Of a stretch of 64,000 nucleotides of DNA, positions 1-64,000 are shown piece after piece; position 1 is the first letter of the stretch, and each line of letters starts with the position of its first letter. Source of the DNA: a virus. Location of the stretch: IMG/VR virus record IMGVR_UViG_3300019889_000007, positions 24,763 through 88,762 of that record, one strand, 5' to 3'. A program made the translations under genes and the position numbers. The notes under the pieces were generated by a model. That model ran no database searches. It saw nothing but the letters and a program-made list of their open reading frames with translations, and was not told where the DNA came from.

Positions 1-279
1 GACAAACACCAGTGGATACTGTCTATCGGCGATGGAACGGTTTCTATCCATTGCGCGGCAACGGATTGCTGGGATATCCGTACGCGCGCCAAGACCAGTG
101 CCGATGATGTTTTCCTGCTGTCTGAGTTCTGGGATCGGATCTACGGTGAATTCCCCGTCGACGTGAAACCGGTGAGCGAACCGGCTGGCCCCGACGGCGA
201 CGAAATGTGGCTTGAAGTAATCGTTCGGCGCATACCTGACGGAGGACCGGATGGCGTCACGTCCAGGACCGGCCCCTGA
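1..279 (+). CDS. Hypothetical protein, 5' end outside the window
   Basis: The first frame is open from base 1 to a TGA at 277-279 and gives the last 92 residues of a protein. It is rich in Asp, Trp and Ile and has no motif I recognise. The next gene starts 28 bases before its end, a coupling typical of phage early operons. Confidence 0.6.
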   Translation, partial: DKHQWILSIGDGTVSIHCAATDCWDIRTRAKTSADDVFLLSEFWDRIYGEFPVDVKPVSEPAGPDGDEMWLEVIVRRIPDGGPDGVTSRTGP

Positions 280-637
280 GAGATCGGCCGCCGACAAGCT
301 TGCGGCACAACGTGAAGCCGAACTGACCGAACAGAAACGGATCGTCGACGCGTTGACCAAGTGGGCGACACCGTGCCAAGACTGCGGTGGGGAAGTGATT
401 TCCTGGCCCGGTTTCCATGGATACCCGTTTGTAATGGAGTCGCCACCTAATATCAAAGGTCCCCTGATCGGCAGGACTGTCACCTCAGGGGGAGAAGTCT
501 TCATCGGACACCGGAAAGCGAGTAACCGGTCGACGATGGGTTTCTACCCACACATCTGCCATAGAACCACAAAGGACACAGATGACGTTCGCCGCACCGG
601 GCAAACTGACCTTGACGATACAGGTGGGCCGCATTGA
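251..637 (+). CDS. Hypothetical protein with CxxC motif
   Basis: 128 residues. A GGAGG ribosome binding site lies 6 bases before the ATG. The N-terminus is a charged helix (about residues 10-38). A CQDC pair near residue 42 and a later HICH could bind a metal. It overlaps the upstream gene by 29 bases and the next by 56, so it belongs to the same operon. No family is recognised. Confidence 0.65.
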   Translation: MASRPGPAPERSAADKLAAQREAELTEQKRIVDALTKWATPCQDCGGEVISWPGFHGYPFVMESPPNIKGPLIGRTVTSGGEVFIGHRKASNRSTMGFYPHICHRTTKDTDDVRRTGQTDLDDTGGPH

Positions 638-998
638 CCCCCAGATCGACGATCTGATCAACGCGACCCTGGCCGCCGACATAGCCGTCTACGGCCATCC
701 CGACCTCACCGTCGAAGACGACACCGAAGATGTCTTGTTGACACTGTGGAAATGGCTGAGCCTTTTGATGAGCAAACTCAGCGATCAAATCGCGCTCCGC
801 CAGTCCGCCGCCGACCAAGCGGGAATGTCCGACACCCAACTGTCCGATCTGCAATACGCCATCGGCGCCTACGAAGCGACCGAAAAGATCCGCACCATCC
901 TCATCGGCACCCTGTTGTCGTTGGCTCCCGATAACGTGGACCAAAACCAATCCAAAACAGCTGAAAGCGAGTTACCAAAGTGGCCGGTGAAACCGTGA
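582..998 (+). CDS. Hypothetical helical protein upstream of SSB
   Basis: 138 residues, mostly predicted helix, with a hydrophobic heptad-like segment around residues 50-70 and an acidic N-terminal half. It overlaps both the preceding gene and the start of the SSB gene (19 bases), so its product is made together with SSB. The position suggests a role in DNA replication or recombination, but no motif supports a function. Confidence 0.65.
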
Positions 999-1468
999 TC
1001 ACGGTAGTCGGGAACCTGACCGAAGATCCCGAACTGCGTTACACCCCATCAGGTGCGGCCGTCGCGAAGTTCAAAGTCGCCTCCACCCCCCGGACCTTCG
1101 ACAAGCAAACCGGTCAATGGGTGGATGGAGAGGCATTGTTCCTGCCGTGCAACGCATGGCGCCAACTCGCAGAGAATGTCGCCGAAAGCCTCAAGCGCGG
1201 CAGCCGAGTAGTCGTACAAGGAGCTCTGAAGCAACGCACGTATGAAACCCGTGAAGGCGAGAAGCGCACCGTTTTCGAACTGGAAGTCGAAGAAGTTGGC
1301 GCCTCGTTGAAGTTCGCCACCGCGACAGTCAGCAAGGTATCCCGTTCCAACACCGGCCACGGTGGTGGCCACGCTGCCCGACCAGCGGCAGCAGCCGCAG
1401 CCCCGGCCGACGACCCGTGGTCTACCACACCCACAGGAAAAGGCTTCACCGAAGAACCACCGTTCTAG
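980..1468 (+). CDS. ssb: Single-stranded DNA-binding protein
   Basis: 162 residues. The N-terminal ~110 residues match the bacterial SSB OB-fold: an [19 protein letters not shown] start, a FKVAST strand, a conserved [12 protein letters not shown] helix, and a GSRVVVQG...RTYE strand pair. A Gly/Ala/Pro linker follows, ending in an acidic tip, EEPPF, which corresponds to the partner-binding DDDIPF tail of bacterial SSBs. It coats single-stranded DNA during replication and recombination, and here is close to the RecT-like and nuclease genes at 3.0-5.2 kb. Length is normal for the family. Confidence 0.96.
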
Positions 1469-1507
1469 TCCACAGTTGTTGACACTCCCCCGAAAGTAAG
1501 AGAAGAC

Positions 1508-2557
1508 ATGGCTTCCAAGAAGAAGACACTTTCAATCAATCTGGTTGCCGAGCCCGGTCAAAAGCTTCCCAAAGAACTCAGGAACATCAAGATCTCCTGG
1601 CAGTTTCTCAACAATGAGTACGGCCGGAAGTTGTTGGAAAAGAACGAGGGCAACCGGAACATTTCCGAAGCGTCGGTACGTAAGTACAACTCTGACATGA
1701 AAGACGGTAAGTGGTGGACCAACGGCGACGCCCTCCGGATCGACAACACCGGGAACCTTATGGACGGCCAACAACGTGCCACCTCCGCTGCCCGGCTTGA
1801 GGACCCCGCCGTTGGTCACTGGACGTTGCAGGCCGCCGGGTTGGACCCCAAAGTAAGACCGACAATAGATGTCGGTCGACCGCGATCGTTCGCCGACGAG
1901 CTGAAGTTCGAAGGAGAAGAGAACACCACTGTCCTGGCGGCCGTCATCAAACGGGCTTACGCCTGGGAAGCCATCGGAGAACGATGGGACGTTTTCAGGG
2001 TCGCGCCGAGCCATCAAGCCATGATGGAGTATTTCAGGGGCGACGAAGAATACGGGCTGCCGGATAACCGTGAACTCCTGCGGTGGGCTGCCGGAGAAGC
2101 AGCGGCGGCACAAAGCCAGATCATAGGCAAAATGGCACAGTCCACATTCGGGTTCCTGCTGTATCTGACCACAATGTACGGCGACAAGGAGAAAGCCCGA
2201 CAGTTCTGGGTCGACGGGGTCCGCGAACTGGACGGCATACCCAAAAAACACCCGGCGCACCGCCTTCGTAAAAGGCTGGGAGAAATCACCGACAGCGATC
2301 TGACAGGTAGGAACCGGCGCCTAGACCAACCCGAGACCCTGGCCTACTGCATTCAAGCCTGGAATGAGTTCTGGACAGGGGAATGGGAGTCAGCCACCAC
2401 TATCAGCAGACCGCGCGGAGGATGGTCACGCGAGAACATGCCCATCCTGCTTCCCAAGGACAACCGTGGCTACCCGGACGGCCCGAACGCAAAGCCCAAA
2501 GATGGGTGGAGCCCCAACCGAGAATTCATCGTCGGTGACGAAGAAGGATGGGATTAA
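1508..2557 (+). CDS. ParB/Srx-like (sulfiredoxin-fold) phage protein
   Basis: 349 residues. The N-terminal third has the layout of the ParB/Srx-like proteins common in actinophages: residues ~40-90 carry a NRNISEASVRKYNSDMKDG segment, then GDALRIDNTG and the signature LMDGQQR (equivalent to LLDGQHR), then IDVGRPRSFAD. The rest is helical and unassigned. Relatives are usually annotated as ParB-like nuclease domain proteins; the biochemical role is not established. It sits between SSB and RecT, which suggests DNA metabolism. Confidence 0.7.
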   Translation: MASKKKTLSINLVAEPGQKLPKELRNIKISWQFLNNEYGRKLLEKNEGNRNISEASVRKYNSDMKDGKWWTNGDALRIDNTGNLMDGQQRATSAARLEDPAVGHWTLQAAGLDPKVRPTIDVGRPRSFADELKFEGEENTTVLAAVIKRAYAWEAIGERWDVFRVAPSHQAMMEYFRGDEEYGLPDNRELLRWAAGEAAAAQSQIIGKMAQSTFGFLLYLTTMYGDKEKARQFWVDGVRELDGIPKKHPAHRLRKRLGEITDSDLTGRNRRLDQPETLAYCIQAWNEFWTGEWESATTISRPRGGWSRENMPILLPKDNRGYPDGPNAKPKDGWSPNREFIVGDEEGWD

Positions 2558-2560
2558 CCA

Positions 2561-2881
2561 GTGAGGTTCTACAAAGTCATCGTCGACTACGGTGACGACG
2601 ACGAGACGATGGAAGGTTCCTTCTCCGACGTCAACGCGGCCCTGACCACTGCCGACGACAACATCGCCTGCGACGTTGACGAACTTCTCGACAACGAGAA
2701 GGACCCGTATATCTTCGCTCACCAGCATGCCCCTGACCGGCTCGACCGGCACGGGAAACTCCAGCTGGCATGCCCGGACGGCCGCATAATCACCGTCCTG
2801 GCCGAAGACATCGAAAAAAGCCCTACACAGACGGTTCAAACCGGTGCCGAACCGGCAGAAGAATGGCCGACCATGGGTTAG
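2561..2881 (+). CDS. Hypothetical acidic protein
   Basis: 106 residues, starting at GTG three bases after the previous stop. Acidic throughout (DYGDDDETMEG near the start), with a predicted beta-rich N-terminal half. It is the last gene before a strong terminator at 2895-2935, so it closes the SSB operon. No family is recognised. Confidence 0.65.
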   Translation: MRFYKVIVDYGDDDETMEGSFSDVNAALTTADDNIACDVDELLDNEKDPYIFAHQHAPDRLDRHGKLQLACPDGRIITVLAEDIEKSPTQTVQTGAEPAEEWPTMG

Positions 2882-2894
2882 ATAGTGACATTGG

Positions 2895-2935
2895 AAAAGC
2901 GCCGAGATTGAATATGGATCTCGGCGCTTTTTCGT
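2895..2935 (+). terminator. Rho-independent terminator
   Basis: AAAGCGCCGAGAT and ATCTCGGCGCTTT form a 13-bp stem around a short loop, followed directly by a T run. It separates the SSB operon from the recombination operon. Confidence 0.9.
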
Positions 2936-3001
2936 ACACTAAAATGTCGTACCTGCCCTGCATGCTCAGAGATAAGCTTCAATTTAGGAAGGATCGATCT
3001 G

Positions 3002-4042
3002 GTGACTATCGACACCGAGACAAAAGAATCTGAAGGCACACTGAGGTACATCATGCGGGGTTATGACGGACCCCGAGATATCCAGTCGCAAAGAGCACTG
3101 GCCACGATGTTGTCCGACTCCGATATGTTGGGCGACAGGTACCACAGGAAGCCCGCCAACATTGTTCGTATGATGTGGAAAGCCATGGCGATGGATATCC
3201 CATTGGATACCACGCTGGAACAGGTCGGTGAGTACAAGGGCAAAACCTGCGTCACCAACGCGTTGATGCTGGCGTTGATGCGTCGTGGCGGTTTGACGGT
3301 TGACGTTCAAAAACGTGATGAAACCGGGACGCTCCTTCTGATCACCCGGCCCGGTCACAAGCCTGAACAGGTCGGATACACGATGGAGGACGCCGAGAAG
3401 GCCGGGCTCGTGGATGACAAGAATGTACGTACCGGCGGGACCATCAAGTCTCAGTACAAGCTGCGTCCCAAGACGATGCTGTTCTGGCGGGCGGTGGCCG
3501 AGGCGTCACGAATGTGCGGGTCCGACATCACCAATGGTCTGAGCCTGTACACCAGGGAAGAGCTGGAGGCCATCCCCGACGAAGAGGTCATCGCACAGGC
3601 CGTCGACACACCCGGTGCGGCGCGATTGGACATCAACACCATCTTGGGTGAGGCTGTCACCGCGCAGAGCAAATTCGACAAGGCGATGTGGGAAGACGCC
3701 TGGCGTAAAGCAGCGGCGGCCGGGCTGATGGATCTGGCCGCTGACCTTAAAGACCCCGAGTCGTTGAAGGTCGGGGAAGAGCTGACGATCATCGGTAAGA
3801 ACATCGTGGAATCGTTGAAGGAACTGGAAGAATTCGGTTTCAACCACCTCCACACCGGTTCGGACAGTGAACTGTGGAATACCGCGATCACCGGTTGCAC
3901 CACGCTTCAGCAGATCGATCTGCTGAAGCTGTACTCCAAAGCCTGCGACATGGGCGACAGGTACAAGGCCGCGATCGGGAAGCAGCGTGAACAGCTCGCA
4001 TCCGCCGGGATGGTGCCGGAGGCCGATACGGTCGGGGCATGA
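3002..4042 (+). CDS. recT: RecT-family single-strand annealing protein
   Basis: 346 residues from GTG, with an AGGAAGG site upstream. The first ~190 residues follow the RecT pattern: an ANI(V) segment leading to a helix (MWKAMAMDIPLDTTLEQV), a GKTCVTNALMLALMRRGG strand-helix, TYTMEDAEKAGL-like GYTMEDAEKAGL, and a YKLRPKTMLFWRAVAEASR segment, in the order seen in RecT proteins. It is expected to anneal complementary single strands. It overlaps the downstream nuclease gene by ATGA, giving a RecE/RecT-like pair. The C-terminal ~120 residues are variable. Confidence 0.85.
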   Translation: MTIDTETKESEGTLRYIMRGYDGPRDIQSQRALATMLSDSDMLGDRYHRKPANIVRMMWKAMAMDIPLDTTLEQVGEYKGKTCVTNALMLALMRRGGLTVDVQKRDETGTLLLITRPGHKPEQVGYTMEDAEKAGLVDDKNVRTGGTIKSQYKLRPKTMLFWRAVAEASRMCGSDITNGLSLYTREELEAIPDEEVIAQAVDTPGAARLDINTILGEAVTAQSKFDKAMWEDAWRKAAAAGLMDLAADLKDPESLKVGEELTIIGKNIVESLKELEEFGFNHLHTGSDSELWNTAITGCTTLQQIDLLKLYSKACDMGDRYKAAIGKQREQLASAGMVPEADTVGA

Positions 4043-5169
4043 ACTCAGTGCAGTCGGTCCACCACGCTTCGCAGGAGGCGTGGCGGGACCTCACCACCGC
4101 CCGGACGTTCGATCCGTTCGAGATCCATGTGACGTCTTTGGAGTCCTGCCTGCGGCAGTTGCATTTTCGCGCCACAGGCGAGGCGATCACCGATCCCGAT
4201 ACCTCAACGCCGTCGATGAAGATCGCCGCACACGAGGGCACCGCGATCGATGCCCTGTACGTCCCGTATTTCGCCGCCGCGTGGGCCAAAACCGACCCGA
4301 CATTGGAGGTCGTGCACCCGCACTTCAAGTTGCGGCACGCGCGCGACGGCGTGGCGATCATCGGGGAGTCCGATGTGGTGGCGTTCGGTCCGGACAACAC
4401 CGCGCAGGTGTGGGATCTGAAAACCTGCGAGTACAGCAAGTGGGACGCGTGCGCGGCCGGGGAAATCCCGGACGCGCACGCGTTGCAGGTCATCTGTTAC
4501 GCCCGGCTGATCGAACTTCAGACCGGGCGCCGGGTTACGGACATGCACCTGTACTACCTCGACCGGTCAGACCCCGAGGCGTACAAGGATTTCCGCAGGT
4601 CAGCCCGGTACTTCACGACCAGTCAGACATTCACTGATGCGGATCGTCAGATGGCCGATACACTGTTCGACCGAGTGTTTTCCGCTGCCAAGAGCACCGC
4701 CGAGGCTCCCCGATGGTTCGGGGACGAACGGGGGAAGATCAGCAGCCGGTTCTCGCCCTGCCACAAGTGCCTGTGGCAGACGCGATGCCTGGGAAAACCG
4801 GTTCACGGCCAGGACGCCACCCTGGCCGTCGACGTTGAGGCCGCCGGTCAACTGATCGGTGGCTGGGCCGAGGCACGCACCGACAAAGCGGAGGCGGTCG
4901 CCAAGCTCAAGGACTTCATCCGGGCCGAACTGGACAAAAACAAAAAGTCCAAAGTAGAAGGAAGGTTGAAGGAACTTGTCATAGCCTTGAACCTGGACCG
5001 CGATTTCTACGACGCCGGAAACGGCACCGTCTTGGAACTGTACGACAAACGCGGCGGCGAGATCAAAGACCAGGAAGCCATCGAAAAGATCCTCAGCGAT
5101 CTGGGAATCAAAATCCCCACCAAGCCCCGAGCGGACTCGCCAGCACTGCGCATCCGCAAGGACACATAA
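4039..5169 (+). CDS. RecB/Cas4-like PD-(D/E)XK exonuclease with probable Fe-S cluster
   Basis: 376 residues. A SCLRQ cysteine near residue 37, the GESD...VWDLKT core (about residues 110-130; the D and the D-x-K are the nuclease motif) and a C-terminal PCHKCLWQTRC cluster (near residue 240) match the Cas4/AddB-type layout, where one N-terminal and three C-terminal cysteines hold a 4Fe-4S cluster. It should resect DNA ends and produce single strands for the RecT-like protein, whose gene overlaps it by four bases. A terminator follows at 5176. Confidence 0.8.
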   Translation: MNSVQSVHHASQEAWRDLTTARTFDPFEIHVTSLESCLRQLHFRATGEAITDPDTSTPSMKIAAHEGTAIDALYVPYFAAAWAKTDPTLEVVHPHFKLRHARDGVAIIGESDVVAFGPDNTAQVWDLKTCEYSKWDACAAGEIPDAHALQVICYARLIELQTGRRVTDMHLYYLDRSDPEAYKDFRRSARYFTTSQTFTDADRQMADTLFDRVFSAAKSTAEAPRWFGDERGKISSRFSPCHKCLWQTRCLGKPVHGQDATLAVDVEAAGQLIGGWAEARTDKAEAVAKLKDFIRAELDKNKKSKVEGRLKELVIALNLDRDFYDAGNGTVLELYDKRGGEIKDQEAIEKILSDLGIKIPTKPRADSPALRIRKDT

Positions 5170-5175
5170 AAACAC

Positions 5176-5210
5176 GCAGCCCACTGTCTGAATCGGACAG
5201 TGGGCTGTTT
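5176..5210 (+). terminator. Rho-independent terminator
   Basis: AGCCCACTGTC and GACAGTGGGCT form an 11-bp stem with a 7-base loop followed by GTTTCG. It ends the recT-exonuclease operon. Confidence 0.85.
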
Positions 5211-5239
5211 CGTACCGATTCACTTTGATGGGAGTCTCG

Positions 5240-5782
5240 ATGAATCAACCATATGGTATCAACCACGACGGTGACTTCTACCGATACGAGGCACAGGCCA
5301 ACTGGGAAGCCGACAACACCGGGACACCGGTGTGGCACATCCGGATCGTCGAGGTCAGCCAAGTCGAAGACGACGACGGCAACAGCACCTACTACGCCAA
5401 AGAAGTCACCGAGGTCGTCAGCGACCAGCAGCGCATCAACCGGGCCGTCGACATCACCAACTACCGTCCCGGTTTGGGCGCCGCCCTCAAAGACCGGAAC
5501 TGGGCACGCCTGTCGGGCCGCCCCTGGCTGTACGTCAGGCGGCGCCAGGCGCACGTAGCGCCCCTGGCGCCGCCGATGGTCCACCAGTGCGGGAACACCA
5601 CTGACGACGCCCTGATGGCCCGTATGGCGGCCCGCATCGACCGGTGCCCGGCCTTGAGCATCACCGACCTCCAGGAGGCCCGCAAAGCCGTCAAGCCCGC
5701 ACACCACCACGACCCCACCGTGCTGGCCGCCGCCATCACCGCCAAACACCTCCAGAACGCCACCATCCGCCAAGTAATCTGA
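5240..5782 (+). CDS. Hypothetical protein
   Basis: 180 residues. The ATG at 5240 is preferred over an upstream TTG at 5225 because a GGGAG site lies just before it. The N-terminal half is polar and beta-like (FYRYEAQANWE...VWHIRIVEVSQV), the C-terminal half basic and helical with HHH near residue 160. No family is recognised. Confidence 0.65.
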   Translation: MNQPYGINHDGDFYRYEAQANWEADNTGTPVWHIRIVEVSQVEDDDGNSTYYAKEVTEVVSDQQRINRAVDITNYRPGLGAALKDRNWARLSGRPWLYVRRRQAHVAPLAPPMVHQCGNTTDDALMARMAARIDRCPALSITDLQEARKAVKPAHHHDPTVLAAAITAKHLQNATIRQVI

Positions 5783-5848
5783 CCGGTGTGGGGTGCGTCA
5801 GTTGTCCAGCGCACCCCACCCACCCCCCTTTTTCCGAAAGGCACCCCT

Positions 5849-6493
5849 ATGAGCGACATGGGCCAATCCAACTTCACATTCCGTGGAGATCATCTCCAGG
5901 CGCTGCGAGACTTCACCGCCACCCGGCCCGGCACCACGATGACCGACAACGCACGGGCGGCATTGGATCTGTTCATCGCGGTGCAGACGATCGACCCGGC
6001 CGCCGCTATCGGTGCCGCCACCGACGCCGAATACCCGTTGGCGATAAGCGGTGAGATCGACCCGGCCTGGCGGGAACGTCTGGCCGATCCGAGCTTCCAC
6101 GGCTTCATCATGGATGAATCCAGCATCGACGAACTGAAGTACAACCCGAACGCCCGATACATACTGTTCCAAGCGATCAGATCGTTCAAGTCCCCGGTAC
6201 GAATCGCCACCAGCGGCCCAAAAATGATTGCCGACCTCGGAATGACCAAAGCACAAGCCGTGATCACCTTGGCCCGGCATTCATTCCGACGCATCAGCCT
6301 GGCCGCCATCGACACCGACGCGCTGGCAGCGATCATGGAACTGTCCACCAAGGACCCGATGCTTCTGTTCTCCTGTGCGCACGCCGCCGTGGAGGCCCGG
6401 CGGCAGGACGGCTGGACGGTCTTGACCACCGCTGTTTATCTGGACACCTACACCCAATTGGGTGTACGGGCCATCGCCGTGCCGCATGCTTGA
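5849..6493 (+). CDS. Hypothetical protein, possibly PIN-domain-like
   Basis: 214 residues; the ATG at 5849 follows a GAAAGG site. After an N-terminal helical part, residues ~85-214 have a PIN-like rhythm: a FIMDESSI strand-Asp, a long helical middle, then a helix with AHAAVEARRQDG leading to WTVLTTAVYLDTY and a final GVRAIAVP strand. Two of the usual acidic positions are not obvious, so catalytic activity is doubtful. No antitoxin-like partner is adjacent. Confidence 0.5.
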   Translation: MSDMGQSNFTFRGDHLQALRDFTATRPGTTMTDNARAALDLFIAVQTIDPAAAIGAATDAEYPLAISGEIDPAWRERLADPSFHGFIMDESSIDELKYNPNARYILFQAIRSFKSPVRIATSGPKMIADLGMTKAQAVITLARHSFRRISLAAIDTDALAAIMELSTKDPMLLFSCAHAAVEARRQDGWTVLTTAVYLDTYTQLGVRAIAVPHA

Positions 6494-6496
6494 GGC

Positions 6497-6907
6497 ATGA
6501 CGATCACCATTCCCGCACCGATCCGTGAAGTCACCGTCGAGTTTTTGATCAGCTGGCACTACGGCGTCCACATTCTGCCCGGCCAGACCGGGAAACCCTT
6601 GTCGACCCGGATGTCGTACACCGCATCGATCGCACCCCTTGACGGCGTCCGCATCGAATACCGGTGGATCACTCGCGGTGCCGACGCGGTGCTGTGGCTG
6701 GCCACCGACGACGGCCACCGGGTACAGATTCCGCTTGCCGGGCAGGGGCACGTGGTCGAACCCCAGTTCGACGACCTGTTCGACGCATGGATCGGCCTAC
6801 TTCGTAACTACCCCAAGGAGAACACCACATGCGAACCGTCCACACCAGACAACTTTGTGTCGGGGATGTCATCGACAGTCCGCTCTATAACCGCCGGGGT
6901 GAGCTGA
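6497..6907 (+). CDS. Hypothetical protein
   Basis: 136 residues, starting three bases after the previous stop. Predicted mainly beta strands (TVEFLISWHYGVHIL; VRIEYRWITRG). The last ~26 codons overlap the next gene, which has its own strong ribosome binding site inside this one. No family is recognised. Confidence 0.55.
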   Translation: MTITIPAPIREVTVEFLISWHYGVHILPGQTGKPLSTRMSYTASIAPLDGVRIEYRWITRGADAVLWLATDDGHRVQIPLAGQGHVVEPQFDDLFDAWIGLLRNYPKENTTCEPSTPDNFVSGMSSTVRSITAGVS

Positions 6908-7047
6908 CCGGCCGCACTGAGGAAGTCATCATCGAATCGATCGCCGACTTCCACAACGGCATACAACCAGGCGTTCAGGTCGCCATCGGCGGCGGAGCGA
7001 TGCTCAACATCCCGCACGGCGACGTCACCGTCTACTCCCCGATCTGA
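6829..7047 (+). CDS. Hypothetical small protein
   Basis: 72 residues from an ATG with an AAGGAG site 8 bases upstream. It looks like a small beta-barrel (DVIDSPLYNRRGEL, TEEVIIESIADF, VQVAIGGG, DVTVYSPI). The alternation of strand segments and hydrophilic turns is typical of short actinophage proteins of unknown role. It is the last gene before the hairpin at 7063. Confidence 0.6.
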   Translation: MRTVHTRQLCVGDVIDSPLYNRRGELTGRTEEVIIESIADFHNGIQPGVQVAIGGGAMLNIPHGDVTVYSPI

Positions 7048-7062
7048 CCGACAAACAAATCA

Positions 7063-7090
7063 GCGGCCCGCTGCGCGAACAGCGGGCCGC
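7063..7090. terminator. GC-rich hairpin, probable terminator
   Basis: GCGGCCCGCTG and CAGCGGGCCGC form a perfect 11-bp stem with a 6-base loop. There is no T run, but it sits between the end of the + operon and the end of the convergent regulator gene at 7200. Confidence 0.65.
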
Positions 7091-7199
7091 CTCACTCTTG
7101 TCATTCAGATTTGGAGAACACACTCATCGTACAACCAGACACCATCGCTCCACCGGGAACTGACTCGTCCCGAGCAAGATGTTCTGGCACCGGAAGGTT

Positions 7200-8417
7200 T
7201 CAGGCCGCCACCAGGTGCGGCATTTGCGCACCGATCTTGCGACGCCGGGTCTCACACCGGTCCGACCGCACCTGGTCATACACCTCGATAGCGGCAGCCC
7301 ACTGCCGTTCGGCCTCGGCCTCTTCCCCGATGGCCAGTTGGGACTTACCCACCAGGTAGGAATCCATCGACCAGACTCGGGCATGGGTTTCCATGTTCCA
7401 CAGGTCCCGCGCGGTAAGGAAGTACTGCGCCGCATCAATGTGGGCACCCATCGCGGTCAGCGCGTGCGCCGTCTGTGTCAACAGGTTCGCCTTCTGCGGG
7501 CACCACGCCGAAACATACGACGGCGTCGAATCATCCGGGTCGGTGTTCAGGTGCGGCCCGGCCGCCGCGATCGCCTGGCGTGCCGACACCTTATCGCCGG
7601 TCTCGGCGTAACAGCGGGCGGCGGCGATCAGCATCAACGCCGCCACATGCCCGCCCATGCCCTTGGTGCGCCGCACCGCCTCTTCGGCGGCGGCCACACT
7701 GTTGCCCGGTTTCCCGATGTCCAGTCCGTGCAGAGCCTGCGCCCGCAACAGCCACGCATCGTGCCCCGGTCCTTGAGACTCCTCGGCCAGGGTCTGTGCC
7801 CGCCGGAACTGGAGTTGCGCCCGGCCGTCGTCGCCAGTGTCGTGTGCTTTCCAGCCACGCAGGAACGCCGCCTCGGCCGCCACGGTGAACATGTCGGTCC
7901 GTACCTGCGGGGTGTCGAAGTCCCCGGCACAGTATTCGGCCATGTCGCCGTATAGGAAACCGTCCAGGGCGCGGGTTCCCCGCGCCCCGCCGAACTGTTC
8001 GTCGTACTCCTGCAACGCTTCCAGGTGTTTTCGGGCCGCCACGACATCGTCGGCGGTGACTTTTACGCCCGATCCGGGGGAGATCGGTCGGTTCCCGGCG
8101 TCGGCCGGAAGTGCCAGATTGACGGCGGCGGCGCCGGTCATGAAGACCATTCCCCGCATCACATCTCGTCTGTCCATTTCGAAGCATCCTATCTGGAGTG
8201 CCATTTGAGGGGTGTGTACCGGCGTCATCCACAGCTGTGCCAGATATCGGCCGGTACCAAAGACTTTATCGAGATCTTCGGCCAGGACAAGAGACCCGAA
8301 TCGGATACCCGATTCGATCTGCGACAGGTTCGACGCCGTCGTATGCGCCAATTTCGCCAGGCCACGCAAGGTCAAACCACGCTGACCGCGCAACCGTTTC
8401 AATTCGATACCAAACAT
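7200..8417 (-). CDS. XRE-family transcriptional regulator with TPR-like C-terminal domain
   Basis: 405 residues. The ATG at 8417 is preferred over an upstream start at 8534 because it has a GGAG site and the HTH begins directly there. Residues 1-65 are a Cro/CI-type HTH (LKRLRGQRGLTLRGLAKLA...SNLSQIESG). The remainder (about 150-405) is a run of helical pairs with Ala and Leu spacing typical of TPR repeats, as in many actinobacterial XRE regulators. It is divergent from the gene at 8525, and the intergenic region carries tandem and inverted repeats (8431-8461), suggesting autoregulation. It is a candidate phage repressor. Confidence 0.8.
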   Translation of the reverse strand: MFGIELKRLRGQRGLTLRGLAKLAHTTASNLSQIESGIRFGSLVLAEDLDKVFGTGRYLAQLWMTPVHTPQMALQIGCFEMDRRDVMRGMVFMTGAAAVNLALPADAGNRPISPGSGVKVTADDVVAARKHLEALQEYDEQFGGARGTRALDGFLYGDMAEYCAGDFDTPQVRTDMFTVAAEAAFLRGWKAHDTGDDGRAQLQFRRAQTLAEESQGPGHDAWLLRAQALHGLDIGKPGNSVAAAEEAVRRTKGMGGHVAALMLIAAARCYAETGDKVSARQAIAAAGPHLNTDPDDSTPSYVSAWCPQKANLLTQTAHALTAMGAHIDAAQYFLTARDLWNMETHARVWSMDSYLVGKSQLAIGEEAEAERQWAAAIEVYDQVRSDRCETRRRKIGAQMPHLVAA

Positions 8418-8430
8418 CGCCGCTCCAGGG

Positions 8431-8461
8431 AGTGAACAAGAGTGAACAAGACAACTCTTGT
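8431..8461. promoter_or_regulatory. Putative operator: tandem 10-mer plus inverted repeat
   Basis: AGTGAACAAG occurs twice in tandem (8431-8450). ACAAGAGT (8436-8443) and ACTCTTGT (8454-8461) form a perfect 8-bp inverted repeat. The element is between the divergent XRE regulator and the gene at 8525, the expected place for the regulator's operator. Inference only. Confidence 0.55.
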
Positions 8462-8524
8462 GAGCACGGGGTATGTAGGCAAGGCTATCTGGTGACGGCG
8501 AAAACCGCTGATGAGGTGACTGCA

Positions 8525-8737
8525 ATGAGCACAATGGCGATTGAAGACACTGGATTCGACCTGGACGTTATCTCCGCGAAATTCCAGGAAAGATGGCACA
8601 TGCACGTCAACGACTGTCCCGACTGTGCCACCGCCTGGAGCCAGCACAAACGGGTGTGCCCCGAAGCCCAACAGATGTCATACCTCGGCCAGGCAATGCA
8701 GTATGCCCAAAAAGCCCTCGCCGGGCCACAAACCTAA
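8525..8737 (+). CDS. Small zinc-ribbon-like protein
   Basis: 70 residues from an ATG with a GAGGTG site. Residues ~28-42 contain HVNDCPDC and later VC, a Cys/His arrangement that could hold zinc. It is divergent from the XRE regulator and probably under its control. A strong hairpin follows at 8754. A longer upstream reading frame exists but would run through the regulator's coding region. Confidence 0.55.
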   Translation: MSTMAIEDTGFDLDVISAKFQERWHMHVNDCPDCATAWSQHKRVCPEAQQMSYLGQAMQYAQKALAGPQT

Positions 8738-8753
8738 CTATCCCCACCCAGTT

Positions 8754-8796
8754 GGGGCCGTGAACGTGTCGGGTGAAGACGCACGTTCACGGCCCC
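8754..8796. terminator. Bidirectional hairpin terminator
   Basis: GGGGCCGTGAACGTG and CACGTTCACGGCCCC form a perfect 15-bp stem with a 13-base loop. It lies between convergent genes ending at 8737 and 8805. Confidence 0.8.
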
Positions 8797-8804
8797 ACCC
8801 CCGT

Positions 8805-9212
8805 TTACCAGTCGGTACTGGTTTTCCTACGCCGCAACGACATCACCGTCAACAGCGCCACACCCACCACCAACAGCACCACCGCGCTGATGATCATGCT
8901 GGTCGCCGAGAACCCCGTAATCGGCAGACTCGGCACCGGGTCACTCTGCTGCACCGTGGCGGTATCACCGGCCGAAGCACTCACAGAAGCGCTGGCGCTT
9001 CCGGATTGGTCCGGCGACGGGGTGGCGACGTCATCGCTGGGGGAGATGGTCACCGAGGCGTCATCGGACGGTGAGGCCGTCGCCGAGTCGGACGGGAACG
9101 GGCAGGTATCGGGGTTGGTCAACGGATGCGGTGTCGGTTTGCATTCGGTCACCGGTTCGTCGTCAAACGTCGGGTCCTGCAACCACTGCGGGAAGTAATC
9201 AATCACTCGCAT
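8805..9212 (-). CDS. LPXTG-type sortase-anchored protein, no signal peptide
   Basis: 135 residues. The C-terminus is a textbook cell-wall sorting signal: LPITG at 96-100, a hydrophobic segment at ~104-125, and a positive tail (RRRK). The middle is Ser/Asp/Pro-rich and stalk-like. The N-terminus (MRVIDYFPQW) is not a signal peptide, and the start overlaps the end of the HIT gene by 14 bases. As read, the protein could not be exported by the normal Sec route. It may be the surviving C-terminal half of a larger surface protein, or it may use an unrecognised export route. Confidence 0.7.
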   Translation of the reverse strand: MRVIDYFPQWLQDPTFDDEPVTECKPTPHPLTNPDTCPFPSDSATASPSDDASVTISPSDDVATPSPDQSGSASASVSASAGDTATVQQSDPVPSLPITGFSATSMIISAVVLLVVGVALLTVMSLRRRKTSTDW

Positions 9213-9588
9213 ACAGTAATCGTTGGTGGGTCCACGGCAACGTCAGTCCATCTGCCAACCGGCGCGGAACGATATGAACGTGCAGGTGAGAAATCGTCTG
9301 CGTCGCCGCTGCCCCCACGCTGGTGATCAGGTTGCACGGTGGCCGCGCCAACCGGGCTGCCGCCGCCGCTACCATCGCCGTCACATCCGGATCGGCCAGC
9401 GCATCGGGCACATGCACCACCGGCGCCACCAGTAGGTGTCCGTCGCACACCGGTTCCAGCGGGATGAACGCCACCCAGCCGTTCCCGCGACGCATACCGT
9501 CGGGGTTGGCCCGGCCCGCGACGATGTCGCAGAAAGCGCACGGCGTCGACGGAGAACCCACGCCACATTCTAAGCCCCAAATGTCCAT
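9199..9588 (-). CDS. HIT-family nucleotide hydrolase/transferase
   Basis: 129 residues with the histidine triad HLHVHIVP near the C-terminus and a CAFCDIV segment near residue 17, as in Fhit/HINT-type proteins; a central GHLLVAPVVHVPD segment also fits. HIT proteins act on nucleoside phosphoramidates or dinucleoside polyphosphates. It is the first gene of a two-gene minus operon with the sortase-motif protein. The physiological role in a phage is unknown. Confidence 0.85.
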   Translation of the reverse strand: MDIWGLECGVGSPSTPCAFCDIVAGRANPDGMRRGNGWVAFIPLEPVCDGHLLVAPVVHVPDALADPDVTAMVAAAAARLARPPCNLITSVGAAATQTISHLHVHIVPRRLADGLTLPWTHQRLLYASD

Positions 9589-9758
9589 ATTTGTACGGTA
9601 TGGTCGGTTTCGGCGGCGGGTGACGGCGAACCATTCGGGGGAGAGGGGCGCCCACCCGCGTCAAGCGGTCCCCGCCGCCAACTCACCGAACTGATCCGCA
9701 CCCGGTCCAGGCGTGTCAAGATGATGGCCTCTTCACCCATCCCACGCTAGGTAACCGC

Positions 9759-10043
9759 ATGCATCATCCCGTCATACACGTCCGCTTGATCCGTGCCTCC
9801 ACGCTGACCTCGGGCACCACGATCATGTGGTACGGCCCCTACCAGCAGATCCACTGGGGACAATACTTGGGCACCGAGCCCGTCGACGAAGAATCCTGGC
9901 CCCGGATGCTCACCATCAAGATCGCCCCCGGATGCGCCGCATGGCCCAAGAAGGTCCAAATCCTTCTCGGGGCAACGGTGACTCAGGTCGTCAATCCCGA
10001 CACTCTTCCTCCGGTGTCCACGGTTCAGGTGAGTCGGTGCTGA
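9759..10043 (+). CDS. Hypothetical protein
   Basis: 94 residues from an ATG with a weak TAGG site. No domain is recognised; it has aromatic-rich segments (MWYGPYQQIHWGQY). Its last 53 bases overlap the convergent minus gene ending at 9991, so one of the two may be wrong or both are real with overlapping tails. Confidence 0.4.
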   Translation: MHHPVIHVRLIRASTLTSGTTIMWYGPYQQIHWGQYLGTEPVDEESWPRMLTIKIAPGCAAWPKKVQILLGATVTQVVNPDTLPPVSTVQVSRC

Positions 10044-10233
10044 TCAGCCTGGCCACCAGGCGTCTATTGTCGTCGGCGCCGATGGCCACGTCCCAGCGTT
10101 CGCACGGCAGGAAGCATCGGCACGCCAGCAGACATCCGCTGGGCTGTTGCGCCACGGCGAGGATGTACGTGGCCACACCGCACATCGGGCAGGTGACCAC
10201 CGGCCGAGAAGAGGTAGAAGAAGACACCCTCAC
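9991..10233 (-). CDS. Small Cys-rich protein
   Basis: 80 residues if the GTG at 10233 is used; the frame is open further upstream but that part looks non-coding. TCPMCG near residue 15, then CLLACRCFLPC, resemble a zinc-binding domain found in actinophage small proteins. Start choice is uncertain because no clear ribosome binding site is visible. Confidence 0.45.
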   Translation of the reverse strand: MRVSSSTSSRPVVTCPMCGVATYILAVAQQPSGCLLACRCFLPCERWDVAIGADDNRRLVARLISTDSPEPWTPEEECRD

Positions 10234-10370
10234 AGCGTAATATCGCAGGCGATCATGTCTGTCCCGTTTATCGGGGTGAGGCGGTCCGTTCCAGGCGACG
10301 GGCCGCCGTTTTCGTGCCGCGACACCATCCGACAAATCACCGTAAAAGCCACATACCTCACATATCGTTC

Positions 10371-10441
10371 GGTGGGGCGTCGGCCGAGAGTGTTCTGTAG
10401 TGGTTCCTCATCTCCCTTCCGAGGCGGTTCGACGCCCCACC
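10371..10441. repeat. 12-bp perfect inverted repeat with 47-base spacer
   Basis: GGTGGGGCGTCG (10371-10382) and CGACGCCCCACC (10430-10441) are perfect complements. They lie in the 250-base divergent intergenic region before 10484. Either a structured leader or RNA, or a recombination/protein-binding site; no coding frame explains it. Confidence 0.6.
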
Positions 10442-10451
10442 AATAAACCAC

Positions 10452-10483
10452 CCAAATACGGACATTCCACATAAACTAGACAT
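10452..10483 (-). promoter_or_regulatory. Two copies of the phage intergenic motif
   Basis: On the minus strand ATGTCTAGTTTAT (10483-10471) and ATGTCCGTATTTGG (10465-10452) are direct repeats 18 bases apart, directly before the ATG of the gene at 10484. They belong to the ATGTCCGATT motif family seen at about ten intergenic sites. Probable regulator-binding sites (inference). Confidence 0.5.
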
Positions 10484-10816
10484 ATGGGAATTTCCGATAA
10501 GTTCAAGAAGAAACCGACCACCGCCACCACTGTCGCCACCACCGGCGGTGTCGCCGCCCTCGGTGTCGCCGTACTCAACGCCAGTTCGTTCCTCGACCCG
10601 GACCTGGTCGCCGAACTGACCGAAAAGATCAGCACCGGCGGTCTGACCGTCAACTCGATCGTCACCGCCGTCCTGGTCTGGTTCATCGCCAAAAACCGGA
10701 AGAAGGCCCACGACCTGCAAAAGCAGCTCGATGAACTCATCATCGACGCCGACACACCACCGGAAGACCCCATCGAAGACGACGACATAGCCGGTCCCGA
10801 CAACAAGACCGTGTAA
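10484..10816 (+). CDS. Small membrane protein, holin-like topology
   Basis: 110 residues. There are two hydrophobic segments (about residues 18-36 and 54-69), then a basic stretch and a charged acidic tail (PPEDPIEDDD). Two short TM segments with a charged tail fit class II holins, but the gene is 10 kb from the lysin, so holin is only one option. There is no ribosome binding site; the ATG is immediately after motif repeats. A strong hairpin follows at 10833. Confidence 0.6.
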   Translation: MGISDKFKKKPTTATTVATTGGVAALGVAVLNASSFLDPDLVAELTEKISTGGLTVNSIVTAVLVWFIAKNRKKAHDLQKQLDELIIDADTPPEDPIEDDDIAGPDNKTV

Positions 10817-10832
10817 CCGTGGGCAATAAAAT

Positions 10833-10863
10833 GGCGACCCGTTGATCGCGGCAACGGGTCGCC
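10833..10863 (+). terminator. Hairpin terminator
   Basis: GGCGACCCGTTG and CAACGGGTCGCC form a perfect 12-bp stem with a 7-base loop followed by GATTCTT. Confidence 0.75.
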
Positions 10864-10988
10864 GATTCTTCCGAAGGACCGGAACAAACAGAACAAGGCA
10901 TGTTCAATCTCCGATACTACCTGTCCCACCATGAATGCGGTCAACACCCGCAAACGTTGCGGCACACCACTTCCCCGACAGGAGCACC

Positions 10989-11537
10989 ATGCCCCCGCAC
11001 TTCTCGATGCGCGAACGCGCCATCATGTACGTCCTCAAAGACAGCCCCGAACCCCTGACCACCCAAGAAGTCGGCGACCGCACCGTCACCGGCTCCTTCA
11101 ACGCGGCAACACTATGGACGCTAGAACGGTGTGGCCTGATCACCGGAAAATGCCGGGCCTGCAAACCCCCCCAAGGCGTGTCCACCTTCGACCGGTCACA
11201 CTTCGAACTCCCCAGTTCACATGTGGGACAAAAGGTTTGGTCACTGAACCTGCGCGGATCGATGACCGTCGACCAGATCGACCCCGACCCCCAATCGCGC
11301 GCCGAACTCGTCGACAAGTGGCGCCACAGGCTCCGCCGCCGCTACATCCTCTTCGAAGCCGGTCTGTGGGCTTTTCTGATCCTGTTCAGCTACGGGATCA
11401 TGTGGTTGTTGTTCGGCCGGTTCGACCCCGCATCGTTTTTTGCCAACCTCGGCGGTGGACTGGCCGGGTTGCTGGGATGCAAGCTGTTCATGAAAATCTG
11501 CAAAAATCGACGTAAAGTCGACAAAAAGACAGGATAG
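10989..11537 (+). CDS. Winged-helix-like membrane protein
   Basis: 182 residues. The ATG at 10989 with AGGAG just upstream is chosen over an earlier start at 10935. Residues ~5-50 read as a winged helix (MRERAIMYVLKDSPEPLTTQEVG...TLWTLERCGLI). Cys pairs follow (CRACK). Two hydrophobic segments at about 125-145 and 155-170 place the C-terminal part in the membrane. It may couple DNA binding to membrane association; the function is unknown. Confidence 0.6.
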   Translation: MPPHFSMRERAIMYVLKDSPEPLTTQEVGDRTVTGSFNAATLWTLERCGLITGKCRACKPPQGVSTFDRSHFELPSSHVGQKVWSLNLRGSMTVDQIDPDPQSRAELVDKWRHRLRRRYILFEAGLWAFLILFSYGIMWLLFGRFDPASFFANLGGGLAGLLGCKLFMKICKNRRKVDKKTG

Positions 11538-11541
11538 GGAC

Positions 11542-12102
11542 ATGCTGAACGCAGCGACGCTGTACACCATCCGGCGACTCAAGACCGGCACCACGATCAC
11601 CACCGAGCCCGACGCCATGTGGGTCATCGACGGCGACGGCCACCCCGGACCCCTGTGGGACGGCCTGAGCGTCCACGTCGACGGCTCCAGCGTGTACGTC
11701 GAGCACATGGTCACCCCCGGCGGCAAAGACCCGGCAGGATTCAAACCAGTGGTCACAGACGACCGAGGCACATGGGGCTGGCAGAAACTGTCCGACACCG
11801 GTATGAAGATCAAAACCGCTGTAGCCGCCGCCATCAAAAACCACCATGGCCTACCGGTCTCCGGCTTCTACGAACTCATCGGACCGGGCATCGCCCGCAA
11901 CCCGCACAAACTCACCAAGCATGTCCTCAAAGCACACGGCATCGACGCGGACGACGCCGACGCATTCCCACAGCCGTTCCCGCGCAACTATTACGCCCTG
12001 GCAGACTGGATGGCCACGCACGACCAATACCTTGGCGTCGCCTGGTTCCACCGGGCAGACCCGTACTCCACCGTGCTGATGCGCAAGAAAGATTTCAAAT
12101 AG
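11542..12102 (+). CDS. RNA-ligase-like protein with substituted catalytic residues
   Basis: 186 residues. The order LWDGLSVHVDG (38-48), VYVEHMVTPGGKDPAGF, FYELIGPGIARNP (109-121), HVLKAHG, LGVAWFH (164-170) and MRKKDF at the end parallels actinophage RNA-ligase-like proteins, whose motifs are KxDG, YELVGPKxxGNPE, EGIVW and KIKxRDF. Here the nucleotidyl-lysine position is Leu and the motif IV Glu is Leu. The fold is likely kept but ligation is improbable. Neighbours are small unknown genes. Family assignment is by pattern and moderately sure. Confidence 0.5.
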   Translation: MLNAATLYTIRRLKTGTTITTEPDAMWVIDGDGHPGPLWDGLSVHVDGSSVYVEHMVTPGGKDPAGFKPVVTDDRGTWGWQKLSDTGMKIKTAVAAAIKNHHGLPVSGFYELIGPGIARNPHKLTKHVLKAHGIDADDADAFPQPFPRNYYALADWMATHDQYLGVAWFHRADPYSTVLMRKKDFK

Positions 12103-12119
12103 ATAGAAGGAGCAGTATC

Positions 12120-12350
12120 GTGCCCGTCTCCCCCGGCACCGTACCCGAACACACCCATCCGGCGGTCATCGACGGATATATGGCGTCCATTGAGGACTTC
12201 TCACAGCGAGTCCTGACCGCTGAACCCGGAAGCGTTTACCAGTGGGACAAACTCGCCCAGCTCAAACGCACCGTCGAATACCTGTGGAACCACATGACCA
12301 CCGAAGAAAACCAGTGGAAACCACCGCGCCCACAAGCGAGCGCCACATGA
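12120..12350 (+). CDS. Small helical protein
   Basis: 76 residues from GTG with an AAGGAG site. Mostly one or two helices (DFSQRVLTAEPGSVYQW...QLKRTVEYLWNHM). It ends in ATGA overlap with the next gene. A longer frame upstream is a shadow of the ligase-like gene. Confidence 0.6.
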   Translation: MPVSPGTVPEHTHPAVIDGYMASIEDFSQRVLTAEPGSVYQWDKLAQLKRTVEYLWNHMTTEENQWKPPRPQASAT

Positions 12351-12619
12351 AAAAATGCCGCAGCCACACCAATGCGGGCCGCCTGGCCACCACCTGGAAG
12401 ATAGCCTCAGCACTGGGATATCTGTTCGGGATGTGGTTCATCATCCCGCAGGATGCCGCCCCGATGCCGGTGAAGAACACTGTGGCCATGTGGGTCCTGG
12501 TGATCCTGTGCGTGACGTCGACAATTTGCGCGGCGGCCCACACTGTCCAACTCAAATACGACAGTAGCCAATGCCAATCCTGCCACCCGGAAACCCGGAC
12601 GCAACGGGATGTCGGATGA
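12347..12619 (+). CDS. Small membrane protein
   Basis: 90 residues with two hydrophobic segments (about 14-33 and 44-64), a Cys/His-containing N-terminus, and a short CQSC tail. Overlaps both neighbours by ATGA. No family is recognised. Confidence 0.6.
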   Translation: MKKCRSHTNAGRLATTWKIASALGYLFGMWFIIPQDAAPMPVKNTVAMWVLVILCVTSTICAAAHTVQLKYDSSQCQSCHPETRTQRDVG

Positions 12620-12936
12620 CTTCAGCGCCAAGACTTCTCTCAATCTACCATCGTGTACAGTGGAGTAACCTGACCAAGGTTCTGTCCAAAATGGATATTC
12701 ATCCTGAATCGGCCGGGAAAATTTCCGACGACCCCGACGCCGTCTATGAACTCGTCGTCGAAACCGACAGCGCCTGGGAAATCATCACCAAAATCCTCAC
12801 ACTGATGCGGCTGCGCGTATTCCGCGTACCCGTCCCACACCCCACCAAGGACCACCTCATCCTGCCACCGGACCACGAGCCCGACGAAGACGGGTACCGA
12901 AACTACATCGTCCAACCCATACCGGAAGAAAACTAA
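12616..12936 (+). CDS. Hypothetical protein
   Basis: 106 residues from the ATG overlapping the upstream stop (ATGA). Acidic central part (ISDDPDAVYELVVETDSAWEI) and a proline-rich tail (VPVPHPTKDHLILPPDHEP). No family is recognised; part of an operon of translationally coupled small genes from 12120 to 14261. Confidence 0.6.
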   Translation: MTSAPRLLSIYHRVQWSNLTKVLSKMDIHPESAGKISDDPDAVYELVVETDSAWEIITKILTLMRLRVFRVPVPHPTKDHLILPPDHEPDEDGYRNYIVQPIPEEN

Positions 12937-12942
12937 TCAACG

Positions 12943-13239
12943 ATGAAACACCTCGTACATTATGGAGACAAGATTCTCTACGCGATGGTGCCCCTGTTCG
13001 TCGTCATAGAGTTCGTGTCCTACTTCACCCTTATATTGACACCATTCTATGTACTGGTTGACTGGCTGGTCCCACCCCATTTCCAAAGTCTCGCCTACGC
13101 ACCCGTAATGACATGGATAATCATCTCGATGTCCCGCTTCTACCAACTCCAGCCATGGTGCGGCGCGTGCAACGCACACTGGAGCGGCGAAAACGAACTA
13201 TCCCCACCACGACCATTTGAAGCCGACCGATGGAAATAG
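12943..13239 (+). CDS. Small membrane protein with CxxC
   Basis: 98 residues with two hydrophobic segments (about 10-32 and 52-66) and WCGAC at 72-76 followed by H. The start is 7 bases after the previous stop. No family is recognised. Confidence 0.6.
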   Translation: MKHLVHYGDKILYAMVPLFVVIEFVSYFTLILTPFYVLVDWLVPPHFQSLAYAPVMTWIIISMSRFYQLQPWCGACNAHWSGENELSPPRPFEADRWK

Positions 13240-13574
13240 AACAAACCCCACCCACCTGGCGCGGCCTCACCACCCGATACCGCCAAGCACTTCGCACCAT
13301 GGGCGCCGACCTTCCCAACTGCCTACCCGGCGAACCCGCCGAATGCGGCGACAACGACATCCAACACCTGACGTTCTACCTCGCCGCCATCACCGCATGG
13401 GCCACCATCGACATCGGCCGCACCTACGACACTTTCGGCGACGACGCCATCACAGACATCAACCGGCACTTCGCCAACCAACACACCTACCTGACCCACT
13501 CCGGCGAACGCACCCTGCAAATCGACGACATCCTCGCCGAACTCTCCATAGCCTGGCAAGAACATAACCGCTGA
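13230..13574 (+). CDS. Hypothetical helical protein
   Basis: 114 residues. Helical, with Trp and Tyr at regular intervals (LTFYLAAITAWATIDIGRTYDTF) and two Cys near residues 31-39. It overlaps the previous gene by 10 bases. No family is recognised. Confidence 0.6.
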   Translation: MEIEQTPPTWRGLTTRYRQALRTMGADLPNCLPGEPAECGDNDIQHLTFYLAAITAWATIDIGRTYDTFGDDAITDINRHFANQHTYLTHSGERTLQIDDILAELSIAWQEHNR

Positions 13575-13648
13575 CCAGGCAAAACGCTCCCAAATCCACG
13601 CACAGCCCCGAACAGGCATCCCCCCGGACCCGAACAAGGAGAAACCTC

Positions 13649-13975
13649 GTGTTCCGACCCGACGATGACCGAAAACTCGCCAACCGAATATCCACCCGCT
13701 CCACCAACAAACAAGGCACCACCGGCCCCCTACGCCAACTCCTGATCCACCGGCTCCGCCCCGCATACAAAGCCATCTGGCGCGTCGGCCTCAAAGACAG
13801 AATCCACCTAGCACCCACCAAAGGCCACATCTACTGCGAACCATGCAACCAATGGTTCCCCGCCAACTCCGGCACCGACGAATTCACATGCCCTGTCTGC
13901 GATCGCATGTACGTCCAAGAACTCACCATCTACACCTGCTTCGACGACCCGGAAGAAACCGATGACACTGATTAA
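13649..13975 (+). CDS. Zinc-ribbon protein
   Basis: 108 residues from GTG with an AAGGAG site. A basic N-terminal half is followed by IYCEPC...FTCPVC (about residues 62-84), a two-CxxC zinc ribbon. Could bind nucleic acid; the acidic C-terminus (DDPEETDDTD) overlaps the next start. No named family. Confidence 0.6.
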   Translation: MFRPDDDRKLANRISTRSTNKQGTTGPLRQLLIHRLRPAYKAIWRVGLKDRIHLAPTKGHIYCEPCNQWFPANSGTDEFTCPVCDRMYVQELTIYTCFDDPEETDDTD

Positions 13976-14261
13976 CTGGTGGTACCGCACCTGGCACCGA
14001 TTCAACACCACCCCTATGCACACGAGCACTTGGGAAGACGTCCATCGCTATGCCTGGTGGGCTCTTGGCAACGGCGTCGACGCCATCAACCAGGAATGGC
14101 TGATCCTGTCCACCCACTCCGAACAAGCGCGACACCAAACCATCAGCGACAACCCGCGACGCGTACTGGAACTGGCCAAAGTCAGGCGCCGCAACGGATA
14201 CACCGTCACAATCTACCGGCGCTGCAAGATCATCTCAGACTGGAAAGAAACCACAGAATAA
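13962..14261 (+). CDS. Hypothetical protein
   Basis: 99 residues. Trp-rich N-terminus (INWWYRTWHRF) and a basic beta-rich C-terminal half (GYTVTIYRRCKII). Overlaps the previous gene by 14 bases. No family is recognised. Confidence 0.6.
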   Translation: MTLINWWYRTWHRFNTTPMHTSTWEDVHRYAWWALGNGVDAINQEWLILSTHSEQARHQTISDNPRRVLELAKVRRRNGYTVTIYRRCKIISDWKETTE

Positions 14262-14325
14262 CCACCAGCCCCAAAGCAACCAAGCACTGCTGTAACACCA
14301 AACCCACTAAGCTAAAGTAACCACC

Positions 14326-14835
14326 ATGGGAAACCCAATTAGCGTCCGCGCCGAAATACCAATCACTGAACAGGAAATGATGACCGTCAAAGAAGTTTCC
14401 ACCCAGTTGCGAATCTCCAAGATGACCGTCTACCGGCTCCTCGAACGGGGAGACATCCCCTCAATCCGAGTCGGCCGGGCATACCGAATCCCCAAATTCG
14501 GCCTTCAACGCTTCCTCACCCAGACAGCCACAAAGGACCCGAAGTTATGCCCAAAATCGTGTGCCCCACCTGCGAGGGAAAAGGCTTCATCGCAGAAGAA
14601 AAAGCAGGTAAAAGCCCATTCGACGGGAAAATCGAACCCGTCCACACCACCAAAACCTGTCCACAGTGCAAGGGAAAAAAAGAAGTCAAGTTCTAATGAC
14701 TGGCATCATGTGCCCCACCTGCGGTGGTCTAGGCGGAACCGCGCGAGAACGCGCAGCACTCGGCCCAATCCGAGACCCATACACCCGCGAACTACTCGTA
14801 GCCGCCGGAACCGTCGGAACGCTGCAAGAGTTTGA
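14326..14835 (+). CDS. Excisionase-type HTH protein with anomalous C-terminal extension
   Basis: 169 residues as read. Residues ~19-66 form an HTH_17/excisionase (MerR-like) domain: MTVKEVSTQLRISKMTVYRLLERG then IPSIRVGRAYRIP, as in phage Xis and plasmid HTH proteins. After residue ~72 the frame runs on, basic and low-complexity, across the whole of the zinc-finger gene at 14547 and most of the next one. A normal protein would stop near 14548, where the reading AAGTTATG would give a TAATG stop-start overlap after one T-to-A change. The extension is probably non-native. An Xis-like role beside the integrase at 16.4 kb is possible. Confidence 0.6.
   Translation: MGNPISVRAEIPITEQEMMTVKEVSTQLRISKMTVYRLLERGDIPSIRVGRAYRIPKFGLQRFLTQTATKDPKLCPKSCAPPAREKASSQKKKQVKAHSTGKSNPSTPPKPVHSAREKKKSSSNDWHHVPHLRWSRRNRARTRSTRPNPRPIHPRTTRSRRNRRNAARV
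14547..14696 (+). CDS. 49-residue DnaJ-type zinc-finger protein
   Basis: Two CxxCxGxG-type repeats: CPTCEGKG at 6-13 and CPQCKGKK at 38-45, spaced by ~25 residues, as in the DnaJ central zinc domain. This arrangement is common in small actinophage proteins. It starts inside the HTH reading frame and ends in a TAATG overlap with the next zinc-finger gene. Confidence 0.7.
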   Translation: MPKIVCPTCEGKGFIAEEKAGKSPFDGKIEPVHTTKTCPQCKGKKEVKF

Positions 14836-14911
14836 CAGATGCCGCACCTGCAAAGGCGAGGGCACCATACCATCCAGGTCAGAAGAATCCTTAAAGGACA
14901 GCAATGGTTAG
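14696..14911 (+). CDS. DnaJ-type zinc-finger protein
   Basis: 71 residues. CPTCGGLG at 6-13 and CRTCKGEG near 50-57 form the same two-repeat zinc domain as the preceding 49-residue protein, with a longer insert between the repeats. The ATG overlaps the upstream TAA (TAATG). The pair looks like a tandem duplication of one domain. The earlier start at 14666 would lie inside the upstream gene. Confidence 0.7.
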   Translation: MTGIMCPTCGGLGGTARERAALGPIRDPYTRELLVAAGTVGTLQEFDRCRTCKGEGTIPSRSEESLKDSNG

Positions 14912-15341
14912 GCACATCCAAGCCATACTCGCCTACGGCCACGCCCTCGGCGACAACTACGGATTCGGACACGACAACAAGGATGTACCGGCATGGATGA
15001 TCCACACACTCGGCCCAGAAATAGGTGCTGAACAGGCACTTCGTTCCGCAGTCGGCTTCACTGAAACCGACTGGCGCGTTGAAGGCTACAACGACCGGCT
15101 CCAAGCCGCCGACGAACGCGTCGGCATGGAACTTGTCATCCATGGCGACCTGCTCGGCGGCGACCCGAACTACATCTTGGCCGCCACCCACACCGTCGCA
15201 GACCTCGGTGCCCCCGCCAGCATCACCGACCTCGACCCATCGGACAACTCCGACCGCCGCCTGGCATGGGCGCTGAAGGTCTTGGGCATCACACCGGTGT
15301 CCCTGAAACCACAGTGGTATCTCGCAGCATTGACCGGTTGA
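14904..15341 (+). CDS. Hypothetical protein
   Basis: 145 residues, overlapping the upstream gene by 8 bases. Its alternating helix-turn composition (GDNYGFGHDNKDVPAWMIHTLG...TDWRVEGYNDRLQ) does not match a family I know. Followed by a strong hairpin at 15353. Confidence 0.6.
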   Translation: MVRHIQAILAYGHALGDNYGFGHDNKDVPAWMIHTLGPEIGAEQALRSAVGFTETDWRVEGYNDRLQAADERVGMELVIHGDLLGGDPNYILAATHTVADLGAPASITDLDPSDNSDRRLAWALKVLGITPVSLKPQWYLAALTG

Positions 15342-15352
15342 CCAGCATAGAT

Positions 15353-15383
15353 ATGGCGCCGACTTTCGCACAGTCGGCGCCAT
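15353..15383 (+). terminator. Hairpin terminator
   Basis: ATGGCGCCGACT and AGTCGGCGCCAT form a perfect 12-bp stem with a 7-base loop. No T run. It closes the 10.9-15.3 kb operon. Confidence 0.7.
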
Positions 15384-15515
15384 GAACTTCCTATCCAACG
15401 ATCATCACCGAAGCAGACACAACGAGGATGAGCCTTGATACTAACTAGTGAAACACCACTCAGCAACTCACGCAAATCCCCACGAACACCCCGAAACGGG
15501 CATAAAGTACAGGGT

Positions 15516-15683
15516 GTGACGGACCAACGCCTCGACACCACAAACGGTGACGGCGACCCCACCCACTGGTCATACTGGACCAGCATCGAAGCTCCATCCA
15601 GCTGCGATTTTCCCACCAAACCAGCAGACAGCTTCATCACCAACGACAACCCCCCTGCATTCCCCCACACGCCGAACCCGTGA
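15516..15683 (+). CDS. Possible small protein
   Basis: 55 residues from GTG at 15516, after an ACAGGG site. The frame is open upstream to 15435 without a clear start signal. Acidic-polar composition (TTNGDGDPTHWSYW), no motif. Weak call. Confidence 0.3.
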   Translation: MTDQRLDTTNGDGDPTHWSYWTSIEAPSSCDFPTKPADSFITNDNPPAFPHTPNP

Positions 15684-15736
15684 CCAGCACAGAAACTCTT
15701 TGATAAGCATCCTTATCCAAGTGTTACCCTTGGGGG

Positions 15737-16099
15737 ATGAGCCTGTTCAAAAAATCCCCACAAACCCGCACCGAGACCGAGATCGGGAAAGCAGCCGTCG
15801 ATCTGGTCGCCTCGTATCTGGCTGTCGAAGATCGGGAAGAAGTTTCAACCGTCGACTTCTGGAAGTCGCATCTGAAACCCAAAACCGAAGCGCAGCGCCG
15901 CGAACAACTCAGCGTTCTCGCGCTCATCCTCGCTGAAGCCTTGCAGGGATACGAAGTGTTGAACGACTACTCGGATGAATCCGAACATCTGTGTGATCTG
16001 ATGGATATCCTCTTTCACTCGATCGACGGTGTCGAAAACCAGGACAGTGCCCGATGCGATGCATGTGGCAGTGAGTTCATCGAGCGGGGTGACAGATGA
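15737..16099 (+). CDS. Hypothetical protein, first gene of integrase operon
   Basis: 120 residues. Helical N-terminal two-thirds, then CDACG near the C-terminus. Upstream bases 15700-15730 contain TTGATA and an AT-rich stretch that could be a promoter. It overlaps the next gene by ATGA, and that gene overlaps the integrase by ATGA, so all three are coupled. Confidence 0.65.
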   Translation: MSLFKKSPQTRTETEIGKAAVDLVASYLAVEDREEVSTVDFWKSHLKPKTEAQRREQLSVLALILAEALQGYEVLNDYSDESEHLCDLMDILFHSIDGVENQDSARCDACGSEFIERGDR

Positions 16100-16407
16100 C
16101 GGTCAACCAGCCGTGTGCGTGTGGTTGTCATCCGGTTCAGGTCCAGCGACGGCTGTTCCCGTCGTTCGCGAATTTTCCAGTCCTTCACGCGGCGACACAG
16201 CAATCGATGCTGGCGGCCAGGAAGGTGGCGATGGAAACGTATGACCATCGGAACCTGGTGTTGGCGTATCGGTTCGCCTGCTATTCGTTGACCTACCTGC
16301 GGCAGCATGGTGAAGGCAGTGAGGCGGCTGTTAAGGAGTTGGTCTCGGTCAAGGAACGGCTGGCGACGTTGATTGTTCGCGACTATCTGGAATGGCTTTT
16401 CGCATGA
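16096..16407 (+). CDS. Hypothetical protein upstream of integrase
   Basis: 103 residues. CACGCH at residues 7-12 may bind metal; the remainder is helical with Arg and Ala (TYDHRNLVLAYRFACYSLTYLRQH). It overlaps its neighbours by ATGA on both sides. No family is recognised. Confidence 0.6.
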   Translation: MTVNQPCACGCHPVQVQRRLFPSFANFPVLHAATQQSMLAARKVAMETYDHRNLVLAYRFACYSLTYLRQHGEGSEAAVKELVSVKERLATLIVRDYLEWLFA

Positions 16408-17543
16408 CGACGGCAGAGGATGGTCTGCCCGAGTTGCCCGATCTTGACGTGGGTGGCGGTGAGGTTCTTTCGGGCGAGATCGTTGTCAGCTCGGTCGGGA
16501 AGGTGGTTGCTCGACGAAGGGTGTCGGATCGTCCTGAGCCGCCGAATGCGCTTAAGGCGTTGACGGCGGCGGGGTATGACCTTGTTGTGTCGGGGGTCTC
16601 GGCCAACACACTGCGGGCGTATGAGCGGTGTTGGGGTCAGTTCAATGAGTATCTGGATTCGCGGAAGCTGGGTCGGTTGGATATTGCGCCGACACCGGCG
16701 ACGGTGATCATTGACTGGATGGCGTTGATGCTTCGTACGCCGACCAAGCAAACGAAGATTCCGATGGCGCCATCGTCGGTGTCGCAGATGTTGGCTGCGA
16801 TCCGGTACAAGCATCGTGAGATTCAAGGTTCGGATAAGACGTGGACGGTGCCGCAGTCGTTGTTGCTGACTCAGGCGTATCGGGGGTATTGCCATCAGTG
16901 GCTCGATATGGGGCATCGGGTGCAACAGGCGGAACCGACGTCGTGGGAGGATCTTGAGGTTTATGCGGCGGGGATTGATACGTCGTCCCCTCGGGGTAAG
17001 CGTGATCTTGCGTTGATCTTGTTGTCGTTTTGGATGGCGGCGCGCGCTTCCGACATCAGTGCTTTGTGGACTTCTCCGGGTGTGGACAACATCCGGTTGA
17101 ATGCGACAACGATGCAGTTGTTCCTGCCGTATTCCAAGACGGACCAGGCGGCTGCCGGGCAGTGGGTGACAATACCGAAGTTTGACAAGAATCCTCCATT
17201 GTGTCCTGTCAGATCGGTGCAGGCGTGGCGAGCGGAACTGCTGCAAGTTCGGCCCGAGGCCGGTAAATTGTTCGTGGAGATGCCTGCCGGTTTGCGTTCG
17301 GACTTCTACGCTAAAGGATTTCCTGGCCTTCAGCCGATGGCCGTCAGCGACGTGACGAAACGCTGGGCGAGACGGTTGGGGTTGGGTCAAAGATCGGCGC
17401 ACTCTCACCGTCGAGGTGCTGCGACGCGGGCTCACGAAGCTGGGGCGGATATTCCGCAGATCAAAAAGCTCGGTCGTTGGAAATCTTCTGACACGGTCAT
17501 GAAGTACATCGACGACCAGGCGTTTGAACACCCGTTGGCTTAG
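16404..17543 (+). CDS. int: Tyrosine recombinase / phage integrase
   Basis: 379 residues from the ATG that overlaps the upstream stop (ATGA). A core-binding helical domain (~60-165) is followed by a catalytic domain with Arg214 (MAARASD), a beta-hairpin Lys near 245, the HxxR box at 333-336 (AHSHRRG), Trp359 and nucleophile Tyr368 (VMKYID). All catalytic positions are present, so it should be active. It would integrate the phage DNA into the host chromosome; attP was not located. Usage of GT-rich codons differs from the flanking CC-rich early genes. Confidence 0.92.
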   Translation: MTTAEDGLPELPDLDVGGGEVLSGEIVVSSVGKVVARRRVSDRPEPPNALKALTAAGYDLVVSGVSANTLRAYERCWGQFNEYLDSRKLGRLDIAPTPATVIIDWMALMLRTPTKQTKIPMAPSSVSQMLAAIRYKHREIQGSDKTWTVPQSLLLTQAYRGYCHQWLDMGHRVQQAEPTSWEDLEVYAAGIDTSSPRGKRDLALILLSFWMAARASDISALWTSPGVDNIRLNATTMQLFLPYSKTDQAAAGQWVTIPKFDKNPPLCPVRSVQAWRAELLQVRPEAGKLFVEMPAGLRSDFYAKGFPGLQPMAVSDVTKRWARRLGLGQRSAHSHRRGAATRAHEAGADIPQIKKLGRWKSSDTVMKYIDDQAFEHPLA

Positions 17544-17559
17544 GAAGAAAGCAGGGGTC

Positions 17560-18150
17560 ATGCCCGAGGATGTCAAAACGTGTGTCCAGCAGTTTGTGCT
17601 GTCGATGCGTGGCCGTATCGGTGATGTGTCGCACATGGCTGCCTTGAATTTGTCGTGCGCCGGGGATCTTGATGGCGCGATGGATGCCGTGGTTTCGGAG
17701 ATTGTGGCAGGGAAAGTGCTGCTGTCTGATGAAGAACGTCGGGAATTGTTGCAGTTGTGGGGCGAGACCGGCGGCAACGAACGTTTCGGGCGGCTGCCGG
17801 AGTTGGCTGGAGCTGAGTCAGTAACACCGGTTGAAGAGAAGACCTGGCGTGCCGAGGCTCAGGACTTGATTCTGTTGGTCAGCCGAGGGTTCATCTGCGT
17901 TTGTGATCATGAATCGTGTTTTCTTGGGCGGGGTGTCGTGGGGCATCGACGGATCTGCGAGTGCCCGAAGGATGACGATTACTTGCAGATCACCGCGACG
18001 GATGACTGGGGCGATTCCGAGTACGACAAGACCGCGTTTTTGAGACCAGTTGATGCACAGGAGTTCGCGGCCGATCTGGTTAAGGCTGTGCAGGCTGCCT
18101 GTGAAGTAGTCGATGAAGGAGAGGGCGAGTCGAGTGTCGAAGCGTCGTAG
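17560..18150 (+). CDS. Hypothetical protein
   Basis: 196 residues; ATG at 17560 follows an AGGGG site. The N-terminal half is helical (CVQQFVLSMRGRIGDVSHMAALNLS). The middle has a Cys/His cluster (CVCDHESCFLG...RRICECPKDDD), and the C-terminus is acidic. No family is recognised; downstream of the integrase on the same strand. Confidence 0.6.
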   Translation: MPEDVKTCVQQFVLSMRGRIGDVSHMAALNLSCAGDLDGAMDAVVSEIVAGKVLLSDEERRELLQLWGETGGNERFGRLPELAGAESVTPVEEKTWRAEAQDLILLVSRGFICVCDHESCFLGRGVVGHRRICECPKDDDYLQITATDDWGDSEYDKTAFLRPVDAQEFAADLVKAVQAACEVVDEGEGESSVEAS

Positions 18151-18739
18151 GCGGGATACACCGATGGAACGGTCGCGGGCGGCCATCGCGGCGAAGTACG
18201 TTAGTGATGGCCGTGGGGGGTTGCGGAAGGCGTCGCCGGGTGAGGTCGGTGGCACCATGGCTGAGCGGATGGAGTATTACTGCCGGGAGTTTGTGCGCCC
18301 TGATATTCAGAAGAAGGGGTTCGGGGTTCAACACGTTGGTGGTGGCGGTGACGGGTTCCAGTACACGATTGGTTTGAGTCGGCAGGCTCCCGGCGGTCGA
18401 GAAATCCTGATCAAAGGTTTTCACGCCGATCTAGGTGCGGGGATTCTGTCGTTCCTGGGGGATCAACTTGTGGCTGGCCGGACTCGGGCGGCCGAGGGGC
18501 GGGTGATCCGGATCGGCCTGTTCGACGCCGATTTCACGTTCGTGGAGCCCACGGCAGAAGAGCATCAGGCCACGCCTGCGGGCATCGCTTCGGCGTACTA
18601 CAAGCAGCCGATTGTGCCGTTGCATGTGATGACGGCGGGGTGGCCGTGCGCGAGGTGCCAGCCGGGCGACTTCGACCAGGCGTGTACGTGCGGTTTCCAG
18701 TGCACATTTCCCGGGTGCGGTCTCAATGAAGGACAGTGA
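18134..18739 (+). CDS. DUF4262-like protein
   Basis: About 201 residues from GTG at 18134 (AAGGAG 14 bases upstream); ATG at 18113 is the alternative. After a basic N-terminus, the FQYTIGLS...REILIKGFHADLGAGILSFL segment followed by VAGRTRAAEG matches the DUF4262 pattern (YTIGL, proline/Glu-rich turn, then a long helix). A late Cys-rich tail (CARC, CTCGFQC) is added. Function of the family is unknown; it is frequent in actinobacteria and their phages. Confidence 0.65.
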   Translation: MSKRRRRDTPMERSRAAIAAKYVSDGRGGLRKASPGEVGGTMAERMEYYCREFVRPDIQKKGFGVQHVGGGGDGFQYTIGLSRQAPGGREILIKGFHADLGAGILSFLGDQLVAGRTRAAEGRVIRIGLFDADFTFVEPTAEEHQATPAGIASAYYKQPIVPLHVMTAGWPCARCQPGDFDQACTCGFQCTFPGCGLNEGQ

Positions 18740-18740
18740 C

Positions 18741-19166
18741 ATGGAAGAGGCATGGGGTCGACTACAGGCTTTCTGTGCCCGCCAGGCGTTCCGGCGAGAC
18801 GGGGTGGCGTTCCGCAGTGTGCTGGATTCCAGCCAGGTCGCTTTTGTTATTCGGCGTCGGTTTCCCGCTACGGCCATGATCAACGTATTTCAACAATTTG
18901 ACGGGAACAGCAGTGTCCTGATCGAAAAAATGTACTCGCTGTCGATGAAGGCACCGATCGTGATGTGTCATATCGATGGGCACAACATGGACGTCGAGGA
19001 AACCGCGATGGCGTTGGCTGGGTGGCGGAAAGCCGTCAGTGTCGCGGCTCGCGTTTGGACCAGGATGGGTCGGGATTTCATGACACCGTGCGTGGCGGAC
19101 CTTGATGCGCTGGCGGCGTGGCTGGAGTCGGCCGATGAGGTTGAGGAAGACTCGGCTGCATGGTGA
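18741..19166 (+). CDS. Hypothetical protein
   Basis: 141 residues, ATG with an AAGGAC site. Mixed alpha/beta: SSQVAFVIRRRFPATAMINVF, then a long helix (MALAGWRKAVSVAARVWTRMG) and an acidic C-terminus. No family is recognised. It overlaps the next gene by 7 bases. Confidence 0.6.
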   Translation: MEEAWGRLQAFCARQAFRRDGVAFRSVLDSSQVAFVIRRRFPATAMINVFQQFDGNSSVLIEKMYSLSMKAPIVMCHIDGHNMDVEETAMALAGWRKAVSVAARVWTRMGRDFMTPCVADLDALAAWLESADEVEEDSAAW

Positions 19167-19564
19167 ACCGGGATTCGTCGATAACTCAACGGCGAGTGGA
19201 GGAGCTGCGTAAAGAGCGGGTCCTGATCGACGGGGTGTGGGTGCATCCTAGGGCTAAACACGGTACAACCTATGGGTACAACCGGTTCTCGTGCCACTGC
19301 GATCCCTGCCGGGAGGCCAACAACGAGTACCAACGGCAGCGCCAACGAAGGCGACGTATAACGTCGGTTTCGGTTGCGGCACCGGTGATTCACCGGCTGA
19401 GTGATCCGGTCACGCGCGACAACGGCGTCACGGTGGACCTGTGTTGCCATTGTTTCGAGAACTTCCCGTTGGACGAGATGGAACCAGACAGCGGCGGTGG
19501 CTCTCCGTGGGATGTGTGCAAACCGTGCGCGGCCAAAGACAAGACCTATGGTGGGCAATACTAA
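19160..19564 (+). CDS. Actinophage Cys-rich protein (HGTxxGY...CxCDxCR type)
   Basis: 134 residues. HGTTYGYNRFSCHCDPCREAN (about residues 33-53) is a motif I know from many small actinophage proteins, where it is followed by a basic helix as here (YQRQRQRRRR). A second CCHC...C..C cluster lies near the end. Probable zinc and nucleic-acid binding, inferred only from composition. Confidence 0.6.
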   Translation: MVNRDSSITQRRVEELRKERVLIDGVWVHPRAKHGTTYGYNRFSCHCDPCREANNEYQRQRQRRRRITSVSVAAPVIHRLSDPVTRDNGVTVDLCCHCFENFPLDEMEPDSGGGSPWDVCKPCAAKDKTYGGQY

Positions 19565-19577
19565 AAGGATGGAATCG

Positions 19578-19907
19578 ATGAATATAGATGAAAGATGGTT
19601 CGGTATGCGGATCAAAGGCCAGGCCGAACCGGTCGAGCAAGACTCCATGACTCTCCCCAATGGAGACGTCTTGAGGTTTCACCCCCAGAAACAGTGCGCA
19701 GGCGGGACATGTTGCCTGCACAACCCGTCGGATCACCACATGAAAGAGTGGCCGCTGAACTGGCGTGACGACCGGGGCCTGATGGAACGCATCTGCGAGC
19801 ACGGCGTCGGCCACCCCGACCCGGACGGCCTAGCGCACATCGTGGCCGTACACGGCCAGAAAGCCGCCGACGTCGAAGCCGTTCACGGCTGTGACCTGTG
19901 CTGCTGA
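19578..19907 (+). CDS. Conserved actinophage protein (HGVGHPDPD type)
   Basis: 109 residues; the ATG at 19578 has AAGGAT upstream. CAGGTCCLHNPSDHHMKEWPL and ICEHGVGHPDPD are hallmarks of a conserved small protein family in actinophages and actinobacteria. HGCDLCC at the end also belongs to it. Probably metal-binding through its many Cys/His. No function is known. Confidence 0.7.
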   Translation: MNIDERWFGMRIKGQAEPVEQDSMTLPNGDVLRFHPQKQCAGGTCCLHNPSDHHMKEWPLNWRDDRGLMERICEHGVGHPDPDGLAHIVAVHGQKAADVEAVHGCDLCC

Positions 19908-19918
19908 TCGGAAATCGA

Positions 19919-20281
19919 ATGAACACTAGATCTGAGTTCCACATCGGAGACATTCTGACGGTGCTGCACGGCTTCATGGTGTGCCCCGGCGGGATGCATG
20001 CTGTACAGGCTTTTGCCGAGTTCATGGCTGGTGAGGAAGTATGGACTCACCAAATGACTCGGGTTCACCGTGAAGCGGCCGAACCGCTGCGCCAACAGTT
20101 TCCCGACCTGGCAGCAGTGAAGATACCTCTTGGTTTGAACACCGAACAGGCCGTTCTTGAGTGGTTGACTTCCCTGGAACCGCAGTTCGGGGTCACCAGA
20201 ATGGTGGCACCGCTGTCGCCTGACCAGCACGAACAACGCGACCCGATTCTGGAACTGTTCGAAATGCTCAGTGACCGGTAA
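19919..20281 (+). CDS. Conserved actinophage protein
   Basis: 120 residues from the ATG at 19919. The pattern ILTVLHGF...FMAGEEVWTHQMTR...LRQQFPDLAAV then a C-terminal HEQRDPILELFEML is shared by a widespread actinophage protein of unknown function. No signal peptide or TM. Confidence 0.6.
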   Translation: MNTRSEFHIGDILTVLHGFMVCPGGMHAVQAFAEFMAGEEVWTHQMTRVHREAAEPLRQQFPDLAAVKIPLGLNTEQAVLEWLTSLEPQFGVTRMVAPLSPDQHEQRDPILELFEMLSDR

Positions 20282-20291
20282 GGAGCGGTAC

Positions 20292-20846
20292 GTGGCGTTG
20301 ACGTTTGAAGAGGCGTATTCGATGGGCAAGGCGTCTCGACTGGCCATGGATCAGCATGGTTTGGGCCGGAACGAGTGCATCATCGGTACTCGTGTGGGGT
20401 TGGCCGTGGCGAAGTACTTCGGTACGACGGCGGTACCGGTGGCCGGGGAGGTGGTGGCACAGAACGCCGTCACCGGACGCCGGATCAGCGGCGGCGACAT
20501 CGAGTTCACCCCCGACGGAAACGGCGAATTCGATTCCACATGGGCGTTGCATCTGTGGATGATCTTGGACAAGCAGTGGCTGGTCGATGTCACCGCCGAC
20601 CAGTTGGATATCCCGGAGAAAAACTTCCACATCGGTGGACCACTGGTGGTAGACACGATGGGTCAAGCTCCTCGGGCGGGTACCAAGTTCGCAGCGATCC
20701 GGGAAGACCCCAAAGACCCGGATGCGACGGTCGGCGTGGAATACACGGTCGTCGGGGACGGCGTGTGGCGCCACTTCCGGCCGTGGAAGGAAACGCATCT
20801 GTGGAAACCTATCGCGGCGACCGCCATCAAAATGCTGACGGACTAA
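20292..20846 (+). CDS. Hypothetical protein
   Basis: 184 residues; GTG at 20292 with AAGGAG six bases upstream is preferred to GTG at 20271. The N-terminal helix (EEAYSMGKASRLAMDQHGLG) is followed by beta-rich sequence with many Asp and Trp. No family is recognised. It converges on the minus gene at 20855. Confidence 0.6.
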   Translation: MALTFEEAYSMGKASRLAMDQHGLGRNECIIGTRVGLAVAKYFGTTAVPVAGEVVAQNAVTGRRISGGDIEFTPDGNGEFDSTWALHLWMILDKQWLVDVTADQLDIPEKNFHIGGPLVVDTMGQAPRAGTKFAAIREDPKDPDATVGVEYTVVGDGVWRHFRPWKETHLWKPIAATAIKMLTD

Positions 20847-20854
20847 ATCACCGG

Positions 20855-21040
20855 TCACATCGCGGTGCGGATGCGTTGCAGGATGGCCGAGAAGTCCCCG
20901 GTGACGGCCAGTTCGGCGTGCTCGGTGCACACCATGTGTCCGTTGACGATCGTCAACGGTAGACGGTCGGCCAGGGTTTTCCGGGTAACCGGTGGATCGT
21001 CGAACAGGCACAGGTAGCAGACGAAGTCTTCGGATTTCAT
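20855..21040 (-). CDS. Small Cys/His protein
   Basis: 61 residues. CYLC at 8-11 and HMVCTEH (35-41) form a plausible zinc-binding knuckle. It is a lone minus-strand gene between convergent and divergent + genes. Confidence 0.5.
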   Translation of the reverse strand: MKSEDFVCYLCLFDDPPVTRKTLADRLPLTIVNGHMVCTEHAELAVTGDFSAILQRIRTAM

Positions 21041-21099
21041 CCGTTCATTGTGGCGCGCGGGCGGCCTGGACGCGCCCCGCTATCGCCAGAGCCACCCGC

Positions 21100-21121
21100 A
21101 TGTCCGATTCGTACCATAATA
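21100..21121 (+). promoter_or_regulatory. Putative promoter with ATGTCCGATT motif, leaderless lysin transcript
   Basis: ATGTCCGATT at 21100-21109 is followed by a TAATAT-like -10 at about 21116-21121, and the lysin ATG is at 21129 with no ribosome binding site. This suggests a leaderless mRNA. The same motif occurs before several other operons. Inference. Confidence 0.5.
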
Positions 21122-21128
21122 TGTGGGT

Positions 21129-21833
21129 ATGGGGGAGAATGCACCGAAAGAGCTCGTTGATCTCGGCAAGACCATCGCCAAAACCTTCCCCGGCGGGCAA
21201 TTCTCCGGCGTCATCGGCGACCAAGCCCACGTCTACGGCTACCACCGGTCCCGCAACGCCCTCAAAGCCGCAGGTAAAACCGGTGACTACTCCCTCCAGT
21301 TCGCATTCGACAAATCCGGCAACGGCGACGACGCCGCAGGCGTCGACACCAACCTCAAACCGGCCGACATGCGGACCGCCACGTCCCGGCTCCTGGCCGC
21401 CGCCAAAGCCAAAGACCCACGCCTGGTCGCGCTACGAGAATTCTTCGGCACCCTCGACGGCAAGAACGTACGCGGCTTCGACCTGGCCAAACACCAAGAC
21501 TCCAACGGCGCCGACAACTCACACCTGTGGCACCTGCACCTGTCGATCAAACGCCGCTACACCCGCAACAAGACCGCACTGAACCTGATACTCGCAGTAA
21601 TCCGGGGGGACGACCTGATGAGCGCCAAAGACCTGTGGGCATTCAAAATCCCGCACACCGACACCACGCACCGCGTCACGTACTGGGCCGACCAGAAAGA
21701 CATGACCGCACAGTCATGGCTAAGGTCCGGCGCCTACCACGCCGCGCTCGGGCGGCAGGACATCCTGGCCGAACTCAAAGAAGTGCGGGCCGAAATCGCG
21801 GCACTTCGCGCCGAAATCGCCGCCAAGAAATAG
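21129..21833 (+). CDS. Probable M15/Hedgehog-type peptidase endolysin
   Basis: 234 residues (a GTG at 21123 is also possible). Residues ~25-145 follow the DD-peptidase-like metallopeptidase order: HVYGYHRSRN, a DYSLQ strand, DAAGVDTN, then a FFGTLDGKNVRG segment and SHLWHLHLS, where the HxH and an upstream Asp/His would hold zinc. Such domains cut peptidoglycan peptides. The C-terminus ends in a coiled coil (LKEVRAEIAALRAEIAA). No ribosome binding site; see the promoter entry. There is no obvious holin next to it. Confidence 0.6.
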   Translation: MGENAPKELVDLGKTIAKTFPGGQFSGVIGDQAHVYGYHRSRNALKAAGKTGDYSLQFAFDKSGNGDDAAGVDTNLKPADMRTATSRLLAAAKAKDPRLVALREFFGTLDGKNVRGFDLAKHQDSNGADNSHLWHLHLSIKRRYTRNKTALNLILAVIRGDDLMSAKDLWAFKIPHTDTTHRVTYWADQKDMTAQSWLRSGAYHAALGRQDILAELKEVRAEIAALRAEIAAKK

Positions 21834-21878
21834 CGCCAACGCGAGCGCAGACAGTTCACCACTGGGCTTTCGACATCG

Positions 21879-22172
21879 TCATGGCCCAGCCTGACGCAGC
21901 ATCTGGGCGTACGTGTACTGCCCGATGCTGGCGGTACCTGAGGGACTGACGATCGTGATCCGGTAGGTGCTGTTCTCCACGCTGCCAGTCGAGTAGATGT
22001 CTTTGCGGATTACCCACGGGGGCGTATCGAGGTGGCACCCGCATTCCAGGACGTACCCGGTGATGACATCACCGGCCACCGTTTGCAGGCGCGTCGTGGT
22101 GGCCTGCGGAAACCAGTGCTGGTTCCCGCAGGCCACACACAACTGGCCACTGGAGCAGGTCAGAACGGCCAC
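21879..22172 (-). CDS. Small CxxC protein downstream of Ro60
   Basis: 97 residues. Begins 13 bases before the end of the Ro60 gene, so it is co-transcribed and coupled with it. CVACGN (12-17) and CGCH (44-47) can form one zinc site; the second half is beta-rich (STYRITIVSPSGT). No known family. The coupling makes it a candidate partner of the Ro60-Y RNA complex. Confidence 0.65.
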   Translation of the reverse strand: MAVLTCSSGQLCVACGNQHWFPQATTTRLQTVAGDVITGYVLECGCHLDTPPWVIRKDIYSTGSVENSTYRITIVSPSGTASIGQYTYAQMLRQAGP

Positions 22173-23815
22173 ACGGCGTCCTTACCACTCTCCAGGGCCG
22201 GGATCATTCCGAAGGCCGCATCGGAAAGTCCACCGAAAACGTACCGGTTGGGCGTATCGGGTAGATGCCCGAACTTGTATCCGCCCAAGTTCCACGTGTA
22301 AATCGGGATGTTCGCGGGCACGACGTCGTCGATCTTCTTCGGGACGTCCATGACGACCCGGCCCATGTGGTCGAAACGTCGCCGCGTCTCGGCCCAGTAC
22401 CGGCTGGCCACACTCAACGCCTGAGTCCACCCCGGATTGGTCTGCTCATCGGTGATGATGACGACCCGGTCATGCTTGTCATAGGTCATGACCACCGCCA
22501 GCTGCGTATCGGTACCGCCCATGTTGCTGAACTTGCCCATCGTGCGCAGCACCGAGTCGCCACGGGTGAACGGGATACGTTGATGGGCCGTGCCGTACTG
22601 GTACAGGTCAGCCGCCTCGGCACGCAACGCGATCACCGACCCGAACAGGCTGGCTTTCTCGTTCAGACCGAGCTGCTTATGGTTGCCGCCGTAGCCGTAC
22701 GGGAACATCGAGCTGGACTGGTCCACAAGCACCAGGGTCCGGCCATCGAAAGCTGGCACGCTCGACACTGACACCGCCAGGGCTTTCTCCAGGTACTCGC
22801 CCCATCGCAGCGACCCGACGTTCTTGTGCGCCGAGTAGAACCGGAACGGCAGCTGCCGGGACCGTTTGATCTGATCGGCGCTGGCCAGGCGGTCCTGCAC
22901 CTGCCGGATCGCGGCATCGGGGAGTCCGGCCTTGTCGAAGTTCGCGAGGTTACGGATGAGCGCCATGATCCCCATCGACGGGATCGTGGCTTCCCACATT
23001 TTCTTTTGGCTCGCACCGATTTGCCCGGCCATGGAAATGGAGTCTTCCCACGTCAATCCGGCGTCTGCCAGTTTCGTCGACAGGGTTTGCACGGTGACGT
23101 TGTCGATGCCTTCGGCCAGGATCGCTTTACGGACGGCCCGGTTGGTCCACACCTGCCCCAGGATGCCCAACGGCACGGGAGTGTCAGGGTTGGACCGGTG
23201 CTTGGCAATGTACCGGAACAGGGACGACTGCTCTGCTGAGGCGGGTTTTGGGTGGACCAACGCGATGACGTCGGCGAACCGGAACGTGTTGTTCCGGGAG
23301 TCCCACTTCAAGAAGTTGAACTGCGTGTACAAGCGCCGGACGGCATCGGCGATACCGCGTTTGATCGGCTGCGGGATCTTGCGGCCGTACTTCGTTGTCC
23401 AGTACGCCAGGGCTTCAGCGGGCTCGTCAGCGCGCACTATCACCGAATCGATGAGCTTTCGGCCGCCCGGCAGGCCCGCGATCCGCATCGCGTCGGCCGC
23501 CTCCACCGCACCCACCAACGACGCCGAACGCATGTTGGCCTTATTGCGTAGCCACGGTAGGAACCGGGCGATCCACTCCGGGTCCACCACGGCCACGGCC
23601 TGAATCAGATGCCGGTACCGGTTGTCACGATGATCGGCCGCCTCATAGAACGCTTCGGTGGACACCATGTTCGACACGGCCAACAGAAACAGTTCAGATC
23701 GGGGGTCCCGCGAATAGGCGGGCGCGTTGTGGAAGTTACGGCCGTCGGCGACCGCCGATCCCCTGATCGGTGACTTCTGCCGGACGGCAGCGCTGGCGGT
23801 GTTGAACTTACCCAT
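22160..23815 (-). CDS. rsr: Ro60-like RNA-binding protein (TROVE + vWA)
   Basis: 551 residues, the length of bacterial Ro60 (Rsr). Residues ~20-350 are the TROVE HEAT-like ring (ELFLLAVSNMVS, AEALAYWTTKYGRKIPQPIKRGI, FRFADVIALVHPK, WEDSISMAG). Residues ~360-551 are a von Willebrand A domain with an intact MIDAS: DQSSS at 365-369, Thr435 (GGTDT) and Asp456 (ITDEQT). Bacterial Ro60 binds Y RNAs and misfolded RNAs and works with nucleases such as PNPase. Three YrlA-like RNA genes lie directly upstream on the same strand, followed by this ATG, so the locus is a complete phage-borne Ro ribonucleoprotein. Confidence 0.93.
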   Translation of the reverse strand: MGKFNTASAAVRQKSPIRGSAVADGRNFHNAPAYSRDPRSELFLLAVSNMVSTEAFYEAADHRDNRYRHLIQAVAVVDPEWIARFLPWLRNKANMRSASLVGAVEAADAMRIAGLPGGRKLIDSVIVRADEPAEALAYWTTKYGRKIPQPIKRGIADAVRRLYTQFNFLKWDSRNNTFRFADVIALVHPKPASAEQSSLFRYIAKHRSNPDTPVPLGILGQVWTNRAVRKAILAEGIDNVTVQTLSTKLADAGLTWEDSISMAGQIGASQKKMWEATIPSMGIMALIRNLANFDKAGLPDAAIRQVQDRLASADQIKRSRQLPFRFYSAHKNVGSLRWGEYLEKALAVSVSSVPAFDGRTLVLVDQSSSMFPYGYGGNHKQLGLNEKASLFGSVIALRAEAADLYQYGTAHQRIPFTRGDSVLRTMGKFSNMGGTDTQLAVVMTYDKHDRVVIITDEQTNPGWTQALSVASRYWAETRRRFDHMGRVVMDVPKKIDDVVPANIPIYTWNLGGYKFGHLPDTPNRYVFGGLSDAAFGMIPALESGKDAVWPF

Positions 23816-23870
23816 CGTGAGTCCTTTGTGGCGTACACGGGGAGGTGCGGCATGAGCCGTCAGGGATCTG

Positions 23871-23990
23871 AGAAAAAATTGACCGGAGACACGAACCGCT
23901 CTGCCGCTGAGCTAACTGACGCTTACACGAAAGTCTTGGATTCGAACCAAGGACCTGTCTCTTGAAAGGAGAAGTAGCTCCGGTCGTCGC
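23871..23990 (-). ncRNA. Y RNA-like (YrlA-type) RNA, copy 1
   Basis: Read on the minus strand. GACCGGAG (23985-23978) pairs perfectly with CTCCGGTC (23888-23881), closing an RNA of ~105 bases, followed by a run of six T. Inside are a T-arm (5-bp stem around TTCGAAT, 23951-23935), a short closed acceptor-like hairpin, and a D-arm (GCTC/GAGC, 23912-23898), in that order, which is permuted relative to a tRNA. The 5' end has the conserved ...GCTACTTC block shared by all three copies. This is the architecture of bacterial YrlA RNAs that bind Ro60. Confidence 0.8.
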
Positions 23991-24025
23991 ACCAGTGCCC
24001 TGACGGCACAAGCCGCACATCCCGA

Positions 24026-24161
24026 GAAAAAAGTTGCCGGAGAACACGGTGGCTTTGGCCGCTCGCCCACACCGGCCTGTTACGGACCGGCGGCAGGATT
24101 CGAACCTACGAGACCTTTAGGGTCACCCATTTGTCAAGAATGAAGTAACTCCAGCTATCGC
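24026..24161 (-). ncRNA. Y RNA-like (YrlA-type) RNA, copy 2
   Basis: Minus strand. GCTGGAG (24155-24149) pairs with CTCCGGC (24042-24036) with one G-U, then AAC and a run of six T. T-arm with TTCGAAT loop at 24109-24093, a 6-bp closed acceptor-like hairpin (CCGG stems near 24070-24092), and a Ser-tRNA-like D-arm (GGCGAGCGG). The GTTACTTC block follows the Ro-stem 5' strand. Copy 2 differs enough from copies 1 and 3 that the conserved stem and arms must be under selection. Confidence 0.8.
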
Positions 24162-24248
24162 ACCGGGATGTGCAACACCGAACACCATACCCACACGGTT
24201 ACGTCTACGCCACGCATTTGCGTGAAGTGGATGTCGCGCCCACCGAGA

Positions 24249-24374
24249 AAAGAGAATCGACCGGAGTTGAGAAACTTGCTAGCGGCCTGCCAATTAACCG
24301 ACAGTAGACTCGCGAAGGGTCTACCGGCAGGACTCGAACCTGCACAACCAACGGAAGTAACCCCAGCCTTCACA
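24249..24374 (-). ncRNA. Y RNA-like (YrlA-type) RNA, copy 3 (promoter-proximal)
   Basis: Minus strand. GGCTGGGG (24368-24361) pairs with CTCCGGTC (24266-24259) through wobbles. T-arm: GCAGG, loop TTCGAGT, CCTGC (24343-24327). Closed acceptor-like hairpin GTAGAC/GTCTAC, 6 bp (24324-24304). D-arm with GGTTAATTGG loop (24299-24284). The 5' block GTTACTTCC matches the others. It is followed by TCTTTTCTC. First transcribed of the three copies. Confidence 0.8.
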
Positions 24375-24395
24375 CCGGCGAACACGACAACACTC

Positions 24396-24424
24396 ATAGT
24401 AGCCATGTCGTGTCTGCCTGTCAG
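24396..24424 (-). promoter_or_regulatory. Sigma70-type promoter for the Y RNA/Ro60 locus
   Basis: On the minus strand CTGACA (24424-24419) and TACTAT (24401-24396) are separated by exactly 17 bases. The predicted start is about 24389, some 15-20 bases before the 5' end of Y RNA copy 3. Confidence 0.65.
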
Positions 24425-24453
24425 CTAGCGGTCCGTTGCCACCCCAAGAACCG

Positions 24454-24990
24454 TTGATACGAAAGAGAACCCATGAAACCTCGTCTGGCCGTGACCATAT
24501 CGTCCTGACCGCGTTCCTGATCGCCTGTGGCGCACCCAACCGCGACGTCAGAAACGAAGGCCCCCAAGCCACCGACCCTGCCGACACCTCCAGTGCCACC
24601 ACGGCCGCCGCCGATACTGACGCGGCCCTCGGCGAAACCCTCAACATCGACGAGGAAGCCCGCGTCACCGTCACCGAAGTCGACACGTCAGTGGAGTCGG
24701 ACAACCAGTTCGATGAGCCTCGCTACGGTGGCTACGCCTCCGCCGCCGTCGAAGTCGAAGCACTCGAATCGATGCTGGTCACCGTGACCGACTTTAAACT
24801 GATCGCCAAAGACGGCACTGCCTACAAATCCATGCTGTTCGTATACGGGTTCGACGGAGTGCTCGAACATCAGACCATCAAAGCCGGGCAGAAAGCCTCG
24901 GGCCTGGTCATATTCGATGTCGACCCGAAAAACCTCGGCGACGGCGGCCAAATTGAATACGACGGCTCCGCGTACTGGAGCTTCAAATAA
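24454..24990 (+). CDS. DUF4352-like lipoprotein with uncertain (possibly frameshifted) signal peptide
   Basis: About 178 residues from a TTG. LIAC is a lipobox after a short hydrophobic core, and the C-terminal ~110 residues read as an immunoglobulin-like DUF4352 domain (VEVEALESMLVTVTDFKLIAKDGTAYKSM...FDVDPKN). The only ATG with a good ribosome binding site (24474) is one frame away and reads MKPRLAVTISS then stop. A one-base indel would join that normal lipoprotein start to the IVLTAFLIAC core. Outer-surface or membrane-anchored in lysogens. Confidence 0.55.
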   Translation: MIRKRTHETSSGRDHIVLTAFLIACGAPNRDVRNEGPQATDPADTSSATTAAADTDAALGETLNIDEEARVTVTEVDTSVESDNQFDEPRYGGYASAAVEVEALESMLVTVTDFKLIAKDGTAYKSMLFVYGFDGVLEHQTIKAGQKASGLVIFDVDPKNLGDGGQIEYDGSAYWSFK

Positions 24991-25044
24991 CTTACGCCGT
25001 ATGTCGGCGACGGCGACCCTCCGTGCGTTATCGTCGATGTCAGA

Positions 25045-25082
25045 AGACCCCGGATGACCTCTGCTTGCATGTCACCGGGGTT
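25045..25082 (+). terminator. Hairpin terminator
   Basis: ACCCCGG and CCGGGGT with an inner TGAC/GTCA pair form a stem after the DUF4352 gene; a TT-rich stretch follows. Moderate support. Confidence 0.5.
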
Positions 25083-25179
25083 ATTGCATTCTCGCCGCCC
25101 GGCCAGCCATCGGGATACTGCGGCACCTGCACCCCGCATGCCCCGCCACCTGTCCATCTACCAAGGAGAACACCACAAA

Positions 25180-25632
25180 GTGATACCCAAACGGGTAGTC
25201 GTACGTGAAGGAATTTCGTACGGATTCATCGCTGCGGTCACCATGGCCATCATCGCAATCCTGGCCATCGGATGGTGGGGCTTTAGCGTCCTGATCGCCG
25301 AACCCAAAGGCATCGGCGACGAACACAAAGCCGTCAACGACGTCGACAACCGCATCCAATCCCAAGAGTGGTTCTTCGACACCTACAACGACATCCTGGC
25401 CGCCGACATCAACCTGCAACAGGCCGCCGAAGACAAAGCCGACAACCCCGGCGACGACTTCCACGCCACCAACTACACCGGCCTGAAATCCCACTGCCAA
25501 GGACTCGTCAGCGACTACAACGCCGAAGTCCACAAAGTAACGTCACGGGACTACCTGGACGAGCAACTGCCCGACAAGATCCTCGACACCAACCCGGCCA
25601 CAGACTGCAAGGAAGACAACCCGATCCAATGA
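25180..25632 (+). CDS. Membrane-anchored protein
   Basis: 150 residues from GTG with AAGGAG 11 bases upstream. One TM helix at about 18-40 (FIAAVTMAIIAILAIGWWGF) preceded by basic residues, followed by a helical extracellular part with two Cys (SHCQGL, TDCKED). It overlaps the next lipoprotein gene by ATGA. No family is recognised; the pair may be a superinfection or surface factor. Confidence 0.65.
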   Translation: MIPKRVVVREGISYGFIAAVTMAIIAILAIGWWGFSVLIAEPKGIGDEHKAVNDVDNRIQSQEWFFDTYNDILAADINLQQAAEDKADNPGDDFHATNYTGLKSHCQGLVSDYNAEVHKVTSRDYLDEQLPDKILDTNPATDCKEDNPIQ

Positions 25633-26237
25633 AAATCAGCATCGACATCACCAAACGCAGTCTCATCCGCGCCACCGCTTTGATCACCGTTGGCGCCGTA
25701 TTGACTGTCGCCATCACCGCGTGCACCTCGGCCAGCCCTGTGCAAGAGAAAAACCAGCAGATCACCGAAGAAGCGTTCGCCCAGCAAGAAGAAGCTGTTG
25801 GGTACCCGCTGGACGAGATGACGAACTCGCTGGAACGTCAGAACCTTCGCGAGCGTCTCCTGCGGTACAACAACCCGAACAAAATTTCCTACATCTACCT
25901 GCTGTCCGAAATGGGCGGCATCTACGCCTACTACACAGTCGAAGGCAAGGTCACGGCCAACGGCTCGCAAATGCTGGCCCAAGACCTGCTGACCAGGAAA
26001 TGCGACGGCGGCGGCGGTACATGCAGCGAACCCATGGTCACCACCGGTCCCGGTGACGACGGCTCCTACGGCCCCAGCGAACCCGGCATCTTCTTCTTCA
26101 CCACCGACGGTGTCATGGTGACCTGGTCAGGCCCATACCTGATGACCGACGCGCCCATGAAAATCGACGAAGGATCAGTCACCCTGGAATACCAAGACGG
26201 CTCCAAACCCTCTTCCACCAGCGGCGAACAAGACTAA
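25629..26237 (+). CDS. Lipoprotein
   Basis: 202 residues. Signal peptide with basic N-region (MKISIDITKRSLIRATAL) and lipobox ITAC at about 31-34. The mature part is alpha/beta with a Cys pair (KCDGGGGTC) and a Gly/Asp-rich loop. Translationally coupled to the upstream membrane protein. No family is recognised. A large GC-rich hairpin follows. Confidence 0.7.
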   Translation: MKISIDITKRSLIRATALITVGAVLTVAITACTSASPVQEKNQQITEEAFAQQEEAVGYPLDEMTNSLERQNLRERLLRYNNPNKISYIYLLSEMGGIYAYYTVEGKVTANGSQMLAQDLLTRKCDGGGGTCSEPMVTTGPGDDGSYGPSEPGIFFFTTDGVMVTWSGPYLMTDAPMKIDEGSVTLEYQDGSKPSSTSGEQD

Positions 26238-26248
26238 AGATCCACAAA

Positions 26249-26280
26249 GGGGCCGGGCGTCGCGCGACGCCCGGCCCTTC
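26249..26280 (+). terminator. GC-rich hairpin terminator
   Basis: GGGCCGGGCGTCG and CGACGCCCGGCCC form a perfect 13-bp stem with a 2-base loop, then TTCTCC. It ends the lipoprotein operon. Confidence 0.7.
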
Positions 26281-26324
26281 TCCTGCCATACCCTCACCCT
26301 AACAACCACTACCAAGGGGCACCC

Positions 26325-26642
26325 ATGGCACAAGAGACAGATCCACACAGGATCACCCACCAGGAGATACAGCGGCGAGTGCTGCTGCACGACGTCAACG
26401 ACGAAACCGGCAAGGTCATGACCGGCGTCAGGTACCACTTCCTGTCGCTCATGACCACCCTGGCCGACGTCCTGCCAGTGTGCAAAGAGACATCGCGGGC
26501 GATCAACAGCCTCGACGACGCCCTGCGTGAATCCATCTCCGCGCTGGCTCGTCACCAGGACGGCCTCGACCTGGATGCCAGCCACAAACGGCTGATGGAC
26601 ATGGTCAACGCCACCAACACGGACACGGCGACCAATAAGTAA
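26325..26642 (+). CDS. Hypothetical helical protein
   Basis: 105 residues, ATG with AAGGGG upstream. Almost entirely helical (HFLSLMTTLADVLPVCKETSRAINSLDDALRESISAL), with a regular Leu pattern that suggests a coiled coil or helical bundle. No family is recognised. Confidence 0.6.
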   Translation: MAQETDPHRITHQEIQRRVLLHDVNDETGKVMTGVRYHFLSLMTTLADVLPVCKETSRAINSLDDALRESISALARHQDGLDLDASHKRLMDMVNATNTDTATNK

Positions 26643-26734
26643 AATCCCGAGTCGTAGCCGCTGCGGCGCCATTGGAAGTGTGCCAACCCCAATTGGCCGG
26701 GACGCCTGGCCCCGCAGCGGCTACCCCCAGACAC

Positions 26735-26760
26735 AGAAAAAGCGGCCCGCTTGGGGCCGC
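26735..26760 (-). terminator. Rho-independent terminator (minus)
   Basis: On the minus strand GCGGCCC and GGGCCGC pair around a short loop and are followed by TTTTTC, just downstream of the minus gene ending at 26776. Confidence 0.75.
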
Positions 26761-26775
26761 CGCGTACCACCGGTC

Positions 26776-26994
26776 TTACGCGGTTCGCAACTCCGCGTAC
26801 CTGTCCATTCGGGCAGCCGCCTCAATCACCGCCGAATGATCCCCCTCGTGTTCGCTCTTACGCAGACACCAGGCGTCGAAAGCAACGGCGGTAGAGGCCC
26901 CACATTCGCCGCAGGCGGCCTGGCGGTGCTTGAACCTAGGTACGACCGCCGAGAACTCGTGCAGCTCTACGTTGGCCAACCAGGGCGGTGTCAT
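26776..26994 (-). CDS. Small Cys-containing protein
   Basis: 72 residues, with CGECG near residue 28 and a second Cys (WC) near 43 followed by a His/Glu/Asp-rich stretch (SEHEGDH). Coupled to the upstream gene by ATGA. A zinc-binding fold is plausible. Last gene of the GH26 operon. Confidence 0.6.
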   Translation of the reverse strand: MTPPWLANVELHEFSAVVPRFKHRQAACGECGASTAVAFDAWCLRKSEHEGDHSAVIEAAARMDRYAELRTA

Positions 26995-27194
26995 GAGGTC
27001 CCCTTCTTTCGGATCGCGACGGCCGCGTTCATCGCCGCGCAGAACTGTGCGGCAACTTCGCCACTGAACATGACACCCATGAACTCACCCTCGGTGTCGC
27101 CATTGCGGTGCCGGTAGATGTTGCGGTCCTGGCTGCGGCCGACCCGCCACCATTCGTCGGGGTCAAGGATGTCGACAGCCGGTTTCTCAGTCAT
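26991..27194 (-). CDS. Hypothetical protein
   Basis: 67 residues, acidic N-terminus (VDILDPDEWWRVGRS), helical C-terminus ending in basic residues. It overlaps both neighbours by ATGA. A common type of short actinophage protein (DPDEWW) with no known function. Confidence 0.55.
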   Translation of the reverse strand: MTEKPAVDILDPDEWWRVGRSQDRNIYRHRNGDTEGEFMGVMFSGEVAAQFCAAMNAAVAIRKKGTS

Positions 27195-28150
27195 GTTTTC
27201 TTCTCCTGCTTTGGGCAGCTGAACGCCGGGTGCGAGACGAATGCCTTGTACGCGGCCATCTTCTCAGGAAACGGGTCACCGGCGTCGTCGTATCCCAGCC
27301 GTAGACCAGGATCAGCGTGAGTGCCCGGTGAGTCGAACACCATCCACGCTTTTATCTGCGGAAACTTGTCAAAGTTCAGGACCTCGGTGGCCTGGTTGAC
27401 GTATGACACCGCCGTATTGGAATCCACTTTAGAGATTCCCCATTCGATGACTCCCAACGGTTTTCCGCTCATCTCGTACTTGTCGAGTTGGGCCAAGAAT
27501 CCGTTGATGTTCACCGTCAAGTACGGCCGGGCGTTCGAACCATAGGCGTTGAACATGATCCAGTCGACCAGGCCATCGCCGGGATACAGCTTGGGGATCA
27601 GATGATCCCACTTCGGATAGTTCATGTAGTCGATGAACCACACCACGTTGTCGACACCGAGGTTGTCAAACCGAGCGCGAACGTTGGCCCACATCCCCCG
27701 GTACTGCGCCGCCGTCCCACACGAACCGCTGCTCTGATGACTGACGTCAGGATCTTCACCGACATCGTTCTCCGCCTCGTGGTGCAGCGTCAAGAACACC
27801 TTCTTCGGTGCCAACTGCTTGATCTTCTGGGCTGCTGCGTCGATACGGGTGTTGATCTCGGCGACGTCACCACCGGCGTCGCGCCACAACCGCACCGGCT
27901 TCCAATTGTGCACCACAATGGAATCTTGCGTGGTGGCCCAATCGACCACGTGCGAATCGGAGAACGGCAGCTCCCGACGCGATGCGAACGCGTGCACCAT
28001 ATCGAGCCGACGACCAATCCGCTCCTGGTGGTACTCGTGCTGGGCCTTGAAGTCTTTACCGACCTGCGGATACCCGGCGGCACGAGCGCCCAACCAGGGA
28101 CGACAGGAGTTGACCAGGATTTCGTTGACGTCGCAGACATGCTCGACCAT
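27191..28150 (-). CDS. GH26-like (beta-mannanase fold) glycoside hydrolase
   Basis: 319 residues. TIM-barrel-like strand/helix alternation with the two acidic catalytic positions of clan GH-A: HHEAEN (Glu125, the acid/base) and VIEWGIS (Glu236, the nucleophile). Also WFIDYMNYPKWD and FNAYGSNARPYL as substrate-cleft segments. Without an N-terminal signal peptide it may be a virion-associated hydrolase that attacks cell-surface glycan, or part of the lysis machinery. It is coupled with two small genes downstream and a one-TM protein upstream. Confidence 0.7.
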   Translation of the reverse strand: MVEHVCDVNEILVNSCRPWLGARAAGYPQVGKDFKAQHEYHQERIGRRLDMVHAFASRRELPFSDSHVVDWATTQDSIVVHNWKPVRLWRDAGGDVAEINTRIDAAAQKIKQLAPKKVFLTLHHEAENDVGEDPDVSHQSSGSCGTAAQYRGMWANVRARFDNLGVDNVVWFIDYMNYPKWDHLIPKLYPGDGLVDWIMFNAYGSNARPYLTVNINGFLAQLDKYEMSGKPLGVIEWGISKVDSNTAVSYVNQATEVLNFDKFPQIKAWMVFDSPGTHADPGLRLGYDDAGDPFPEKMAAYKAFVSHPAFSCPKQEKKT

Positions 28151-28159
28151 CAGGACACC

Positions 28160-28453
28160 CTACAGTTCGGGAGCCTTTTTCTCGGTGATCGGCTTCTGGT
28201 TTCTCCGGGCTTCAGTCTCAGCGATCGCCCTGATCAGCTCATCCAGCTTCTTGACGCTCTCGGGGTCATCGATCCGGACTTTCATCTCCAGATCTGCCGG
28301 GCCGGGCTTACACATGTCGTACACGCGATCGTTGAAATCCGAGAGCCTGTTACCGGTGAAATCCAGTGAGTTCCTTATGGACAACAAAATCAACATGACA
28401 CCGATCAAAGCGACACACACACCGACGAACCCAAGGCCGACAACGATTTCCAT
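28160..28453 (-). CDS. One-TM membrane protein with coiled coil
   Basis: 97 residues. An N-terminal TM helix at ~4-26 (VVGLGFVGVCVALIGVMLIL) is followed by a polar helical tail (KVRIDDPESVKKLDELIRAI) rich in charged residues. N-in or N-out topology is uncertain. It is the first gene of the GH26 operon; holin or spanin are possible but not shown. Confidence 0.6.
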   Translation of the reverse strand: MEIVVGLGFVGVCVALIGVMLILLSIRNSLDFTGNRLSDFNDRVYDMCKPGPADLEMKVRIDDPESVKKLDELIRAIAETEARRNQKPITEKKAPEL

Positions 28454-28480
28454 GCCGTCAAACCTCTCATGAGCACAGGG

Positions 28481-28514
28481 CGAGGGGCCAGGCTGGTGTG
28501 GACCTGGCCCCTCG
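28481..28514. terminator. GC-rich hairpin
   Basis: CGAGGGGCCAGG and CCTGGCCCCTCG form a perfect 12-bp stem between the DUF397 operon and the GH26 operon. Either a terminator for readthrough or a leader structure of the GH26 operon. Confidence 0.6.
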
Positions 28515-28661
28515 TTTGGGTGTGTGCAGGCAATACATTGACGATGACAGTCACGGGGATGGAACCGGAACCGCCAGAGCGCAGTCTATCGTCATCACCC
28601 GTTCGCGCACGGTAGTTGCGTAACAAAATGTCACACAACCGTGGCAAACTTGATAAACCCT

Positions 28662-28701
28662 AAAAACCGTTGGGGCGTCTCTGAGCCGGGACGCCTCAAC
28701 G
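28662..28701 (-). terminator. Rho-independent terminator (minus)
   Basis: Minus strand CGTTGAGGCGTC and GACGCCCCAACG form a 12-bp stem with one G-U, followed by GTTTTTAGG. It directly follows the DUF397 gene. The ~150 bases from here to 28515 show no gene. Confidence 0.85.
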
Positions 28702-28703
28702 AC

Positions 28704-28886
28704 CTAGCAGCCCAGCTCGGTACGAGCAGCCTGCTTCAGGGCCTCGAAATCGCCAGCGGTCAAGGTCATGACCTGCGAAGTGTGCTTGCTGTCCCGCACG
28801 CGCGGAACACCATCGAGAAACCCGATCTCGACACAGTTGTTTGAAGGCTGGCTGCTCCGGCTTGCTTTCTTCCATTCAGTGTTCAT
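28704..28886 (-). CDS. DUF397-domain protein
   Basis: 60 residues: WKKASRSSQPSNNCVEIGFLDG...VRDSKHTSQVMTLTAGDFEALKQAA matches the DUF397 pattern (W.KSS.S...CVEV....V.VRDSK.P....L.f....F..F). In actinomycetes, DUF397 genes are typically next to XRE/DUF5753 regulators and antagonise or modulate them. It overlaps the regulator by 11 bases on the same strand. A terminator follows immediately. Confidence 0.9.
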   Translation of the reverse strand: MNTEWKKASRSSQPSNNCVEIGFLDGVPRVRDSKHTSQVMTLTAGDFEALKQAARTELGC

Positions 28887-29748
28887 TCAGATACTCCTTG
28901 AGTGTTATGCAGTGTTCAGCAGTTCCATCGAACATTCGTTGGAATTGATCTGCTGCGATCGGATGAAGGCTGGCGTCAATATATCGAGCCGACCTGCCAC
29001 CTTCTTCGTACACTGTCGTCGGATCATCGGGGTTGTCAAACTCCAAGATAATGAACCGGCGTTGAATGCATGGATGCGCCCCGAGCCACGGGGGGATCAC
29101 CGATATTGTGACATTTGGGTGCTCAGATTTTTCGATCAAGTGGTCGATCTGTTCCTTCATGACCTCTGGTCCACCGACCAGGTTCTCCACAGACGCGAAA
29201 CTCATCAAGTAGTTGATGACCAGGCCATCATCGACCCGTTTCATTATCTTCTGAGTGCGTCCCATCCGAGATTCCACGAACGTCGTGATGTCGGGCCTTG
29301 GGAGGTTGTTGGCCAACATCGTGTTTCGGACGCTACGAAACACCGCCTCTGTGTAGGATTTTGTTTGAAAGTATCCTGAAATGAGGGATTCCGAGTGCTC
29401 ATGCATCGTTGATGCAATCTGTTCAAGTTCCAAAAGCGTGAACATCCCCTGTGTGAACGCCCCGTCGATGAGCCGTTCATACGATGGTTTGATACCCGTC
29501 TGGACCGCCTGATTCTTCAGTTCGTCGCGTAGTGTGCCCGAGCCGATTCCGTAGAGATCCAACAGTGCCGAGACAGTGCCGACTTTGACTTTGGCTTTGC
29601 CGATACCGTTTTCGATGGTGTTCAGCGTGGATGTGCAGCACACTCCGGACTCTGCGACATCTTCTTGTGTTTTGCCAGCTTCTTTGCGCAATCGCTGCAA
29701 CGTGCGTCCGAGCTGGCGCTTATGCATTCGTGGTTGTGGCGCGGTCAT
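28876..29748 (-). CDS. XRE-family regulator with DUF5753 domain
   Basis: 290 residues. Residues ~10-65 are the HTH (LGRTLQRLRKEAGKTQEDVAESG...LNTIENG). Residues ~95-280 fit DUF5753 (a LLELEQIASTMHEHSESLISGYFQT start, SRMGRTQKIM, LIEKSEHPNVTISVIP, VYEE). These proteins are the regulators of XRE-DUF397 pairs that abound in filamentous actinomycetes and control development and antibiotic genes. Presence in a phage points to host capture and possibly to lysogeny control. A palindrome at 29775-29789 near its start may be its operator. Confidence 0.88.
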   Translation of the reverse strand: MTAPQPRMHKRQLGRTLQRLRKEAGKTQEDVAESGVCCTSTLNTIENGIGKAKVKVGTVSALLDLYGIGSGTLRDELKNQAVQTGIKPSYERLIDGAFTQGMFTLLELEQIASTMHEHSESLISGYFQTKSYTEAVFRSVRNTMLANNLPRPDITTFVESRMGRTQKIMKRVDDGLVINYLMSFASVENLVGGPEVMKEQIDHLIEKSEHPNVTISVIPPWLGAHPCIQRRFIILEFDNPDDPTTVYEEGGRSARYIDASLHPIAADQFQRMFDGTAEHCITLKEYLNEH

Positions 29749-29774
29749 GCATCCACCGTACCTCCAATTTTTAC

Positions 29775-29789
29775 CTCCAGAAACTGGAG
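29775..29789. promoter_or_regulatory. Putative XRE operator palindrome
   Basis: CTCCAG-AAA-CTGGAG is a perfect palindrome 27 bases before the start of the XRE/DUF5753 gene, and a further half site (CTCCAATTTTT) is just beside it. Likely autoregulatory site; inference. Confidence 0.5.
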
Positions 29790-29982
29790 CTTGGCATTAC
29801 GGTTGCGTCACGTTTAGCTTTAAGGGTGGCACCGCCTGTCGTGACAGGGTGAAGAGACATCTCCTGTGTGAAGACACGACAGACGGTGAGTCGGATGACT
29901 GGGAGTTCTCCGGCTCTATGTACCGAGGTTGCTAAGAGGTGCCTGGTACTGGGGTTCTCCTCCATTTTCGAAAGGAGAGCGC

Positions 29983-30258
29983 ATGCCTGTTTCTGTTTCT
30001 GAGCGGTATGTGAATCGTGATCTTGCGACGATGGAGCGATTCCTCGCTCACGGTGTCGCCGCCGATGGTTTCTGCCGGATGCAGAGCTGCGGTGAACGGT
30101 GGCCGTGTTCCACGCATCGTCATGATGAGCAGTACATCGGCACCCACATCATCGATTTCGTACAACCGTACCAGAGTCCTAATCCGGTGAATGTCGAGTT
30201 CCGACACTCACCGGATCGCAGACCAACACCTTTTCGACGGGACTACCGGACCGGGTAG
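29983..30258 (+). CDS. Hypothetical protein
   Basis: 91 residues, ATG with AAGGAG seven bases upstream. CRMQSCGERWPC...HRHDEQ at ~28-46 carries Cys and His spacing for zinc. Divergent from the XRE/DUF5753 gene, so it may be regulated by it. The N-terminal helix is NRDLATMERFLAHG; the C-terminus is proline-rich. Confidence 0.6.
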   Translation: MPVSVSERYVNRDLATMERFLAHGVAADGFCRMQSCGERWPCSTHRHDEQYIGTHIIDFVQPYQSPNPVNVEFRHSPDRRPTPFRRDYRTG

Positions 30259-30328
30259 CCCTTCTCACAAAGGCGCGGCACGACACCCAGTGGCCGTATC
30301 CGCACCGCTGTTTGAATTGAGATCACTC

Positions 30329-30847
30329 ATGAGTGTGACACTGGCGCCCATCAGGCGCAAGAGCCGAACGACCGATGCAACACACATCACGCTCGGCGCC
30401 GTACCTCTGTTCCATACCGTCACCGACAGCAACACCGACACCAACATCCAGTTCGGTGTCCCGCACCGCAACCAGATCGGATCGCGAAAGTCCGACCCGA
30501 TCGATCTGCTGTGGGACGCCGGAGCGACCTTCATCAAGGTCGGCATCCTCAACGAGGTCAAAGTGACCGCCACGCACGTGGAGGTCGAAGGCTATATCGA
30601 GCCGGGCTCGTTTTCACAGGTCGCTTTGGGGAGCCTGCGCAGTAACACACCGGTGTGGGCGTGCCCGAAGCTGACATGGGAGCCATCCGACATCACTAAG
30701 GTCTACGGCGCCGCCAGCATCATCTCCGGGTGGCGTTTCGACCGACAGATCATGCTGACCACCAACGAGCGACACCAGGCGTGGCCGTACCGGTTGACAC
30801 CGATCATGATGCAGGTCGGCGCCGGTGGCGCCCCACTGACTCAGTGA
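30329..30847 (+). CDS. Hypothetical beta-rich protein
   Basis: 172 residues from the ATG at 30329 (the frame opens earlier). Beta-rich (THITLGAVPLFHTV, ILNEVKVTATHVEVEGYIEPGSF, LTWEPSDITKV). Contains no Cys except WACPKL. Capsid- or tail-like small virion protein is one possibility, but nothing fixes the function. Confidence 0.5.
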   Translation: MSVTLAPIRRKSRTTDATHITLGAVPLFHTVTDSNTDTNIQFGVPHRNQIGSRKSDPIDLLWDAGATFIKVGILNEVKVTATHVEVEGYIEPGSFSQVALGSLRSNTPVWACPKLTWEPSDITKVYGAASIISGWRFDRQIMLTTNERHQAWPYRLTPIMMQVGAGGAPLTQ

Positions 30848-30914
30848 CGGCACGGGGGGCATACTGATCGGGACGTGCCACGAGTTCTGTCACAAGTCCC
30901 CATGGCGCGCAACT

Positions 30915-30967
30915 GGGGACCGCATGTATCGCATGCGGTCCCCGACAACGTTCTCTCCCCTTTTTTT
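30915..30967 (+). terminator. Hairpin with delayed T run
   Basis: GGGGACCGCATG and CATGCGGTCCCC form a perfect 12-bp stem with a 5-base loop, followed 17 bases later by seven T. Likely a terminator after the 30847 gene. Confidence 0.7.
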
Positions 30968-30988
30968 CAGGAAGTACTTTTACCCCCC

Positions 30989-31252
30989 GTGAATACCCAC
31001 CCTCGTCCTGTCAACGCGTTCTCCTTCTGGGAACAGCGCCTCTGGTTGGCGCTCAACACCGATGACCCCAACCCCACGATCAGGCATCTGGTGCAACGCC
31101 TTGAAACCGTCGCTGTGGCCACCGGAACGCCGGTGCGGTGGCTCGTCCCCAGAACCGCCACATACCTGGCCACCGGTGAGTCGGACAGGCTGGTGGGATT
31201 CATGACCGGAAGGACACATGACCTCTGCCTCGCCGGGCATGGACCTGGCTAG
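30989..31252 (+). CDS. Hypothetical protein
   Basis: 87 residues from GTG at 30989. Helical, with RLWLALNTDDPNPTIRHLVQRLETVAVATG. The AGGAAG site lies about 14 bases upstream, far but possible. It overlaps the next gene by 35 bases. Confidence 0.45.
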   Translation: MNTHPRPVNAFSFWEQRLWLALNTDDPNPTIRHLVQRLETVAVATGTPVRWLVPRTATYLATGESDRLVGFMTGRTHDLCLAGHGPG

Positions 31253-31475
31253 CCTGGGATGCGCCGCCCTGATGGGCGGCATCATAATTTTCCTGCTCCT
31301 GGTAGTGGCCGGGAAGCACTACGGCATCACCGCGCGGTTCAGCGTCGCGATGTCCCGGTTGTTCGGATGGCTGGCTGCCGTCGCGGTGCTGATCGTGGTG
31401 CTGCTGGCACTGGTTCAGGAAGTGACCGGCATACCAGTCCTGAACGACACGATGAGCAATTTGTCCGATAAGTAA
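31218..31475 (+). CDS. Two-TM membrane protein, holin-like
   Basis: 85 residues with TM segments at ~14-32 (LGCAALMGGIIIFLLLVVAG) and ~49-67 (WLAAVAVLIVVLLALVQEV). A short polar tail ends in NLSDK. Size and topology fit a class II holin, but it is 10 kb from the lysin and next to accessory genes. Confidence 0.55.
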   Translation: MTSASPGMDLASLGCAALMGGIIIFLLLVVAGKHYGITARFSVAMSRLFGWLAAVAVLIVVLLALVQEVTGIPVLNDTMSNLSDK

Positions 31476-31582
31476 AAATTGTGTCAAGTAAGCGACATAG
31501 ATCCCTTTGACCGCTACAGTTGGTTACACCTCGTTGCCAACCGTTTACACCACGGGGGGTAGCGATCTTCAAAGGGGATCAA

Positions 31583-31622
31583 GATGCGGCCGGACGGGGC
31601 CAAACAATAATCCGGCCGCATC
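31583..31622. repeat. 12-bp inverted repeat upstream of SSI gene
   Basis: GATGCGGCCGGA and TCCGGCCGCATC pair perfectly around a 16-base loop. It lies 23 bases before the SSI-like ATG and could be an attenuator, terminator or leader structure. Confidence 0.6.
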
Positions 31623-31644
31623 GACACTTCATCGGACCGGGACT

Positions 31645-32046
31645 ATGACCAAAAAGATCATCGCCGTACTCGTAGCTATCGCGGCCGTCACCGCGTTGGT
31701 CGCGTCACCAGCCCAAGCCCACGCCACCGCCGAAGCCACATCAGCACTGTTCCTGGCCGTGCAAAGCCACGACCGTACCGACACCGCAACATTGACCTGC
31801 CAGCCACCAGGCGGTACGCATCCGCGAGCAGCGGCATCGTGCCGGGCCATCACCCAGGCGGGTGGCGACTTGACGCAGCTGTCGGGATTGCCCGACCAGG
31901 TATGCACCGACCAGTACGAACCGGTCACGGCCATGGCCGTCGGTTCCTGGAAGGGGCGACCGATCTTCTACCTTCGCACGTTCGGCAACGACTGCGAAAT
32001 GGACCGCGCTACCTTCCCGGTCTTCGCGCTTACCAGGGGCGTGTAA
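31645..32046 (+). CDS. Secreted SSI-family (Streptomyces subtilisin inhibitor-like) protease inhibitor
   Basis: 133 residues. A signal peptide (MTKKIIAVLVAIAAVTALVA...AQA) with cleavage expected near residue 25. The mature part follows the SSI (MEROPS I16) pattern: LTCxPPGGTHP, SCRAI, GGDL, VC-x-x-x-YEPV, VGSWKG, F-x-NDCEMD and the closing VFAL, with the four cysteines 52, 66, 87 and 117 in the right order for the two SSI disulfides. The reactive loop reads C-T-D-Q-Y-E-P, so P1 is Asp89 instead of the Met, Lys or Leu usual in the family. Expected to inhibit a secreted serine protease outside the host cell. Coupled by TAATG to the next small gene. Confidence 0.88.
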   Translation: MTKKIIAVLVAIAAVTALVASPAQAHATAEATSALFLAVQSHDRTDTATLTCQPPGGTHPRAAASCRAITQAGGDLTQLSGLPDQVCTDQYEPVTAMAVGSWKGRPIFYLRTFGNDCEMDRATFPVFALTRGV

Positions 32047-32183
32047 TGACCGAGCAGCAGCAACAGGGCAAAAAAGGAAACCAGTTTCTGGCAGTGTTCC
32101 TGTTGCTGCTGCTTTTCGCGGGACTAGCCGCCATCTGTGTCGGCGCTGCCGCCGCGCTAGCTGCCCTCGGCATAATCAGCTAG
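32046..32183 (+). CDS. 45-residue single-TM protein
   Basis: The ATG overlaps the stop of the SSI gene (TAATG). Polar N-terminus (MTEQQQQGKKGNQ) followed by one long hydrophobic helix to the end. It overlaps the tail of the convergent minus gene by 27 bases. Confidence 0.6.
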   Translation: MTEQQQQGKKGNQFLAVFLLLLLFAGLAAICVGAAAALAALGIIS

Positions 32184-32528
32184 CCCCGCTTCAAGACCAA
32201 AATCCATGTCCATGTCGGAGTGATCAAGTAGGACGTACCCGACCTCGGCGCCGTCCGTTCGGACTATCACCTCAGTGCCGGTCGGACGAATCTCGATAGT
32301 CGTACGGCCATCATCTGCGTCAATACCAAGCTCAGCCATGACTCCTGTGGTATTGATTCCCAGGGCCAGCGGAACCCACCGCTCACGGCCGCAACCGTCA
32401 TCGATGCGGAAAATCCCCTCGCCGGTGACGGCGATCGCATCCCACTGACTGGCCATGGTCACCCCGGCGCGCGACAGCGCGGGGTGCACGTGTCCAGTCA
32501 GCTCAAGTACCGCCGGATAGGTGATCAT
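32157..32528 (-). CDS. Hypothetical protein
   Basis: 123 residues from the ATG at 32528 with GGAAGG upstream (an earlier in-frame start at 32606 is less likely). Beta-rich with GEGIFRIDDG...WVPLALGIN and a Glu/Asp-rich C-terminus. No family is recognised. The upstream sequence holds two motif copies, one facing this gene. Confidence 0.55.
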   Translation of the reverse strand: MITYPAVLELTGHVHPALSRAGVTMASQWDAIAVTGEGIFRIDDGCGRERWVPLALGINTTGVMAELGIDADDGRTTIEIRPTGTEVIVRTDGAEVGYVLLDHSDMDMDFGLEAGLADYAEGS

Positions 32529-32573
32529 CACTGGCGTGTCCTTCCGTATGCAGGGGCAAACATTTGTTCCAGC

Positions 32574-32693
32574 ATGTCCGATTAGATACGGATATGCAAG
32601 CGGCAAAGTGCTGTTGCATGCGGATTCAGCCTAATGATCACCATTCTCTGACTTGCAAGCCATAAAAGGAGAAAAGCCATCTAACGGACAAAA
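32574..32693. promoter_or_regulatory. Divergent pair of ATGTCCGATT-type motifs
   Basis: ATGTCCGATT on the + strand at 32574-32583 faces the ParA-like gene; TTGTCCGTTAGAT on the minus strand near 32692-32680 faces the minus gene at 32528. Each reads toward its gene. Part of the repeated motif family. Confidence 0.45.
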
Positions 32694-32731
32694 CAAACAA
32701 TTCACCCGTTCATCCCTATTTAAGGATTTAC

Positions 32732-33466
32732 ATGTACACACGACCAAAACCCTTCATCGTTGCTGGCTTCTCCAGCAAGGCCAACGTCGGTAAAACCAGC
32801 TGGATCATCATCATGGCCTGGTACCTCAGCGCCAAATACAACGTCCAGGTCCACGACGCCGACCCCGAACACGAGTCACTGACCCGGTGGCTCAACACCA
32901 TCAAAGAGCTGCCCGGAATGCCGCCCGTGCCATTCGAGTGGAAAAGCGCCATCGGCGAAAGCCAGATCGAACAGATCCCCGCGACAGCCGAGGCCGCCAA
33001 AGCGGACATCGTGTTCGTCGACATCGGTGGAGGTAGAAGCAAGCTGGCCACGGCCGCCGCTAAGTTCGCTGACCTGATGGTCGTGGTCACCGGCGAATCA
33101 GTCCTGGAAAGCATCACCGTCGACGACGCATTCGATGCCATCGCCCTCGGTGAGAAGAAGCGCACCGACAAGCTGGCCAAGGCGGTTCTGCTGACCAAGA
33201 CACCACCCAACGCCACCAACATTGTCCGGACGCTCCAGGACGACTACCTCGAAGCGCAGGAACTGGACAACGTTCCCGAGGAAGACCGCATCGGCGTGTT
33301 CGATTACCCGTTCCCCGGCCGCAAGGCATACATGCTCTTGGGAATGCGCCACCCCGTCGAGGTGGGTATCGACCTGTCCGACGGCACCGACATCAAAACC
33401 ATCGAGATCGCCAACATGGCCAGGGAGATCGAAGAAGCCATGGAAATGGAGACGCCCAGTGCGTAA
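32732..33466 (+). CDS. ParA-family ATPase
   Basis: 244 residues, ATG with AAGGATT upstream. Residues ~13-24 hold a deviant Walker A (SKANVGKTS), then a QVHDADPEHESL switch, and IVFVDIGGG as the Walker B-like strand. Together these fit the ParA/MinD superfamily. Possible roles are plasmid-like partitioning of the phage genome or positioning of another complex. The next gene overlaps by 8 bases and is Pro/Ala-rich, and 34186-34247 is a GC repeat that could be a centromere site. Confidence 0.7.
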   Translation: MYTRPKPFIVAGFSSKANVGKTSWIIIMAWYLSAKYNVQVHDADPEHESLTRWLNTIKELPGMPPVPFEWKSAIGESQIEQIPATAEAAKADIVFVDIGGGRSKLATAAAKFADLMVVVTGESVLESITVDDAFDAIALGEKKRTDKLAKAVLLTKTPPNATNIVRTLQDDYLEAQELDNVPEEDRIGVFDYPFPGRKAYMLLGMRHPVEVGIDLSDGTDIKTIEIANMAREIEEAMEMETPSA

Positions 33467-34139
33467 GACGACGTCGGCGGCGGCGGCCAAGGACCGGGTC
33501 GCCCCACGCACCCGGAAACCCGCGCCACGAGATGAGGAGCAGGGCACGCCGGAAACCGGCTCAGCGGCCACGCTCGCGCCCGAACAGGCGCCCTCGCAGG
33601 AACGGCCCACCCCCAAGGGGGAACAGCCCGCACAGGACGGCACAGGGGCGCCTGCGTCCGCTGTTGCCGAAGAGCCCACCGAAGCAGGCCGGAACCCGGT
33701 CACCCGGCAGAACGCAGAGGCGGCTCCGCCCGTAGGTGAACGGGTGCCTGCGCCACAGGGCGAAGACGCGGCCACACAACTGAGCGCGTTCCTCAGCAGG
33801 ATCGAACCCGACCAGCTGGCTCAGCTGGTAGCCGCACAGACGGGCACGGCGCCGCGAACCAACACCGGCACCGATGTACCGGCGCCACCGGCTGCGTCTG
33901 CTCCTACGACCGCATCGGCGGTCATGGATAAGGCCACCCGAAACCGGCTGCGTCACCACGTGCGTTCGGCGGCGGGCAAGTTCGCCCAAGCCAAGGCGGA
34001 TATGGAGATGGCCCGGCAGGAGTGGACGCAGGAATGCGCCACTGCCCGGAACCAGGGATTCCCCTACCTGCTCATTCAGGCACAGGCGGTCGATGCTGGC
34101 CTGGAAGAGACCGACATCCCCGCTGACCCGGCAACCTAG
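33459..34139 (+). CDS. Pro/Ala-rich protein downstream of ParA-like gene
   Basis: 226 residues from GTG, inside the end of the ParA gene. A long disordered Ala/Pro/Glu region (~10-150) precedes a C-terminal helix (RLRHHVRSAAGKFAQAKADMEMARQEW). It may be the adaptor protein of the ParA system; no DNA-binding motif was found. A very strong hairpin follows the stop. Confidence 0.6.
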   Translation: MRKTTSAAAAKDRVAPRTRKPAPRDEEQGTPETGSAATLAPEQAPSQERPTPKGEQPAQDGTGAPASAVAEEPTEAGRNPVTRQNAEAAPPVGERVPAPQGEDAATQLSAFLSRIEPDQLAQLVAAQTGTAPRTNTGTDVPAPPAASAPTTASAVMDKATRNRLRHHVRSAAGKFAQAKADMEMARQEWTQECATARNQGFPYLLIQAQAVDAGLEETDIPADPAT

Positions 34140-34143
34140 AACC

Positions 34144-34181
34144 GTGGGTGCCCGTACCGGTAAGTCGGTACGGGCACCCAC
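34144..34181 (+). terminator. Perfect 16-bp hairpin terminator
   Basis: GTGGGTGCCCGTACCG and CGGTACGGGCACCCAC pair perfectly with a 6-base loop. It closes the ParA operon. Confidence 0.75.
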
Positions 34182-34185
34182 CGGG

Positions 34186-34247
34186 TCGCGCGCAGGTACG
34201 CGGGTAGGCGCGCAGGTAGGCGCGTACCCGCGCGCGCCCGCGCATAG
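34186..34247. repeat. GC-rich direct and inverted repeats
   Basis: GCGCGCAGGTA occurs twice about 20 bases apart, and CGCGGGTA pairs with TACCCGCG further on. The ~60-base element lies between the ParA operon and the gene at 34398. A candidate iteron-like or centromere-like site, from position only. Confidence 0.4.
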
Positions 34248-34397
34248 AGAGGTACGAAACCGGGTGGGCCGTCGGTTATGATGGCCGTTCGAGGACTGGA
34301 TTCCAACGTCAGCCGTTGCTAGGCTCGGAACGTCTCTTCACCCACCGGCGACCGGTCACCTTCAGGACCGGGCGCCATCCACCCTCGTGAGGTTTTC

Positions 34398-34769
34398 ATG
34401 GATCTCTCCATAGACTTTTCGAACCGTAAACCGGATCGAATGGCACGCCAGGAACCACCATCCGAATCGACAATCGTGCCGCCCCCGGTACAAACTCGTC
34501 AGCCCGAGCCGACCAAGACCAGACCCAAACCCGGATCGGTCATGAACCGGTCAAGGCCGCAAGTACGCCAAGCACCCGTGCAGCATGAGCAGCGTGATCC
34601 GAATCCGATCGTCGATGAAATCGTTCGCCGGTTTCCCGCAGACTGCTACGCCTGGCTGCACCGGCAGTGCGTGACACAGAACGTGACTCAGGCCGAGTTG
34701 GTCGAGTCGATGGTGCGCCGGGCGATGGCCAAGACCACCCAGCGGTTACCTACGGCACGAAAGCGGTGA
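34398..34769 (+). CDS. Basic proline-rich DNA-binding-like protein
   Basis: 123 residues. A basic, Pro/Arg-rich first half and a C-terminal helical region (VDEIVRRFPADCYAWLHRQC, ELVESMVRRAMAK) suggest DNA binding, possibly ribbon-helix-helix type. Together with the ParA-like gene at 32732 it could supply the centromere-binding part. It overlaps the convergent tail gene by 20 bases. Confidence 0.5.
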   Translation: MDLSIDFSNRKPDRMARQEPPSESTIVPPPVQTRQPEPTKTRPKPGSVMNRSRPQVRQAPVQHEQRDPNPIVDEIVRRFPADCYAWLHRQCVTQNVTQAELVESMVRRAMAKTTQRLPTARKR

Positions 34770-35151
34770 TCCCGAAGACGACCCAGAACACGTCGTACTG
34801 GGTCGTGGAGTTCGCGCGGTAGGTGTACAGATCGAACTGTGTAGCACTGGCATTGACTGCCGTCGATCCGGTGACGCTGTCTGGACGGGTTGTGCCCTCA
34901 CGCAAGAAGCAGGTGAATACCTCACCGATCATGGTGGGATAGGTGACGACGTAGTGCTTGACGGCTGTCTCGCCTGTCCCGCCGGTGGGGATCGCACGGG
35001 TTACACCGAACCTGACGCTGCGGATGGGTCCGGCGATCTGAGACAGGGTCGTGTCGATCTGCTGGACGTGCGCGAAGTTGGCCGGTCCGGATACTGGGTC
35101 GGCACCGGAGTTGACGAAATCCCAACCAAAGTTGGTGGTTTGACCAGCCAT
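34750..35151 (-). CDS. Minor tail / virion protein
   Basis: 133 residues, starting immediately after the stop of the preceding tail gene. Beta-rich with repeated aromatic residues (TNFGWDFVNSG, FDLYTYRANSTTQYDVFWVVFG). The terminal position in the tail operon is typical of receptor-binding or fibre-tip proteins. No family is recognised. Confidence 0.6.
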   Translation of the reverse strand: MAGQTTNFGWDFVNSGADPVSGPANFAHVQQIDTTLSQIAGPIRSVRFGVTRAIPTGGTGETAVKHYVVTYPTMIGEVFTCFLREGTTRPDSVTGSTAVNASATQFDLYTYRANSTTQYDVFWVVFGITAFVP

Positions 35152-36999
35152 TTAAAACTCCTGGATCTCGTTGAATTGGCCCAGCCCCTCGGCCAGTTCA
35201 GCCCACGTTGGTTTAGAGGTGGCCATCTCTTCCCAGTCGGCGTACAGCTGCGCGAGCTGGTCCCACACGACTGCCCCGGTTCCGGCGTCGATGAACCGGT
35301 TGTTGCGGTAGCCGTGAACGAATGGAGCACCGGTGGTGGCGTTCTGGTCTTCCCACAGGTGGAACACGTACGGTCCGCGCCATATGGTGTCGTTGACCGT
35401 GACTTCGCCGATGGTGCCGTTGGTGCGCCGCAATGTGATGGATGTGTCGTCGACGACGACTTCCAGTTCGATCCACTCGTTCGGTGTGACGGGGCCGGTC
35501 GCGGCGACGGCAAGTTCGGTGAAAGCACCAGTGGGTTCGTATCGGCCGATGACCAGTTGCCCGGTTGATCCTGTGCCGACTCGGATGAAGCATCCGTAGC
35601 CATGGCGGGTGGCTTTGGCTGGTGTCCCAATGACCTGTGATGGGTCGAGGTCGTTGTCGGAGCCGATGATCCAACCGAGTTTGGGTACGGTCCCGGCCGG
35701 GAGGGTCCCTTGGTCGACCTGGCATTCCATGCTGATGGTGTACGCGGTGGGGTTGGGGATCGGACAGAACTTGCCGAGTAGCTGGTTGTTGCTGTTCCGT
35801 GGGAGTCCACCGGTCCAACCGAAGCGCAGGTTGAAGAACCTTCCGGCTTCAGCGAGTTTGGGGTAGCCGCGTGCGGCGACCAGGGCCAGAGTGTCCGTGG
35901 GCTGGGTCAGCATCCCGGTTTCGGTCATCCGGGTTTGGAAGCTGAGAACGTCGGTCCGGTACTGCTGCCAGTCGGGGCCGAATGCGCCGCGATGATAGAC
36001 CGGGTCGGCCGAGATGAGTCCGCGTGCTCCCATGCCGAGGAGGGTTTGACCGGTGGTTTGCCGCGCGGTGTACCCGGACAGGACTTGCAACCCCGCGTCG
36101 ATGAACTCTTGGACGCGGGCCATGCCTTGGGCTTCGTTGATCTTGACCCACGTCGCGCCGGAGTCGAAGACGGCGGCCGGGGTGATGGTGGTGTTGTTGT
36201 TGACGTTGACGCACACCCATTGGATTCCGCGATCCAGGAATTCGGTGGCCGTTCCGAGCGACTGGGTGCCGATGGACGGCATGACCCAGTCTTGGGCCTG
36301 AATCGACAGGATGGCGTTGATGTTGGCCTGGACGTCGGCCATGCCTTCGGTGGTCTGTTGCAAGATGACGCAGGTCCGGGCCGCGATGGTCTTGAGAGCT
36401 TCAGCGGTGGTCATCAGCCGGTATGGCTGCTGGAGAAAGCCGTACCAGCCGCCGTCTGGTTCCAGTTGGGCTGCTGGGGCACCGGAACCACGCCCGGTTG
36501 GGTTACCACCGGGTGAACCACAGTCGGCGACAAGGTTGACCCATATGTCACTGGTGAGTTCACGGGCCGGTGTACTGGCTGGGTTGTTGGTAAAGGTGTC
36601 AACTGGTTGGGTCGCGGTGAAGGGTCCCCATGCGGCGACATCGTCTTGAAGTGAGAAAGAAAACGAGTCGATGAAGTCGAGGCGGTTGGCCACGGCGTAG
36701 TCGATGGCCTGCGGTGAGGCATAGGACTGGACGAGTCCGGCGCCGCCGTAGGTTCCGGCTTGCACGGGTGTGGGGAGCCCTGCAATGGTTTTGCCGCCTT
36801 CGCCGGGCGGTGTGTCGCCACATTCGGCGTAGAGGCCGTCGTCGGAGCCGAAGCGTATGCAGTTGCCGCCGTCGCGTGACAGGCGTACTTGGAGGCGGCC
36901 GTTGGTGAACATGAGTCCGGGGCCGAGGTTGAGCGCGACGCATCGGACGATCGCTTCGCACGTGGTTGAGCCCGCGCCTTGGCAGCCACACCGTGCCAT
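35152..36999 (-). CDS. Minor tail protein with GDPD-like TIM barrel and lectin-like domain
   Basis: 615 residues. N-terminal ~100 residues are actinophage-tail-type with Cys pairs. Residues ~110-380 follow a glycerophosphodiester phosphodiesterase-like barrel: a DYAVANRLDFIDSF strand, MTTAEALKTIAARTCVIL, GIQWVCVNVNN, GATWVKINEAQGM, GARGLISADPVYHRG. The C-terminal ~200 residues look like a concanavalin-type beta sandwich (ISMECQVDQGTLPAG, RYEPTGAFTEL, HGYRNNRFIDAG). Probably binds or cleaves cell-surface teichoic acid or glycan. Confidence 0.7.
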   Translation of the reverse strand: MARCGCQGAGSTTCEAIVRCVALNLGPGLMFTNGRLQVRLSRDGGNCIRFGSDDGLYAECGDTPPGEGGKTIAGLPTPVQAGTYGGAGLVQSYASPQAIDYAVANRLDFIDSFSFSLQDDVAAWGPFTATQPVDTFTNNPASTPARELTSDIWVNLVADCGSPGGNPTGRGSGAPAAQLEPDGGWYGFLQQPYRLMTTAEALKTIAARTCVILQQTTEGMADVQANINAILSIQAQDWVMPSIGTQSLGTATEFLDRGIQWVCVNVNNNTTITPAAVFDSGATWVKINEAQGMARVQEFIDAGLQVLSGYTARQTTGQTLLGMGARGLISADPVYHRGAFGPDWQQYRTDVLSFQTRMTETGMLTQPTDTLALVAARGYPKLAEAGRFFNLRFGWTGGLPRNSNNQLLGKFCPIPNPTAYTISMECQVDQGTLPAGTVPKLGWIIGSDNDLDPSQVIGTPAKATRHGYGCFIRVGTGSTGQLVIGRYEPTGAFTELAVAATGPVTPNEWIELEVVVDDTSITLRRTNGTIGEVTVNDTIWRGPYVFHLWEDQNATTGAPFVHGYRNNRFIDAGTGAVVWDQLAQLYADWEEMATSKPTWAELAEGLGQFNEIQEF

Positions 37000-37018
37000 G
37001 CGCGTCCCCCCAAATGCG

Positions 37019-37219
37019 TTAAATGTCTAGTTTGTCAGCTTTCGTCTCTATCATGACACCATCTTTCCCCCATTTGCGGACAATTCGGTCACCGTGTTTG
37101 TTGGTGTACCCGATCCGCGACGTCACACGCCCCGTCACCCGCCCCGCCCGACCGATATGCCGACCCAACATGTCGGCCTGCCCGTTCTCGGTAGCCACCG
37201 ACCAAATCTCACTGCTCAT
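37019..37219 (-). CDS. Small tail-operon protein
   Basis: 66 residues. Gly/Arg-rich basic protein (GRHIGRAGRVTGRVTSRIGYTNKHG). It sits between two minor tail genes and is probably expressed with them. No family is recognised. Confidence 0.5.
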   Translation of the reverse strand: MSSEIWSVATENGQADMLGRHIGRAGRVTGRVTSRIGYTNKHGDRIVRKWGKDGVMIETKADKLDI

Positions 37220-37220
37220 G

Positions 37221-38411
37221 TCACGCTCCTGTCACATCCGACAGCGTCGACAAACCGACACTGACCGTCTCGGTTCCCCGCGACTGCCACTCCACTTCCA
37301 ACGTCACCAACCGCATGCCCTGCCTGATCGGGACACACAAACCTTCGATGATGTAAACGTCCAACCGGATACCCGGAATCAGGTCCTCCATCGACAACGG
37401 CGCCGACGCGGTCAACGTCGCCTGCGACGGCATCCGCACAATCGTCGGTGGCGGGTTGCGGTTCCACACCGCGTTCTTGGCCGCGCGCCGCACATCGGCG
37501 GCATCAGCGTTGGAATCCTCCATATGCCGCAGCACGTCAATCCGGCCGTACCGGTAGATCTTCAGCTGAGAATCGGGTTCCTCATCCGGTGACGGCAGGA
37601 ACGTCTCAGTGATCCCCGGCCAATCCTCATCACCTTCGGAGTCACCCTCGCGCTGGGTGGTGGCCCAGCCGCGCACACCGGCTTCCAGACCGTTGACCAC
37701 GACATCGACATCACCGTCGAAGTGTTCGGTCGTCAACCGGGCCTGTGTCTGGTCCCTGGTGGTGACACGGCGCTGCAACCGCAACGACCGGTTGATGACG
37801 GTGAAGTCCAGGGCGTAGGACTGCGCCATCTGTCTCAAAATCGACCCGAGAGTGTCGACCACGGTGCCGCGCCGGTACCGGGTGATCTCTTCTGACGGGA
37901 CAACGACGATTTGGTCCATGATCAGGCTGGAGTCGACCGGGTCGTCGAACGCCGGGTCGAGCAGGTTGATGCTGATCATGTCGTAGGCGATCTCGGTGAT
38001 CGCGGTGGGAACGTCGAACCACAGGCGGTGAGCATTGACGCATTCGTCGAGGCGCTGCACGATGTCGCGGCACACCAGGGTTTTGATCGGGGAGCCGAAC
38101 GTTTCGATGCGTTGCATCACTTCGCCCTCCCAGACTTGAATGTTGTCGCGGAAGATCCGGATCTGCGCGACCCGCACCTCGATTTTGTTCCACAGTCGAC
38201 AGCATTCGGGTGAGGCGTTGACGAAGTCGATTTCGATTTCGGCTTCGGAGAAGTCCCGCAGGACACGACCCCACCGAAGCCGGTTGACGCCGTCGATGGC
38301 TCCGATGTAGAACATTTGTGCGCGGGGGGCCGGGGTGTCGTCGCCGACAACGCGTTTCATGGCGTGGACTTCGACGGTGTACTGCTCGGCGCATCCCAGA
38401 AGCGACGGCAT
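37221..38411 (-). CDS. Minor tail protein
   Basis: 396 residues. Alternating beta-rich domains with segments such as FYIGAIDGVNRLRWGRVLRDF, IEIDFVNASPECC, IRIFRDNIQVWEGEV and a VTLEVEWQSRGTETVSVGLSTL ending, typical of actinophage proteins that follow the distal tail protein and resemble siphophage Gp37-like proteins. It overlaps the next upstream gene by 1 base. Part of the tail tip complex. Confidence 0.65.
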   Translation of the reverse strand: MPSLLGCAEQYTVEVHAMKRVVGDDTPAPRAQMFYIGAIDGVNRLRWGRVLRDFSEAEIEIDFVNASPECCRLWNKIEVRVAQIRIFRDNIQVWEGEVMQRIETFGSPIKTLVCRDIVQRLDECVNAHRLWFDVPTAITEIAYDMISINLLDPAFDDPVDSSLIMDQIVVVPSEEITRYRRGTVVDTLGSILRQMAQSYALDFTVINRSLRLQRRVTTRDQTQARLTTEHFDGDVDVVVNGLEAGVRGWATTQREGDSEGDEDWPGITETFLPSPDEEPDSQLKIYRYGRIDVLRHMEDSNADAADVRRAAKNAVWNRNPPPTIVRMPSQATLTASAPLSMEDLIPGIRLDVYIIEGLCVPIRQGMRLVTLEVEWQSRGTETVSVGLSTLSDVTGA

Positions 38412-39640
38412 TAAGCGGCCTCCTGCCGCGTGTACAGGGCGATCTCGACGGTCGCGTCAGGGGAGATGTTTTCGAACGCCGTCACTTCGATGCACAGTCC
38501 ATAGGCACAGGAGAAATCTGGCCACACGAACATTTGGCCGCCCGGCCCGTACAACGGTGGAACGTCAACGTCCTCACCGGTAGGCGATAGACACCTGGTC
38601 AATGCGCGTTTGATCCGGCCGTCGATCTCGGTGACAGAGTTCGGCGGCAGGTACGACACGGTGATGTCCGCGCACGCCGAACACGGGTCGAGTTGCAGTA
38701 CGTCGTCGCACGGGAAACCGAGCGCATTGACGTAGAACCTGACTGTCAGGTTCCGGACGGCCATGTCGCCGGTGGTCACGGTGATGACCGGGACCATGTC
38801 AAGCCATTGCGACATGTTGGCCGCGTCGATGGAGCCGATCACTCGGCGGCCGGGGAACGGCTCAGACGGGTAGCAAGCGTCCACCGGTGGTTGCGGTACG
38901 ACCGGGACGTCCGGGCGTGGACAGTCCGGGTCCTGGCCACATGGCGTGGGTGGCAGGCACCGTTCGAACGCGGCGGGCAAGTCGATGAAACGTTGGACAC
39001 CGGTGGCCGGGTAGACGATCATCTGGTTGCCGGACTTGGGGTCCTGATACAGGTTGGGGTTGCGGGCGCGCAGCGTGAACTCGACCTCCCACAGGACGTA
39101 CCCGGTCATGCGGATAACCCGTGTGACCTCGGGTTTATCGACCAGTTGAATGTCGAACATGGACCGGACGGGGTCGGGTGCCCACGGTGTCGGGCATGAA
39201 ATCGCGACACACGCTTGAGAGCCGGTGCAGCTGCCCGACGCACAAAACGATCCTTTGAGGACACGCGATAGCCATGACAGGCCGTACGACAGCGACGCCT
39301 CATCCAGCCCGGCCAGGACAGCGCGGACCGCGACGTCGCGGACGGTCTTGCCTTCGTCTTCGGTGTCGGGGTCGTTGGCCACACCGAGGATGTCGATACC
39401 ACCGATCCCGTAGAAGTACCGGGATTCGGGCCGAGACACGTCAAACCAGGGCGCGTCGTCCTGTTCAGGACTGATGTACGGCGGATTCGACACCAACGTG
39501 AACAGCTCGGGGCACGGCATGCAGATACTGCTGGGAATGCCACCGCATCCGGCGCGCGCCACATACGACGCCATCCTCATGGAGTTGATGACTTCGTTGC
39601 CGTCGACGGTCATCCAGCCGGATCGATCCGCGAAGCTCAT
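38411..39640 (-). CDS. Distal tail/minor tail protein
   Basis: 409 residues, directly after the tape measure gene (overlap 4 bases), the standard place for the distal tail protein. Internal Cys-rich segments (CFCASGSCTGSQACVAISC type) and the signature WEVEFTLRARNP...GVQRFIDLP resemble actinophage Dit-like proteins. The C-terminal half repeats beta-sandwich strands. Confidence 0.65.
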   Translation of the reverse strand: MSFADRSGWMTVDGNEVINSMRMASYVARAGCGGIPSSICMPCPELFTLVSNPPYISPEQDDAPWFDVSRPESRYFYGIGGIDILGVANDPDTEDEGKTVRDVAVRAVLAGLDEASLSYGLSWLSRVLKGSFCASGSCTGSQACVAISCPTPWAPDPVRSMFDIQLVDKPEVTRVIRMTGYVLWEVEFTLRARNPNLYQDPKSGNQMIVYPATGVQRFIDLPAAFERCLPPTPCGQDPDCPRPDVPVVPQPPVDACYPSEPFPGRRVIGSIDAANMSQWLDMVPVITVTTGDMAVRNLTVRFYVNALGFPCDDVLQLDPCSACADITVSYLPPNSVTEIDGRIKRALTRCLSPTGEDVDVPPLYGPGGQMFVWPDFSCAYGLCIEVTAFENISPDATVEIALYTRQEAA

Positions 39641-42054
39641 CGGGTTACCACCTGCCGCGACAGCATCCGCACCGCACGCGAGGCGATCAGGTGCGGATTG
39701 ACCGAGTTGGAATGGACATGCATTTCAATCGGCCGGACGTCTCCGCCACCAGTAGTCCCAGCGGGCACCGGTTGCGCTGCGGCGCGGCCCAACACCAGGT
39801 TCAACAGGCCCGACTGGGCCAACAGATCCATTGCCCGGTCCGGCCGGGTCAACGGGATAACGACTTCGGGTCGGCCGTCCTCGGCCAACCAACCGTATGT
39901 GGGTGACCGGATGACGCCACCCATCTTGAACGGGGTCGCCGCTGTACCGCCGGGGCGGTTCTGTCGGGCGCCTTCGAACTCGTTGATGTCACCGGCGAGC
40001 AGCCCGGCCAGTCGCAACAGGTCGATGACCGTGGTCAAGATGCTGATCCACGATCCGAATGATCCGGCAGTCGATCCGATCGGACCTTGCAGTGCCTGTA
40101 CGGCACCGGCAATGGTGCCGACGATGTCGAAAATTCCACCGAGCACACCATCAATGAAATTGATGATGTTGAGTATCGCGGCCCATATTCCTATCTGCGC
40201 CTGAAGGAGAAACACCAAGGCGCCCAACAGGGCCTGACCCGTTTTCGACTCGGCCCACGTGATGAAAGCGTCAAAGAAATTCGCGAATTCATTGGCGAAG
40301 TCGATCGCCAACTGCTTCAGGGTTTCCATGAGTTCTTGGCCCTCTGGGGAGGAAGCCCAGGCCACAAAAGTGGTGATGGCGTCTTTGATCGCGCCAGCAA
40401 ATTCCATCGCCTCGGTCGCGATGAACTCCATGAAGGTCTTGGCGTCGTCGGTCTCGGTCCATTCAAGGAAAGCCTGCGTCGCTGCTTCGATGTTTTCTAG
40501 GAACGTCAACGACTCATCTGTGATGAACCCGAACAAGTTCCCGAAACCCTCCACAATGTTCCCAACGCTGGCGCCGATGCTGGACAACGTGTCGAACATG
40601 GCGTCGAAGATCTCTTGCAGTTCCCCTGTAGCCTCTGTTTCCTCCACCCACGCCGCGAAATTCTCGAATAGGTTCCCGGCGGCAGCGGCCAAACGCTCCA
40701 GCACCGGCGCACCGGCCTCAGCCAACGTCCCGAACGCGCTGGTCGCGGCTTCCAATGGCCCGGCCAGGCCGGAGAACGCATTTCGTAGCGCTTCACCGAT
40801 CGCTGCCAAGCCACTGGCGACTTCTTCGGAACCCAGGCCGTCGAGGAGTCCTTCAAAAAGGTCGTTGAGTCCTTTCGCCGCGTCGTCAGCGGCCTGCGCC
40901 AGGGCGGGCATGAAGTTGTTGCCCAGTTCGCGGATGTTGTCCGACAGGTCGTCCCAGAAACTGTCCGAAATGACGTCGCCGAGTTCAGAGAACGCCTCTT
41001 TGAGGTTGAATACCTCGGTCGCGGCCTTCTGGGCTTCCGTCGACAGGCTGGCCATCGCCGCCGAACCGGGTCCTTCCTTAACGGCCTCAAAGAATCCGTC
41101 GAAAGCGGTCGTCAACGCGAGCACCGTGACACCGAGGCCCGCCAGGACCGCTGGAAGTGCGGCCAGCGCGCCGGAGACGATCGAATTGAGCGCGGCGCCA
41201 AGAAGCGCGAGGACGCCGAGCAGCGATTGGACCAGTTGGATGACCGCGCCGATCGCCACGATCACCAGGCCGAGTCCAAGTGCCGCCGAAGCGAGGGCGA
41301 CGGCGATGCCGATGATGATTCCGGCGGGTCCGGCCGCCGACTCGATCGCGCCAACGGCTTGGCCGAGGGTTTGCGCGGCGCGGGAGCCACCAGCCGCAAA
41401 ACTGGCTAGCTTTCCCTGGACAAAGTCCAGGCCATCCCCGAGAAAACTGACCGAATCGAACAATTGCCGGAGAATTTTTCCCAGCCCGGCGAGCGCCGCA
41501 CCGACGCCTTGGATTCCAGCCCGCAGCGAGCGACCGAGGAACGACGCGATGGAGAATCCGCCGCGCCCACCACCACCGCCGCCGGTGATGTCACTCAACG
41601 AGAAGACGGAACTGAAACCTTGGCTGAAAGAACGTCCGGCACGCGCGCCGAAGCCACGGAATCGGTTGGTGTCAACATCGACGTCCACATTGATCTTGCG
41701 GCGGGCCATAAAATCGCGGATGTCGTTGCTGAAGTTGCGGATCGCTTCGGTGGAATCAATCCTTACCGGGACGCCACGGCGTTGCAGGGTGTTACGCAGA
41801 TCCCGCATGAGCTTGTCGATGCCGCGTTCGCCGCCGCGACTGATGCCCTGGTCGATTGATTGGCTGATTTTGTCCGAATTGAATCGGAAGTTGCCGAGTC
41901 GGCCGCTGAGACTCTTGTTGATGCGGTCGGAGAGCTGTCGGCCGGTGTCGTCGCCGAGGCGGGCGAACTCTTGTTGGAGTTTTCGTCGAAGGTTTGCGAC
42001 GAATCGGCTGGTGTCGGCGATGACCTCGACCTCGGCGGTCGCGATTCTGGCCAT
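39637..42054 (-). CDS. Tape measure protein
   Basis: 805 residues. ATG at 42054 with GGGGGA upstream is preferred over an in-frame TTG at 42066. N-terminal amphipathic helices (VEVIADTSRFVANLRRKLQQ), a central hydrophobic patch with TM-like segments (~240-330), long alanine-rich helical stretches, and a C-terminal segment with a conserved GGVIRSPTYGWLAEDGRPEVVIPL motif, typical of phage tape measures. It is the longest tail gene and follows the chaperone genes. Confidence 0.93.
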   Translation of the reverse strand: MARIATAEVEVIADTSRFVANLRRKLQQEFARLGDDTGRQLSDRINKSLSGRLGNFRFNSDKISQSIDQGISRGGERGIDKLMRDLRNTLQRRGVPVRIDSTEAIRNFSNDIRDFMARRKINVDVDVDTNRFRGFGARAGRSFSQGFSSVFSLSDITGGGGGGRGGFSIASFLGRSLRAGIQGVGAALAGLGKILRQLFDSVSFLGDGLDFVQGKLASFAAGGSRAAQTLGQAVGAIESAAGPAGIIIGIAVALASAALGLGLVIVAIGAVIQLVQSLLGVLALLGAALNSIVSGALAALPAVLAGLGVTVLALTTAFDGFFEAVKEGPGSAAMASLSTEAQKAATEVFNLKEAFSELGDVISDSFWDDLSDNIRELGNNFMPALAQAADDAAKGLNDLFEGLLDGLGSEEVASGLAAIGEALRNAFSGLAGPLEAATSAFGTLAEAGAPVLERLAAAAGNLFENFAAWVEETEATGELQEIFDAMFDTLSSIGASVGNIVEGFGNLFGFITDESLTFLENIEAATQAFLEWTETDDAKTFMEFIATEAMEFAGAIKDAITTFVAWASSPEGQELMETLKQLAIDFANEFANFFDAFITWAESKTGQALLGALVFLLQAQIGIWAAILNIINFIDGVLGGIFDIVGTIAGAVQALQGPIGSTAGSFGSWISILTTVIDLLRLAGLLAGDINEFEGARQNRPGGTAATPFKMGGVIRSPTYGWLAEDGRPEVVIPLTRPDRAMDLLAQSGLLNLVLGRAAAQPVPAGTTGGGDVRPIEMHVHSNSVNPHLIASRAVRMLSRQVVTR

Positions 42055-42072
42055 CGTTTCCCCCAAACACCA

Positions 42073-42085
42073 CTAAAGCGGACAT
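42073..42085 (-). promoter_or_regulatory. ATGTCCGCTTTAG motif before tape measure gene
   Basis: Minus-strand copy of the repeated motif, in the 60-base gap between the tail chaperone gene and the tape measure start. Confidence 0.45.
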
Positions 42086-42115
42086 ATGGGAGCATCTTAC
42101 GCTTTTAGGGCATAC

Positions 42116-42649
42116 CTATCCGGTCATCCACCCCGGAGCAACCCCTCGGTCGTGCATCGGTAGGCGGCCGGGGATGGTCAATTCGCCCCACCGGGTGTTC
42201 CGGTCCTCTTCTTTGTGTCCGGCGGCGGCCAGCTCCCACGTGACGGCCGCGTTGACCCATTCGGCAGCCGAGAACGTGTTCGGATCGCGTGGAAGATTGT
42301 TCATTGCCCACAGACCGAACACAGTTTCATTGACCGCCAGCGTCGCCAGCGCCCGTGAGGCGGTGAAGAACGGCCAACCGTAGAGGTAGAGGCCCAAAGA
42401 TTGGACGATGACGTGGAGTTTCCCGGCCGTGAGCTTGTGGTCGGGGTCGGCCATGTGTTCTTCCATGAGTTCGGCGTCTTCATCGACCAGTGCGCCGGGT
42501 AGAAGTTCAGGCCAGGAGTACCTTGCCGCGATGTCGACCAAACTCCATGAGTCCGGTACTACCAGGCGGTAGGTGTCCTGCCCGATAATGAGTCCGACAA
42601 CCTCCGGAGAGACCCCTGGCCGGTGTCGGCCGAGGATGAAACTGTTCAC
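42116..42649 (-). CDS. Tail assembly chaperone, second ORF
   Basis: 177 residues from GTG at 42649, which overlaps the previous stop as GTGA. The sequence (GLIIGQDTYRLVVPDSWSLVDIAARYSWPELLPGALVD, then WPFFTASRALATLAV...WAAANNLP) resembles the downstream tail chaperone ORF of siphophages. The frame is open upstream to 42802 and lies -1 relative to the first ORF, so a G-GT programmed frameshift is an alternative. I saw no canonical slippery heptamer in the overlap. Confidence 0.7.
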   Translation of the reverse strand: MNSFILGRHRPGVSPEVVGLIIGQDTYRLVVPDSWSLVDIAARYSWPELLPGALVDEDAELMEEHMADPDHKLTAGKLHVIVQSLGLYLYGWPFFTASRALATLAVNETVFGLWAMNNLPRDPNTFSAAEWVNAAVTWELAAAGHKEEDRNTRWGELTIPGRLPMHDRGVAPGWMTG

Positions 42650-43089
42650 CGGCGGCGCTTGGCCGACCGGCGATCGGCCCGGTTGCGGCGACCGGGCCTC
42701 ATGGAGGTGTCGGTCAGTTCTTCGGTCCAGACTTCGACGGCGTCTTGAGCCATTTTGGAGATTTTCCGCAGACTGATCTCGCGTTTTTCGACTTTGTCCC
42801 ACAGATGCTTGAAGGCGTCTGACAGGGCCATGCCATCGGAGTCGGTGCCGGAGACCAGGGTTTCGGCGTAGAAGTTCTCATACAGGTCGAAGACATCGCC
42901 GTCGCGTGCCCATGCGGAGAACTCGGCCAACAGGTAGTCGTCTTTAAGGGACAGGACGTATACGTCGCCTCCGGCACGGCACACCTGTGGCGTGAATTCC
43001 GGTTCGTCGACGTCGTCAAGGTCGATGTCGACAACGACGGGGACTTGTTCGATTGCGGGCACGGCGGGGGAGTTGCTATCCGTAGTCAC
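42646..43089 (-). CDS. Tail assembly chaperone, first ORF
   Basis: 147 residues from GTG at 43089, since the previous gene ends at 43130 and the earlier frame overlaps that gene. Acidic N-terminal part (IDLDDVDEPEFTPQVC), central YVLSLKDDYLLAEFSAWARDGDVFDL, then a basic C-terminus (RPGRRNRADRRSAKRRR). Matches upstream tail chaperones of siphophages; location between the gp10-like gene and tape measure supports this. Confidence 0.72.
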   Translation of the reverse strand: MTTDSNSPAVPAIEQVPVVVDIDLDDVDEPEFTPQVCRAGGDVYVLSLKDDYLLAEFSAWARDGDVFDLYENFYAETLVSGTDSDGMALSDAFKHLWDKVEKREISLRKISKMAQDAVEVWTEELTDTSMRPGRRNRADRRSAKRRR

Positions 43090-43129
43090 AAAATGGACTA
43101 TAAGGGCATTCAGGCGTAAAGCATGGCAT

Positions 43130-43621
43130 TTAGGGCACAAGTTTGATGACGGTCCACGTCTGCGCAGTACCCCGGACACCATCGCGAAGCCCTCTCCACA
43201 TGAACTCCTGCGCCTTCTGCCCCTTGACACTGCGGGCATACACCCAACCGGCGTCGGCCGGAGCGTGATGCCGGTCCGGACGAACCCCACCACGGTCGGG
43301 AAACCGCAGAAACTGCGACCGCTTCGGGAAGATCGGACCGGTGCTGCCATCCCGGTCGAAGATGCCAGTGCCCCGGTTGACCCACCAGGACGCACCGTCT
43401 TTGGAGATGACTTCACCCCGGACTTCCCGGAACGCCTGAATATTCACCGACGAGCCGATACGCGCCTCCATCTGGCCGGTGTCTTTAGGGCAGTACGTGC
43501 GCGCCAGCGAACGTACGCGCCGCACCCGCCGCGACACCAAACGCCCGACAGGGCCTTGCGGAGCGTTCAACAGTTGGCTGATCTCCGGCATGTTCAGCGT
43601 GATCTTGACGTTGGTCACCAC
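43130..43621 (-). CDS. HK97 gp10-like tail completion protein
   Basis: 163 residues. NVKITLNMPEISQLLN start, then RVRRVRSLARTYCPKDTG near 30-47 and WWVNRGTGIFD: the pattern of gp10/neck proteins (helix, then a TG(x)ME segment), with a VYARSVKGQKAQEFMWRGLRDGV C-terminus. Between the tail terminator and chaperone genes, as in classic siphophages. Confidence 0.75.
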   Translation of the reverse strand: MVTNVKITLNMPEISQLLNAPQGPVGRLVSRRVRRVRSLARTYCPKDTGQMEARIGSSVNIQAFREVRGEVISKDGASWWVNRGTGIFDRDGSTGPIFPKRSQFLRFPDRGGVRPDRHHAPADAGWVYARSVKGQKAQEFMWRGLRDGVRGTAQTWTVIKLVP

Positions 43622-43627
43622 TGCGCA

Positions 43628-44299
43628 TCACCTGAACCACTGCGATGTCGTGTCTTCTTCGGCCCCGGCGGGTCCCGATACGAACGGCCCCTGCACGGTC
43701 CAGGCGGCCAGAGCGGTCATCCCGGTCGGGTCAGCGGGGTCGCCGGTCACCGTCATGAGTAGTTCTTGCGCGGCGCCGTCGGTGTCGGTCGGGTCGCCCT
43801 CGACGGTGATCTGGAGGACCGAGCCACCGCATGCACCGGATGGGCCGATCGGGTCGATGGAGGCGTTGACGACACTGACCTGCAATGTCGGGTCGTCCCA
43901 CGCGTCGCAGCACAAGACCTGGTAGAGGGTCTGTTTGTCGGCGTTGAACATGGTGCGGTCGTCGAGATACTGCTCAGGTGTGGGGGCCTGGCCCTTTTCA
44001 CCGGGGACGGCCGAGATGCACCGGTAGATACCCAGTTCGATAGTGGTCTGCCAGCTCCCGGAGGAGCATGTGCCGCCGCCGAACGTCGGCAGGGTGTTGC
44101 TGGTTCGCAGCACCGACACGTCCCGGCGCAGCCACGCTTGGCCGTTGCCGCCGATGTTGTTGGACTGGCACCGGTCCGCCGGGGGACGGGTGTCCCCGGC
44201 GTAGAAGTGGCAGACACACACCGGGCGCCCCTCGGCCGCCAGCATCGCGCACAGGCACGCCAACAGGCCGTTTTCGAGGTTGCCCAGAGTGAACGCCAT
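43628..44299 (-). CDS. Tail terminator-like protein
   Basis: 223 residues. GNLENGLLACLCAMLAAEGRP, a CVCHFYAGD turn and WQTTIELGIYRCISAVPG match the tail terminator type seen in actinophages. The C-terminus carries a DPADPTGMTAL block, an almost exact copy of the end of the major tail protein (see findings). Four-base overlap with neighbours. Confidence 0.6.
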   Translation of the reverse strand: MAFTLGNLENGLLACLCAMLAAEGRPVCVCHFYAGDTRPPADRCQSNNIGGNGQAWLRRDVSVLRTSNTLPTFGGGTCSSGSWQTTIELGIYRCISAVPGEKGQAPTPEQYLDDRTMFNADKQTLYQVLCCDAWDDPTLQVSVVNASIDPIGPSGACGGSVLQITVEGDPTDTDGAAQELLMTVTGDPADPTGMTALAAWTVQGPFVSGPAGAEEDTTSQWFR

Positions 44300-45093
44300 C
44301 AGGTGACCGGGCCTTCATAGAAGATCAGTGGCTCATCGACATCGGGGGACCAGACGCTGGGGTATTCGGTCAGGCCGTACGGGTTGACCGAGGCGATGAA
44401 ATCTGAGACCGCGCGGATTCCGGTGTCCAGTGACGAGTCGTTGTCGCCGAACCGCATCGTCAAGCCCTCACGGCTGACCGACTCGACGCCTTCGGGTAGT
44501 TCACCGCAGTCGCCTCCGCCATCGGGCGGGCACTCGTCCAGGTATTTGCACGCCAGCTTCGATACGGCGGCGATGGCGTCCAGGCCAGGCGGGATTCCCC
44601 GCTGGTAGGTGATGGTGAATCCGTCGGCGTCCGGGACACGCAAGTCTTGGCAACTCGGCCAGCATCCGCCGTTAACTCGGGCGACCCGGTCACCGGTGAT
44701 CTGCCGCCAGTCGCTGGGCGGGACGACCTGGCCCGCCACGGTGATCGATTCGATCAAATGCACTGGTCCGGGAAGCGTGACAGTGCACAGTTCGCTGCAC
44801 GAGCAGCCGCTGGTGCAACCGCAGAGGCTGTTGAACCATTCGCCGTCGCGGATGTACGGCATCATCCATCCGCCCCATCCGGAGCCGCGCCCGGCAACGC
44901 ATTCGTCCAGGCATGGCCGCACCACGGAGCGGCACAGCCCGATCAGGCCGCCGGTGGCCCGCCACAGGTATGTGGTGGCGCGGTACTGCGCGTCACGATG
45001 CGCTTGAGTCCATTGTGTCGGGTCTGCGGGCCAGCCGGGGCAGCACACCGGATTGATCGGCCAGGGCGTGCATGGATACAGCGCATTGGCCAT
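44299..45093 (-). CDS. Head-to-tail connector (adaptor) protein
   Basis: 264 residues. N-terminal Cys-rich segment (PCTPWPINPVCCPGW), a helical region with TTYLWRATGGLIGLCRSVVRPC, and a beta segment TVTLPGPVHLIESITVAGQVVPPSDWR with GFTITYQRGIPPGLDAIAAVSKLACKYLDEC. This is the actinophage adaptor layout. It is the first gene of its transcription unit, preceded by ATGTCGTACTTTG and a terminator. Confidence 0.65.
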   Translation of the reverse strand: MANALYPCTPWPINPVCCPGWPADPTQWTQAHRDAQYRATTYLWRATGGLIGLCRSVVRPCLDECVAGRGSGWGGWMMPYIRDGEWFNSLCGCTSGCSCSELCTVTLPGPVHLIESITVAGQVVPPSDWRQITGDRVARVNGGCWPSCQDLRVPDADGFTITYQRGIPPGLDAIAAVSKLACKYLDECPPDGGGDCGELPEGVESVSREGLTMRFGDNDSSLDTGIRAVSDFIASVNPYGLTEYPSVWSPDVDEPLIFYEGPVT

Positions 45094-45402
45094 GTCCAGC
45101 CCCCCGTCCGTCGTCGATACACCCGATTCTACTCAAAGTACGACATAACGGGACGAATCGCTGAGCTACGCGCCGGACTGGCAGCAAACACGAAAAACCC
45201 CCGACCCGTCAGCCAGGTCAGGGGGAAACATCTTGTCCGCAAAAGAATAACCCATCGTGGGACAAACCGGGACCGCTACCCGGAGAAGCGGCGGCCCCGA
45301 TCGTGTTCATCCCTGCCCCGGACTCTACGTCACCGACCGGGCAAACCACATAGTCAGGGACCCCGAGCAACAGCTCGGGGTCCCTGAACCAGATCGCGGC
45401 TG
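45094..45402 (-). promoter_or_regulatory. Intergenic region with two terminators and one motif copy
   Basis: 309 bases, no gene seen. On the minus strand: hairpin GGGACCCCGAG/CTCGGGGTCCC (45386-45357); a rho-independent terminator with CCCCC...GGGGG and TTTTTCG (45225-45192); and ATGTCGTACTTTGAG then TAGAAT (45146-45132), a possible promoter for the connector operon. So the MCP-to-FnIII operon ends here and a new one begins. Confidence 0.65.
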
Positions 45403-45996
45403 CTAGGGGGCTACGGGCGTGGCATTCACCGAAGCGCTGTACGCGGAGTCGGTGTAACCGGTAGCCGAAGCCTTGACCTGGAACTCGTAGGGACTGCCGT
45501 TGACAAGGCCGGTGATGTTGGCGGTGGTTCCGGCGGCAGCGGTGCCTTCGGTCCACGTGCCAGCCGACACCAGCTTGTACCGGACGGTGTAGGTCTCGGC
45601 GCCAGGCACCGCGTCCCACGTCAGCGCGACGGCCGTGTCGCCGGGAGTGGCGGCCAGACCGGTCGGTGTGGACAGTTGGATTCCGTCGGTGGTGCAGGTG
45701 TTCGGGTCGATCGGCGACACGTCCGAGGCCAGGATCGTCCGGTCGAACTGGTCGGCCTCGGCGGCGTCACACACGATCGCCTCGCCGCGCGAGGTGAACG
45801 GAATCGCTCCGTATCCGGCGGTGCAGACTTCCGGCGGAATGTAGTAGTACCCGAGCTTGCAGCAGGAAAGGAAACGGATTCGTGGATCGGTGAGTCCGTT
45901 TGCCTGCTTGGCCCAGCACGCCAGCTGCTGCGCAACCGCCGTGCGGGTCGGGCCATCGACCGGGATGAGGCTAAGCCCCGCTCCAGGAACAGCCAT
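45403..45996 (-). CDS. Virion protein with C-terminal FnIII domain
   Basis: 197 residues. N-terminal ~105 residues have a conserved helical/Cys segment; residues ~108-197 form a fibronectin type III domain (PTGLAATPGDTAVALTWDAV, YTVRYKLVS, ITGLVNGSPYEFQVKAS). FnIII modules in phage virions usually contact glycans on the cell surface. Same operon as the Ig protein and major tail protein. Confidence 0.65.
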   Translation of the reverse strand: MAVPGAGLSLIPVDGPTRTAVAQQLACWAKQANGLTDPRIRFLSCCKLGYYYIPPEVCTAGYGAIPFTSRGEAIVCDAAEADQFDRTILASDVSPIDPNTCTTDGIQLSTPTGLAATPGDTAVALTWDAVPGAETYTVRYKLVSAGTWTEGTAAAGTTANITGLVNGSPYEFQVKASATGYTDSAYSASVNATPVAP

Positions 45997-46022
45997 AGTG
46001 TTACCCCCTGTTAAATGGATGG

Positions 46023-47402
46023 TTAGGCGGCGGTTGTCGCCGTGATGGTCGTGGACCAGGCACTGTCGAGGTGCCCGGCAGCTTGCGACTTGACCTGAAT
46101 GTCGTAGCCGGTGCTGGCGGTCAGGCCGGTGATCGTGTCGGCCGCAGCGGTCACGACCGGACGTTCAGTCCAGGTGGTGGTGCCGGTCGGTGCCCATCGG
46201 ACGATGTATCCGTCGGCCGTTACCGGCGCGGTGACCGCATCCCACGTCAACGGGACGGTCGTGGCCGTAGTGGTTCCGGCGGCCACGTTGGTCGGTGCGG
46301 TCATGACCGGTGTCGCGGTGATCGTGATCGCCGTGGCGTCCACTGTCGTGGCACCGAACGTGCCCAACAGGTGGTACGCCCCGGCGGCCTGCGCGGCGGG
46401 AACGATCAGCGGCGTCGCCACGATCGCGCCAGCGGCGTCGGAAGTGACGTTGGCGCCGATGACTTCGGTGCCGCCAGAGCCGGGCGCGCCGGTGTTGATA
46501 CCGATGTGACCGGCCGTCGACACCGGGAGCCCGGCACCGGTGACGGTCACTGTGCGGGCAACGGCGTCGCCGTTGGATTCGACAGTGGTCTTGTCCGGGG
46601 TCAACGTCGCGGTGGCTCCGCCGGTGACGGCCAGTGCGGTGTTGTCCGATGTGGTCGCGCCTACTGTCGCCACGATGTGGTAGTCCCCGGCCGACTGGCC
46701 GACGGGTACGACCACGGTGGTCGCTGGGAATGCACCGGCGGCGTCGGTGGTGACCGGTGAGGACGCCACTGCGGTGCCGCCCGCCCCTGGCGCTCCAGGG
46801 TGGATCGCGACAGTTCCGGTGCCGGAGACGGCGAAGTTGACGCCGGTGACGGTCACGGTGCGCGCGGTGACGTCGCCGTTGGAGTCGACAGTGGTCTTGT
46901 CGGGTGTGATGGTCGGGACCTGCGCGCCACCGGTGACGGTGATGGCGGTGATGTCCGATGTGACCGCACCGACGGTGGCCAGCAGGTGGAACGGTCCAGC
47001 GGGCTGGTTGGCCGGTACCAACAGCACCGCACCGGTGAAGGCTCCGGCGGCATTGGTGTTGATGTTGGCGGTGACCACGACGGTGCCGCCGGAGGCCGGT
47101 GCACCGGTGTTCAAGGTGACAGTACCGGTGATGGACGCCGGGAAGCCGGTACCGGCCACGGTGATGGTGCGGGCTGTCGCATCTCCAGTGGAGTCGACGG
47201 TGGTTTTGTCCGGTGTGATCGCGGCACCGGTCGGTGTCAACGGCAACGCGAAGTTGACCGTCTCGGTTTTGGTGGGGTCCTGTTCGTTGGTCGCCACCAC
47301 CATTCCAGCGGTACTGCCAGGCGGGTACACCTTGGTATCGGTGCCCGAGTTCGGCAGCCCGGTCTTGGGCGGGTCATTGTCCCACTTGAGCGAGACCGTC
47401 AT
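46023..47402 (-). CDS. Surface-exposed Ig-like repeat protein
   Basis: 459 residues. Short N-terminal domain (1-55), three ~100-residue Ig-like repeats (about 61-157, 164-261, 265-362) each starting TPDKTTV(D/E)S and containing a TVT strand and GAPG turn, then an FnIII domain (~367-456). The three repeats are close copies in protein and DNA, so they arose by tandem duplication and may change in number by recombination. Likely a tail- or capsid-decorating adhesion protein. Confidence 0.75.
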   Translation of the reverse strand: MTVSLKWDNDPPKTGLPNSGTDTKVYPPGSTAGMVVATNEQDPTKTETVNFALPLTPTGAAITPDKTTVDSTGDATARTITVAGTGFPASITGTVTLNTGAPASGGTVVVTANINTNAAGAFTGAVLLVPANQPAGPFHLLATVGAVTSDITAITVTGGAQVPTITPDKTTVDSNGDVTARTVTVTGVNFAVSGTGTVAIHPGAPGAGGTAVASSPVTTDAAGAFPATTVVVPVGQSAGDYHIVATVGATTSDNTALAVTGGATATLTPDKTTVESNGDAVARTVTVTGAGLPVSTAGHIGINTGAPGSGGTEVIGANVTSDAAGAIVATPLIVPAAQAAGAYHLLGTFGATTVDATAITITATPVMTAPTNVAAGTTTATTVPLTWDAVTAPVTADGYIVRWAPTGTTTWTERPVVTAAADTITGLTASTGYDIQVKSQAAGHLDSAWSTTITATTAA

Positions 47403-47417
47403 GGCCGTTTCTCCTTA

Positions 47418-49040
47418 CTACGCTTGAGTTGAGTAGGTGACCCGCGCGGTCATGCCAGTCGGATCGGATGGGTCGGCGTCGACTTCGGCGGTCATCCCGC
47501 CCGGTGTGCTGGTGCCCCAGGTCGCCAACGCGGTCATCCCGGTCGGGTCGGCGGGGTCTGCGGTGACCGTCAAGGTCAGCTCCCCGGCGCCGCCGCCGAT
47601 GACGGCGTCCGTGGTGGCCATGGCCAGCGGGTTCTGCACCGACCGGACGGTGATCTCGTAGGTGCCGTTGGCCGCGTAGGTGTGGGAAACGGTGCCGCCG
47701 TCAGTGGTCGGCCCGGACGAAGAAGTGCCGTCACCCCAGTCGACAGTGGTCAGGCCGTTGCCGTGGTTGTCGACGGTCAACACGACGTCCATACCGGTGA
47801 CGACTGCGGCGATGATCGGGTTTTCCTGCGTCGGCAGGATGACGGTCTCGGTGTCGTAGTAGACCGGCTGTTCGACGCGGGTGGCCTTGATCTGGTAGAC
47901 CCCGGCGCTGGCGTAGCAGTGCTGCATCTCCAGTGGAGTGGCGCCGTCTGCGGTGGCCAGGCTCGGTGGTGTCCCGTCACCCCAGTCGACGCTGACGCGT
48001 CCATCGGAGTGCGGCGGCATGACGATCGTGGCGTTGACGCACATGTTGTTGGTGGCGTCACCGGCGACGGTCAGCTGCGGGTTGTCGTCGGGCAGCGGAA
48101 TGATGACGTCGCGGCAGACCGAGATGACCGGGGTCTGCTTGTCGGCGACACAGATGGAGTAGGTGCCGTCGACGGTGTAGCAGTGGGTGGCGACCGAGCA
48201 GTCCGGGAACTCCTCGGGTGCCGATCCGTCGCCCCAGTTGACGGTGACCGGGCCGTAACCGTGGTTGTCGATGATGACGCGGACACAGTTGCCGGTGTCG
48301 TTCGACGGATCGCGGTCGATGATGAGGCTGGCCGGTTCTGGGATGGGGCGCGGCAGGTTGACACAGCCACCGGTCACCGCTGGCGGCTGAACGTTGGTGG
48401 TGATGTCCAGAAGCTGCGAGTTGTCGTTCATCGGGTCGCGCAGCACGCTGGGCAAACCATTGACGATGTCTACAAGGTACGGTCCCTTGCGCCATCCGAC
48501 GGGGGCCGTGGTCGTACCGTTGAAAGTGAAAGTGGTCGCGTCGTTGGCGATGATGATTTCGCCCGGCACCGCACCGACCAGGCGCGGCGTCAGCAGGTAC
48601 CGGAATCCGCCCTGCGCGCCAGGCCCGCACTGAACACTGGAAGATCCGGCCGAACCGGTGTTCCCCCAGACCTCAAGGGCGAATCCGGTGTCACAGACCA
48701 GGGACCCGACGACCTGGAAACCCTTGATGTTGCCGAAGTCGTCGTAGTACGGAATCCATGATGGATACATCATCAGGATGATGCAGGGGTCCACGGCGCA
48801 GAACTGAATCGCGACGGTCCAGTTCGTGATCGACGCGCACGGCGCCGGGGCGCTGATGCACTGCTCACCGGCGAAGTTCAGGACACTGATGCCCTCACCT
48901 TCTTCGGTGTTCGGCGTATAGGTGACCTGAATGAGCCCCTTGGTCACCGCCATGGAACCCGGCCCGTAGACGGGCCTTCCCAGTGCGTCGAGCTTGGTGA
49001 AACGCGCAACGCGTCCGCGTACAATGGAGCTTTCAGCCAT
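47418..49040 (-). CDS. Major tail protein with C-terminal PKD-like repeats
   Basis: 540 residues. The first ~230 match actinophage major tail proteins (SIVRGRVARFTKLDALGRPVYGP, FIQVTYTP, EEGEGISVLNFAGEQC, WTVAIQFCAVDPCI, FALEVWG, RYLLTPRLVG, GWRKGPY). The rest holds three PKD-type repeats: VTVNWGDGS, VSVDWGDGT and TTVDWGDGT, each followed by an H-Y/S-x-x-x-G-Y motif, which suggests glycan-binding outgrowths on the tail tube. It lies upstream of the connectors, earlier than the usual order. Confidence 0.85.
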   Translation of the reverse strand: MAESSIVRGRVARFTKLDALGRPVYGPGSMAVTKGLIQVTYTPNTEEGEGISVLNFAGEQCISAPAPCASITNWTVAIQFCAVDPCIILMMYPSWIPYYDDFGNIKGFQVVGSLVCDTGFALEVWGNTGSAGSSSVQCGPGAQGGFRYLLTPRLVGAVPGEIIIANDATTFTFNGTTTAPVGWRKGPYLVDIVNGLPSVLRDPMNDNSQLLDITTNVQPPAVTGGCVNLPRPIPEPASLIIDRDPSNDTGNCVRVIIDNHGYGPVTVNWGDGSAPEEFPDCSVATHCYTVDGTYSICVADKQTPVISVCRDVIIPLPDDNPQLTVAGDATNNMCVNATIVMPPHSDGRVSVDWGDGTPPSLATADGATPLEMQHCYASAGVYQIKATRVEQPVYYDTETVILPTQENPIIAAVVTGMDVVLTVDNHGNGLTTVDWGDGTSSSGPTTDGGTVSHTYAANGTYEITVRSVQNPLAMATTDAVIGGGAGELTLTVTADPADPTGMTALATWGTSTPGGMTAEVDADPSDPTGMTARVTYSTQA

Positions 49041-49461
49041 TGCTCTCCCCCTCGTTACGCGCCCGCGTCTTGCGCGCGGCGGTGATCTTCTTCTTGGTCT
49101 TGCGGCGCGACTGCTCGGTATCGATGTCGCGCTCCGGTTCCGGTGCGGCGACGACCTCTACCGGCGGCGGCGGCCGGACAGGCGCGACCACCACTGGTGG
49201 CGGAGGCGGAGGCAGCACCGGTTCAGGCACCGGTTCTGGTTCGGGTACCGGCGGGGGAGGCACCAGCACCAAAGTCGGATCGGATTCATGCAGCGCCAAC
49301 GCCACCGGACGAGGCATCACCACAACCCGGTGCACGTCGGTGCGCGACAGCACCGGCACGAAATTGCCGACCTTCAACGCCTGAGCCTGCGCCGAAGCAC
49401 GCTCCAGCACATCGGGCAGCGACACGGTCGCCGGAACGTAGACACTGGTCAGATCGGTCAT
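49033..49461 (-). CDS. Proline-rich small structural protein
   Basis: 142 residues. N-terminal TDLTSVYVPATVSLPDVLERASAQAQALK and HRVVVMPRPVALALHES, then a Pro-rich middle (PPPPVPEPEPVPEPV) and a basic tail (RRKTKKKITAARKTRARN). It overlaps neighbours by 4 and 8 bases. No function; probably a virion or connector accessory protein. Confidence 0.6.
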   Translation of the reverse strand: MTDLTSVYVPATVSLPDVLERASAQAQALKVGNFVPVLSRTDVHRVVVMPRPVALALHESDPTLVLVPPPPVPEPEPVPEPVLPPPPPPVVVAPVRPPPPVEVVAAPEPERDIDTEQSRRKTKKKITAARKTRARNEGESNG

Positions 49462-50909
49462 GGGGCCACCACCGGAGTCACATGCACCACGCCGGGGATC
49501 GGACAGTCGTCCAGGATCACCACGACCTGCTCGGCCAACGCGAACCGGTTGTTGCGTTCCTTATCGACGGTCTCGACGACTTCGATGCCGGTCCGGATGA
49601 TCGAAATCGACCCGGTCACGAACATCCAGAAGTCGCCGCCTGCGGCAGCCGCATCGGAGCCTTCGCGCGGGTACCCGTGGCCGACGACCACCGGTGTTCC
49701 GCGCCAGGTCCGTAGCCGCTCATCACCGGTGGCGGTGTCGTCGAGCAGTCCGGCGTTGGACAGGTACGCCACACCCCACGCAGAGGTGTGGATGACACCC
49801 ATGCCGTTGTAGACCGAAGCGATGTACTGCTCCAGCTCGGCAAGGGCACGGGTCGGGTCCACGGCGTTCCCGGCGGCAAGGGCCTGGCCGCGCGTGATCA
49901 GCGATTCCCAGTAGTACCGTTCGATGGTTTTGGCGGCTGAAATCTCCAGCGCGTTACGGGCGGCTCGCGAGGCGTTCTTGAACGCCATCGTCTGGCAGAT
50001 GACCTCGGCGTAGATCGTGAACGGATCGGCCGTCAGCGTCTGCCATGGAGCACTGTGGATGTCCTTGACAGGGCATGTCGCCTGCACGAACGTCGCGGTA
50101 CCGGTGTTGTCGTCACCGATGTACAGCCAACCCGACACAAACGACCACGACGCGACATCCCGGATGCCGATCCGATAGATCCCCGGCGCCAAGTTATTAA
50201 CCAGCGTCGACGCCGCCGCGCCCGTGGTCAACACGGCACGGGTCGACCCGATGTAGATCAGCAGTTGCCGCGCATCGGGTGCCGTCGTGGTCGCGGCGGC
50301 CGTGACCGTCGCGCCCCCGCCGGTCGCCGCAGGAGCGGCCGTCAGGACCGTGGAGATGGAGAAGCAGCCCTCGGGGATGCCCTGCTCGGGCACCGCGATG
50401 ACCACCGGAGCCGACGGCGCGGTCAAGATGCCGTCGACGCCCTGCGCCACCCTCACCGTGACCGAGGTCCCGGTCAACAGGTCGGTGATGGTGGCCGTGG
50501 CCACCAACGGCTCAGGAACACCGTCGGCGGCGGTGGCCGCCGCCGCCCCCGTAGAGGCGACGGCGGTAAACGAATCTGTCTGGGTTTCCACCCGCACCTG
50601 CACCTGACGGACAGGCCCGCCATCGACAGTCGGAGTGAAATCCAGGCCGTAGGTGAACGGTTCGGCGGCTCCTTCACGGGTGCCGGTCAACGTGACCGAC
50701 AGGGTCCGCGTGATCGTCACCGCATCGGGAGTCCCAGAACCAGTGCACCACTCTCCCCACACCTTCGCCTCGTGACAGGCGAACGTGTCGTACTCGACGC
50801 CGGTGCGCCAGTACGGAGTCGACTGGGTCTGCTCCTGAGCCACGTCGAGTAGCCCGTACAGCGGCGTGTTCAGCGCTGGCGGGTCTACGCGGGTACGGAT
50901 CAAAGCCAC
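49458..50909 (-). CDS. HK97-fold-like virion protein with Ig-type insertions
   Basis: 483 residues from GTG. The C-terminal ~200 residues (RYYWESLITRGQALAAGNAVD, QYIASVYNGMGVIHTSAWG, RGTPVVVGHGYP, VDKERNNRFALAEQVVVILDDC) have the order of the HK97 capsid C-terminus: a helix with a GVIH strand, TPVVVG, then a ...R-x-x-F-x-AEQ-V segment. The first ~250 residues are beta-rich and Ala/Thr-rich, with Ig-like strands. Next to the MCP; may be a second capsid/vertex or head-decoration protein. Tentative. Confidence 0.45.
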   Translation of the reverse strand: MALIRTRVDPPALNTPLYGLLDVAQEQTQSTPYWRTGVEYDTFACHEAKVWGEWCTGSGTPDAVTITRTLSVTLTGTREGAAEPFTYGLDFTPTVDGGPVRQVQVRVETQTDSFTAVASTGAAAATAADGVPEPLVATATITDLLTGTSVTVRVAQGVDGILTAPSAPVVIAVPEQGIPEGCFSISTVLTAAPAATGGGATVTAAATTTAPDARQLLIYIGSTRAVLTTGAAASTLVNNLAPGIYRIGIRDVASWSFVSGWLYIGDDNTGTATFVQATCPVKDIHSAPWQTLTADPFTIYAEVICQTMAFKNASRAARNALEISAAKTIERYYWESLITRGQALAAGNAVDPTRALAELEQYIASVYNGMGVIHTSAWGVAYLSNAGLLDDTATGDERLRTWRGTPVVVGHGYPREGSDAAAAGGDFWMFVTGSISIIRTGIEVVETVDKERNNRFALAEQVVVILDDCPIPGVVHVTPVVAP

Positions 50910-50919
50910 GGTGAGGTCC

Positions 50920-52866
50920 TTACGGAGTAACCGGGGCGCACTGGGTGCGCTGGTCGGTTCCGGACAGACCGTTCGGGCAGAGGTTCAGTGTCAGGAGCAT
51001 CGACCGGCCACAGCGTGTGCAGACAGCGAAACCCTCCTCTGTGAACAGTCGAGTGTAGACGTTTCGCTCCAGGCCGACGGAGTCGTAGACCCCGGCCAGC
51101 GTGATGACGTCCTGCTGGAGACCGAAGAACGTGCCCGGCTCGTACAACAGGATCTGCACCTGAGTCGGCCACTGCGACGGCACCGATCCGCCGAAGGACG
51201 TGTCGTCCTGGTCGGCCATCGCGTCCTGCCAGTCGTAAACGTACTGAATGGACACTCCGCGATCCCTGAACCAACGGTCGAGCGCGGCATCAGCACCCGC
51301 ACCCCACCGATCGTCGATCCCGAGCTTCTTGGAGATATCGGCCCGCAGGATGCCTCGCAGCCAGTACGGCGCGATGGCCTCCAGAGTCGCCGAACGAGAC
51401 AGACGACCGGAGTACCGGAAAAACTCCACCTGGAGTTCCAGCACGGACAGGACAGTCTCGAAAGCACCGGGACCATGTGGGTCGAAAATCGACGCTTCCT
51501 GCGGGAACGCCGGTGCCGGAACGGTCAGCGAATAGGTCGCCAGCGCCGCCATCCGACGGATGCGTTCAGCATTCATCTTGTGGGCGTGGGCGAGCATCGC
51601 CAGCTCGACGAACTCTTCGACCTTTTCAGGCCAACCACGCTCAGTGAGGATGGGCTGACGCAAACAGATGCCCGAGATGTCCATGCGACATTCGTCGAGG
51701 TCAGCAGGGCACGGCACGTCATAGCACGGCTTCAAGACACCGGCGATGGCATCCACTTCGGTCTGAATGAAACCGACGTTCTGCCAGATCGCCGCGAAGT
51801 CAGGCTTACCGGAGTACTTGATGCCGCCCCGGCTGGCCGTGATCGTCGGAAGGTCGACCATGCCGTCATTACTGACAGTAATTGGGCATGTGTCGTAGAG
51901 GAATTCTGATGGCGCACACCAGCCTCCAGCTGCGATAAGACCCTTATCGCCCCCCGGCAGATTCCGGACATTGGTGACGGCGTCGACCTTGACGTGGTCA
52001 CCGTCACCCGAATAGAACAGGTGGTCCGGTGCTTCACGTCGGATCGATGCCAGCTGCTGCTGGATACCAGGCGCCTGCGAACGCGACACCATGGTCATAC
52101 CGGCCAGGACCGCTTCGGACACCTGCTTCATGTCGGAAAGCTCTTGGCCAGCCCGGTAACCCGGAAGGTCACCCGATGCCACGATGGAGTACTTGATCCG
52201 GCGCGGATCGGAAGAGGATTCGGCGGTGGGTGCGGGCACGACGTTGGCCAGCGGCACTGTCTCGCGGCGGCCGTCAGCGGTCACCGGCGAGTTGGCCGCA
52301 GCAGGTACAGGCTCCAACTCAACATCAACTTTCTGCTCGGCGACCACAGCAGGTGCCACGGGCGCGGTATCGGTGGCGGCAGGAGCGGGCGCCGTATCGA
52401 CGGCCGGTTCCTGTGCTTGCGGCGCGGCCTCGGTGACGGCCTGTGCCGTCTGAGGTGCGGGCGTTTGTACGGCGGCCGAGGCGTCGGCCAGTTTTTGAGT
52501 GGCGGCCTTGGCGCGCTCGGTGCGTGCGGGTACCTCTTCGACGACCGCCGAGGAGGCGGCTACCGGCTCGGCTGCGGCTTCTGCGATGTCCATCTCGACG
52601 GCGTCTTCGGCATCGCCGCTGTCTTGCTCGTCGATTCGCTCGGACACGATGGCGATCAGCTGGGCGACGATCTCGGCTTCAGCGATCTGCTCGTCGGTCA
52701 TGTCCTCCGGCGCGATCGTGGTCAGATCGGCAGCGCGATTGGACAGTTCTTCTTGGATGGCGGCCAGGTCTACATCAGGACCGGACAGCAGCTCATCGAT
52801 CTTGGTGGCCAGCTGCTCTGGATCACTGATCTCAGCCAGAGCGGCGAGGATGTCTGCCAGAGTCAT
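50920..52866 (-). CDS. Scaffold/major capsid fusion protein
   Basis: 648 residues. Residues 1-~230 are acidic, Ala/Pro/Glu-rich (SDPEQLATKIDELL and a low-complexity stretch), the scaffold-like delta domain. Residues ~240-640 are the capsid shell with motifs of actinophage MCPs: GDKGLIAAGGWCAPSEFLYDTCP, TASRGGIKYS, FPQEASIFDPHGP, WPTQVQILLYEPGTFFGL, DSVGLERNVYTRLFTEEGFAVC. The protease upstream would remove the delta part. Confidence 0.88.
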   Translation of the reverse strand: MTLADILAALAEISDPEQLATKIDELLSGPDVDLAAIQEELSNRAADLTTIAPEDMTDEQIAEAEIVAQLIAIVSERIDEQDSGDAEDAVEMDIAEAAAEPVAASSAVVEEVPARTERAKAATQKLADASAAVQTPAPQTAQAVTEAAPQAQEPAVDTAPAPAATDTAPVAPAVVAEQKVDVELEPVPAAANSPVTADGRRETVPLANVVPAPTAESSSDPRRIKYSIVASGDLPGYRAGQELSDMKQVSEAVLAGMTMVSRSQAPGIQQQLASIRREAPDHLFYSGDGDHVKVDAVTNVRNLPGGDKGLIAAGGWCAPSEFLYDTCPITVSNDGMVDLPTITASRGGIKYSGKPDFAAIWQNVGFIQTEVDAIAGVLKPCYDVPCPADLDECRMDISGICLRQPILTERGWPEKVEEFVELAMLAHAHKMNAERIRRMAALATYSLTVPAPAFPQEASIFDPHGPGAFETVLSVLELQVEFFRYSGRLSRSATLEAIAPYWLRGILRADISKKLGIDDRWGAGADAALDRWFRDRGVSIQYVYDWQDAMADQDDTSFGGSVPSQWPTQVQILLYEPGTFFGLQQDVITLAGVYDSVGLERNVYTRLFTEEGFAVCTRCGRSMLLTLNLCPNGLSGTDQRTQCAPVTP

Positions 52867-52989
52867 GTGGCTTCCCCCGTAAGTGACTTGCGTCTGTGAG
52901 TGGGCACGGTGTGTCGACCCCGCACTCGGCCCTCTAGCCAGACAGTCACGGTGCGAGGAATGCAGTCACCCACGGCACCACATAACTCG

Positions 52990-53002
52990 CAAATCGGACA
53001 TT
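52990..53002 (-). promoter_or_regulatory. Motif copy upstream of MCP
   Basis: AATGTCCGATTTG on the minus strand, 124 bases before the MCP start, oriented with the MCP operon. TTATGT 16 bases beyond could be a -10. Confidence 0.5.
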
Positions 53003-53009
53003 ACCACAT

Positions 53010-53095
53010 GAAGTGCGCACTTCAGACAAATGAACAGACAAATCGGGATAAATCAGCCGGGAACAACGCCACAAGTTCACATGTATACTTGTGGC
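53010..53095 (+). promoter_or_regulatory. Palindromic operator/promoter of the RHH-MazF gene
   Basis: A -10 TATACT at 53084-53089 is 6 bases before the ATG at 53096, so the transcript would be leaderless. GCCACAAGT (53068-53076) and ACTTGTGGC (53087-53095) form a 9-bp inverted repeat across this -10, and GAAGTGCGCACTTC is a 14-bp palindrome at 53010-53023. Expected antitoxin autoregulation sites; inference. Confidence 0.6.
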
Positions 53096-53608
53096 ATGTC
53101 CAAGAATGTTCGCCTAGACGAATCCATCTACGACCGAGTCATGACCATTCAGCGACCCGGCGAGTCCATATCCGACACCCTCGAACGAATCCTGAACGAC
53201 TACCGACCATTCGGAGAAAACATGACCACCAAACTGCGCCAGGGCGACGTTCTGAAGTTCTGCCCCACCGCCGTGGATGAGACAACCCCCGACACCGCAT
53301 ACGACCAACTCGGTGTCCTGATCTCCAACGAGATGCTGCACAGCATCGGCACCTTCATCGTGTGCCAACTGACGCGATCAGAAACCAAATACAACGAGCT
53401 CTACGAAGATCTGGATTCCAGCCAGCAGAAGTACAGCCACGGCGTCATCCGCTATATCGCCAACATCGACGACGTCGATTACGACGCAGTCGCCTACCTA
53501 GTGCATTCCATTGTCGACGACCAAATCGAGTCGGACATCGGATTCCAAATCGATGCCCAAGACATCGACACCCTCGGTAATGCCCTGACCATGGCTATCG
53601 GCAAGTAA
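53096..53608 (+). CDS. Ribbon-helix-helix antitoxin fused to a MazF/PemK-like toxin
   Basis: 170 residues. Residues 1-42 (NVRLDESIYDRVMTIQRPGESISDTLERIL) match VapB/RHH antitoxin heads. Residues ~46-170 read as a MazF/PemK fold: RQGDVLKF strand, LGVLISNEMLHSIGTFIVCQLT (the conserved V-x-S-N core and the following strand), then a long helix with a SIVDDQIESDIGF strand and DIDTLGNALTMAIG helix. An internal ATG at 53222 (residue 43) has its own GGAGAAAAC site, so a free toxin could also be made. Would act as an RNA endonuclease with tight self-inhibition. Confidence 0.6.
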   Translation: MSKNVRLDESIYDRVMTIQRPGESISDTLERILNDYRPFGENMTTKLRQGDVLKFCPTAVDETTPDTAYDQLGVLISNEMLHSIGTFIVCQLTRSETKYNELYEDLDSSQQKYSHGVIRYIANIDDVDYDAVAYLVHSIVDDQIESDIGFQIDAQDIDTLGNALTMAIGK

Positions 53609-53723
53609 CAGACAGACCGGGCCACCATCGTCTACAACCAGGCGAGTGGCCGCCACAAACTGCCAGGCTCCTCTGGCGTACAAAAAGTTCGAGCCGCGTC
53701 TACCGAAGACGCGAAACGAACAT

Positions 53724-53762
53724 CGGGCCGCCCGGCTTTCGTAGGGTCAGCGGGGCGGCCCG
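53724..53762 (+). terminator. GC-rich hairpin terminator
   Basis: CGGGCCGCCC and GGGGCGGCCCG pair with a ~17-base loop after the RHH-MazF gene. No T run. Confidence 0.6.
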
Positions 53763-53817
53763 TTCACGTCTGGAATGGCATCCTTGAAACTCATCCACCT
53801 CAAGGAGAAACGTCGGC

Positions 53818-53958
53818 ATGAAAACTGCGACCACCGATGACGGGAACTCGCATCTGTCGTGGGTCAGGACCATCCCGATGTTCCTGGCACTGGCCCTGGC
53901 CAGTCTCCAGATTGTCAGTTTCGTACTGGCCTGCTTGTTCACGTTGGTGCGGCACTGA
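53818..53958 (+). CDS. 46-residue membrane protein
   Basis: An AAGGAG site lies 11 bases before the ATG. The N-terminus (MKTATTDDGN) and WVRT block are almost the same as those of the next gene, so they are paralogs. One TM helix (FLALALASLQIVSFVLACLFTL). Confidence 0.55.
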   Translation: MKTATTDDGNSHLSWVRTIPMFLALALASLQIVSFVLACLFTLVRH

Positions 53959-54006
53959 CATCGATACCCCTGCGATATCCATCTACCTGAAGGAGAAACA
54001 ACGACC

Positions 54007-54228
54007 ATGAAAACCACGACAACCGACAACAAGGATCTGTGCCCGCCGTGGGTCAGGACCGTCCAAGTGGTGTTGTCACTGGCCCTAGGCGGTGTCCAGT
54101 CGGCAAACTTCTTGAACAGCGATGGCTACGATCAAGAGCTTGGCATGTTCGTCTGCCTCAACGCCGCCCTGGTACTGGCGGCACCCGCCGTCATCAACTT
54201 CCTGAAGGTCCTACGGCGTACCGACTAA
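54007..54228 (+). CDS. Small two-TM membrane protein (paralog)
   Basis: 73 residues. MKTTTTDNK...WVRTVQVVLSLALGG shares the start with the 53818 gene; even the leader (GAAGGAGAAACAACGACC) is similar. Two TM segments (~14-30 and ~48-62). Tandem duplication with divergence. Confidence 0.55.
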   Translation: MKTTTTDNKDLCPPWVRTVQVVLSLALGGVQSANFLNSDGYDQELGMFVCLNAALVLAAPAVINFLKVLRRTD

Positions 54229-54229
54229 C

Positions 54230-54457
54230 GTGGCCGACTTCGAACCCAAGCCAGCTAGGCGGGTACCGTGCCCGTTCTGGGTCTTGGTCACCGTCGGTGT
54301 CACACAGGTCGTCCTGGCCATCGGCCAGTCGATTCTCTTGCTCACCGAGTTCGGATACAAGTCGAATATCAAGTACGTGATCATCGCGATCATGCTGACA
54401 CTGTGCACGGTCATCCCGTTGACCAGTAAATGGTTGAACAGGAAACCCCGCCGGTAA
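54230..54457 (+). CDS. Small membrane protein
   Basis: 75 residues from GTG one base after the previous stop. Two TM segments (VLVTVGVTQVVLAIGQSILLL and IIAIMLTLCTVIPLT) with a basic C-terminus. Likely part of the same membrane cassette. Confidence 0.55.
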   Translation: MADFEPKPARRVPCPFWVLVTVGVTQVVLAIGQSILLLTEFGYKSNIKYVIIAIMLTLCTVIPLTSKWLNRKPRR

Positions 54458-54469
54458 CCACAAAGACCT

Positions 54470-54558
54470 GTGTTCCAGCTCCTGTCTGGGGAGCTGGAAC
54501 ACGGTCTAAAATGTTGATGGTGGTCCCACCGGTGTTGCTTAACGGTGGGACCACCATC
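54470..54558. terminator. Two consecutive hairpins, convergent terminators
   Basis: GTGTTCCAGCTCC/GGAGCTGGAACAC (54470-54502) and GATGGTGGTCCCACC/GGTGGGACCACCATC (54516-54558), both perfect or nearly so. They isolate the + cassette from the minus late operon. Confidence 0.8.
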
Positions 54559-54565
54559 TTCGTCT

Positions 54566-54748
54566 CTACGCACGGGAACCGGGCGTCACCAGTTTGATCT
54601 CGCCACCATGCGCGGCCTGATGCCGTTTCGCATCCGCCTCGGTGGAATACGACACGGTGAACCCGTTCGACACCACTTGGTACCGCAACCGGCCACCCGG
54701 CGTCCAGTTACTCCCCACACCTTGACTACTCGCATTACAACCGCACAT
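54566..54748 (-). CDS. Small GCN-type Cys protein
   Basis: 60 residues; ATG at 54748 with AGGGGGG upstream. Starts MCGCN, and YQVV...GFTVSY-STEADAKRHQAAHGGEI follows the pattern of small actinophage proteins of the type GCNC... F.. V..... GG. Function unknown; in the head operon, between protease and MCP. Confidence 0.6.
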   Translation of the reverse strand: MCGCNASSQGVGSNWTPGGRLRYQVVSNGFTVSYSTEADAKRHQAAHGGEIKLVTPGSRA

Positions 54749-54762
54749 TCGTCCCCCCTGTT

Positions 54763-56448
54763 TTACGTAGCGCGGGCACGTGCCCGGTTCAAGTTCCATT
54801 CAGTGACCGCGATGCAGCCCCTGGCTCGCGTCTGTGGCTTCACCCGCTGCACACCCGGCCAGTTCAAACCGTCCGGCGCACCCCAGCACCACCGCTTCAC
54901 GACGTTCACCGCCGTGGCGATGGCATGCGATTCGTCGAAGCCTTTGGCTATCAAGTGGTCGGCGATCGACCGGATCGTGCGCGGCAAACCACCGGTCTGC
55001 TCCACCCAGTTACGTCCCCGCGCGTCCAGGAAACGATTGCCCTGCGCGACCAGTCCCGCTCGATCAGATTCGTCATCCATCCGCTTAGCGACAGCAGCGG
55101 TCAGACGCGCATGAACTTTGCGTGCCCGGCCGCGACGGACACAGTCGTGCATGACCGCGCTGGCGACCCTGGCCTTGGCCAACCGGGCAGATGCCAGCTC
55201 GGCCTGGCGTGCTTCGGCCTGGTGCCGCTCGGTGGCTTCAATGAGTCGGGACGCGAACCGTTCGACCTCTTCATCGCTGATGACGACGTTGACGACCGCA
55301 CCCGGCTTCTTGACTTCGGGCAGGACCGCCCCGGCGGCGACCATGGTCAGTTCGCGGCCATCGGCAACCTCTACGGCCGGGACTGGGAAACCCGGCACGT
55401 TGACCGCCAGCGCCGCGACAAGTTCCAGTGGTCCCCTCGGGCGGGTCTGCCGCCAGTCACCGGAGACCCCCGACAGCATCAACCGCAGCCGCTGCTCGTC
55501 GGTGATGTCGGGCAGGAGCGCCCCGGCCAACCAGATCCGGCCACCGTTTTCTTTGTCTTCGCCGACGTTGACGGCGGCCACGATCGCACCGGTGTGGTCG
55601 TAATGCTCCACCGCGGCTTGTGATCCGATGCCCATCCCGGCGTGGCCGGTGTCCATCGTCAGGACACCGACAGCGATCTTGTCGCCGTCGGCGGTGGTGA
55701 TGGTGCGTTGCCGGAACGACCGGTAGAGGCCGTCGGGGTCGCGGGGCGGGTAGATGTCGTTGCCTTCGTACCCGATGTGTCGTTGCCCGAACCTGGCGAG
55801 GTCGCCGTAGACCTGGCCATCGGCGGTGACGGTCAACGGTGCCGGTGCCTGCGCGGAGAACCAGTCGCGTGGTGGCGCCCAGTCGCTTCCATCAGCGGCC
55901 GATGCCCGAATCACCGGGTCATAGATCGGGAGGGTTTCCTTACCCTCGGATGCCAGAACGTCGTCGATGGCGTCGCCGCAGTCGCAGCCACAGTTTCCAC
56001 CGCACCCGGCTTCTTCGGTGTCGCTGTCGGGTTCAGCCGGGTCAGCGGCAGCAGCGGTTTCCGATTCCCACGGCGCCACGATCGTGTCGTCGTCGAACTC
56101 TTGGGCGAACCGGTCGTACAGAGTGGTCAGCGCGGAACGCATTCGTGTCAGGTCGGCCGCCGGGATTCCTTCAGCCGAATCGAGTCGGGATGCCGCAGCG
56201 GTGACGCCGGACCACACGATGTGTTTCTGCCCGCCGAAGATGTTCGCGACGGGAAACTTGTAGGCACCCATGGTGGCGGCGTCGGCGTCGGGGTCTCGCC
56301 ACAGGAATCCTTCCCCCATGCAGGTGGCGTTGAGGTTTTCGCCTCGGCCGCCGCATTCGCGGGCCATGGCCGCCGCTGCGGCATCGCCGTCCCATGTGGT
56401 GTCTCGGTTGTCGTGTAGTGGCAGCGACGTGTCAATCGTTACGGGCAT
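54763..56448 (-). CDS. Capsid maturation protease-like protein
   Basis: 561 residues; the ATG at 56448 overlaps the portal stop (TAATG). The middle part (~210-350) has the actinophage protease core: TADGQVYGDLARFGQRHIGY, VGVLTMDTGHAGMGIGSQAAVEHYDHTG, AAVNVGEDKENGGRIWLAGALLPDI, SGDWRQTR, ELVAALAVNVPGFPVP. The N-terminal ~200 and C-terminal ~210 residues (helical, basic, RARARAT end) may contact capsid or scaffold. A much longer upstream frame exists but would run through the portal gene. Confidence 0.75.
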   Translation of the reverse strand: MPVTIDTSLPLHDNRDTTWDGDAAAAAMARECGGRGENLNATCMGEGFLWRDPDADAATMGAYKFPVANIFGGQKHIVWSGVTAAASRLDSAEGIPAADLTRMRSALTTLYDRFAQEFDDDTIVAPWESETAAAADPAEPDSDTEEAGCGGNCGCDCGDAIDDVLASEGKETLPIYDPVIRASAADGSDWAPPRDWFSAQAPAPLTVTADGQVYGDLARFGQRHIGYEGNDIYPPRDPDGLYRSFRQRTITTADGDKIAVGVLTMDTGHAGMGIGSQAAVEHYDHTGAIVAAVNVGEDKENGGRIWLAGALLPDITDEQRLRLMLSGVSGDWRQTRPRGPLELVAALAVNVPGFPVPAVEVADGRELTMVAAGAVLPEVKKPGAVVNVVISDEEVERFASRLIEATERHQAEARQAELASARLAKARVASAVMHDCVRRGRARKVHARLTAAVAKRMDDESDRAGLVAQGNRFLDARGRNWVEQTGGLPRTIRSIADHLIAKGFDESHAIATAVNVVKRWCWGAPDGLNWPGVQRVKPQTRARGCIAVTEWNLNRARARAT

Positions 56449-58178
56449 TACTGCCCACCCCCTTGAAGAAATGTGGTCAGCACGTCGATGTCGTGCGCTT
56501 TCCGGCTGATCAGCCGGTTCCTGGTGTAGGCCGCGACCGGTGCGACGAGCGCTGGTTCGGCTTGTTCCAGTTCGGAGAAGGCGCCACGTAGGCAGGCGGC
56601 GGTGACGTCGCTGTTGCCGGGGGAGACGTGGGTGTGGATGTCGTGCAATGGCACGTCGCGATATTTGCCGCGCAGTGATCGGCCGCCGGAGTTCAGCAGG
56701 TAGGAACCGGCGCGGCCCAAGGCCCGGCGGGCGGCGACATCGGCGCACGCGACCCATCCGTTGCCGCTGGTGGGTGCCGTGGCCGAGGCGGGAAGCCGTA
56801 CTTGGCTTTCGGCGGTCGCAGCGGGTCCTTGGCCGTTCTGCCCGAACTCGACACGGTTGAGGCGGGCTTTGACGACTGGGGGAATCCAGCCTTCCGGTGG
56901 TGCGTCGGCCGGGCCGTAGCCGATGGTTTCTCGTGCGGCGTCGCCGGAGACCAGGCCGAGTTCGTAGGCGGCCAGCGCGACTTCGGCCTTGTTGGGGGTG
57001 TTTTCTAGGGACGAGTCGTCGTACCAGATCATGTACGACTCGGGGTCGGGGATTCCCATGGCGCGAAGCGCGGGCTGGTAGTACTTGCGGGTCAGTTCCC
57101 GGCAGATAAATGACAGGGAAGGCCCGACGTTCAGCTTCTGCCCGGCACTGTCCACTTGCCACGCTGTCCAGTGGTTCAGGTCGCCCATTCCTGAAAGGAC
57201 TTCAGGCGGAATATCCAAACCGATGGCGATCCGCCGCACCGCAGAAGTCCGCAGCTCATCGACCATTTCCGAGAACGGTGTCTGGAGGGAGAGGTGCCGG
57301 ACGGCGTTGAGCGCTTCTGCGTTTCCTTCGACCATGACCGGTAGGTGCCGGGAGATGTCTTGAGGACTGCGGAACGAGGCTTGCGCGGTGCGGGTCAACG
57401 CCCGCATCAGGCTGGAGCCTTTGGGCGGGTTGACGCCGGTGGATTGGCCCGGCGCGATCGGTTTGAGGCTGGAGGGCACCAACAGGATGCCCGCTCCGGC
57501 CAGGCGGGAACGGGCGGCGGTCTGGACGTGCCCGGACAGGTCTACCAGTTCGTGGAGGGTGTCGATCAACGCCCGTACGGGTGAGTCCGGGCAGGTCGAG
57601 TCCATCGGATGCGGCATCCACATAGGAATCACCCATGCGGCTCGTGACCGGTACTCCGCAGGCAGCCCTTCGATCAGGCGGTACATCTGCATCTGGGCGC
57701 CGGTGTCGGGGTGGTTGAACCGGATCTCGGCGCCGACTTCGGTGTACTCCCGATCGGACAGGACGATCCACCGCCGCCGTCCGCCGAGGACCGGGTCGTC
57801 GAATCCGACCATCCACCATTTGCCGACCAGCTTCAGCAGGGTCGTCATCCGGTGCAGCAGTGTCGCCTGCTCCGGCGCCGTGGGCGCCAACTCGTACAGC
57901 GGCAGTGCCGCACGTGAGTCTTCGTCCAACGGGATCGGTGGGGCCGCCGGGTGTTCGGGGACCCGCGCGGCGATCAGCGCCGCCCTCGACGCTGACGACG
58001 CCGACCAGGAAATCCCGTACCGCAGCTCGGGTACGACATCGAACATCTGCACGGCTTCGGCTTCCCAGCCGCGTGTGGCATTGGTCAGGGAAAACGGGGA
58101 GCCCTCATACGGGCCACGGATTCCAGTGCCACGGCCGACCGCCGCCGTCAGTGACGCCCACCAGTTTTTGACTCCCAC
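56448..58178 (-). CDS. Portal protein
   Basis: 576 residues. The N-terminal portion has ELRYGISWSASSASRAALI, the core has a LLKLVGKWWMVGF strand-helix, an RLIEGLPAEYRSRAAWVIPMWMPHP segment, RALIDTLHELVDLSGHV, RIAIGLDIPPEVLSGMGDLNHWTAWQVDSAG and ENTPNKAEVALAAYELGLVS, all as in SPP1/HK97-type portals of actinophages. Located between terminase and protease. The C-terminal ~130 residues contain Ser/Gly loops and HDIHTHVSPG. Confidence 0.9.
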   Translation of the reverse strand: MGVKNWWASLTAAVGRGTGIRGPYEGSPFSLTNATRGWEAEAVQMFDVVPELRYGISWSASSASRAALIAARVPEHPAAPPIPLDEDSRAALPLYELAPTAPEQATLLHRMTTLLKLVGKWWMVGFDDPVLGGRRRWIVLSDREYTEVGAEIRFNHPDTGAQMQMYRLIEGLPAEYRSRAAWVIPMWMPHPMDSTCPDSPVRALIDTLHELVDLSGHVQTAARSRLAGAGILLVPSSLKPIAPGQSTGVNPPKGSSLMRALTRTAQASFRSPQDISRHLPVMVEGNAEALNAVRHLSLQTPFSEMVDELRTSAVRRIAIGLDIPPEVLSGMGDLNHWTAWQVDSAGQKLNVGPSLSFICRELTRKYYQPALRAMGIPDPESYMIWYDDSSLENTPNKAEVALAAYELGLVSGDAARETIGYGPADAPPEGWIPPVVKARLNRVEFGQNGQGPAATAESQVRLPASATAPTSGNGWVACADVAARRALGRAGSYLLNSGGRSLRGKYRDVPLHDIHTHVSPGNSDVTAACLRGAFSELEQAEPALVAPVAAYTRNRLISRKAHDIDVLTTFLQGGGQ

Positions 58179-58535
58179 TTAGTCCTCCTGGTCGGATTGC
58201 GCGCCAGGGGGAGAAAAGACCACCAGAGGCGCCACCGGTGTCACGTCGACTTCGTGGCGCTGCGGCATCCCAGCGAACAAGGTGGCTCCGGCCAGCCAGG
58301 AACCGGTCAATGCGATGGCACCGACCTGCCACCAGGCGTGATGCGACCACACCCACCACGACATCGCCACGGGGAAAGACAGCCATATTGAGGCGCACCA
58401 GCCGCAGGTGATGAGCTTGCCGACCCATCCCGACAAGTGCTTTCTGATGGGCTCGGTGATCGTGTCGAGGACGACCAGCCGCGTCAGGCGCAGCATCACG
58501 CCCATCGCCAGCAGCACGGTTATCCAGTCATCCAC
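58179..58535 (-). CDS. DUF1360-like membrane protein
   Basis: 118 residues if GTG 58535 is used; TTG at 58586 would give 135. LRLTRLVVLDTITEPIRKHL and KLITCGWCASIWLSFPVAM are the DUF1360-type motifs (R-LTRL...D-T-I-x-x-xR, then LxTCxWCxS), and three to four TM segments are predicted. This family is frequent in actinophages, near the terminase/portal genes. The function is unknown. Confidence 0.65.
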   Translation of the reverse strand: MDDWITVLLAMGVMLRLTRLVVLDTITEPIRKHLSGWVGKLITCGWCASIWLSFPVAMSWWVWSHHAWWQVGAIALTGSWLAGATLFAGMPQRHEVDVTPVAPLVVFSPPGAQSDQED

Positions 58536-58543
58536 CCAAACAG

Positions 58544-58557
58544 CATAAAACGGACAA
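58544..58557 (-). promoter_or_regulatory. TTGTCCGTTTTATG motif
   Basis: A minus-strand copy of the repeated motif at the start of the DUF1360/portal operon. Confidence 0.4.
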
Positions 58558-58633
58558 CCAGAACAAAACGACTCGAACCCGATCAAATCTCAACAATTTG
58601 CCGATGCACCGACGGACGCTAACCTCAGCGGTG

Positions 58634-58975
58634 ATGAATTACGAACAATTCAAAGCAACTCTCTACGGCATGACGATCGCCATGAGACACCGAATCGCTG
58701 AAGAAGATTTCCTCGAAATCACCTCGACGTTCTCATGTGGAGAACACCATCACGGTGCCGTAGACCTGATCTTCAGTATCTCGGCCAGCGGACTTGGGGT
58801 TTACGACATCGAGCACCGACACCTTGCCGCATGCTGGGAGTACATGAAAGAAGACAAATCGATGCCCCCCATCGCGATTCTGGAACCCGGTCAAGGCCCA
58901 TGGGGGCCGGTAGCCACATCCGTGTCAAGAAACCCCGAGGAGACATATGCCATCCCACCAGAGTTGGAAGATTGA
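58634..58975 (+). CDS. Hypothetical protein
   Basis: 113 residues from the ATG at 58634. Alpha/beta, FLEITSTFSCGEHHHGAVDLIFSISASGLGVYDIEH with a CGEHHH that could bind metal. First gene of a + cassette inserted in the late operon. No family is recognised. Confidence 0.55.
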   Translation: MNYEQFKATLYGMTIAMRHRIAEEDFLEITSTFSCGEHHHGAVDLIFSISASGLGVYDIEHRHLAACWEYMKEDKSMPPIAILEPGQGPWGPVATSVSRNPEETYAIPPELED

Positions 58976-59264
58976 CCTCACCCTGGAAATTCGCGCCAGC
59001 ATCCCGATCACCGTCGATGACCTGATCAAACTGACCGCACTATGCGGTTCACGAGTCACCGTGGAAATGTGCGGCCAGACACTACGGTTCGCTACCACGG
59101 TGACACCCCATAGAAGAACACCACCCGCCACAATCCAGAACAACCAGAAGCTGCTGTTCAAACGCATCTTGGCCGAATACTTCGACGCTGACGTCCGCTC
59201 CATCGCACAACTGACCCGATTCACCATCGAACCAACAGAAGGCAACAATGACGACCATTCGTGA
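58947..59264 (+). CDS. Hypothetical protein
   Basis: 105 residues. The IDLTLEIRASIPITVDDLIKLTALCGSRVTVEMCGQTLRFATTV segment is beta-rich with a helical C-terminus. It overlaps both neighbours. No family is recognised. Confidence 0.55.
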   Translation: MPSHQSWKIDLTLEIRASIPITVDDLIKLTALCGSRVTVEMCGQTLRFATTVTPHRRTPPATIQNNQKLLFKRILAEYFDADVRSIAQLTRFTIEPTEGNNDDHS

Positions 59265-59565
59265 ACATCCCCTCAAAGGCGAGTTCGACATCACCACTGC
59301 CACCTGGACCCGCACCAAAACCGAAGACGGCACCCCCGGCCGTCTGGAAATCGGTGTCGCTACCAACGGCCTCTACGCGCTGCGGTACTTCGACGAGCCC
59401 TATGGCGTGATCCTGATCTACACCACCGACGAATGGGATGCTTTCGTCGACGGCGTCAGCGAAGGCGAATTCGATATGGACGTGCTGGAGCAGGACGCCC
59501 GCGACCAGGCCGCCGCGAACGCAGCGGCCATCGACACATCGACACCCACAGAACCAACCGTGTAA
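59248..59565 (+). CDS. DUF397-like protein
   Basis: 105 residues. The central GLYALRYFDEPYGVILIYTTDEWDAFVDGVSEGEFDM aligns to the second half of DUF397 (V.LRDS.DP.G..L.FT..EW.AF..GVK.GEFD). In this gene the N-terminal Cys-containing part is absent. No XRE gene is adjacent, unlike the pair at 28.7 kb. May act on another regulator in trans. Confidence 0.6.
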   Translation: MTTIREHPLKGEFDITTATWTRTKTEDGTPGRLEIGVATNGLYALRYFDEPYGVILIYTTDEWDAFVDGVSEGEFDMDVLEQDARDQAAANAAAIDTSTPTEPTV

Positions 59566-59586
59566 GCTTCACGACGATAGTCCCAG

Positions 59587-59634
59587 CCCGGTGATTCCAG
59601 TTTTAGCAGTATTTCTGGAATCACCGGGTCTTTC
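59587..59634 (+). terminator. Rho-independent terminator
   Basis: CCCGGTGATTCCAG and CTGGAATCACCGGG form a 14-bp stem, followed by TCTTTC. Confidence 0.8.
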
Positions 59635-59695
59635 ATTCCAGTTTCCACCACCGAACCGGCGCCTACAACCAGGCGCGGGTGAGACACTACCGGGC

Positions 59696-59968
59696 GTGCC
59701 GATCTACAAAACCCGTCCCGAAGTCACCATCGAAGCCCACCAATGGACCCCCGTCGACACGTTCGAAGCCGGGAAAGTCCTCGGCTGGCTCATGGAACAG
59801 AAAGTCCACTTCGTCCTGACAGGGTGCGGCCCCGACACGCAACTGGTCATCTCCACGCTCGAAGGCCCGATGACCGCGCCACCGAACTGGTGGATCATCA
59901 AAGGACTCATCGGCGAGTTCTATGCCTGCGATCCAGCGGCTTTCCGCGCCAAATACTTCCCGATCTGA
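59696..59968 (+). CDS. Conserved phage protein (GxMxAxxGDWIxKGxxGEFYPC type)
   Basis: 90 residues from GTG. VTIEAHQWTPVDT, LEGPMTAPPNWWIIKGLIGEFYACDPAAFRAKY matches a short protein very common in Gram-positive phages, in which a strand/turn ends GEFYPC. The function is not known. No strong ribosome binding site. Confidence 0.65.
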   Translation: MPIYKTRPEVTIEAHQWTPVDTFEAGKVLGWLMEQKVHFVLTGCGPDTQLVISTLEGPMTAPPNWWIIKGLIGEFYACDPAAFRAKYFPI

Positions 59969-60011
59969 CACCGCCGGTACGCTACTATCGGTTGGCAGGA
60001 ACAAAACCCCC

Positions 60012-60080
60012 CTCAGGTGGCTTCTCTACACCTGAGCGCGTGGGCGGTGCCCGGCGGTTGGGGTTTTTCGCCGGGCACCA
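60012..60080 (+). terminator. Two hairpins between + genes
   Basis: CTCAGGTG/CACCTGAG (60012-60036) and GGTGCCCGGCG/CGCCGGGCACC (60046-60080). The second has five T in its loop. Both separate the 59968 gene from the 60093 gene. Confidence 0.55.
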
Positions 60081-60092
60081 TCTCTACCTAGG

Positions 60093-60572
60093 ATGACTTC
60101 CATGCCTGTCTCAAAAATCGCGCAAGAGCTTCGCACTGCCATGAAAGACACCTGGTCAAGGATCAGCGCTATCGCGCCGTACCCCGATACTGCTGAAGAG
60201 GCCACTGCCGAAGCGATGATTAAGTACGCCGCGTTGGAAGGCAGCACCCGGAACCATTTCATGGGGCTCCCGTTCTCCGGGTTCGACGCCAAGACAGATC
60301 AGGACCTGGCCATGGGCCTGGTATATCAGTTCTCGGTGGCGTTCCTGCTGGACCACATCCGTCAGGTCTCACCGGAAACCGCTGACGAGGTATCCCGCGA
60401 ACTGTGGGAGCACCTGGTCGCCGGGGACACACCAGCGGCACTTCTGCATGAACTACTGCGGGACATGGACATCGACACCTCGCCACTGTTCGAAGCGACC
60501 ACGGCGATCGCCAACAGCAACGGACCGACCAAGGCCGATGCTGTCGAAGCGGTAGAAGATGCCGGTCTATAG
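60093..60572 (+). CDS. Hypothetical helical protein
   Basis: 159 residues. ATGACTTCC start, with predominantly helical composition: AQELRTAMKDTWSRISAI, EEATAEAMIKYAALEG, SVAFLLDHIRQVSPETADEV. No motif is recognised. It overlaps the next gene by 14 bases. Confidence 0.6.
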   Translation: MTSMPVSKIAQELRTAMKDTWSRISAIAPYPDTAEEATAEAMIKYAALEGSTRNHFMGLPFSGFDAKTDQDLAMGLVYQFSVAFLLDHIRQVSPETADEVSRELWEHLVAGDTPAALLHELLRDMDIDTSPLFEATTAIANSNGPTKADAVEAVEDAGL

Positions 60573-60849
60573 CTACCGGTACGCGGTGGTGGATCAACGG
60601 CAGCTGATAGCCGTATACGACGACTCTGCCGTGGCTTATGAACACGTCGACAGGGTGAACACACAACTGCCTCGGGTCAATGGTCGGGGAAAGCTCCGGC
60701 CGCGAGCCCGCGTCGAGCATCTGACCACACAGCTGTGCGATGTCTGCGGCACGCCGTTGCTTCTGGACCGGCAATGCGGATCTGACTGTCCATTGGGTAT
60801 GGGGCTTGAGTTTGTGCGTCGGTTCAAACCACGGTCGGATTTCCTGTAG
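60559..60849 (+). CDS. Zinc-ribbon small protein
   Basis: 96 residues. LCDVCG and QCGSDCPLG give a two-pair Cys site (about residues 59-78). N-terminal strand-rich part (YSYRYAVVDQRQLIAVYDD). The last gene of the cassette; 274 bases of apparently non-coding sequence follow. Confidence 0.6.
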   Translation: MPVYSYRYAVVDQRQLIAVYDDSAVAYEHVDRVNTQLPRVNGRGKLRPRARVEHLTTQLCDVCGTPLLLDRQCGSDCPLGMGLEFVRRFKPRSDFL

Positions 60850-61123
60850 GCTCTGGCCCGGATACTGGTGGGCTGCGATCCTGGAATCATGCCAAACGTT
60901 TGAAGGTCTACTGGAGCGGACTAGGCCCGCCGGTGTTCACCATAGATTTTTCTCGTGGTCGGCCGCAGCAAAGGAACGGCCGACCACAATGAGTGTCTGG
61001 GCACTGCCCAGCATTTCCCTATCAAATCGGGCTGTGGACCCCTGTTGATGTGGCTTGATGCTAACAGCCGTCAGACCCCCGGAACGGTGTCATGGTTTGT
61101 CACAGTTTCGTTGCGTCGAAGGC
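60850..61123. other. Intergenic region with one strong hairpin
   Basis: No gene seen. GTGGTCGGCCG (60954-60964) and CGGCCGACCAC (60976-60986) form an 11-bp stem, probably terminating readthrough between convergent genes. Confidence 0.55.
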
Positions 61124-62632
61124 TTACCAGAGGTCAATGGTTTCCCAGTCGTCAGGTTGATCATTAATCGATTCCCCAATGGACGGTTCTATGATGTTGG
61201 GTTTCTCCCACACCGTTTTCCCGATCAACCCCTGCACCAGATAAGTCGCGGCATCGATCCGGCCGGGCGACTCTTTCGCACCCTGCTGCCACGTCGTCCA
61301 TTCCTTGATCAGGTTCGCCATGGCCCCTACTACCCGCACTTGACCTTGCACCCATTTCTGGGCGACGGGGTCCGCCCTGATCCGTTTCCCATACTTGGCA
61401 CGCACTTCCTCAATCTTGGGTATCAGGTACCCGTCTTCGATGACACCGGTTTCTTCCAGGTGCTGCCACCCGGATTGGATCATCGCGGCGTTCATTTGCC
61501 CGCCGAAGTTCGTTTCCACAAAAATCACGTCAGCGGTCATCTCATACGCCAACAGCGCGACCTCTTTACCCCAGTCGGTGGGCGACAGCTGCGCGGTCTT
61601 ATCGGCGGTGATGAAGCACCGCCCGTCATCGGAGGCGAACCCCGCGACGATCCCGCATTCATCACCTCCGACGGTCCCGGACGGGTCGACCGCGATCCCC
61701 ACTCGCACCGCCGCCGGAAGCGCCTCACCCGGCGGCCACATCGACGCCTGCATCGCGGTCTCGCTCAGCAGCGTCCCCTCCACCGGCTGCGGGTCGCACA
61801 TATACATGGAGTGCCAGTCCCGCAACGACACGTTGCGGCGCATCTCGTTCCAGAAGTCGGTCAGCTCTTCGACGTCGTCGGCGATCTTGGGGTGGCCCAG
61901 TGGCTCACCGATACCCCGACCGAGCGGGTCATCGAGTGAGTCGGCAAACGCTGGAAGCCGAATCACCTGCCATTGCCCGGCCTCCCGTTCCAGGAGCCGC
62001 CCGGCGATATCGTCCTCATGCCACCGCGTCAACACCATGCACACCGGCGTCCCCGGTGACTGACGGGTGATGAACGTCGACGACCACCAGTCGTCGACCC
62101 GGTCCCGCTGCCCCTTGGATTCGGCTTCCTCACGGTTCTTGTGCGGGTCGTCGCAGATCAACAGGTCGGCGTCGTGCCCGGTCAGACCGGCCCCGACACT
62201 GGTAGTACGCATACCGCCGCCGGTCGACAGAATCCATGCCTGTGCTGTCCGGGCGTCGCCCGACAGTTCAAGCCCGACCCTCGGCCCGTGTTCGCGTACC
62301 ATCCGCCGGACGTCACGACCCCACTTTTTGGCCAGGTCTGTGGAGTACGCGGCGGCTACGACGTGGTGTTCGGGGTGGTGGGTCAACCACCAGAACGGCA
62401 GATTCTTCGCCACGAGTTCGGATTTCCCGGCACGCGGCGGCGCGAAGATCATGAGCTTCTTCGTCCCGCCCGGCCGGTTCAGGTCGGCCAGGGCGTCACC
62501 GATGACCTTGTGATGTGCCCGCACCCGATACCGGTGGTTCAACCAGCGGGCAATCGACGCCGGAGACCGCAACGCTTCCAGGTGCGCCGCGTACGCCTTC
62601 AACTGGTCAACGGACAACTTGGACAAATCCAT
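61124..62632 (-). CDS. terL: Large terminase subunit
   Basis: 502 residues. N-terminal ATPase: Walker A FAPPRAGKSE (63-72), Walker B DLLICDDPH (155-163), and a coupling RQ/TRW segment (VLTRWHEDD). C-terminal RNase H-like nuclease with acidic residues at GIAVDPSG (~Asp315) and IFVETNFGG (~Glu373). A complete packaging motor. A motif copy abuts the ATG, which has no clear ribosome binding site. Confidence 0.95.
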   Translation of the reverse strand: MDLSKLSVDQLKAYAAHLEALRSPASIARWLNHRYRVRAHHKVIGDALADLNRPGGTKKLMIFAPPRAGKSELVAKNLPFWWLTHHPEHHVVAAAYSTDLAKKWGRDVRRMVREHGPRVGLELSGDARTAQAWILSTGGGMRTTSVGAGLTGHDADLLICDDPHKNREEAESKGQRDRVDDWWSSTFITRQSPGTPVCMVLTRWHEDDIAGRLLEREAGQWQVIRLPAFADSLDDPLGRGIGEPLGHPKIADDVEELTDFWNEMRRNVSLRDWHSMYMCDPQPVEGTLLSETAMQASMWPPGEALPAAVRVGIAVDPSGTVGGDECGIVAGFASDDGRCFITADKTAQLSPTDWGKEVALLAYEMTADVIFVETNFGGQMNAAMIQSGWQHLEETGVIEDGYLIPKIEEVRAKYGKRIRADPVAQKWVQGQVRVVGAMANLIKEWTTWQQGAKESPGRIDAATYLVQGLIGKTVWEKPNIIEPSIGESINDQPDDWETIDLW

Positions 62633-62640
62633 GGAATAAC

Positions 62641-62663
62641 CATAGATCGGACATTCACGACAT
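62641..62663 (-). promoter_or_regulatory. Motif pair just before terL
   Basis: ATGTCGTGA then ATGTCCGATC on the minus strand (62663-62645), 9 bases apart, only a few bases from the terL ATG, with TTATTC in a -10-like position. The transcript may be leaderless. Confidence 0.45.
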
Positions 62664-62673
62664 TACGGGTTTG

Positions 62674-63315
62674 TTACTGGTCGTCGGGGTCGGTGACTTC
62701 TTCATCGTCGCGCAGCGCCGCGACACCACCTCGGGCGTTGATCTCGTTCATGATCTCGTCGATCTGCCCCTCGATATAGGCGGTGTTCTGTCCGATCGGG
62801 AGACTGATGTCCACCCCCACACCGACACCGTTGTACCCGCCAGCGCCACGCTGGGCGATCCCGAGCAGGTTGTCTTCGGCGACCAACTGGATTTTCAGCA
62901 GCTCCAGAATGTCCCGGATCTTCCAGTCGGCCGGGTCCTTGTCTTTGAGCACGTCAAGAGTCAGGCCCCGGATTTCTTCCAACAGGTCGAGCCGGTCACG
63001 CATGACCTTGATCCGTGCGTCCGCGATCTTCCCGCCGAGGTCGGCCTCACGGTCCTCATCCCATGCCCTGGCCCGTTTCACCCACAGGTACTTCACCGAG
63101 ACGCGTTTCAAATGCCGGGGCGACCATTTGACGTCGTCGGCCATCTCCTGCACGTTGCGGGGCTTGGGTTCACCGGTACGGGAGTCCACCCGCATCGCCA
63201 GACGGATGTACCGCCGGAACGCCGCATAATGTTCGTCGGCCTCGGTCGGCTGCTGATCCCACGGCAACAGGTCGACATCCAGCTCGAAAACATCGTCGAC
63301 AACAACTTCACCCAT
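62674..63315 (-). CDS. terS: Small terminase subunit
   Basis: 213 residues from the ATG at 63315 (the frame extends further upstream, but that part is not typical). HTH-containing N-terminal half: RNVQEMADDVKWSPRHLKRVSVKYLWVKRARAW, then an acidic helical oligomerisation part (DLLEEIRGLTLDVL...ILELLKIQL). Located just upstream of terL, as expected. Confidence 0.75.
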   Translation of the reverse strand: MGEVVVDDVFELDVDLLPWDQQPTEADEHYAAFRRYIRLAMRVDSRTGEPKPRNVQEMADDVKWSPRHLKRVSVKYLWVKRARAWDEDREADLGGKIADARIKVMRDRLDLLEEIRGLTLDVLKDKDPADWKIRDILELLKIQLVAEDNLLGIAQRGAGGYNGVGVGVDISLPIGQNTAYIEGQIDEIMNEINARGGVAALRDDEEVTDPDDQ

Positions 63316-63358
63316 ACGCCCCAGTTTAAACCGGTATGCCCGATTTATACACAAGGCG

Positions 63359-63610
63359 GTGCGGGCCACCAGGTACGCCACAATCAACCCCGTGCCACAA
63401 CTTCCCCGACTGACCCCCGTCCTGCGGCGTGCCCGACGTATCCTGTTCGTCCTGTCGATCCTCGCCGCGCAACTCTTCGCCGCCGCCGACAACAGCCCAC
63501 TGGCGTACATCGCCGGGCTCGCATCCTGCGGATTCTGTGCGCTCCTGTTCGCCACCTGGTGGTATGACAAGGGGTACGACAAACGCCACAGCATCGCTCG
63601 ACGCGAATAA
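63359..63610 (+). CDS. Small membrane protein
   Basis: 83 residues from GTG; GTG at 63392 is also possible. Basic N-terminus (RRARRILFVLSILAAQLFAA) leading into a first TM, then a second (AGLASCGFCALLFATWW) with YDKGYDKR afterwards. No family is recognised. Confidence 0.5.
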   Translation: MRATRYATINPVPQLPRLTPVLRRARRILFVLSILAAQLFAAADNSPLAYIAGLASCGFCALLFATWWYDKGYDKRHSIARRE

Positions 63611-63630
63611 ACTGGACACGGGGGAACTAG

Positions 63631-63816
63631 ATGACACCACCACGACGTAGCTGCAACTGCGAATCGCCCAGAATCGACGAGTCAACAGAACAACCCGTCA
63701 TCCAACATTTTCACAAGGTCCTGATCGCCGGAATAGTCCTGTGGTCGCTCCTGGCCATATCCGCAACAATCCTGGCGATCTGGCTCATCCTGCGCCTCGT
63801 CTTCGAACTAGTCTAA
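63631..63816 (+). CDS. Small one-TM protein
   Basis: 61 residues; GGGGGA before ATG. Polar N-terminus with CNCES, then one TM helix (VLIAGIVLWSLLAISATILAIWLIL). Confidence 0.55.
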   Translation: MTPPRRSCNCESPRIDESTEQPVIQHFHKVLIAGIVLWSLLAISATILAIWLILRLVFELV

Positions 63817-63832
63817 AAAGGATACCCGTTTC

Positions 63833-64000
63833 ATGCCGTACATCGTGGTCCTGGGAACCGGCCAAGGCAAAGAACCCCACCAATGCCACGCCGCCCTCGT
63901 CGGCCCACTCCTATCGACCGCCGACGCCCAATCCGCCCTCGACCTGTACCTGAAACAACGCCCCGACCTCAAACCCCGCATCGAAGAATGCACACCCATC
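63833..64000 (+). CDS. Hypothetical protein, truncated by window end
   Basis: 56 residues visible, open to the last base. ATG with AAAAGGAT upstream. MPYIVVLGTGQGKEPHQC start, helical second half. Unrecognised. Confidence 0.5.
   Translation, partial: MPYIVVLGTGQGKEPHQCHAALVGPLLSTADAQSALDLYLKQRPDLKPRIEECTPI

What the first reader, a model, noticed from the sequence alone, without database searches (positions are those of the whole stretch)
53010..53608. Antitoxin and MazF-like toxin fused in one ORF with an internal start
A ribbon-helix-helix head is joined to a PemK/MazF-like body, with an in-frame ATG at 53222 that has its own GGAG site. The promoter is leaderless and carries a 9-bp palindrome over the -10, the expected RHH binding site. 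This would give two products: a self-inhibited fusion and a free toxin. It sits in the middle of the late operon on the opposite strand.
Basis: partly seen in the sequence, partly recalled or inferred. Interest (0 to 1): 0.78.

Follow-up and report, generated by a model that had tools for sequence, protein, structure and literature searches.

The report
Phage-borne fused antitoxin–toxin gene
A temperate phage of actinobacteria carries, as a cargo gene beside its capsid gene, the DNA-binding head of a bacterial antitoxin joined directly to its partner MazF-like toxin in one gene; elsewhere the two are separate genes, so it is an unusual, untested single-gene version of a known kind of toxin–antitoxin pair.

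Summary
The gene is 53096-53608 (+), 170 codons. Its first ~38 residues are a ribbon-helix-helix (RHH) head. The rest is a very divergent MazF/PemK-type body. An in-frame ATG at 53222 lies where related toxins start, with GGAG 5 nt upstream. The -10 (TATACT, 53084-53089) ends 6 nt before the ATG, inside a 28-bp near-perfect palindrome (53068-53095).

Direct searches of phages, plasmids, viral contigs and domain libraries found no relative. Six-frame searches of Mycobacteriales genomes did. The RHH head picks out antitoxins that are each followed by a ~100-aa toxin, and the body independently resembles those toxins (21.5 bits; best of 10,000 shuffles 10.3). All 21 relatives read out as gene pairs have two ORFs, mostly overlapping at stop/start; some resemble M. 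tuberculosis MazEF10 (Rv0298/Rv0299).

The window gene is thus a true fusion, within a ~1.5-kb opposite-strand cargo insertion absent from the nearest relative.

"Self-inhibited fusion plus free toxin" is only partly supported. The antitoxin's ~35-aa C-terminal tail, the expected neutralising part, is missing. The catalytic Arg of MazF is missing too. Rv0299 is only marginally toxic. Toxicity, internal initiation and repression remain inferences; both structure predictions failed. New variant of a known kind.

The parts
53068..53095 (.). 28-bp imperfect palindrome GCCACAAGTtcACATGTatACTTGTGGC (putative RHH operator) ending directly before the start codon
   Evidence: 12 of 14 pairs; 7 such places in 64 kb, the others mostly G+C-rich
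53084..53089 (+). -10 element TATACT, 6 nt before the ATG (leaderless transcript expected)
   Evidence: sequence; related locus L200 has TATACTTCCGGT-ATG and many others a -10-like element just before the antitoxin start; no consensus -35
53096..53608 (+). fused gene, 170 aa: RHH head plus MazF/PemK-like body
53096..53212 (+). RHH antitoxin head (residues 1-39), without the C-terminal tail of related antitoxins
   Evidence: PF02697 22.6 bits; alignment with L193, L194, L268 antitoxins
53213..53216 (+). GGAG Shine-Dalgarno-like site, 5 nt before the internal ATG
   Evidence: sequence; background rate 3.7% of internal ATGs
53222..53608 (+). MazF-like body (128 aa) with candidate internal start ATG 53222
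   Evidence: 21.5 bits to toxin-family profile; the ATG aligns with toxin starts of two-gene relatives
53032..54572 (.). cargo insertion (1541 bp) replacing 192 bp of the nearest relative L002, between the upstream small gene and the capsid-gene leader
   Evidence: blastn boundaries; alignment; G+C 0.56 against 0.61 for the window
53818..53958 (+). small membrane protein ORF 1 (46 aa), AAGGAG upstream
   Evidence: hydropathy
54007..54228 (+). small membrane protein ORF 2 (73 aa), similar at its N-terminus to ORF 1, AAGGAG upstream
   Evidence: hydropathy
54230..54457 (+). small membrane protein ORF 3 (75 aa, GTG start)
   Evidence: hydropathy

Best explanation
A cargo (moron) gene of a temperate actinobacteriophage, derived from a two-gene RHH-antitoxin / MazF-like-toxin module of the MazEF10-like kind by loss of the antitoxin's C-terminal tail and of the stop between the genes. 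Proposed working: it is transcribed on its own from the strand opposite the late genes, as a leaderless mRNA starting at ATG 53096. The RHH heads dimerise, bind the 28-bp palindrome over the -10 and repress the gene. The old toxin start (ATG 53222, GGAG) still allows a body-only product, taking over from the stop/start coupling of the two-gene relatives. The long form is thus repressor plus tethered toxin, and mixed dimers with the short form set the amount of active toxin. Shown: the fusion, its family, the missing tail, the palindrome, the start sites as sequence, the insertion. Inferred: repression, two products, any toxicity, the role in the lysogen.
For: RHH head finds two-gene loci L193, L194, L268, L269, L270, each next to a family toxin. 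Body independently matches the toxin profile. Toxin family joins PemK/MazF: 4 of 5 members hit PF02452 at E 8e-4 to 0.024 and profile-profile probability is 97.7%. Leaderless starts are common in the family. ATG 53222 sits at the toxin start position with an SD. Palindrome over the -10. Cargo insertion. Tyrosine integrase at 16392-17543 indicates a temperate phage.
Against: No homologue of the fusion anywhere searched, so conservation cannot support either product. Antitoxin tail absent. MazF catalytic Arg replaced (RRPVLVVSN against DQLGVLISN). Rv0299 not toxic in E. coli, only marginally as a GST fusion (PMC5175181). No consensus -35. No usable structure model.
Confidence: 0.45

Rival explanations
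1. A decayed toxin-antitoxin remnant turned regulator: the fusion tolerated loss of the antitoxin tail because the body had already lost ribonuclease activity. It now acts only as an RHH repressor with a MazF-like dimerisation domain, or does nothing, and ATG 53222 is a leftover of the old toxin start.
For: Missing tail, catalytic Arg absent, relative Rv0299 nearly non-toxic, no relatives of the fusion.
Against: Frame intact with coding-type codon positions over the whole length; the hallmark motif (ISNEMLHS) and C-terminal helix pattern are kept; SD and ATG kept at the junction. The two-gene relatives also lack the Arg, so this is not decay specific to the phage copy.
Confidence: 0.35
2. A fused, prophage-expressed defence protein of the CapRel type: the tethered body is held inactive in the full-length protein and released by a trigger of an incoming phage.
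For: One-polypeptide toxin plus antitoxin part, carried by a temperate phage as opposite-strand cargo; CapRelSJ46, a fused toxin-antitoxin that protects against phages, is a precedent (PMC9712102).
Against: Different toxin and antitoxin families, no sensor domain, RHH head small and tail-less; no PADLOC hit; proximity to the capsid gene reflects the insertion site only.
Confidence: 0.08
3. The fusion is not real in nature: an assembly or sequencing artefact of a metagenomic contig, or a fresh deletion in one phage.
For: Seen once; G000 is a single IMG/VR contig; reads not available.
Against: The junction is short and clean, with an intact frame and an SD at the junction; there is no room for the tail in another frame. 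A small indel error cannot remove ~100 bp of tail.
Confidence: 0.07

Closest known systems
MazEF10 / MazEF-mt10 (Rv0298-Rv0299) of M. tuberculosis and the MazEF10-like loci L229-L232, L243
   Same: RHH antitoxin followed by a ~100-aa divergent MazF-like toxin; toxin motif V-x-V-L-S-N near the start; -10-like element directly before the antitoxin start; no canonical catalytic Arg
   Different: Two genes overlapping at stop/start; antitoxin has a C-terminal tail; found in bacterial genomes. That these loci correspond to Rv0298/Rv0299 rests on the remembered sequences; the Rv records themselves were not fetched.
Unnamed RHH/MazF-like pairs L193, L194, L268 (closest relatives)
   Same: RHH head with 35-38% identity and the same Y-x-PF end of the RHH; toxin core NDMLH matching NEMLH
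   Different: Separate genes; ~34-aa tail after PF; the window body keeps a longer first loop, as in canonical MazF
PemK/MazF toxins (PF02452)
   Same: Order of motifs and C-terminal helix; length of the first loop
   Different: No direct profile hit; R-P of the RPVLVVS motif replaced by Q-L; fused to RHH
Rpn toxin-antitoxin genes-within-genes (PMC10327210)
   Same: One ORF with an in-frame internal start giving a second, C-terminal product (here only predicted)
   Different: In Rpn the short product is the antitoxin; here the short product would be the toxin body; unrelated families
CapRel fused toxin-antitoxin (PMC9712102)
   Same: Toxin and antitoxin parts in one polypeptide
   Different: tRNA-pyrophosphorylating toxin with C-terminal antitoxin/sensor; no RHH head; different order

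Membership tests
MazF/PemK toxin family (PF02452) | Profile score above the curated cut-off | tested here: not met
   No hit for body or whole protein, also at E 10; relatives reach 15-20 bits against 23.1
MazF/PemK toxin family (PF02452) | Homology through intermediates | tested here: met
   Body to two-gene toxins 21.5 bits; those to canonical PemK/MazF profile 97.7% by hhalign
MazF/PemK toxin family (PF02452) | Catalytic Arg in the R-P-V-x-V-x-S motif | tested here: not met
   DQLGVLISN in the window
MazF/PemK toxin family (PF02452) | SH3-like barrel dimer | tested here: inconclusive
   AlphaFold without alignment, pLDDT 37
MazF/PemK toxin family (PF02452) | Sequence-specific endoribonuclease, growth inhibition | not testable with these tools
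   needs bench work
RHH antitoxin (VapB/DUF7557-like) | RHH domain at the N-terminus | tested here: met
   PF02697 E 1.8e-4 on the head, though below the family cut-off; 35-38% identical to antitoxins of two-gene loci
RHH antitoxin (VapB/DUF7557-like) | C-terminal toxin-binding tail | tested here: not met
   About 34 aa in L193/L194, absent here
MazEF10-like RHH/MazF two-gene module | Antitoxin and toxin as separate, mostly overlapping genes | tested here: not met
   21 of 21 loci read out have two ORFs; the window has one
MazEF10-like RHH/MazF two-gene module | -10-like element directly before the antitoxin start (leaderless) | tested here: met
   by inspection of upstream sequences
CapRel-type fused defence toxin-antitoxin | toxSAS domain and C-terminal sensor | tested here: not met
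   no such domain found

The most novel reading that the evidence does not exclude
A one-gene toxin-antitoxin module in which a tail-less RHH-toxin fusion and its internally started toxin body form mixed dimers: the DNA-bound fusion is at once repressor, antidote and reservoir, a gene-within-a-gene toxin-antitoxin with roles reversed relative to Rpn.
Probability: 0.2. Interest if true: 0.7.

Novelty: new variant of a known kind. Interest (0 to 1): 0.45.

Why it matters
MazEF10-type toxins are among the least understood MazF relatives of mycobacteria. A natural fusion that keeps the DNA-binding head but drops the neutralising tail would separate the two jobs of an antitoxin and test whether tethering alone controls the toxin. 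It would also be a phage-borne case of two products from one toxin-antitoxin frame. If neither product is active, it is just a decayed cargo gene.

Tried and rejected
Direct homologue searches: phages, plasmids (one E 0.4 match), viral contigs, genome contigs, 396 Actinomycetota genomes (best hits were acyl carrier proteins and chance), 50 related viral records, 201 genomes of the order of G001: nothing. Pfam, PHROGs, NCBIfam, PADLOC: only the sub-threshold RHH and chance-level matches. A MazF profile from actinobacterial PF02452 loci scored the body only marginally (6.0 bits, best shuffle 5.8), so the MazF claim rests on the intermediates. Pattern and profile scans of viral contigs for the ISN[DE]MLH motif gave only chance matches. 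AlphaFold on the whole protein and on the body without an alignment was uninformative, so no fold search was made. An alignment-based fold was not run because the homologues come from the genome search, which the tool's stated list of permitted sources does not name. The one neighbouring small ORF searched (54007-54228) has no relatives, and none of the three has a family. No earlier report of an RHH-MazF fusion was found in the open-access library, which holds only part of the literature.

Full report
Setting. The window is part of an 88,762-base IMG/VR virus record. Its capsid and head-maturation genes match actinobacteriophages at under 60% identity. A tyrosine integrase at 16392-17543 indicates a temperate phage. 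The gene lies between the capsid gene (50920-52866, -) and the genes upstream of it (-), on the + strand.

Gene model. The frame is open from 53030, but ATG 53096 is the likely start. TATACT at 53084-53089 ends 6 nt before it, and a similar leaderless layout recurs in many of the related two-gene loci, for example TATACTTCCGGT-ATG in L200. Codon-position G+C of 0.56/0.33/0.74 fits a real gene. The 28-bp palindrome 53068-53095 (9-bp arms, central ACATGT, 12 of 14 pairs) spans the -10 and touches the ATG; only seven places in 64 kb score as high. No consensus -35 was found.

What the protein is. Family libraries saw only a weak RHH head, and direct searches for relatives were empty. A six-frame search of 399 Mycobacteriales genomes with the whole protein gave two hits, both to the RHH head. 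In each, the RHH gene is followed at once by a ~100-aa frame containing [IV][AS]NDMLH, like ISNEMLHS in the window body. A genus-level search added three more loci (L268-L270), again with the toxin next door at E 1e-25 to 1e-28. So the head finds the antitoxin, and the body independently resembles that antitoxin's partner. Against a profile of such toxins the body scores 21.5 bits; the best of 10,000 shuffles scores 10.3, and no other window ORF comes near. The toxin family itself joins PemK/MazF: sub-threshold PF02452 hits in four of five members and 97.7% in profile-profile comparison with canonical members.

What differs. In all 21 loci where both genes were read out they are separate ORFs, mostly overlapping at stop/start as GTGA or TTGA. 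Some (L229-L232, L243) look like MazEF10 of M. tuberculosis; that identification rests on remembered sequences, while the naming of Rv0298/Rv0299 as MazEF-mt10 is in PMC12274833. The related antitoxins carry 30-40 residues after the RHH; in the window the RHH ends ...NDYRPFGEN and the toxin start MTTKLRQGDV follows directly. By general knowledge of RHH and MazE-type antitoxins, that tail is what neutralises the toxin, so a self-inhibited fusion is not what the anatomy predicts. ATG 53222 lies where the related toxins begin and has GGAG at 5 nt; 3.7% of internal ATGs in this window have such a site.

Activity. The Arg of the canonical R-P-V-x-V-x-S motif is replaced. The authors of PMC5175181 found no effect of Rv0299 on E. 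coli colony formation and marginal toxicity only as a GST fusion, and pointed to missing catalytic residues. Toxicity of the window body is therefore open.

Location. Against the nearest relative, L002 (91% identical capsid core), window 53032-54572 replaces 192 bp. The insertion has lower G+C (0.56 against 0.61), reads on the opposite strand, and holds three small membrane-protein ORFs besides the fusion; a terminator-like hairpin lies at its far end. This is the usual anatomy of a moron. Relatives L006-L008 have other opposite-strand frames upstream of the capsid gene.

Verdict. The fusion is real in sequence and well placed in a known kind of module. Its mechanism (autorepression, two products, mixed dimers) is inference. 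I put 0.45 on the working model and 0.35 on a decayed module or plain regulator.

Noticed in passing
53818-54457 (+): Three small membrane-protein ORFs in a row; the first two share their N-terminus (MKTATTD.../MKTTTTD..., WVRT) and a GGAGAAAC ribosome-site context, suggesting tandem duplication. No relatives found for the one searched.
   Followed up: partly
32732-33466 (+): ParA/VirC1-like ATPase (PF07015 E 1e-4, below cut-off) in a phage that also has a tyrosine integrase: possible partition function or plasmid-prophage history.
   Followed up: no
L006, L007, L008 upstream of the capsid gene (about 2200-4730, minus strand): Other opposite-strand frames occupy the same site in relatives (weakly DUF6181-like in L006/L007), so the site looks like a recurrent cargo site.
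   Followed up: partly
22160-23815 (-): Protein matching PHROG 850, 'RNA-binding protein', E 3e-42.
   Followed up: no
47418-49040 (-): Structural-region protein with repeated V-x-V-[ND]-W-G-D-G-[ST] motifs, as in PKD-type repeats.
   Followed up: no
L193, L194, L268-L270: A divergent RHH/MazF-like two-gene family in Mycobacteriales that no NCBIfam model names as a toxin and that falls below the PF02452 cut-off.
   Followed up: partly
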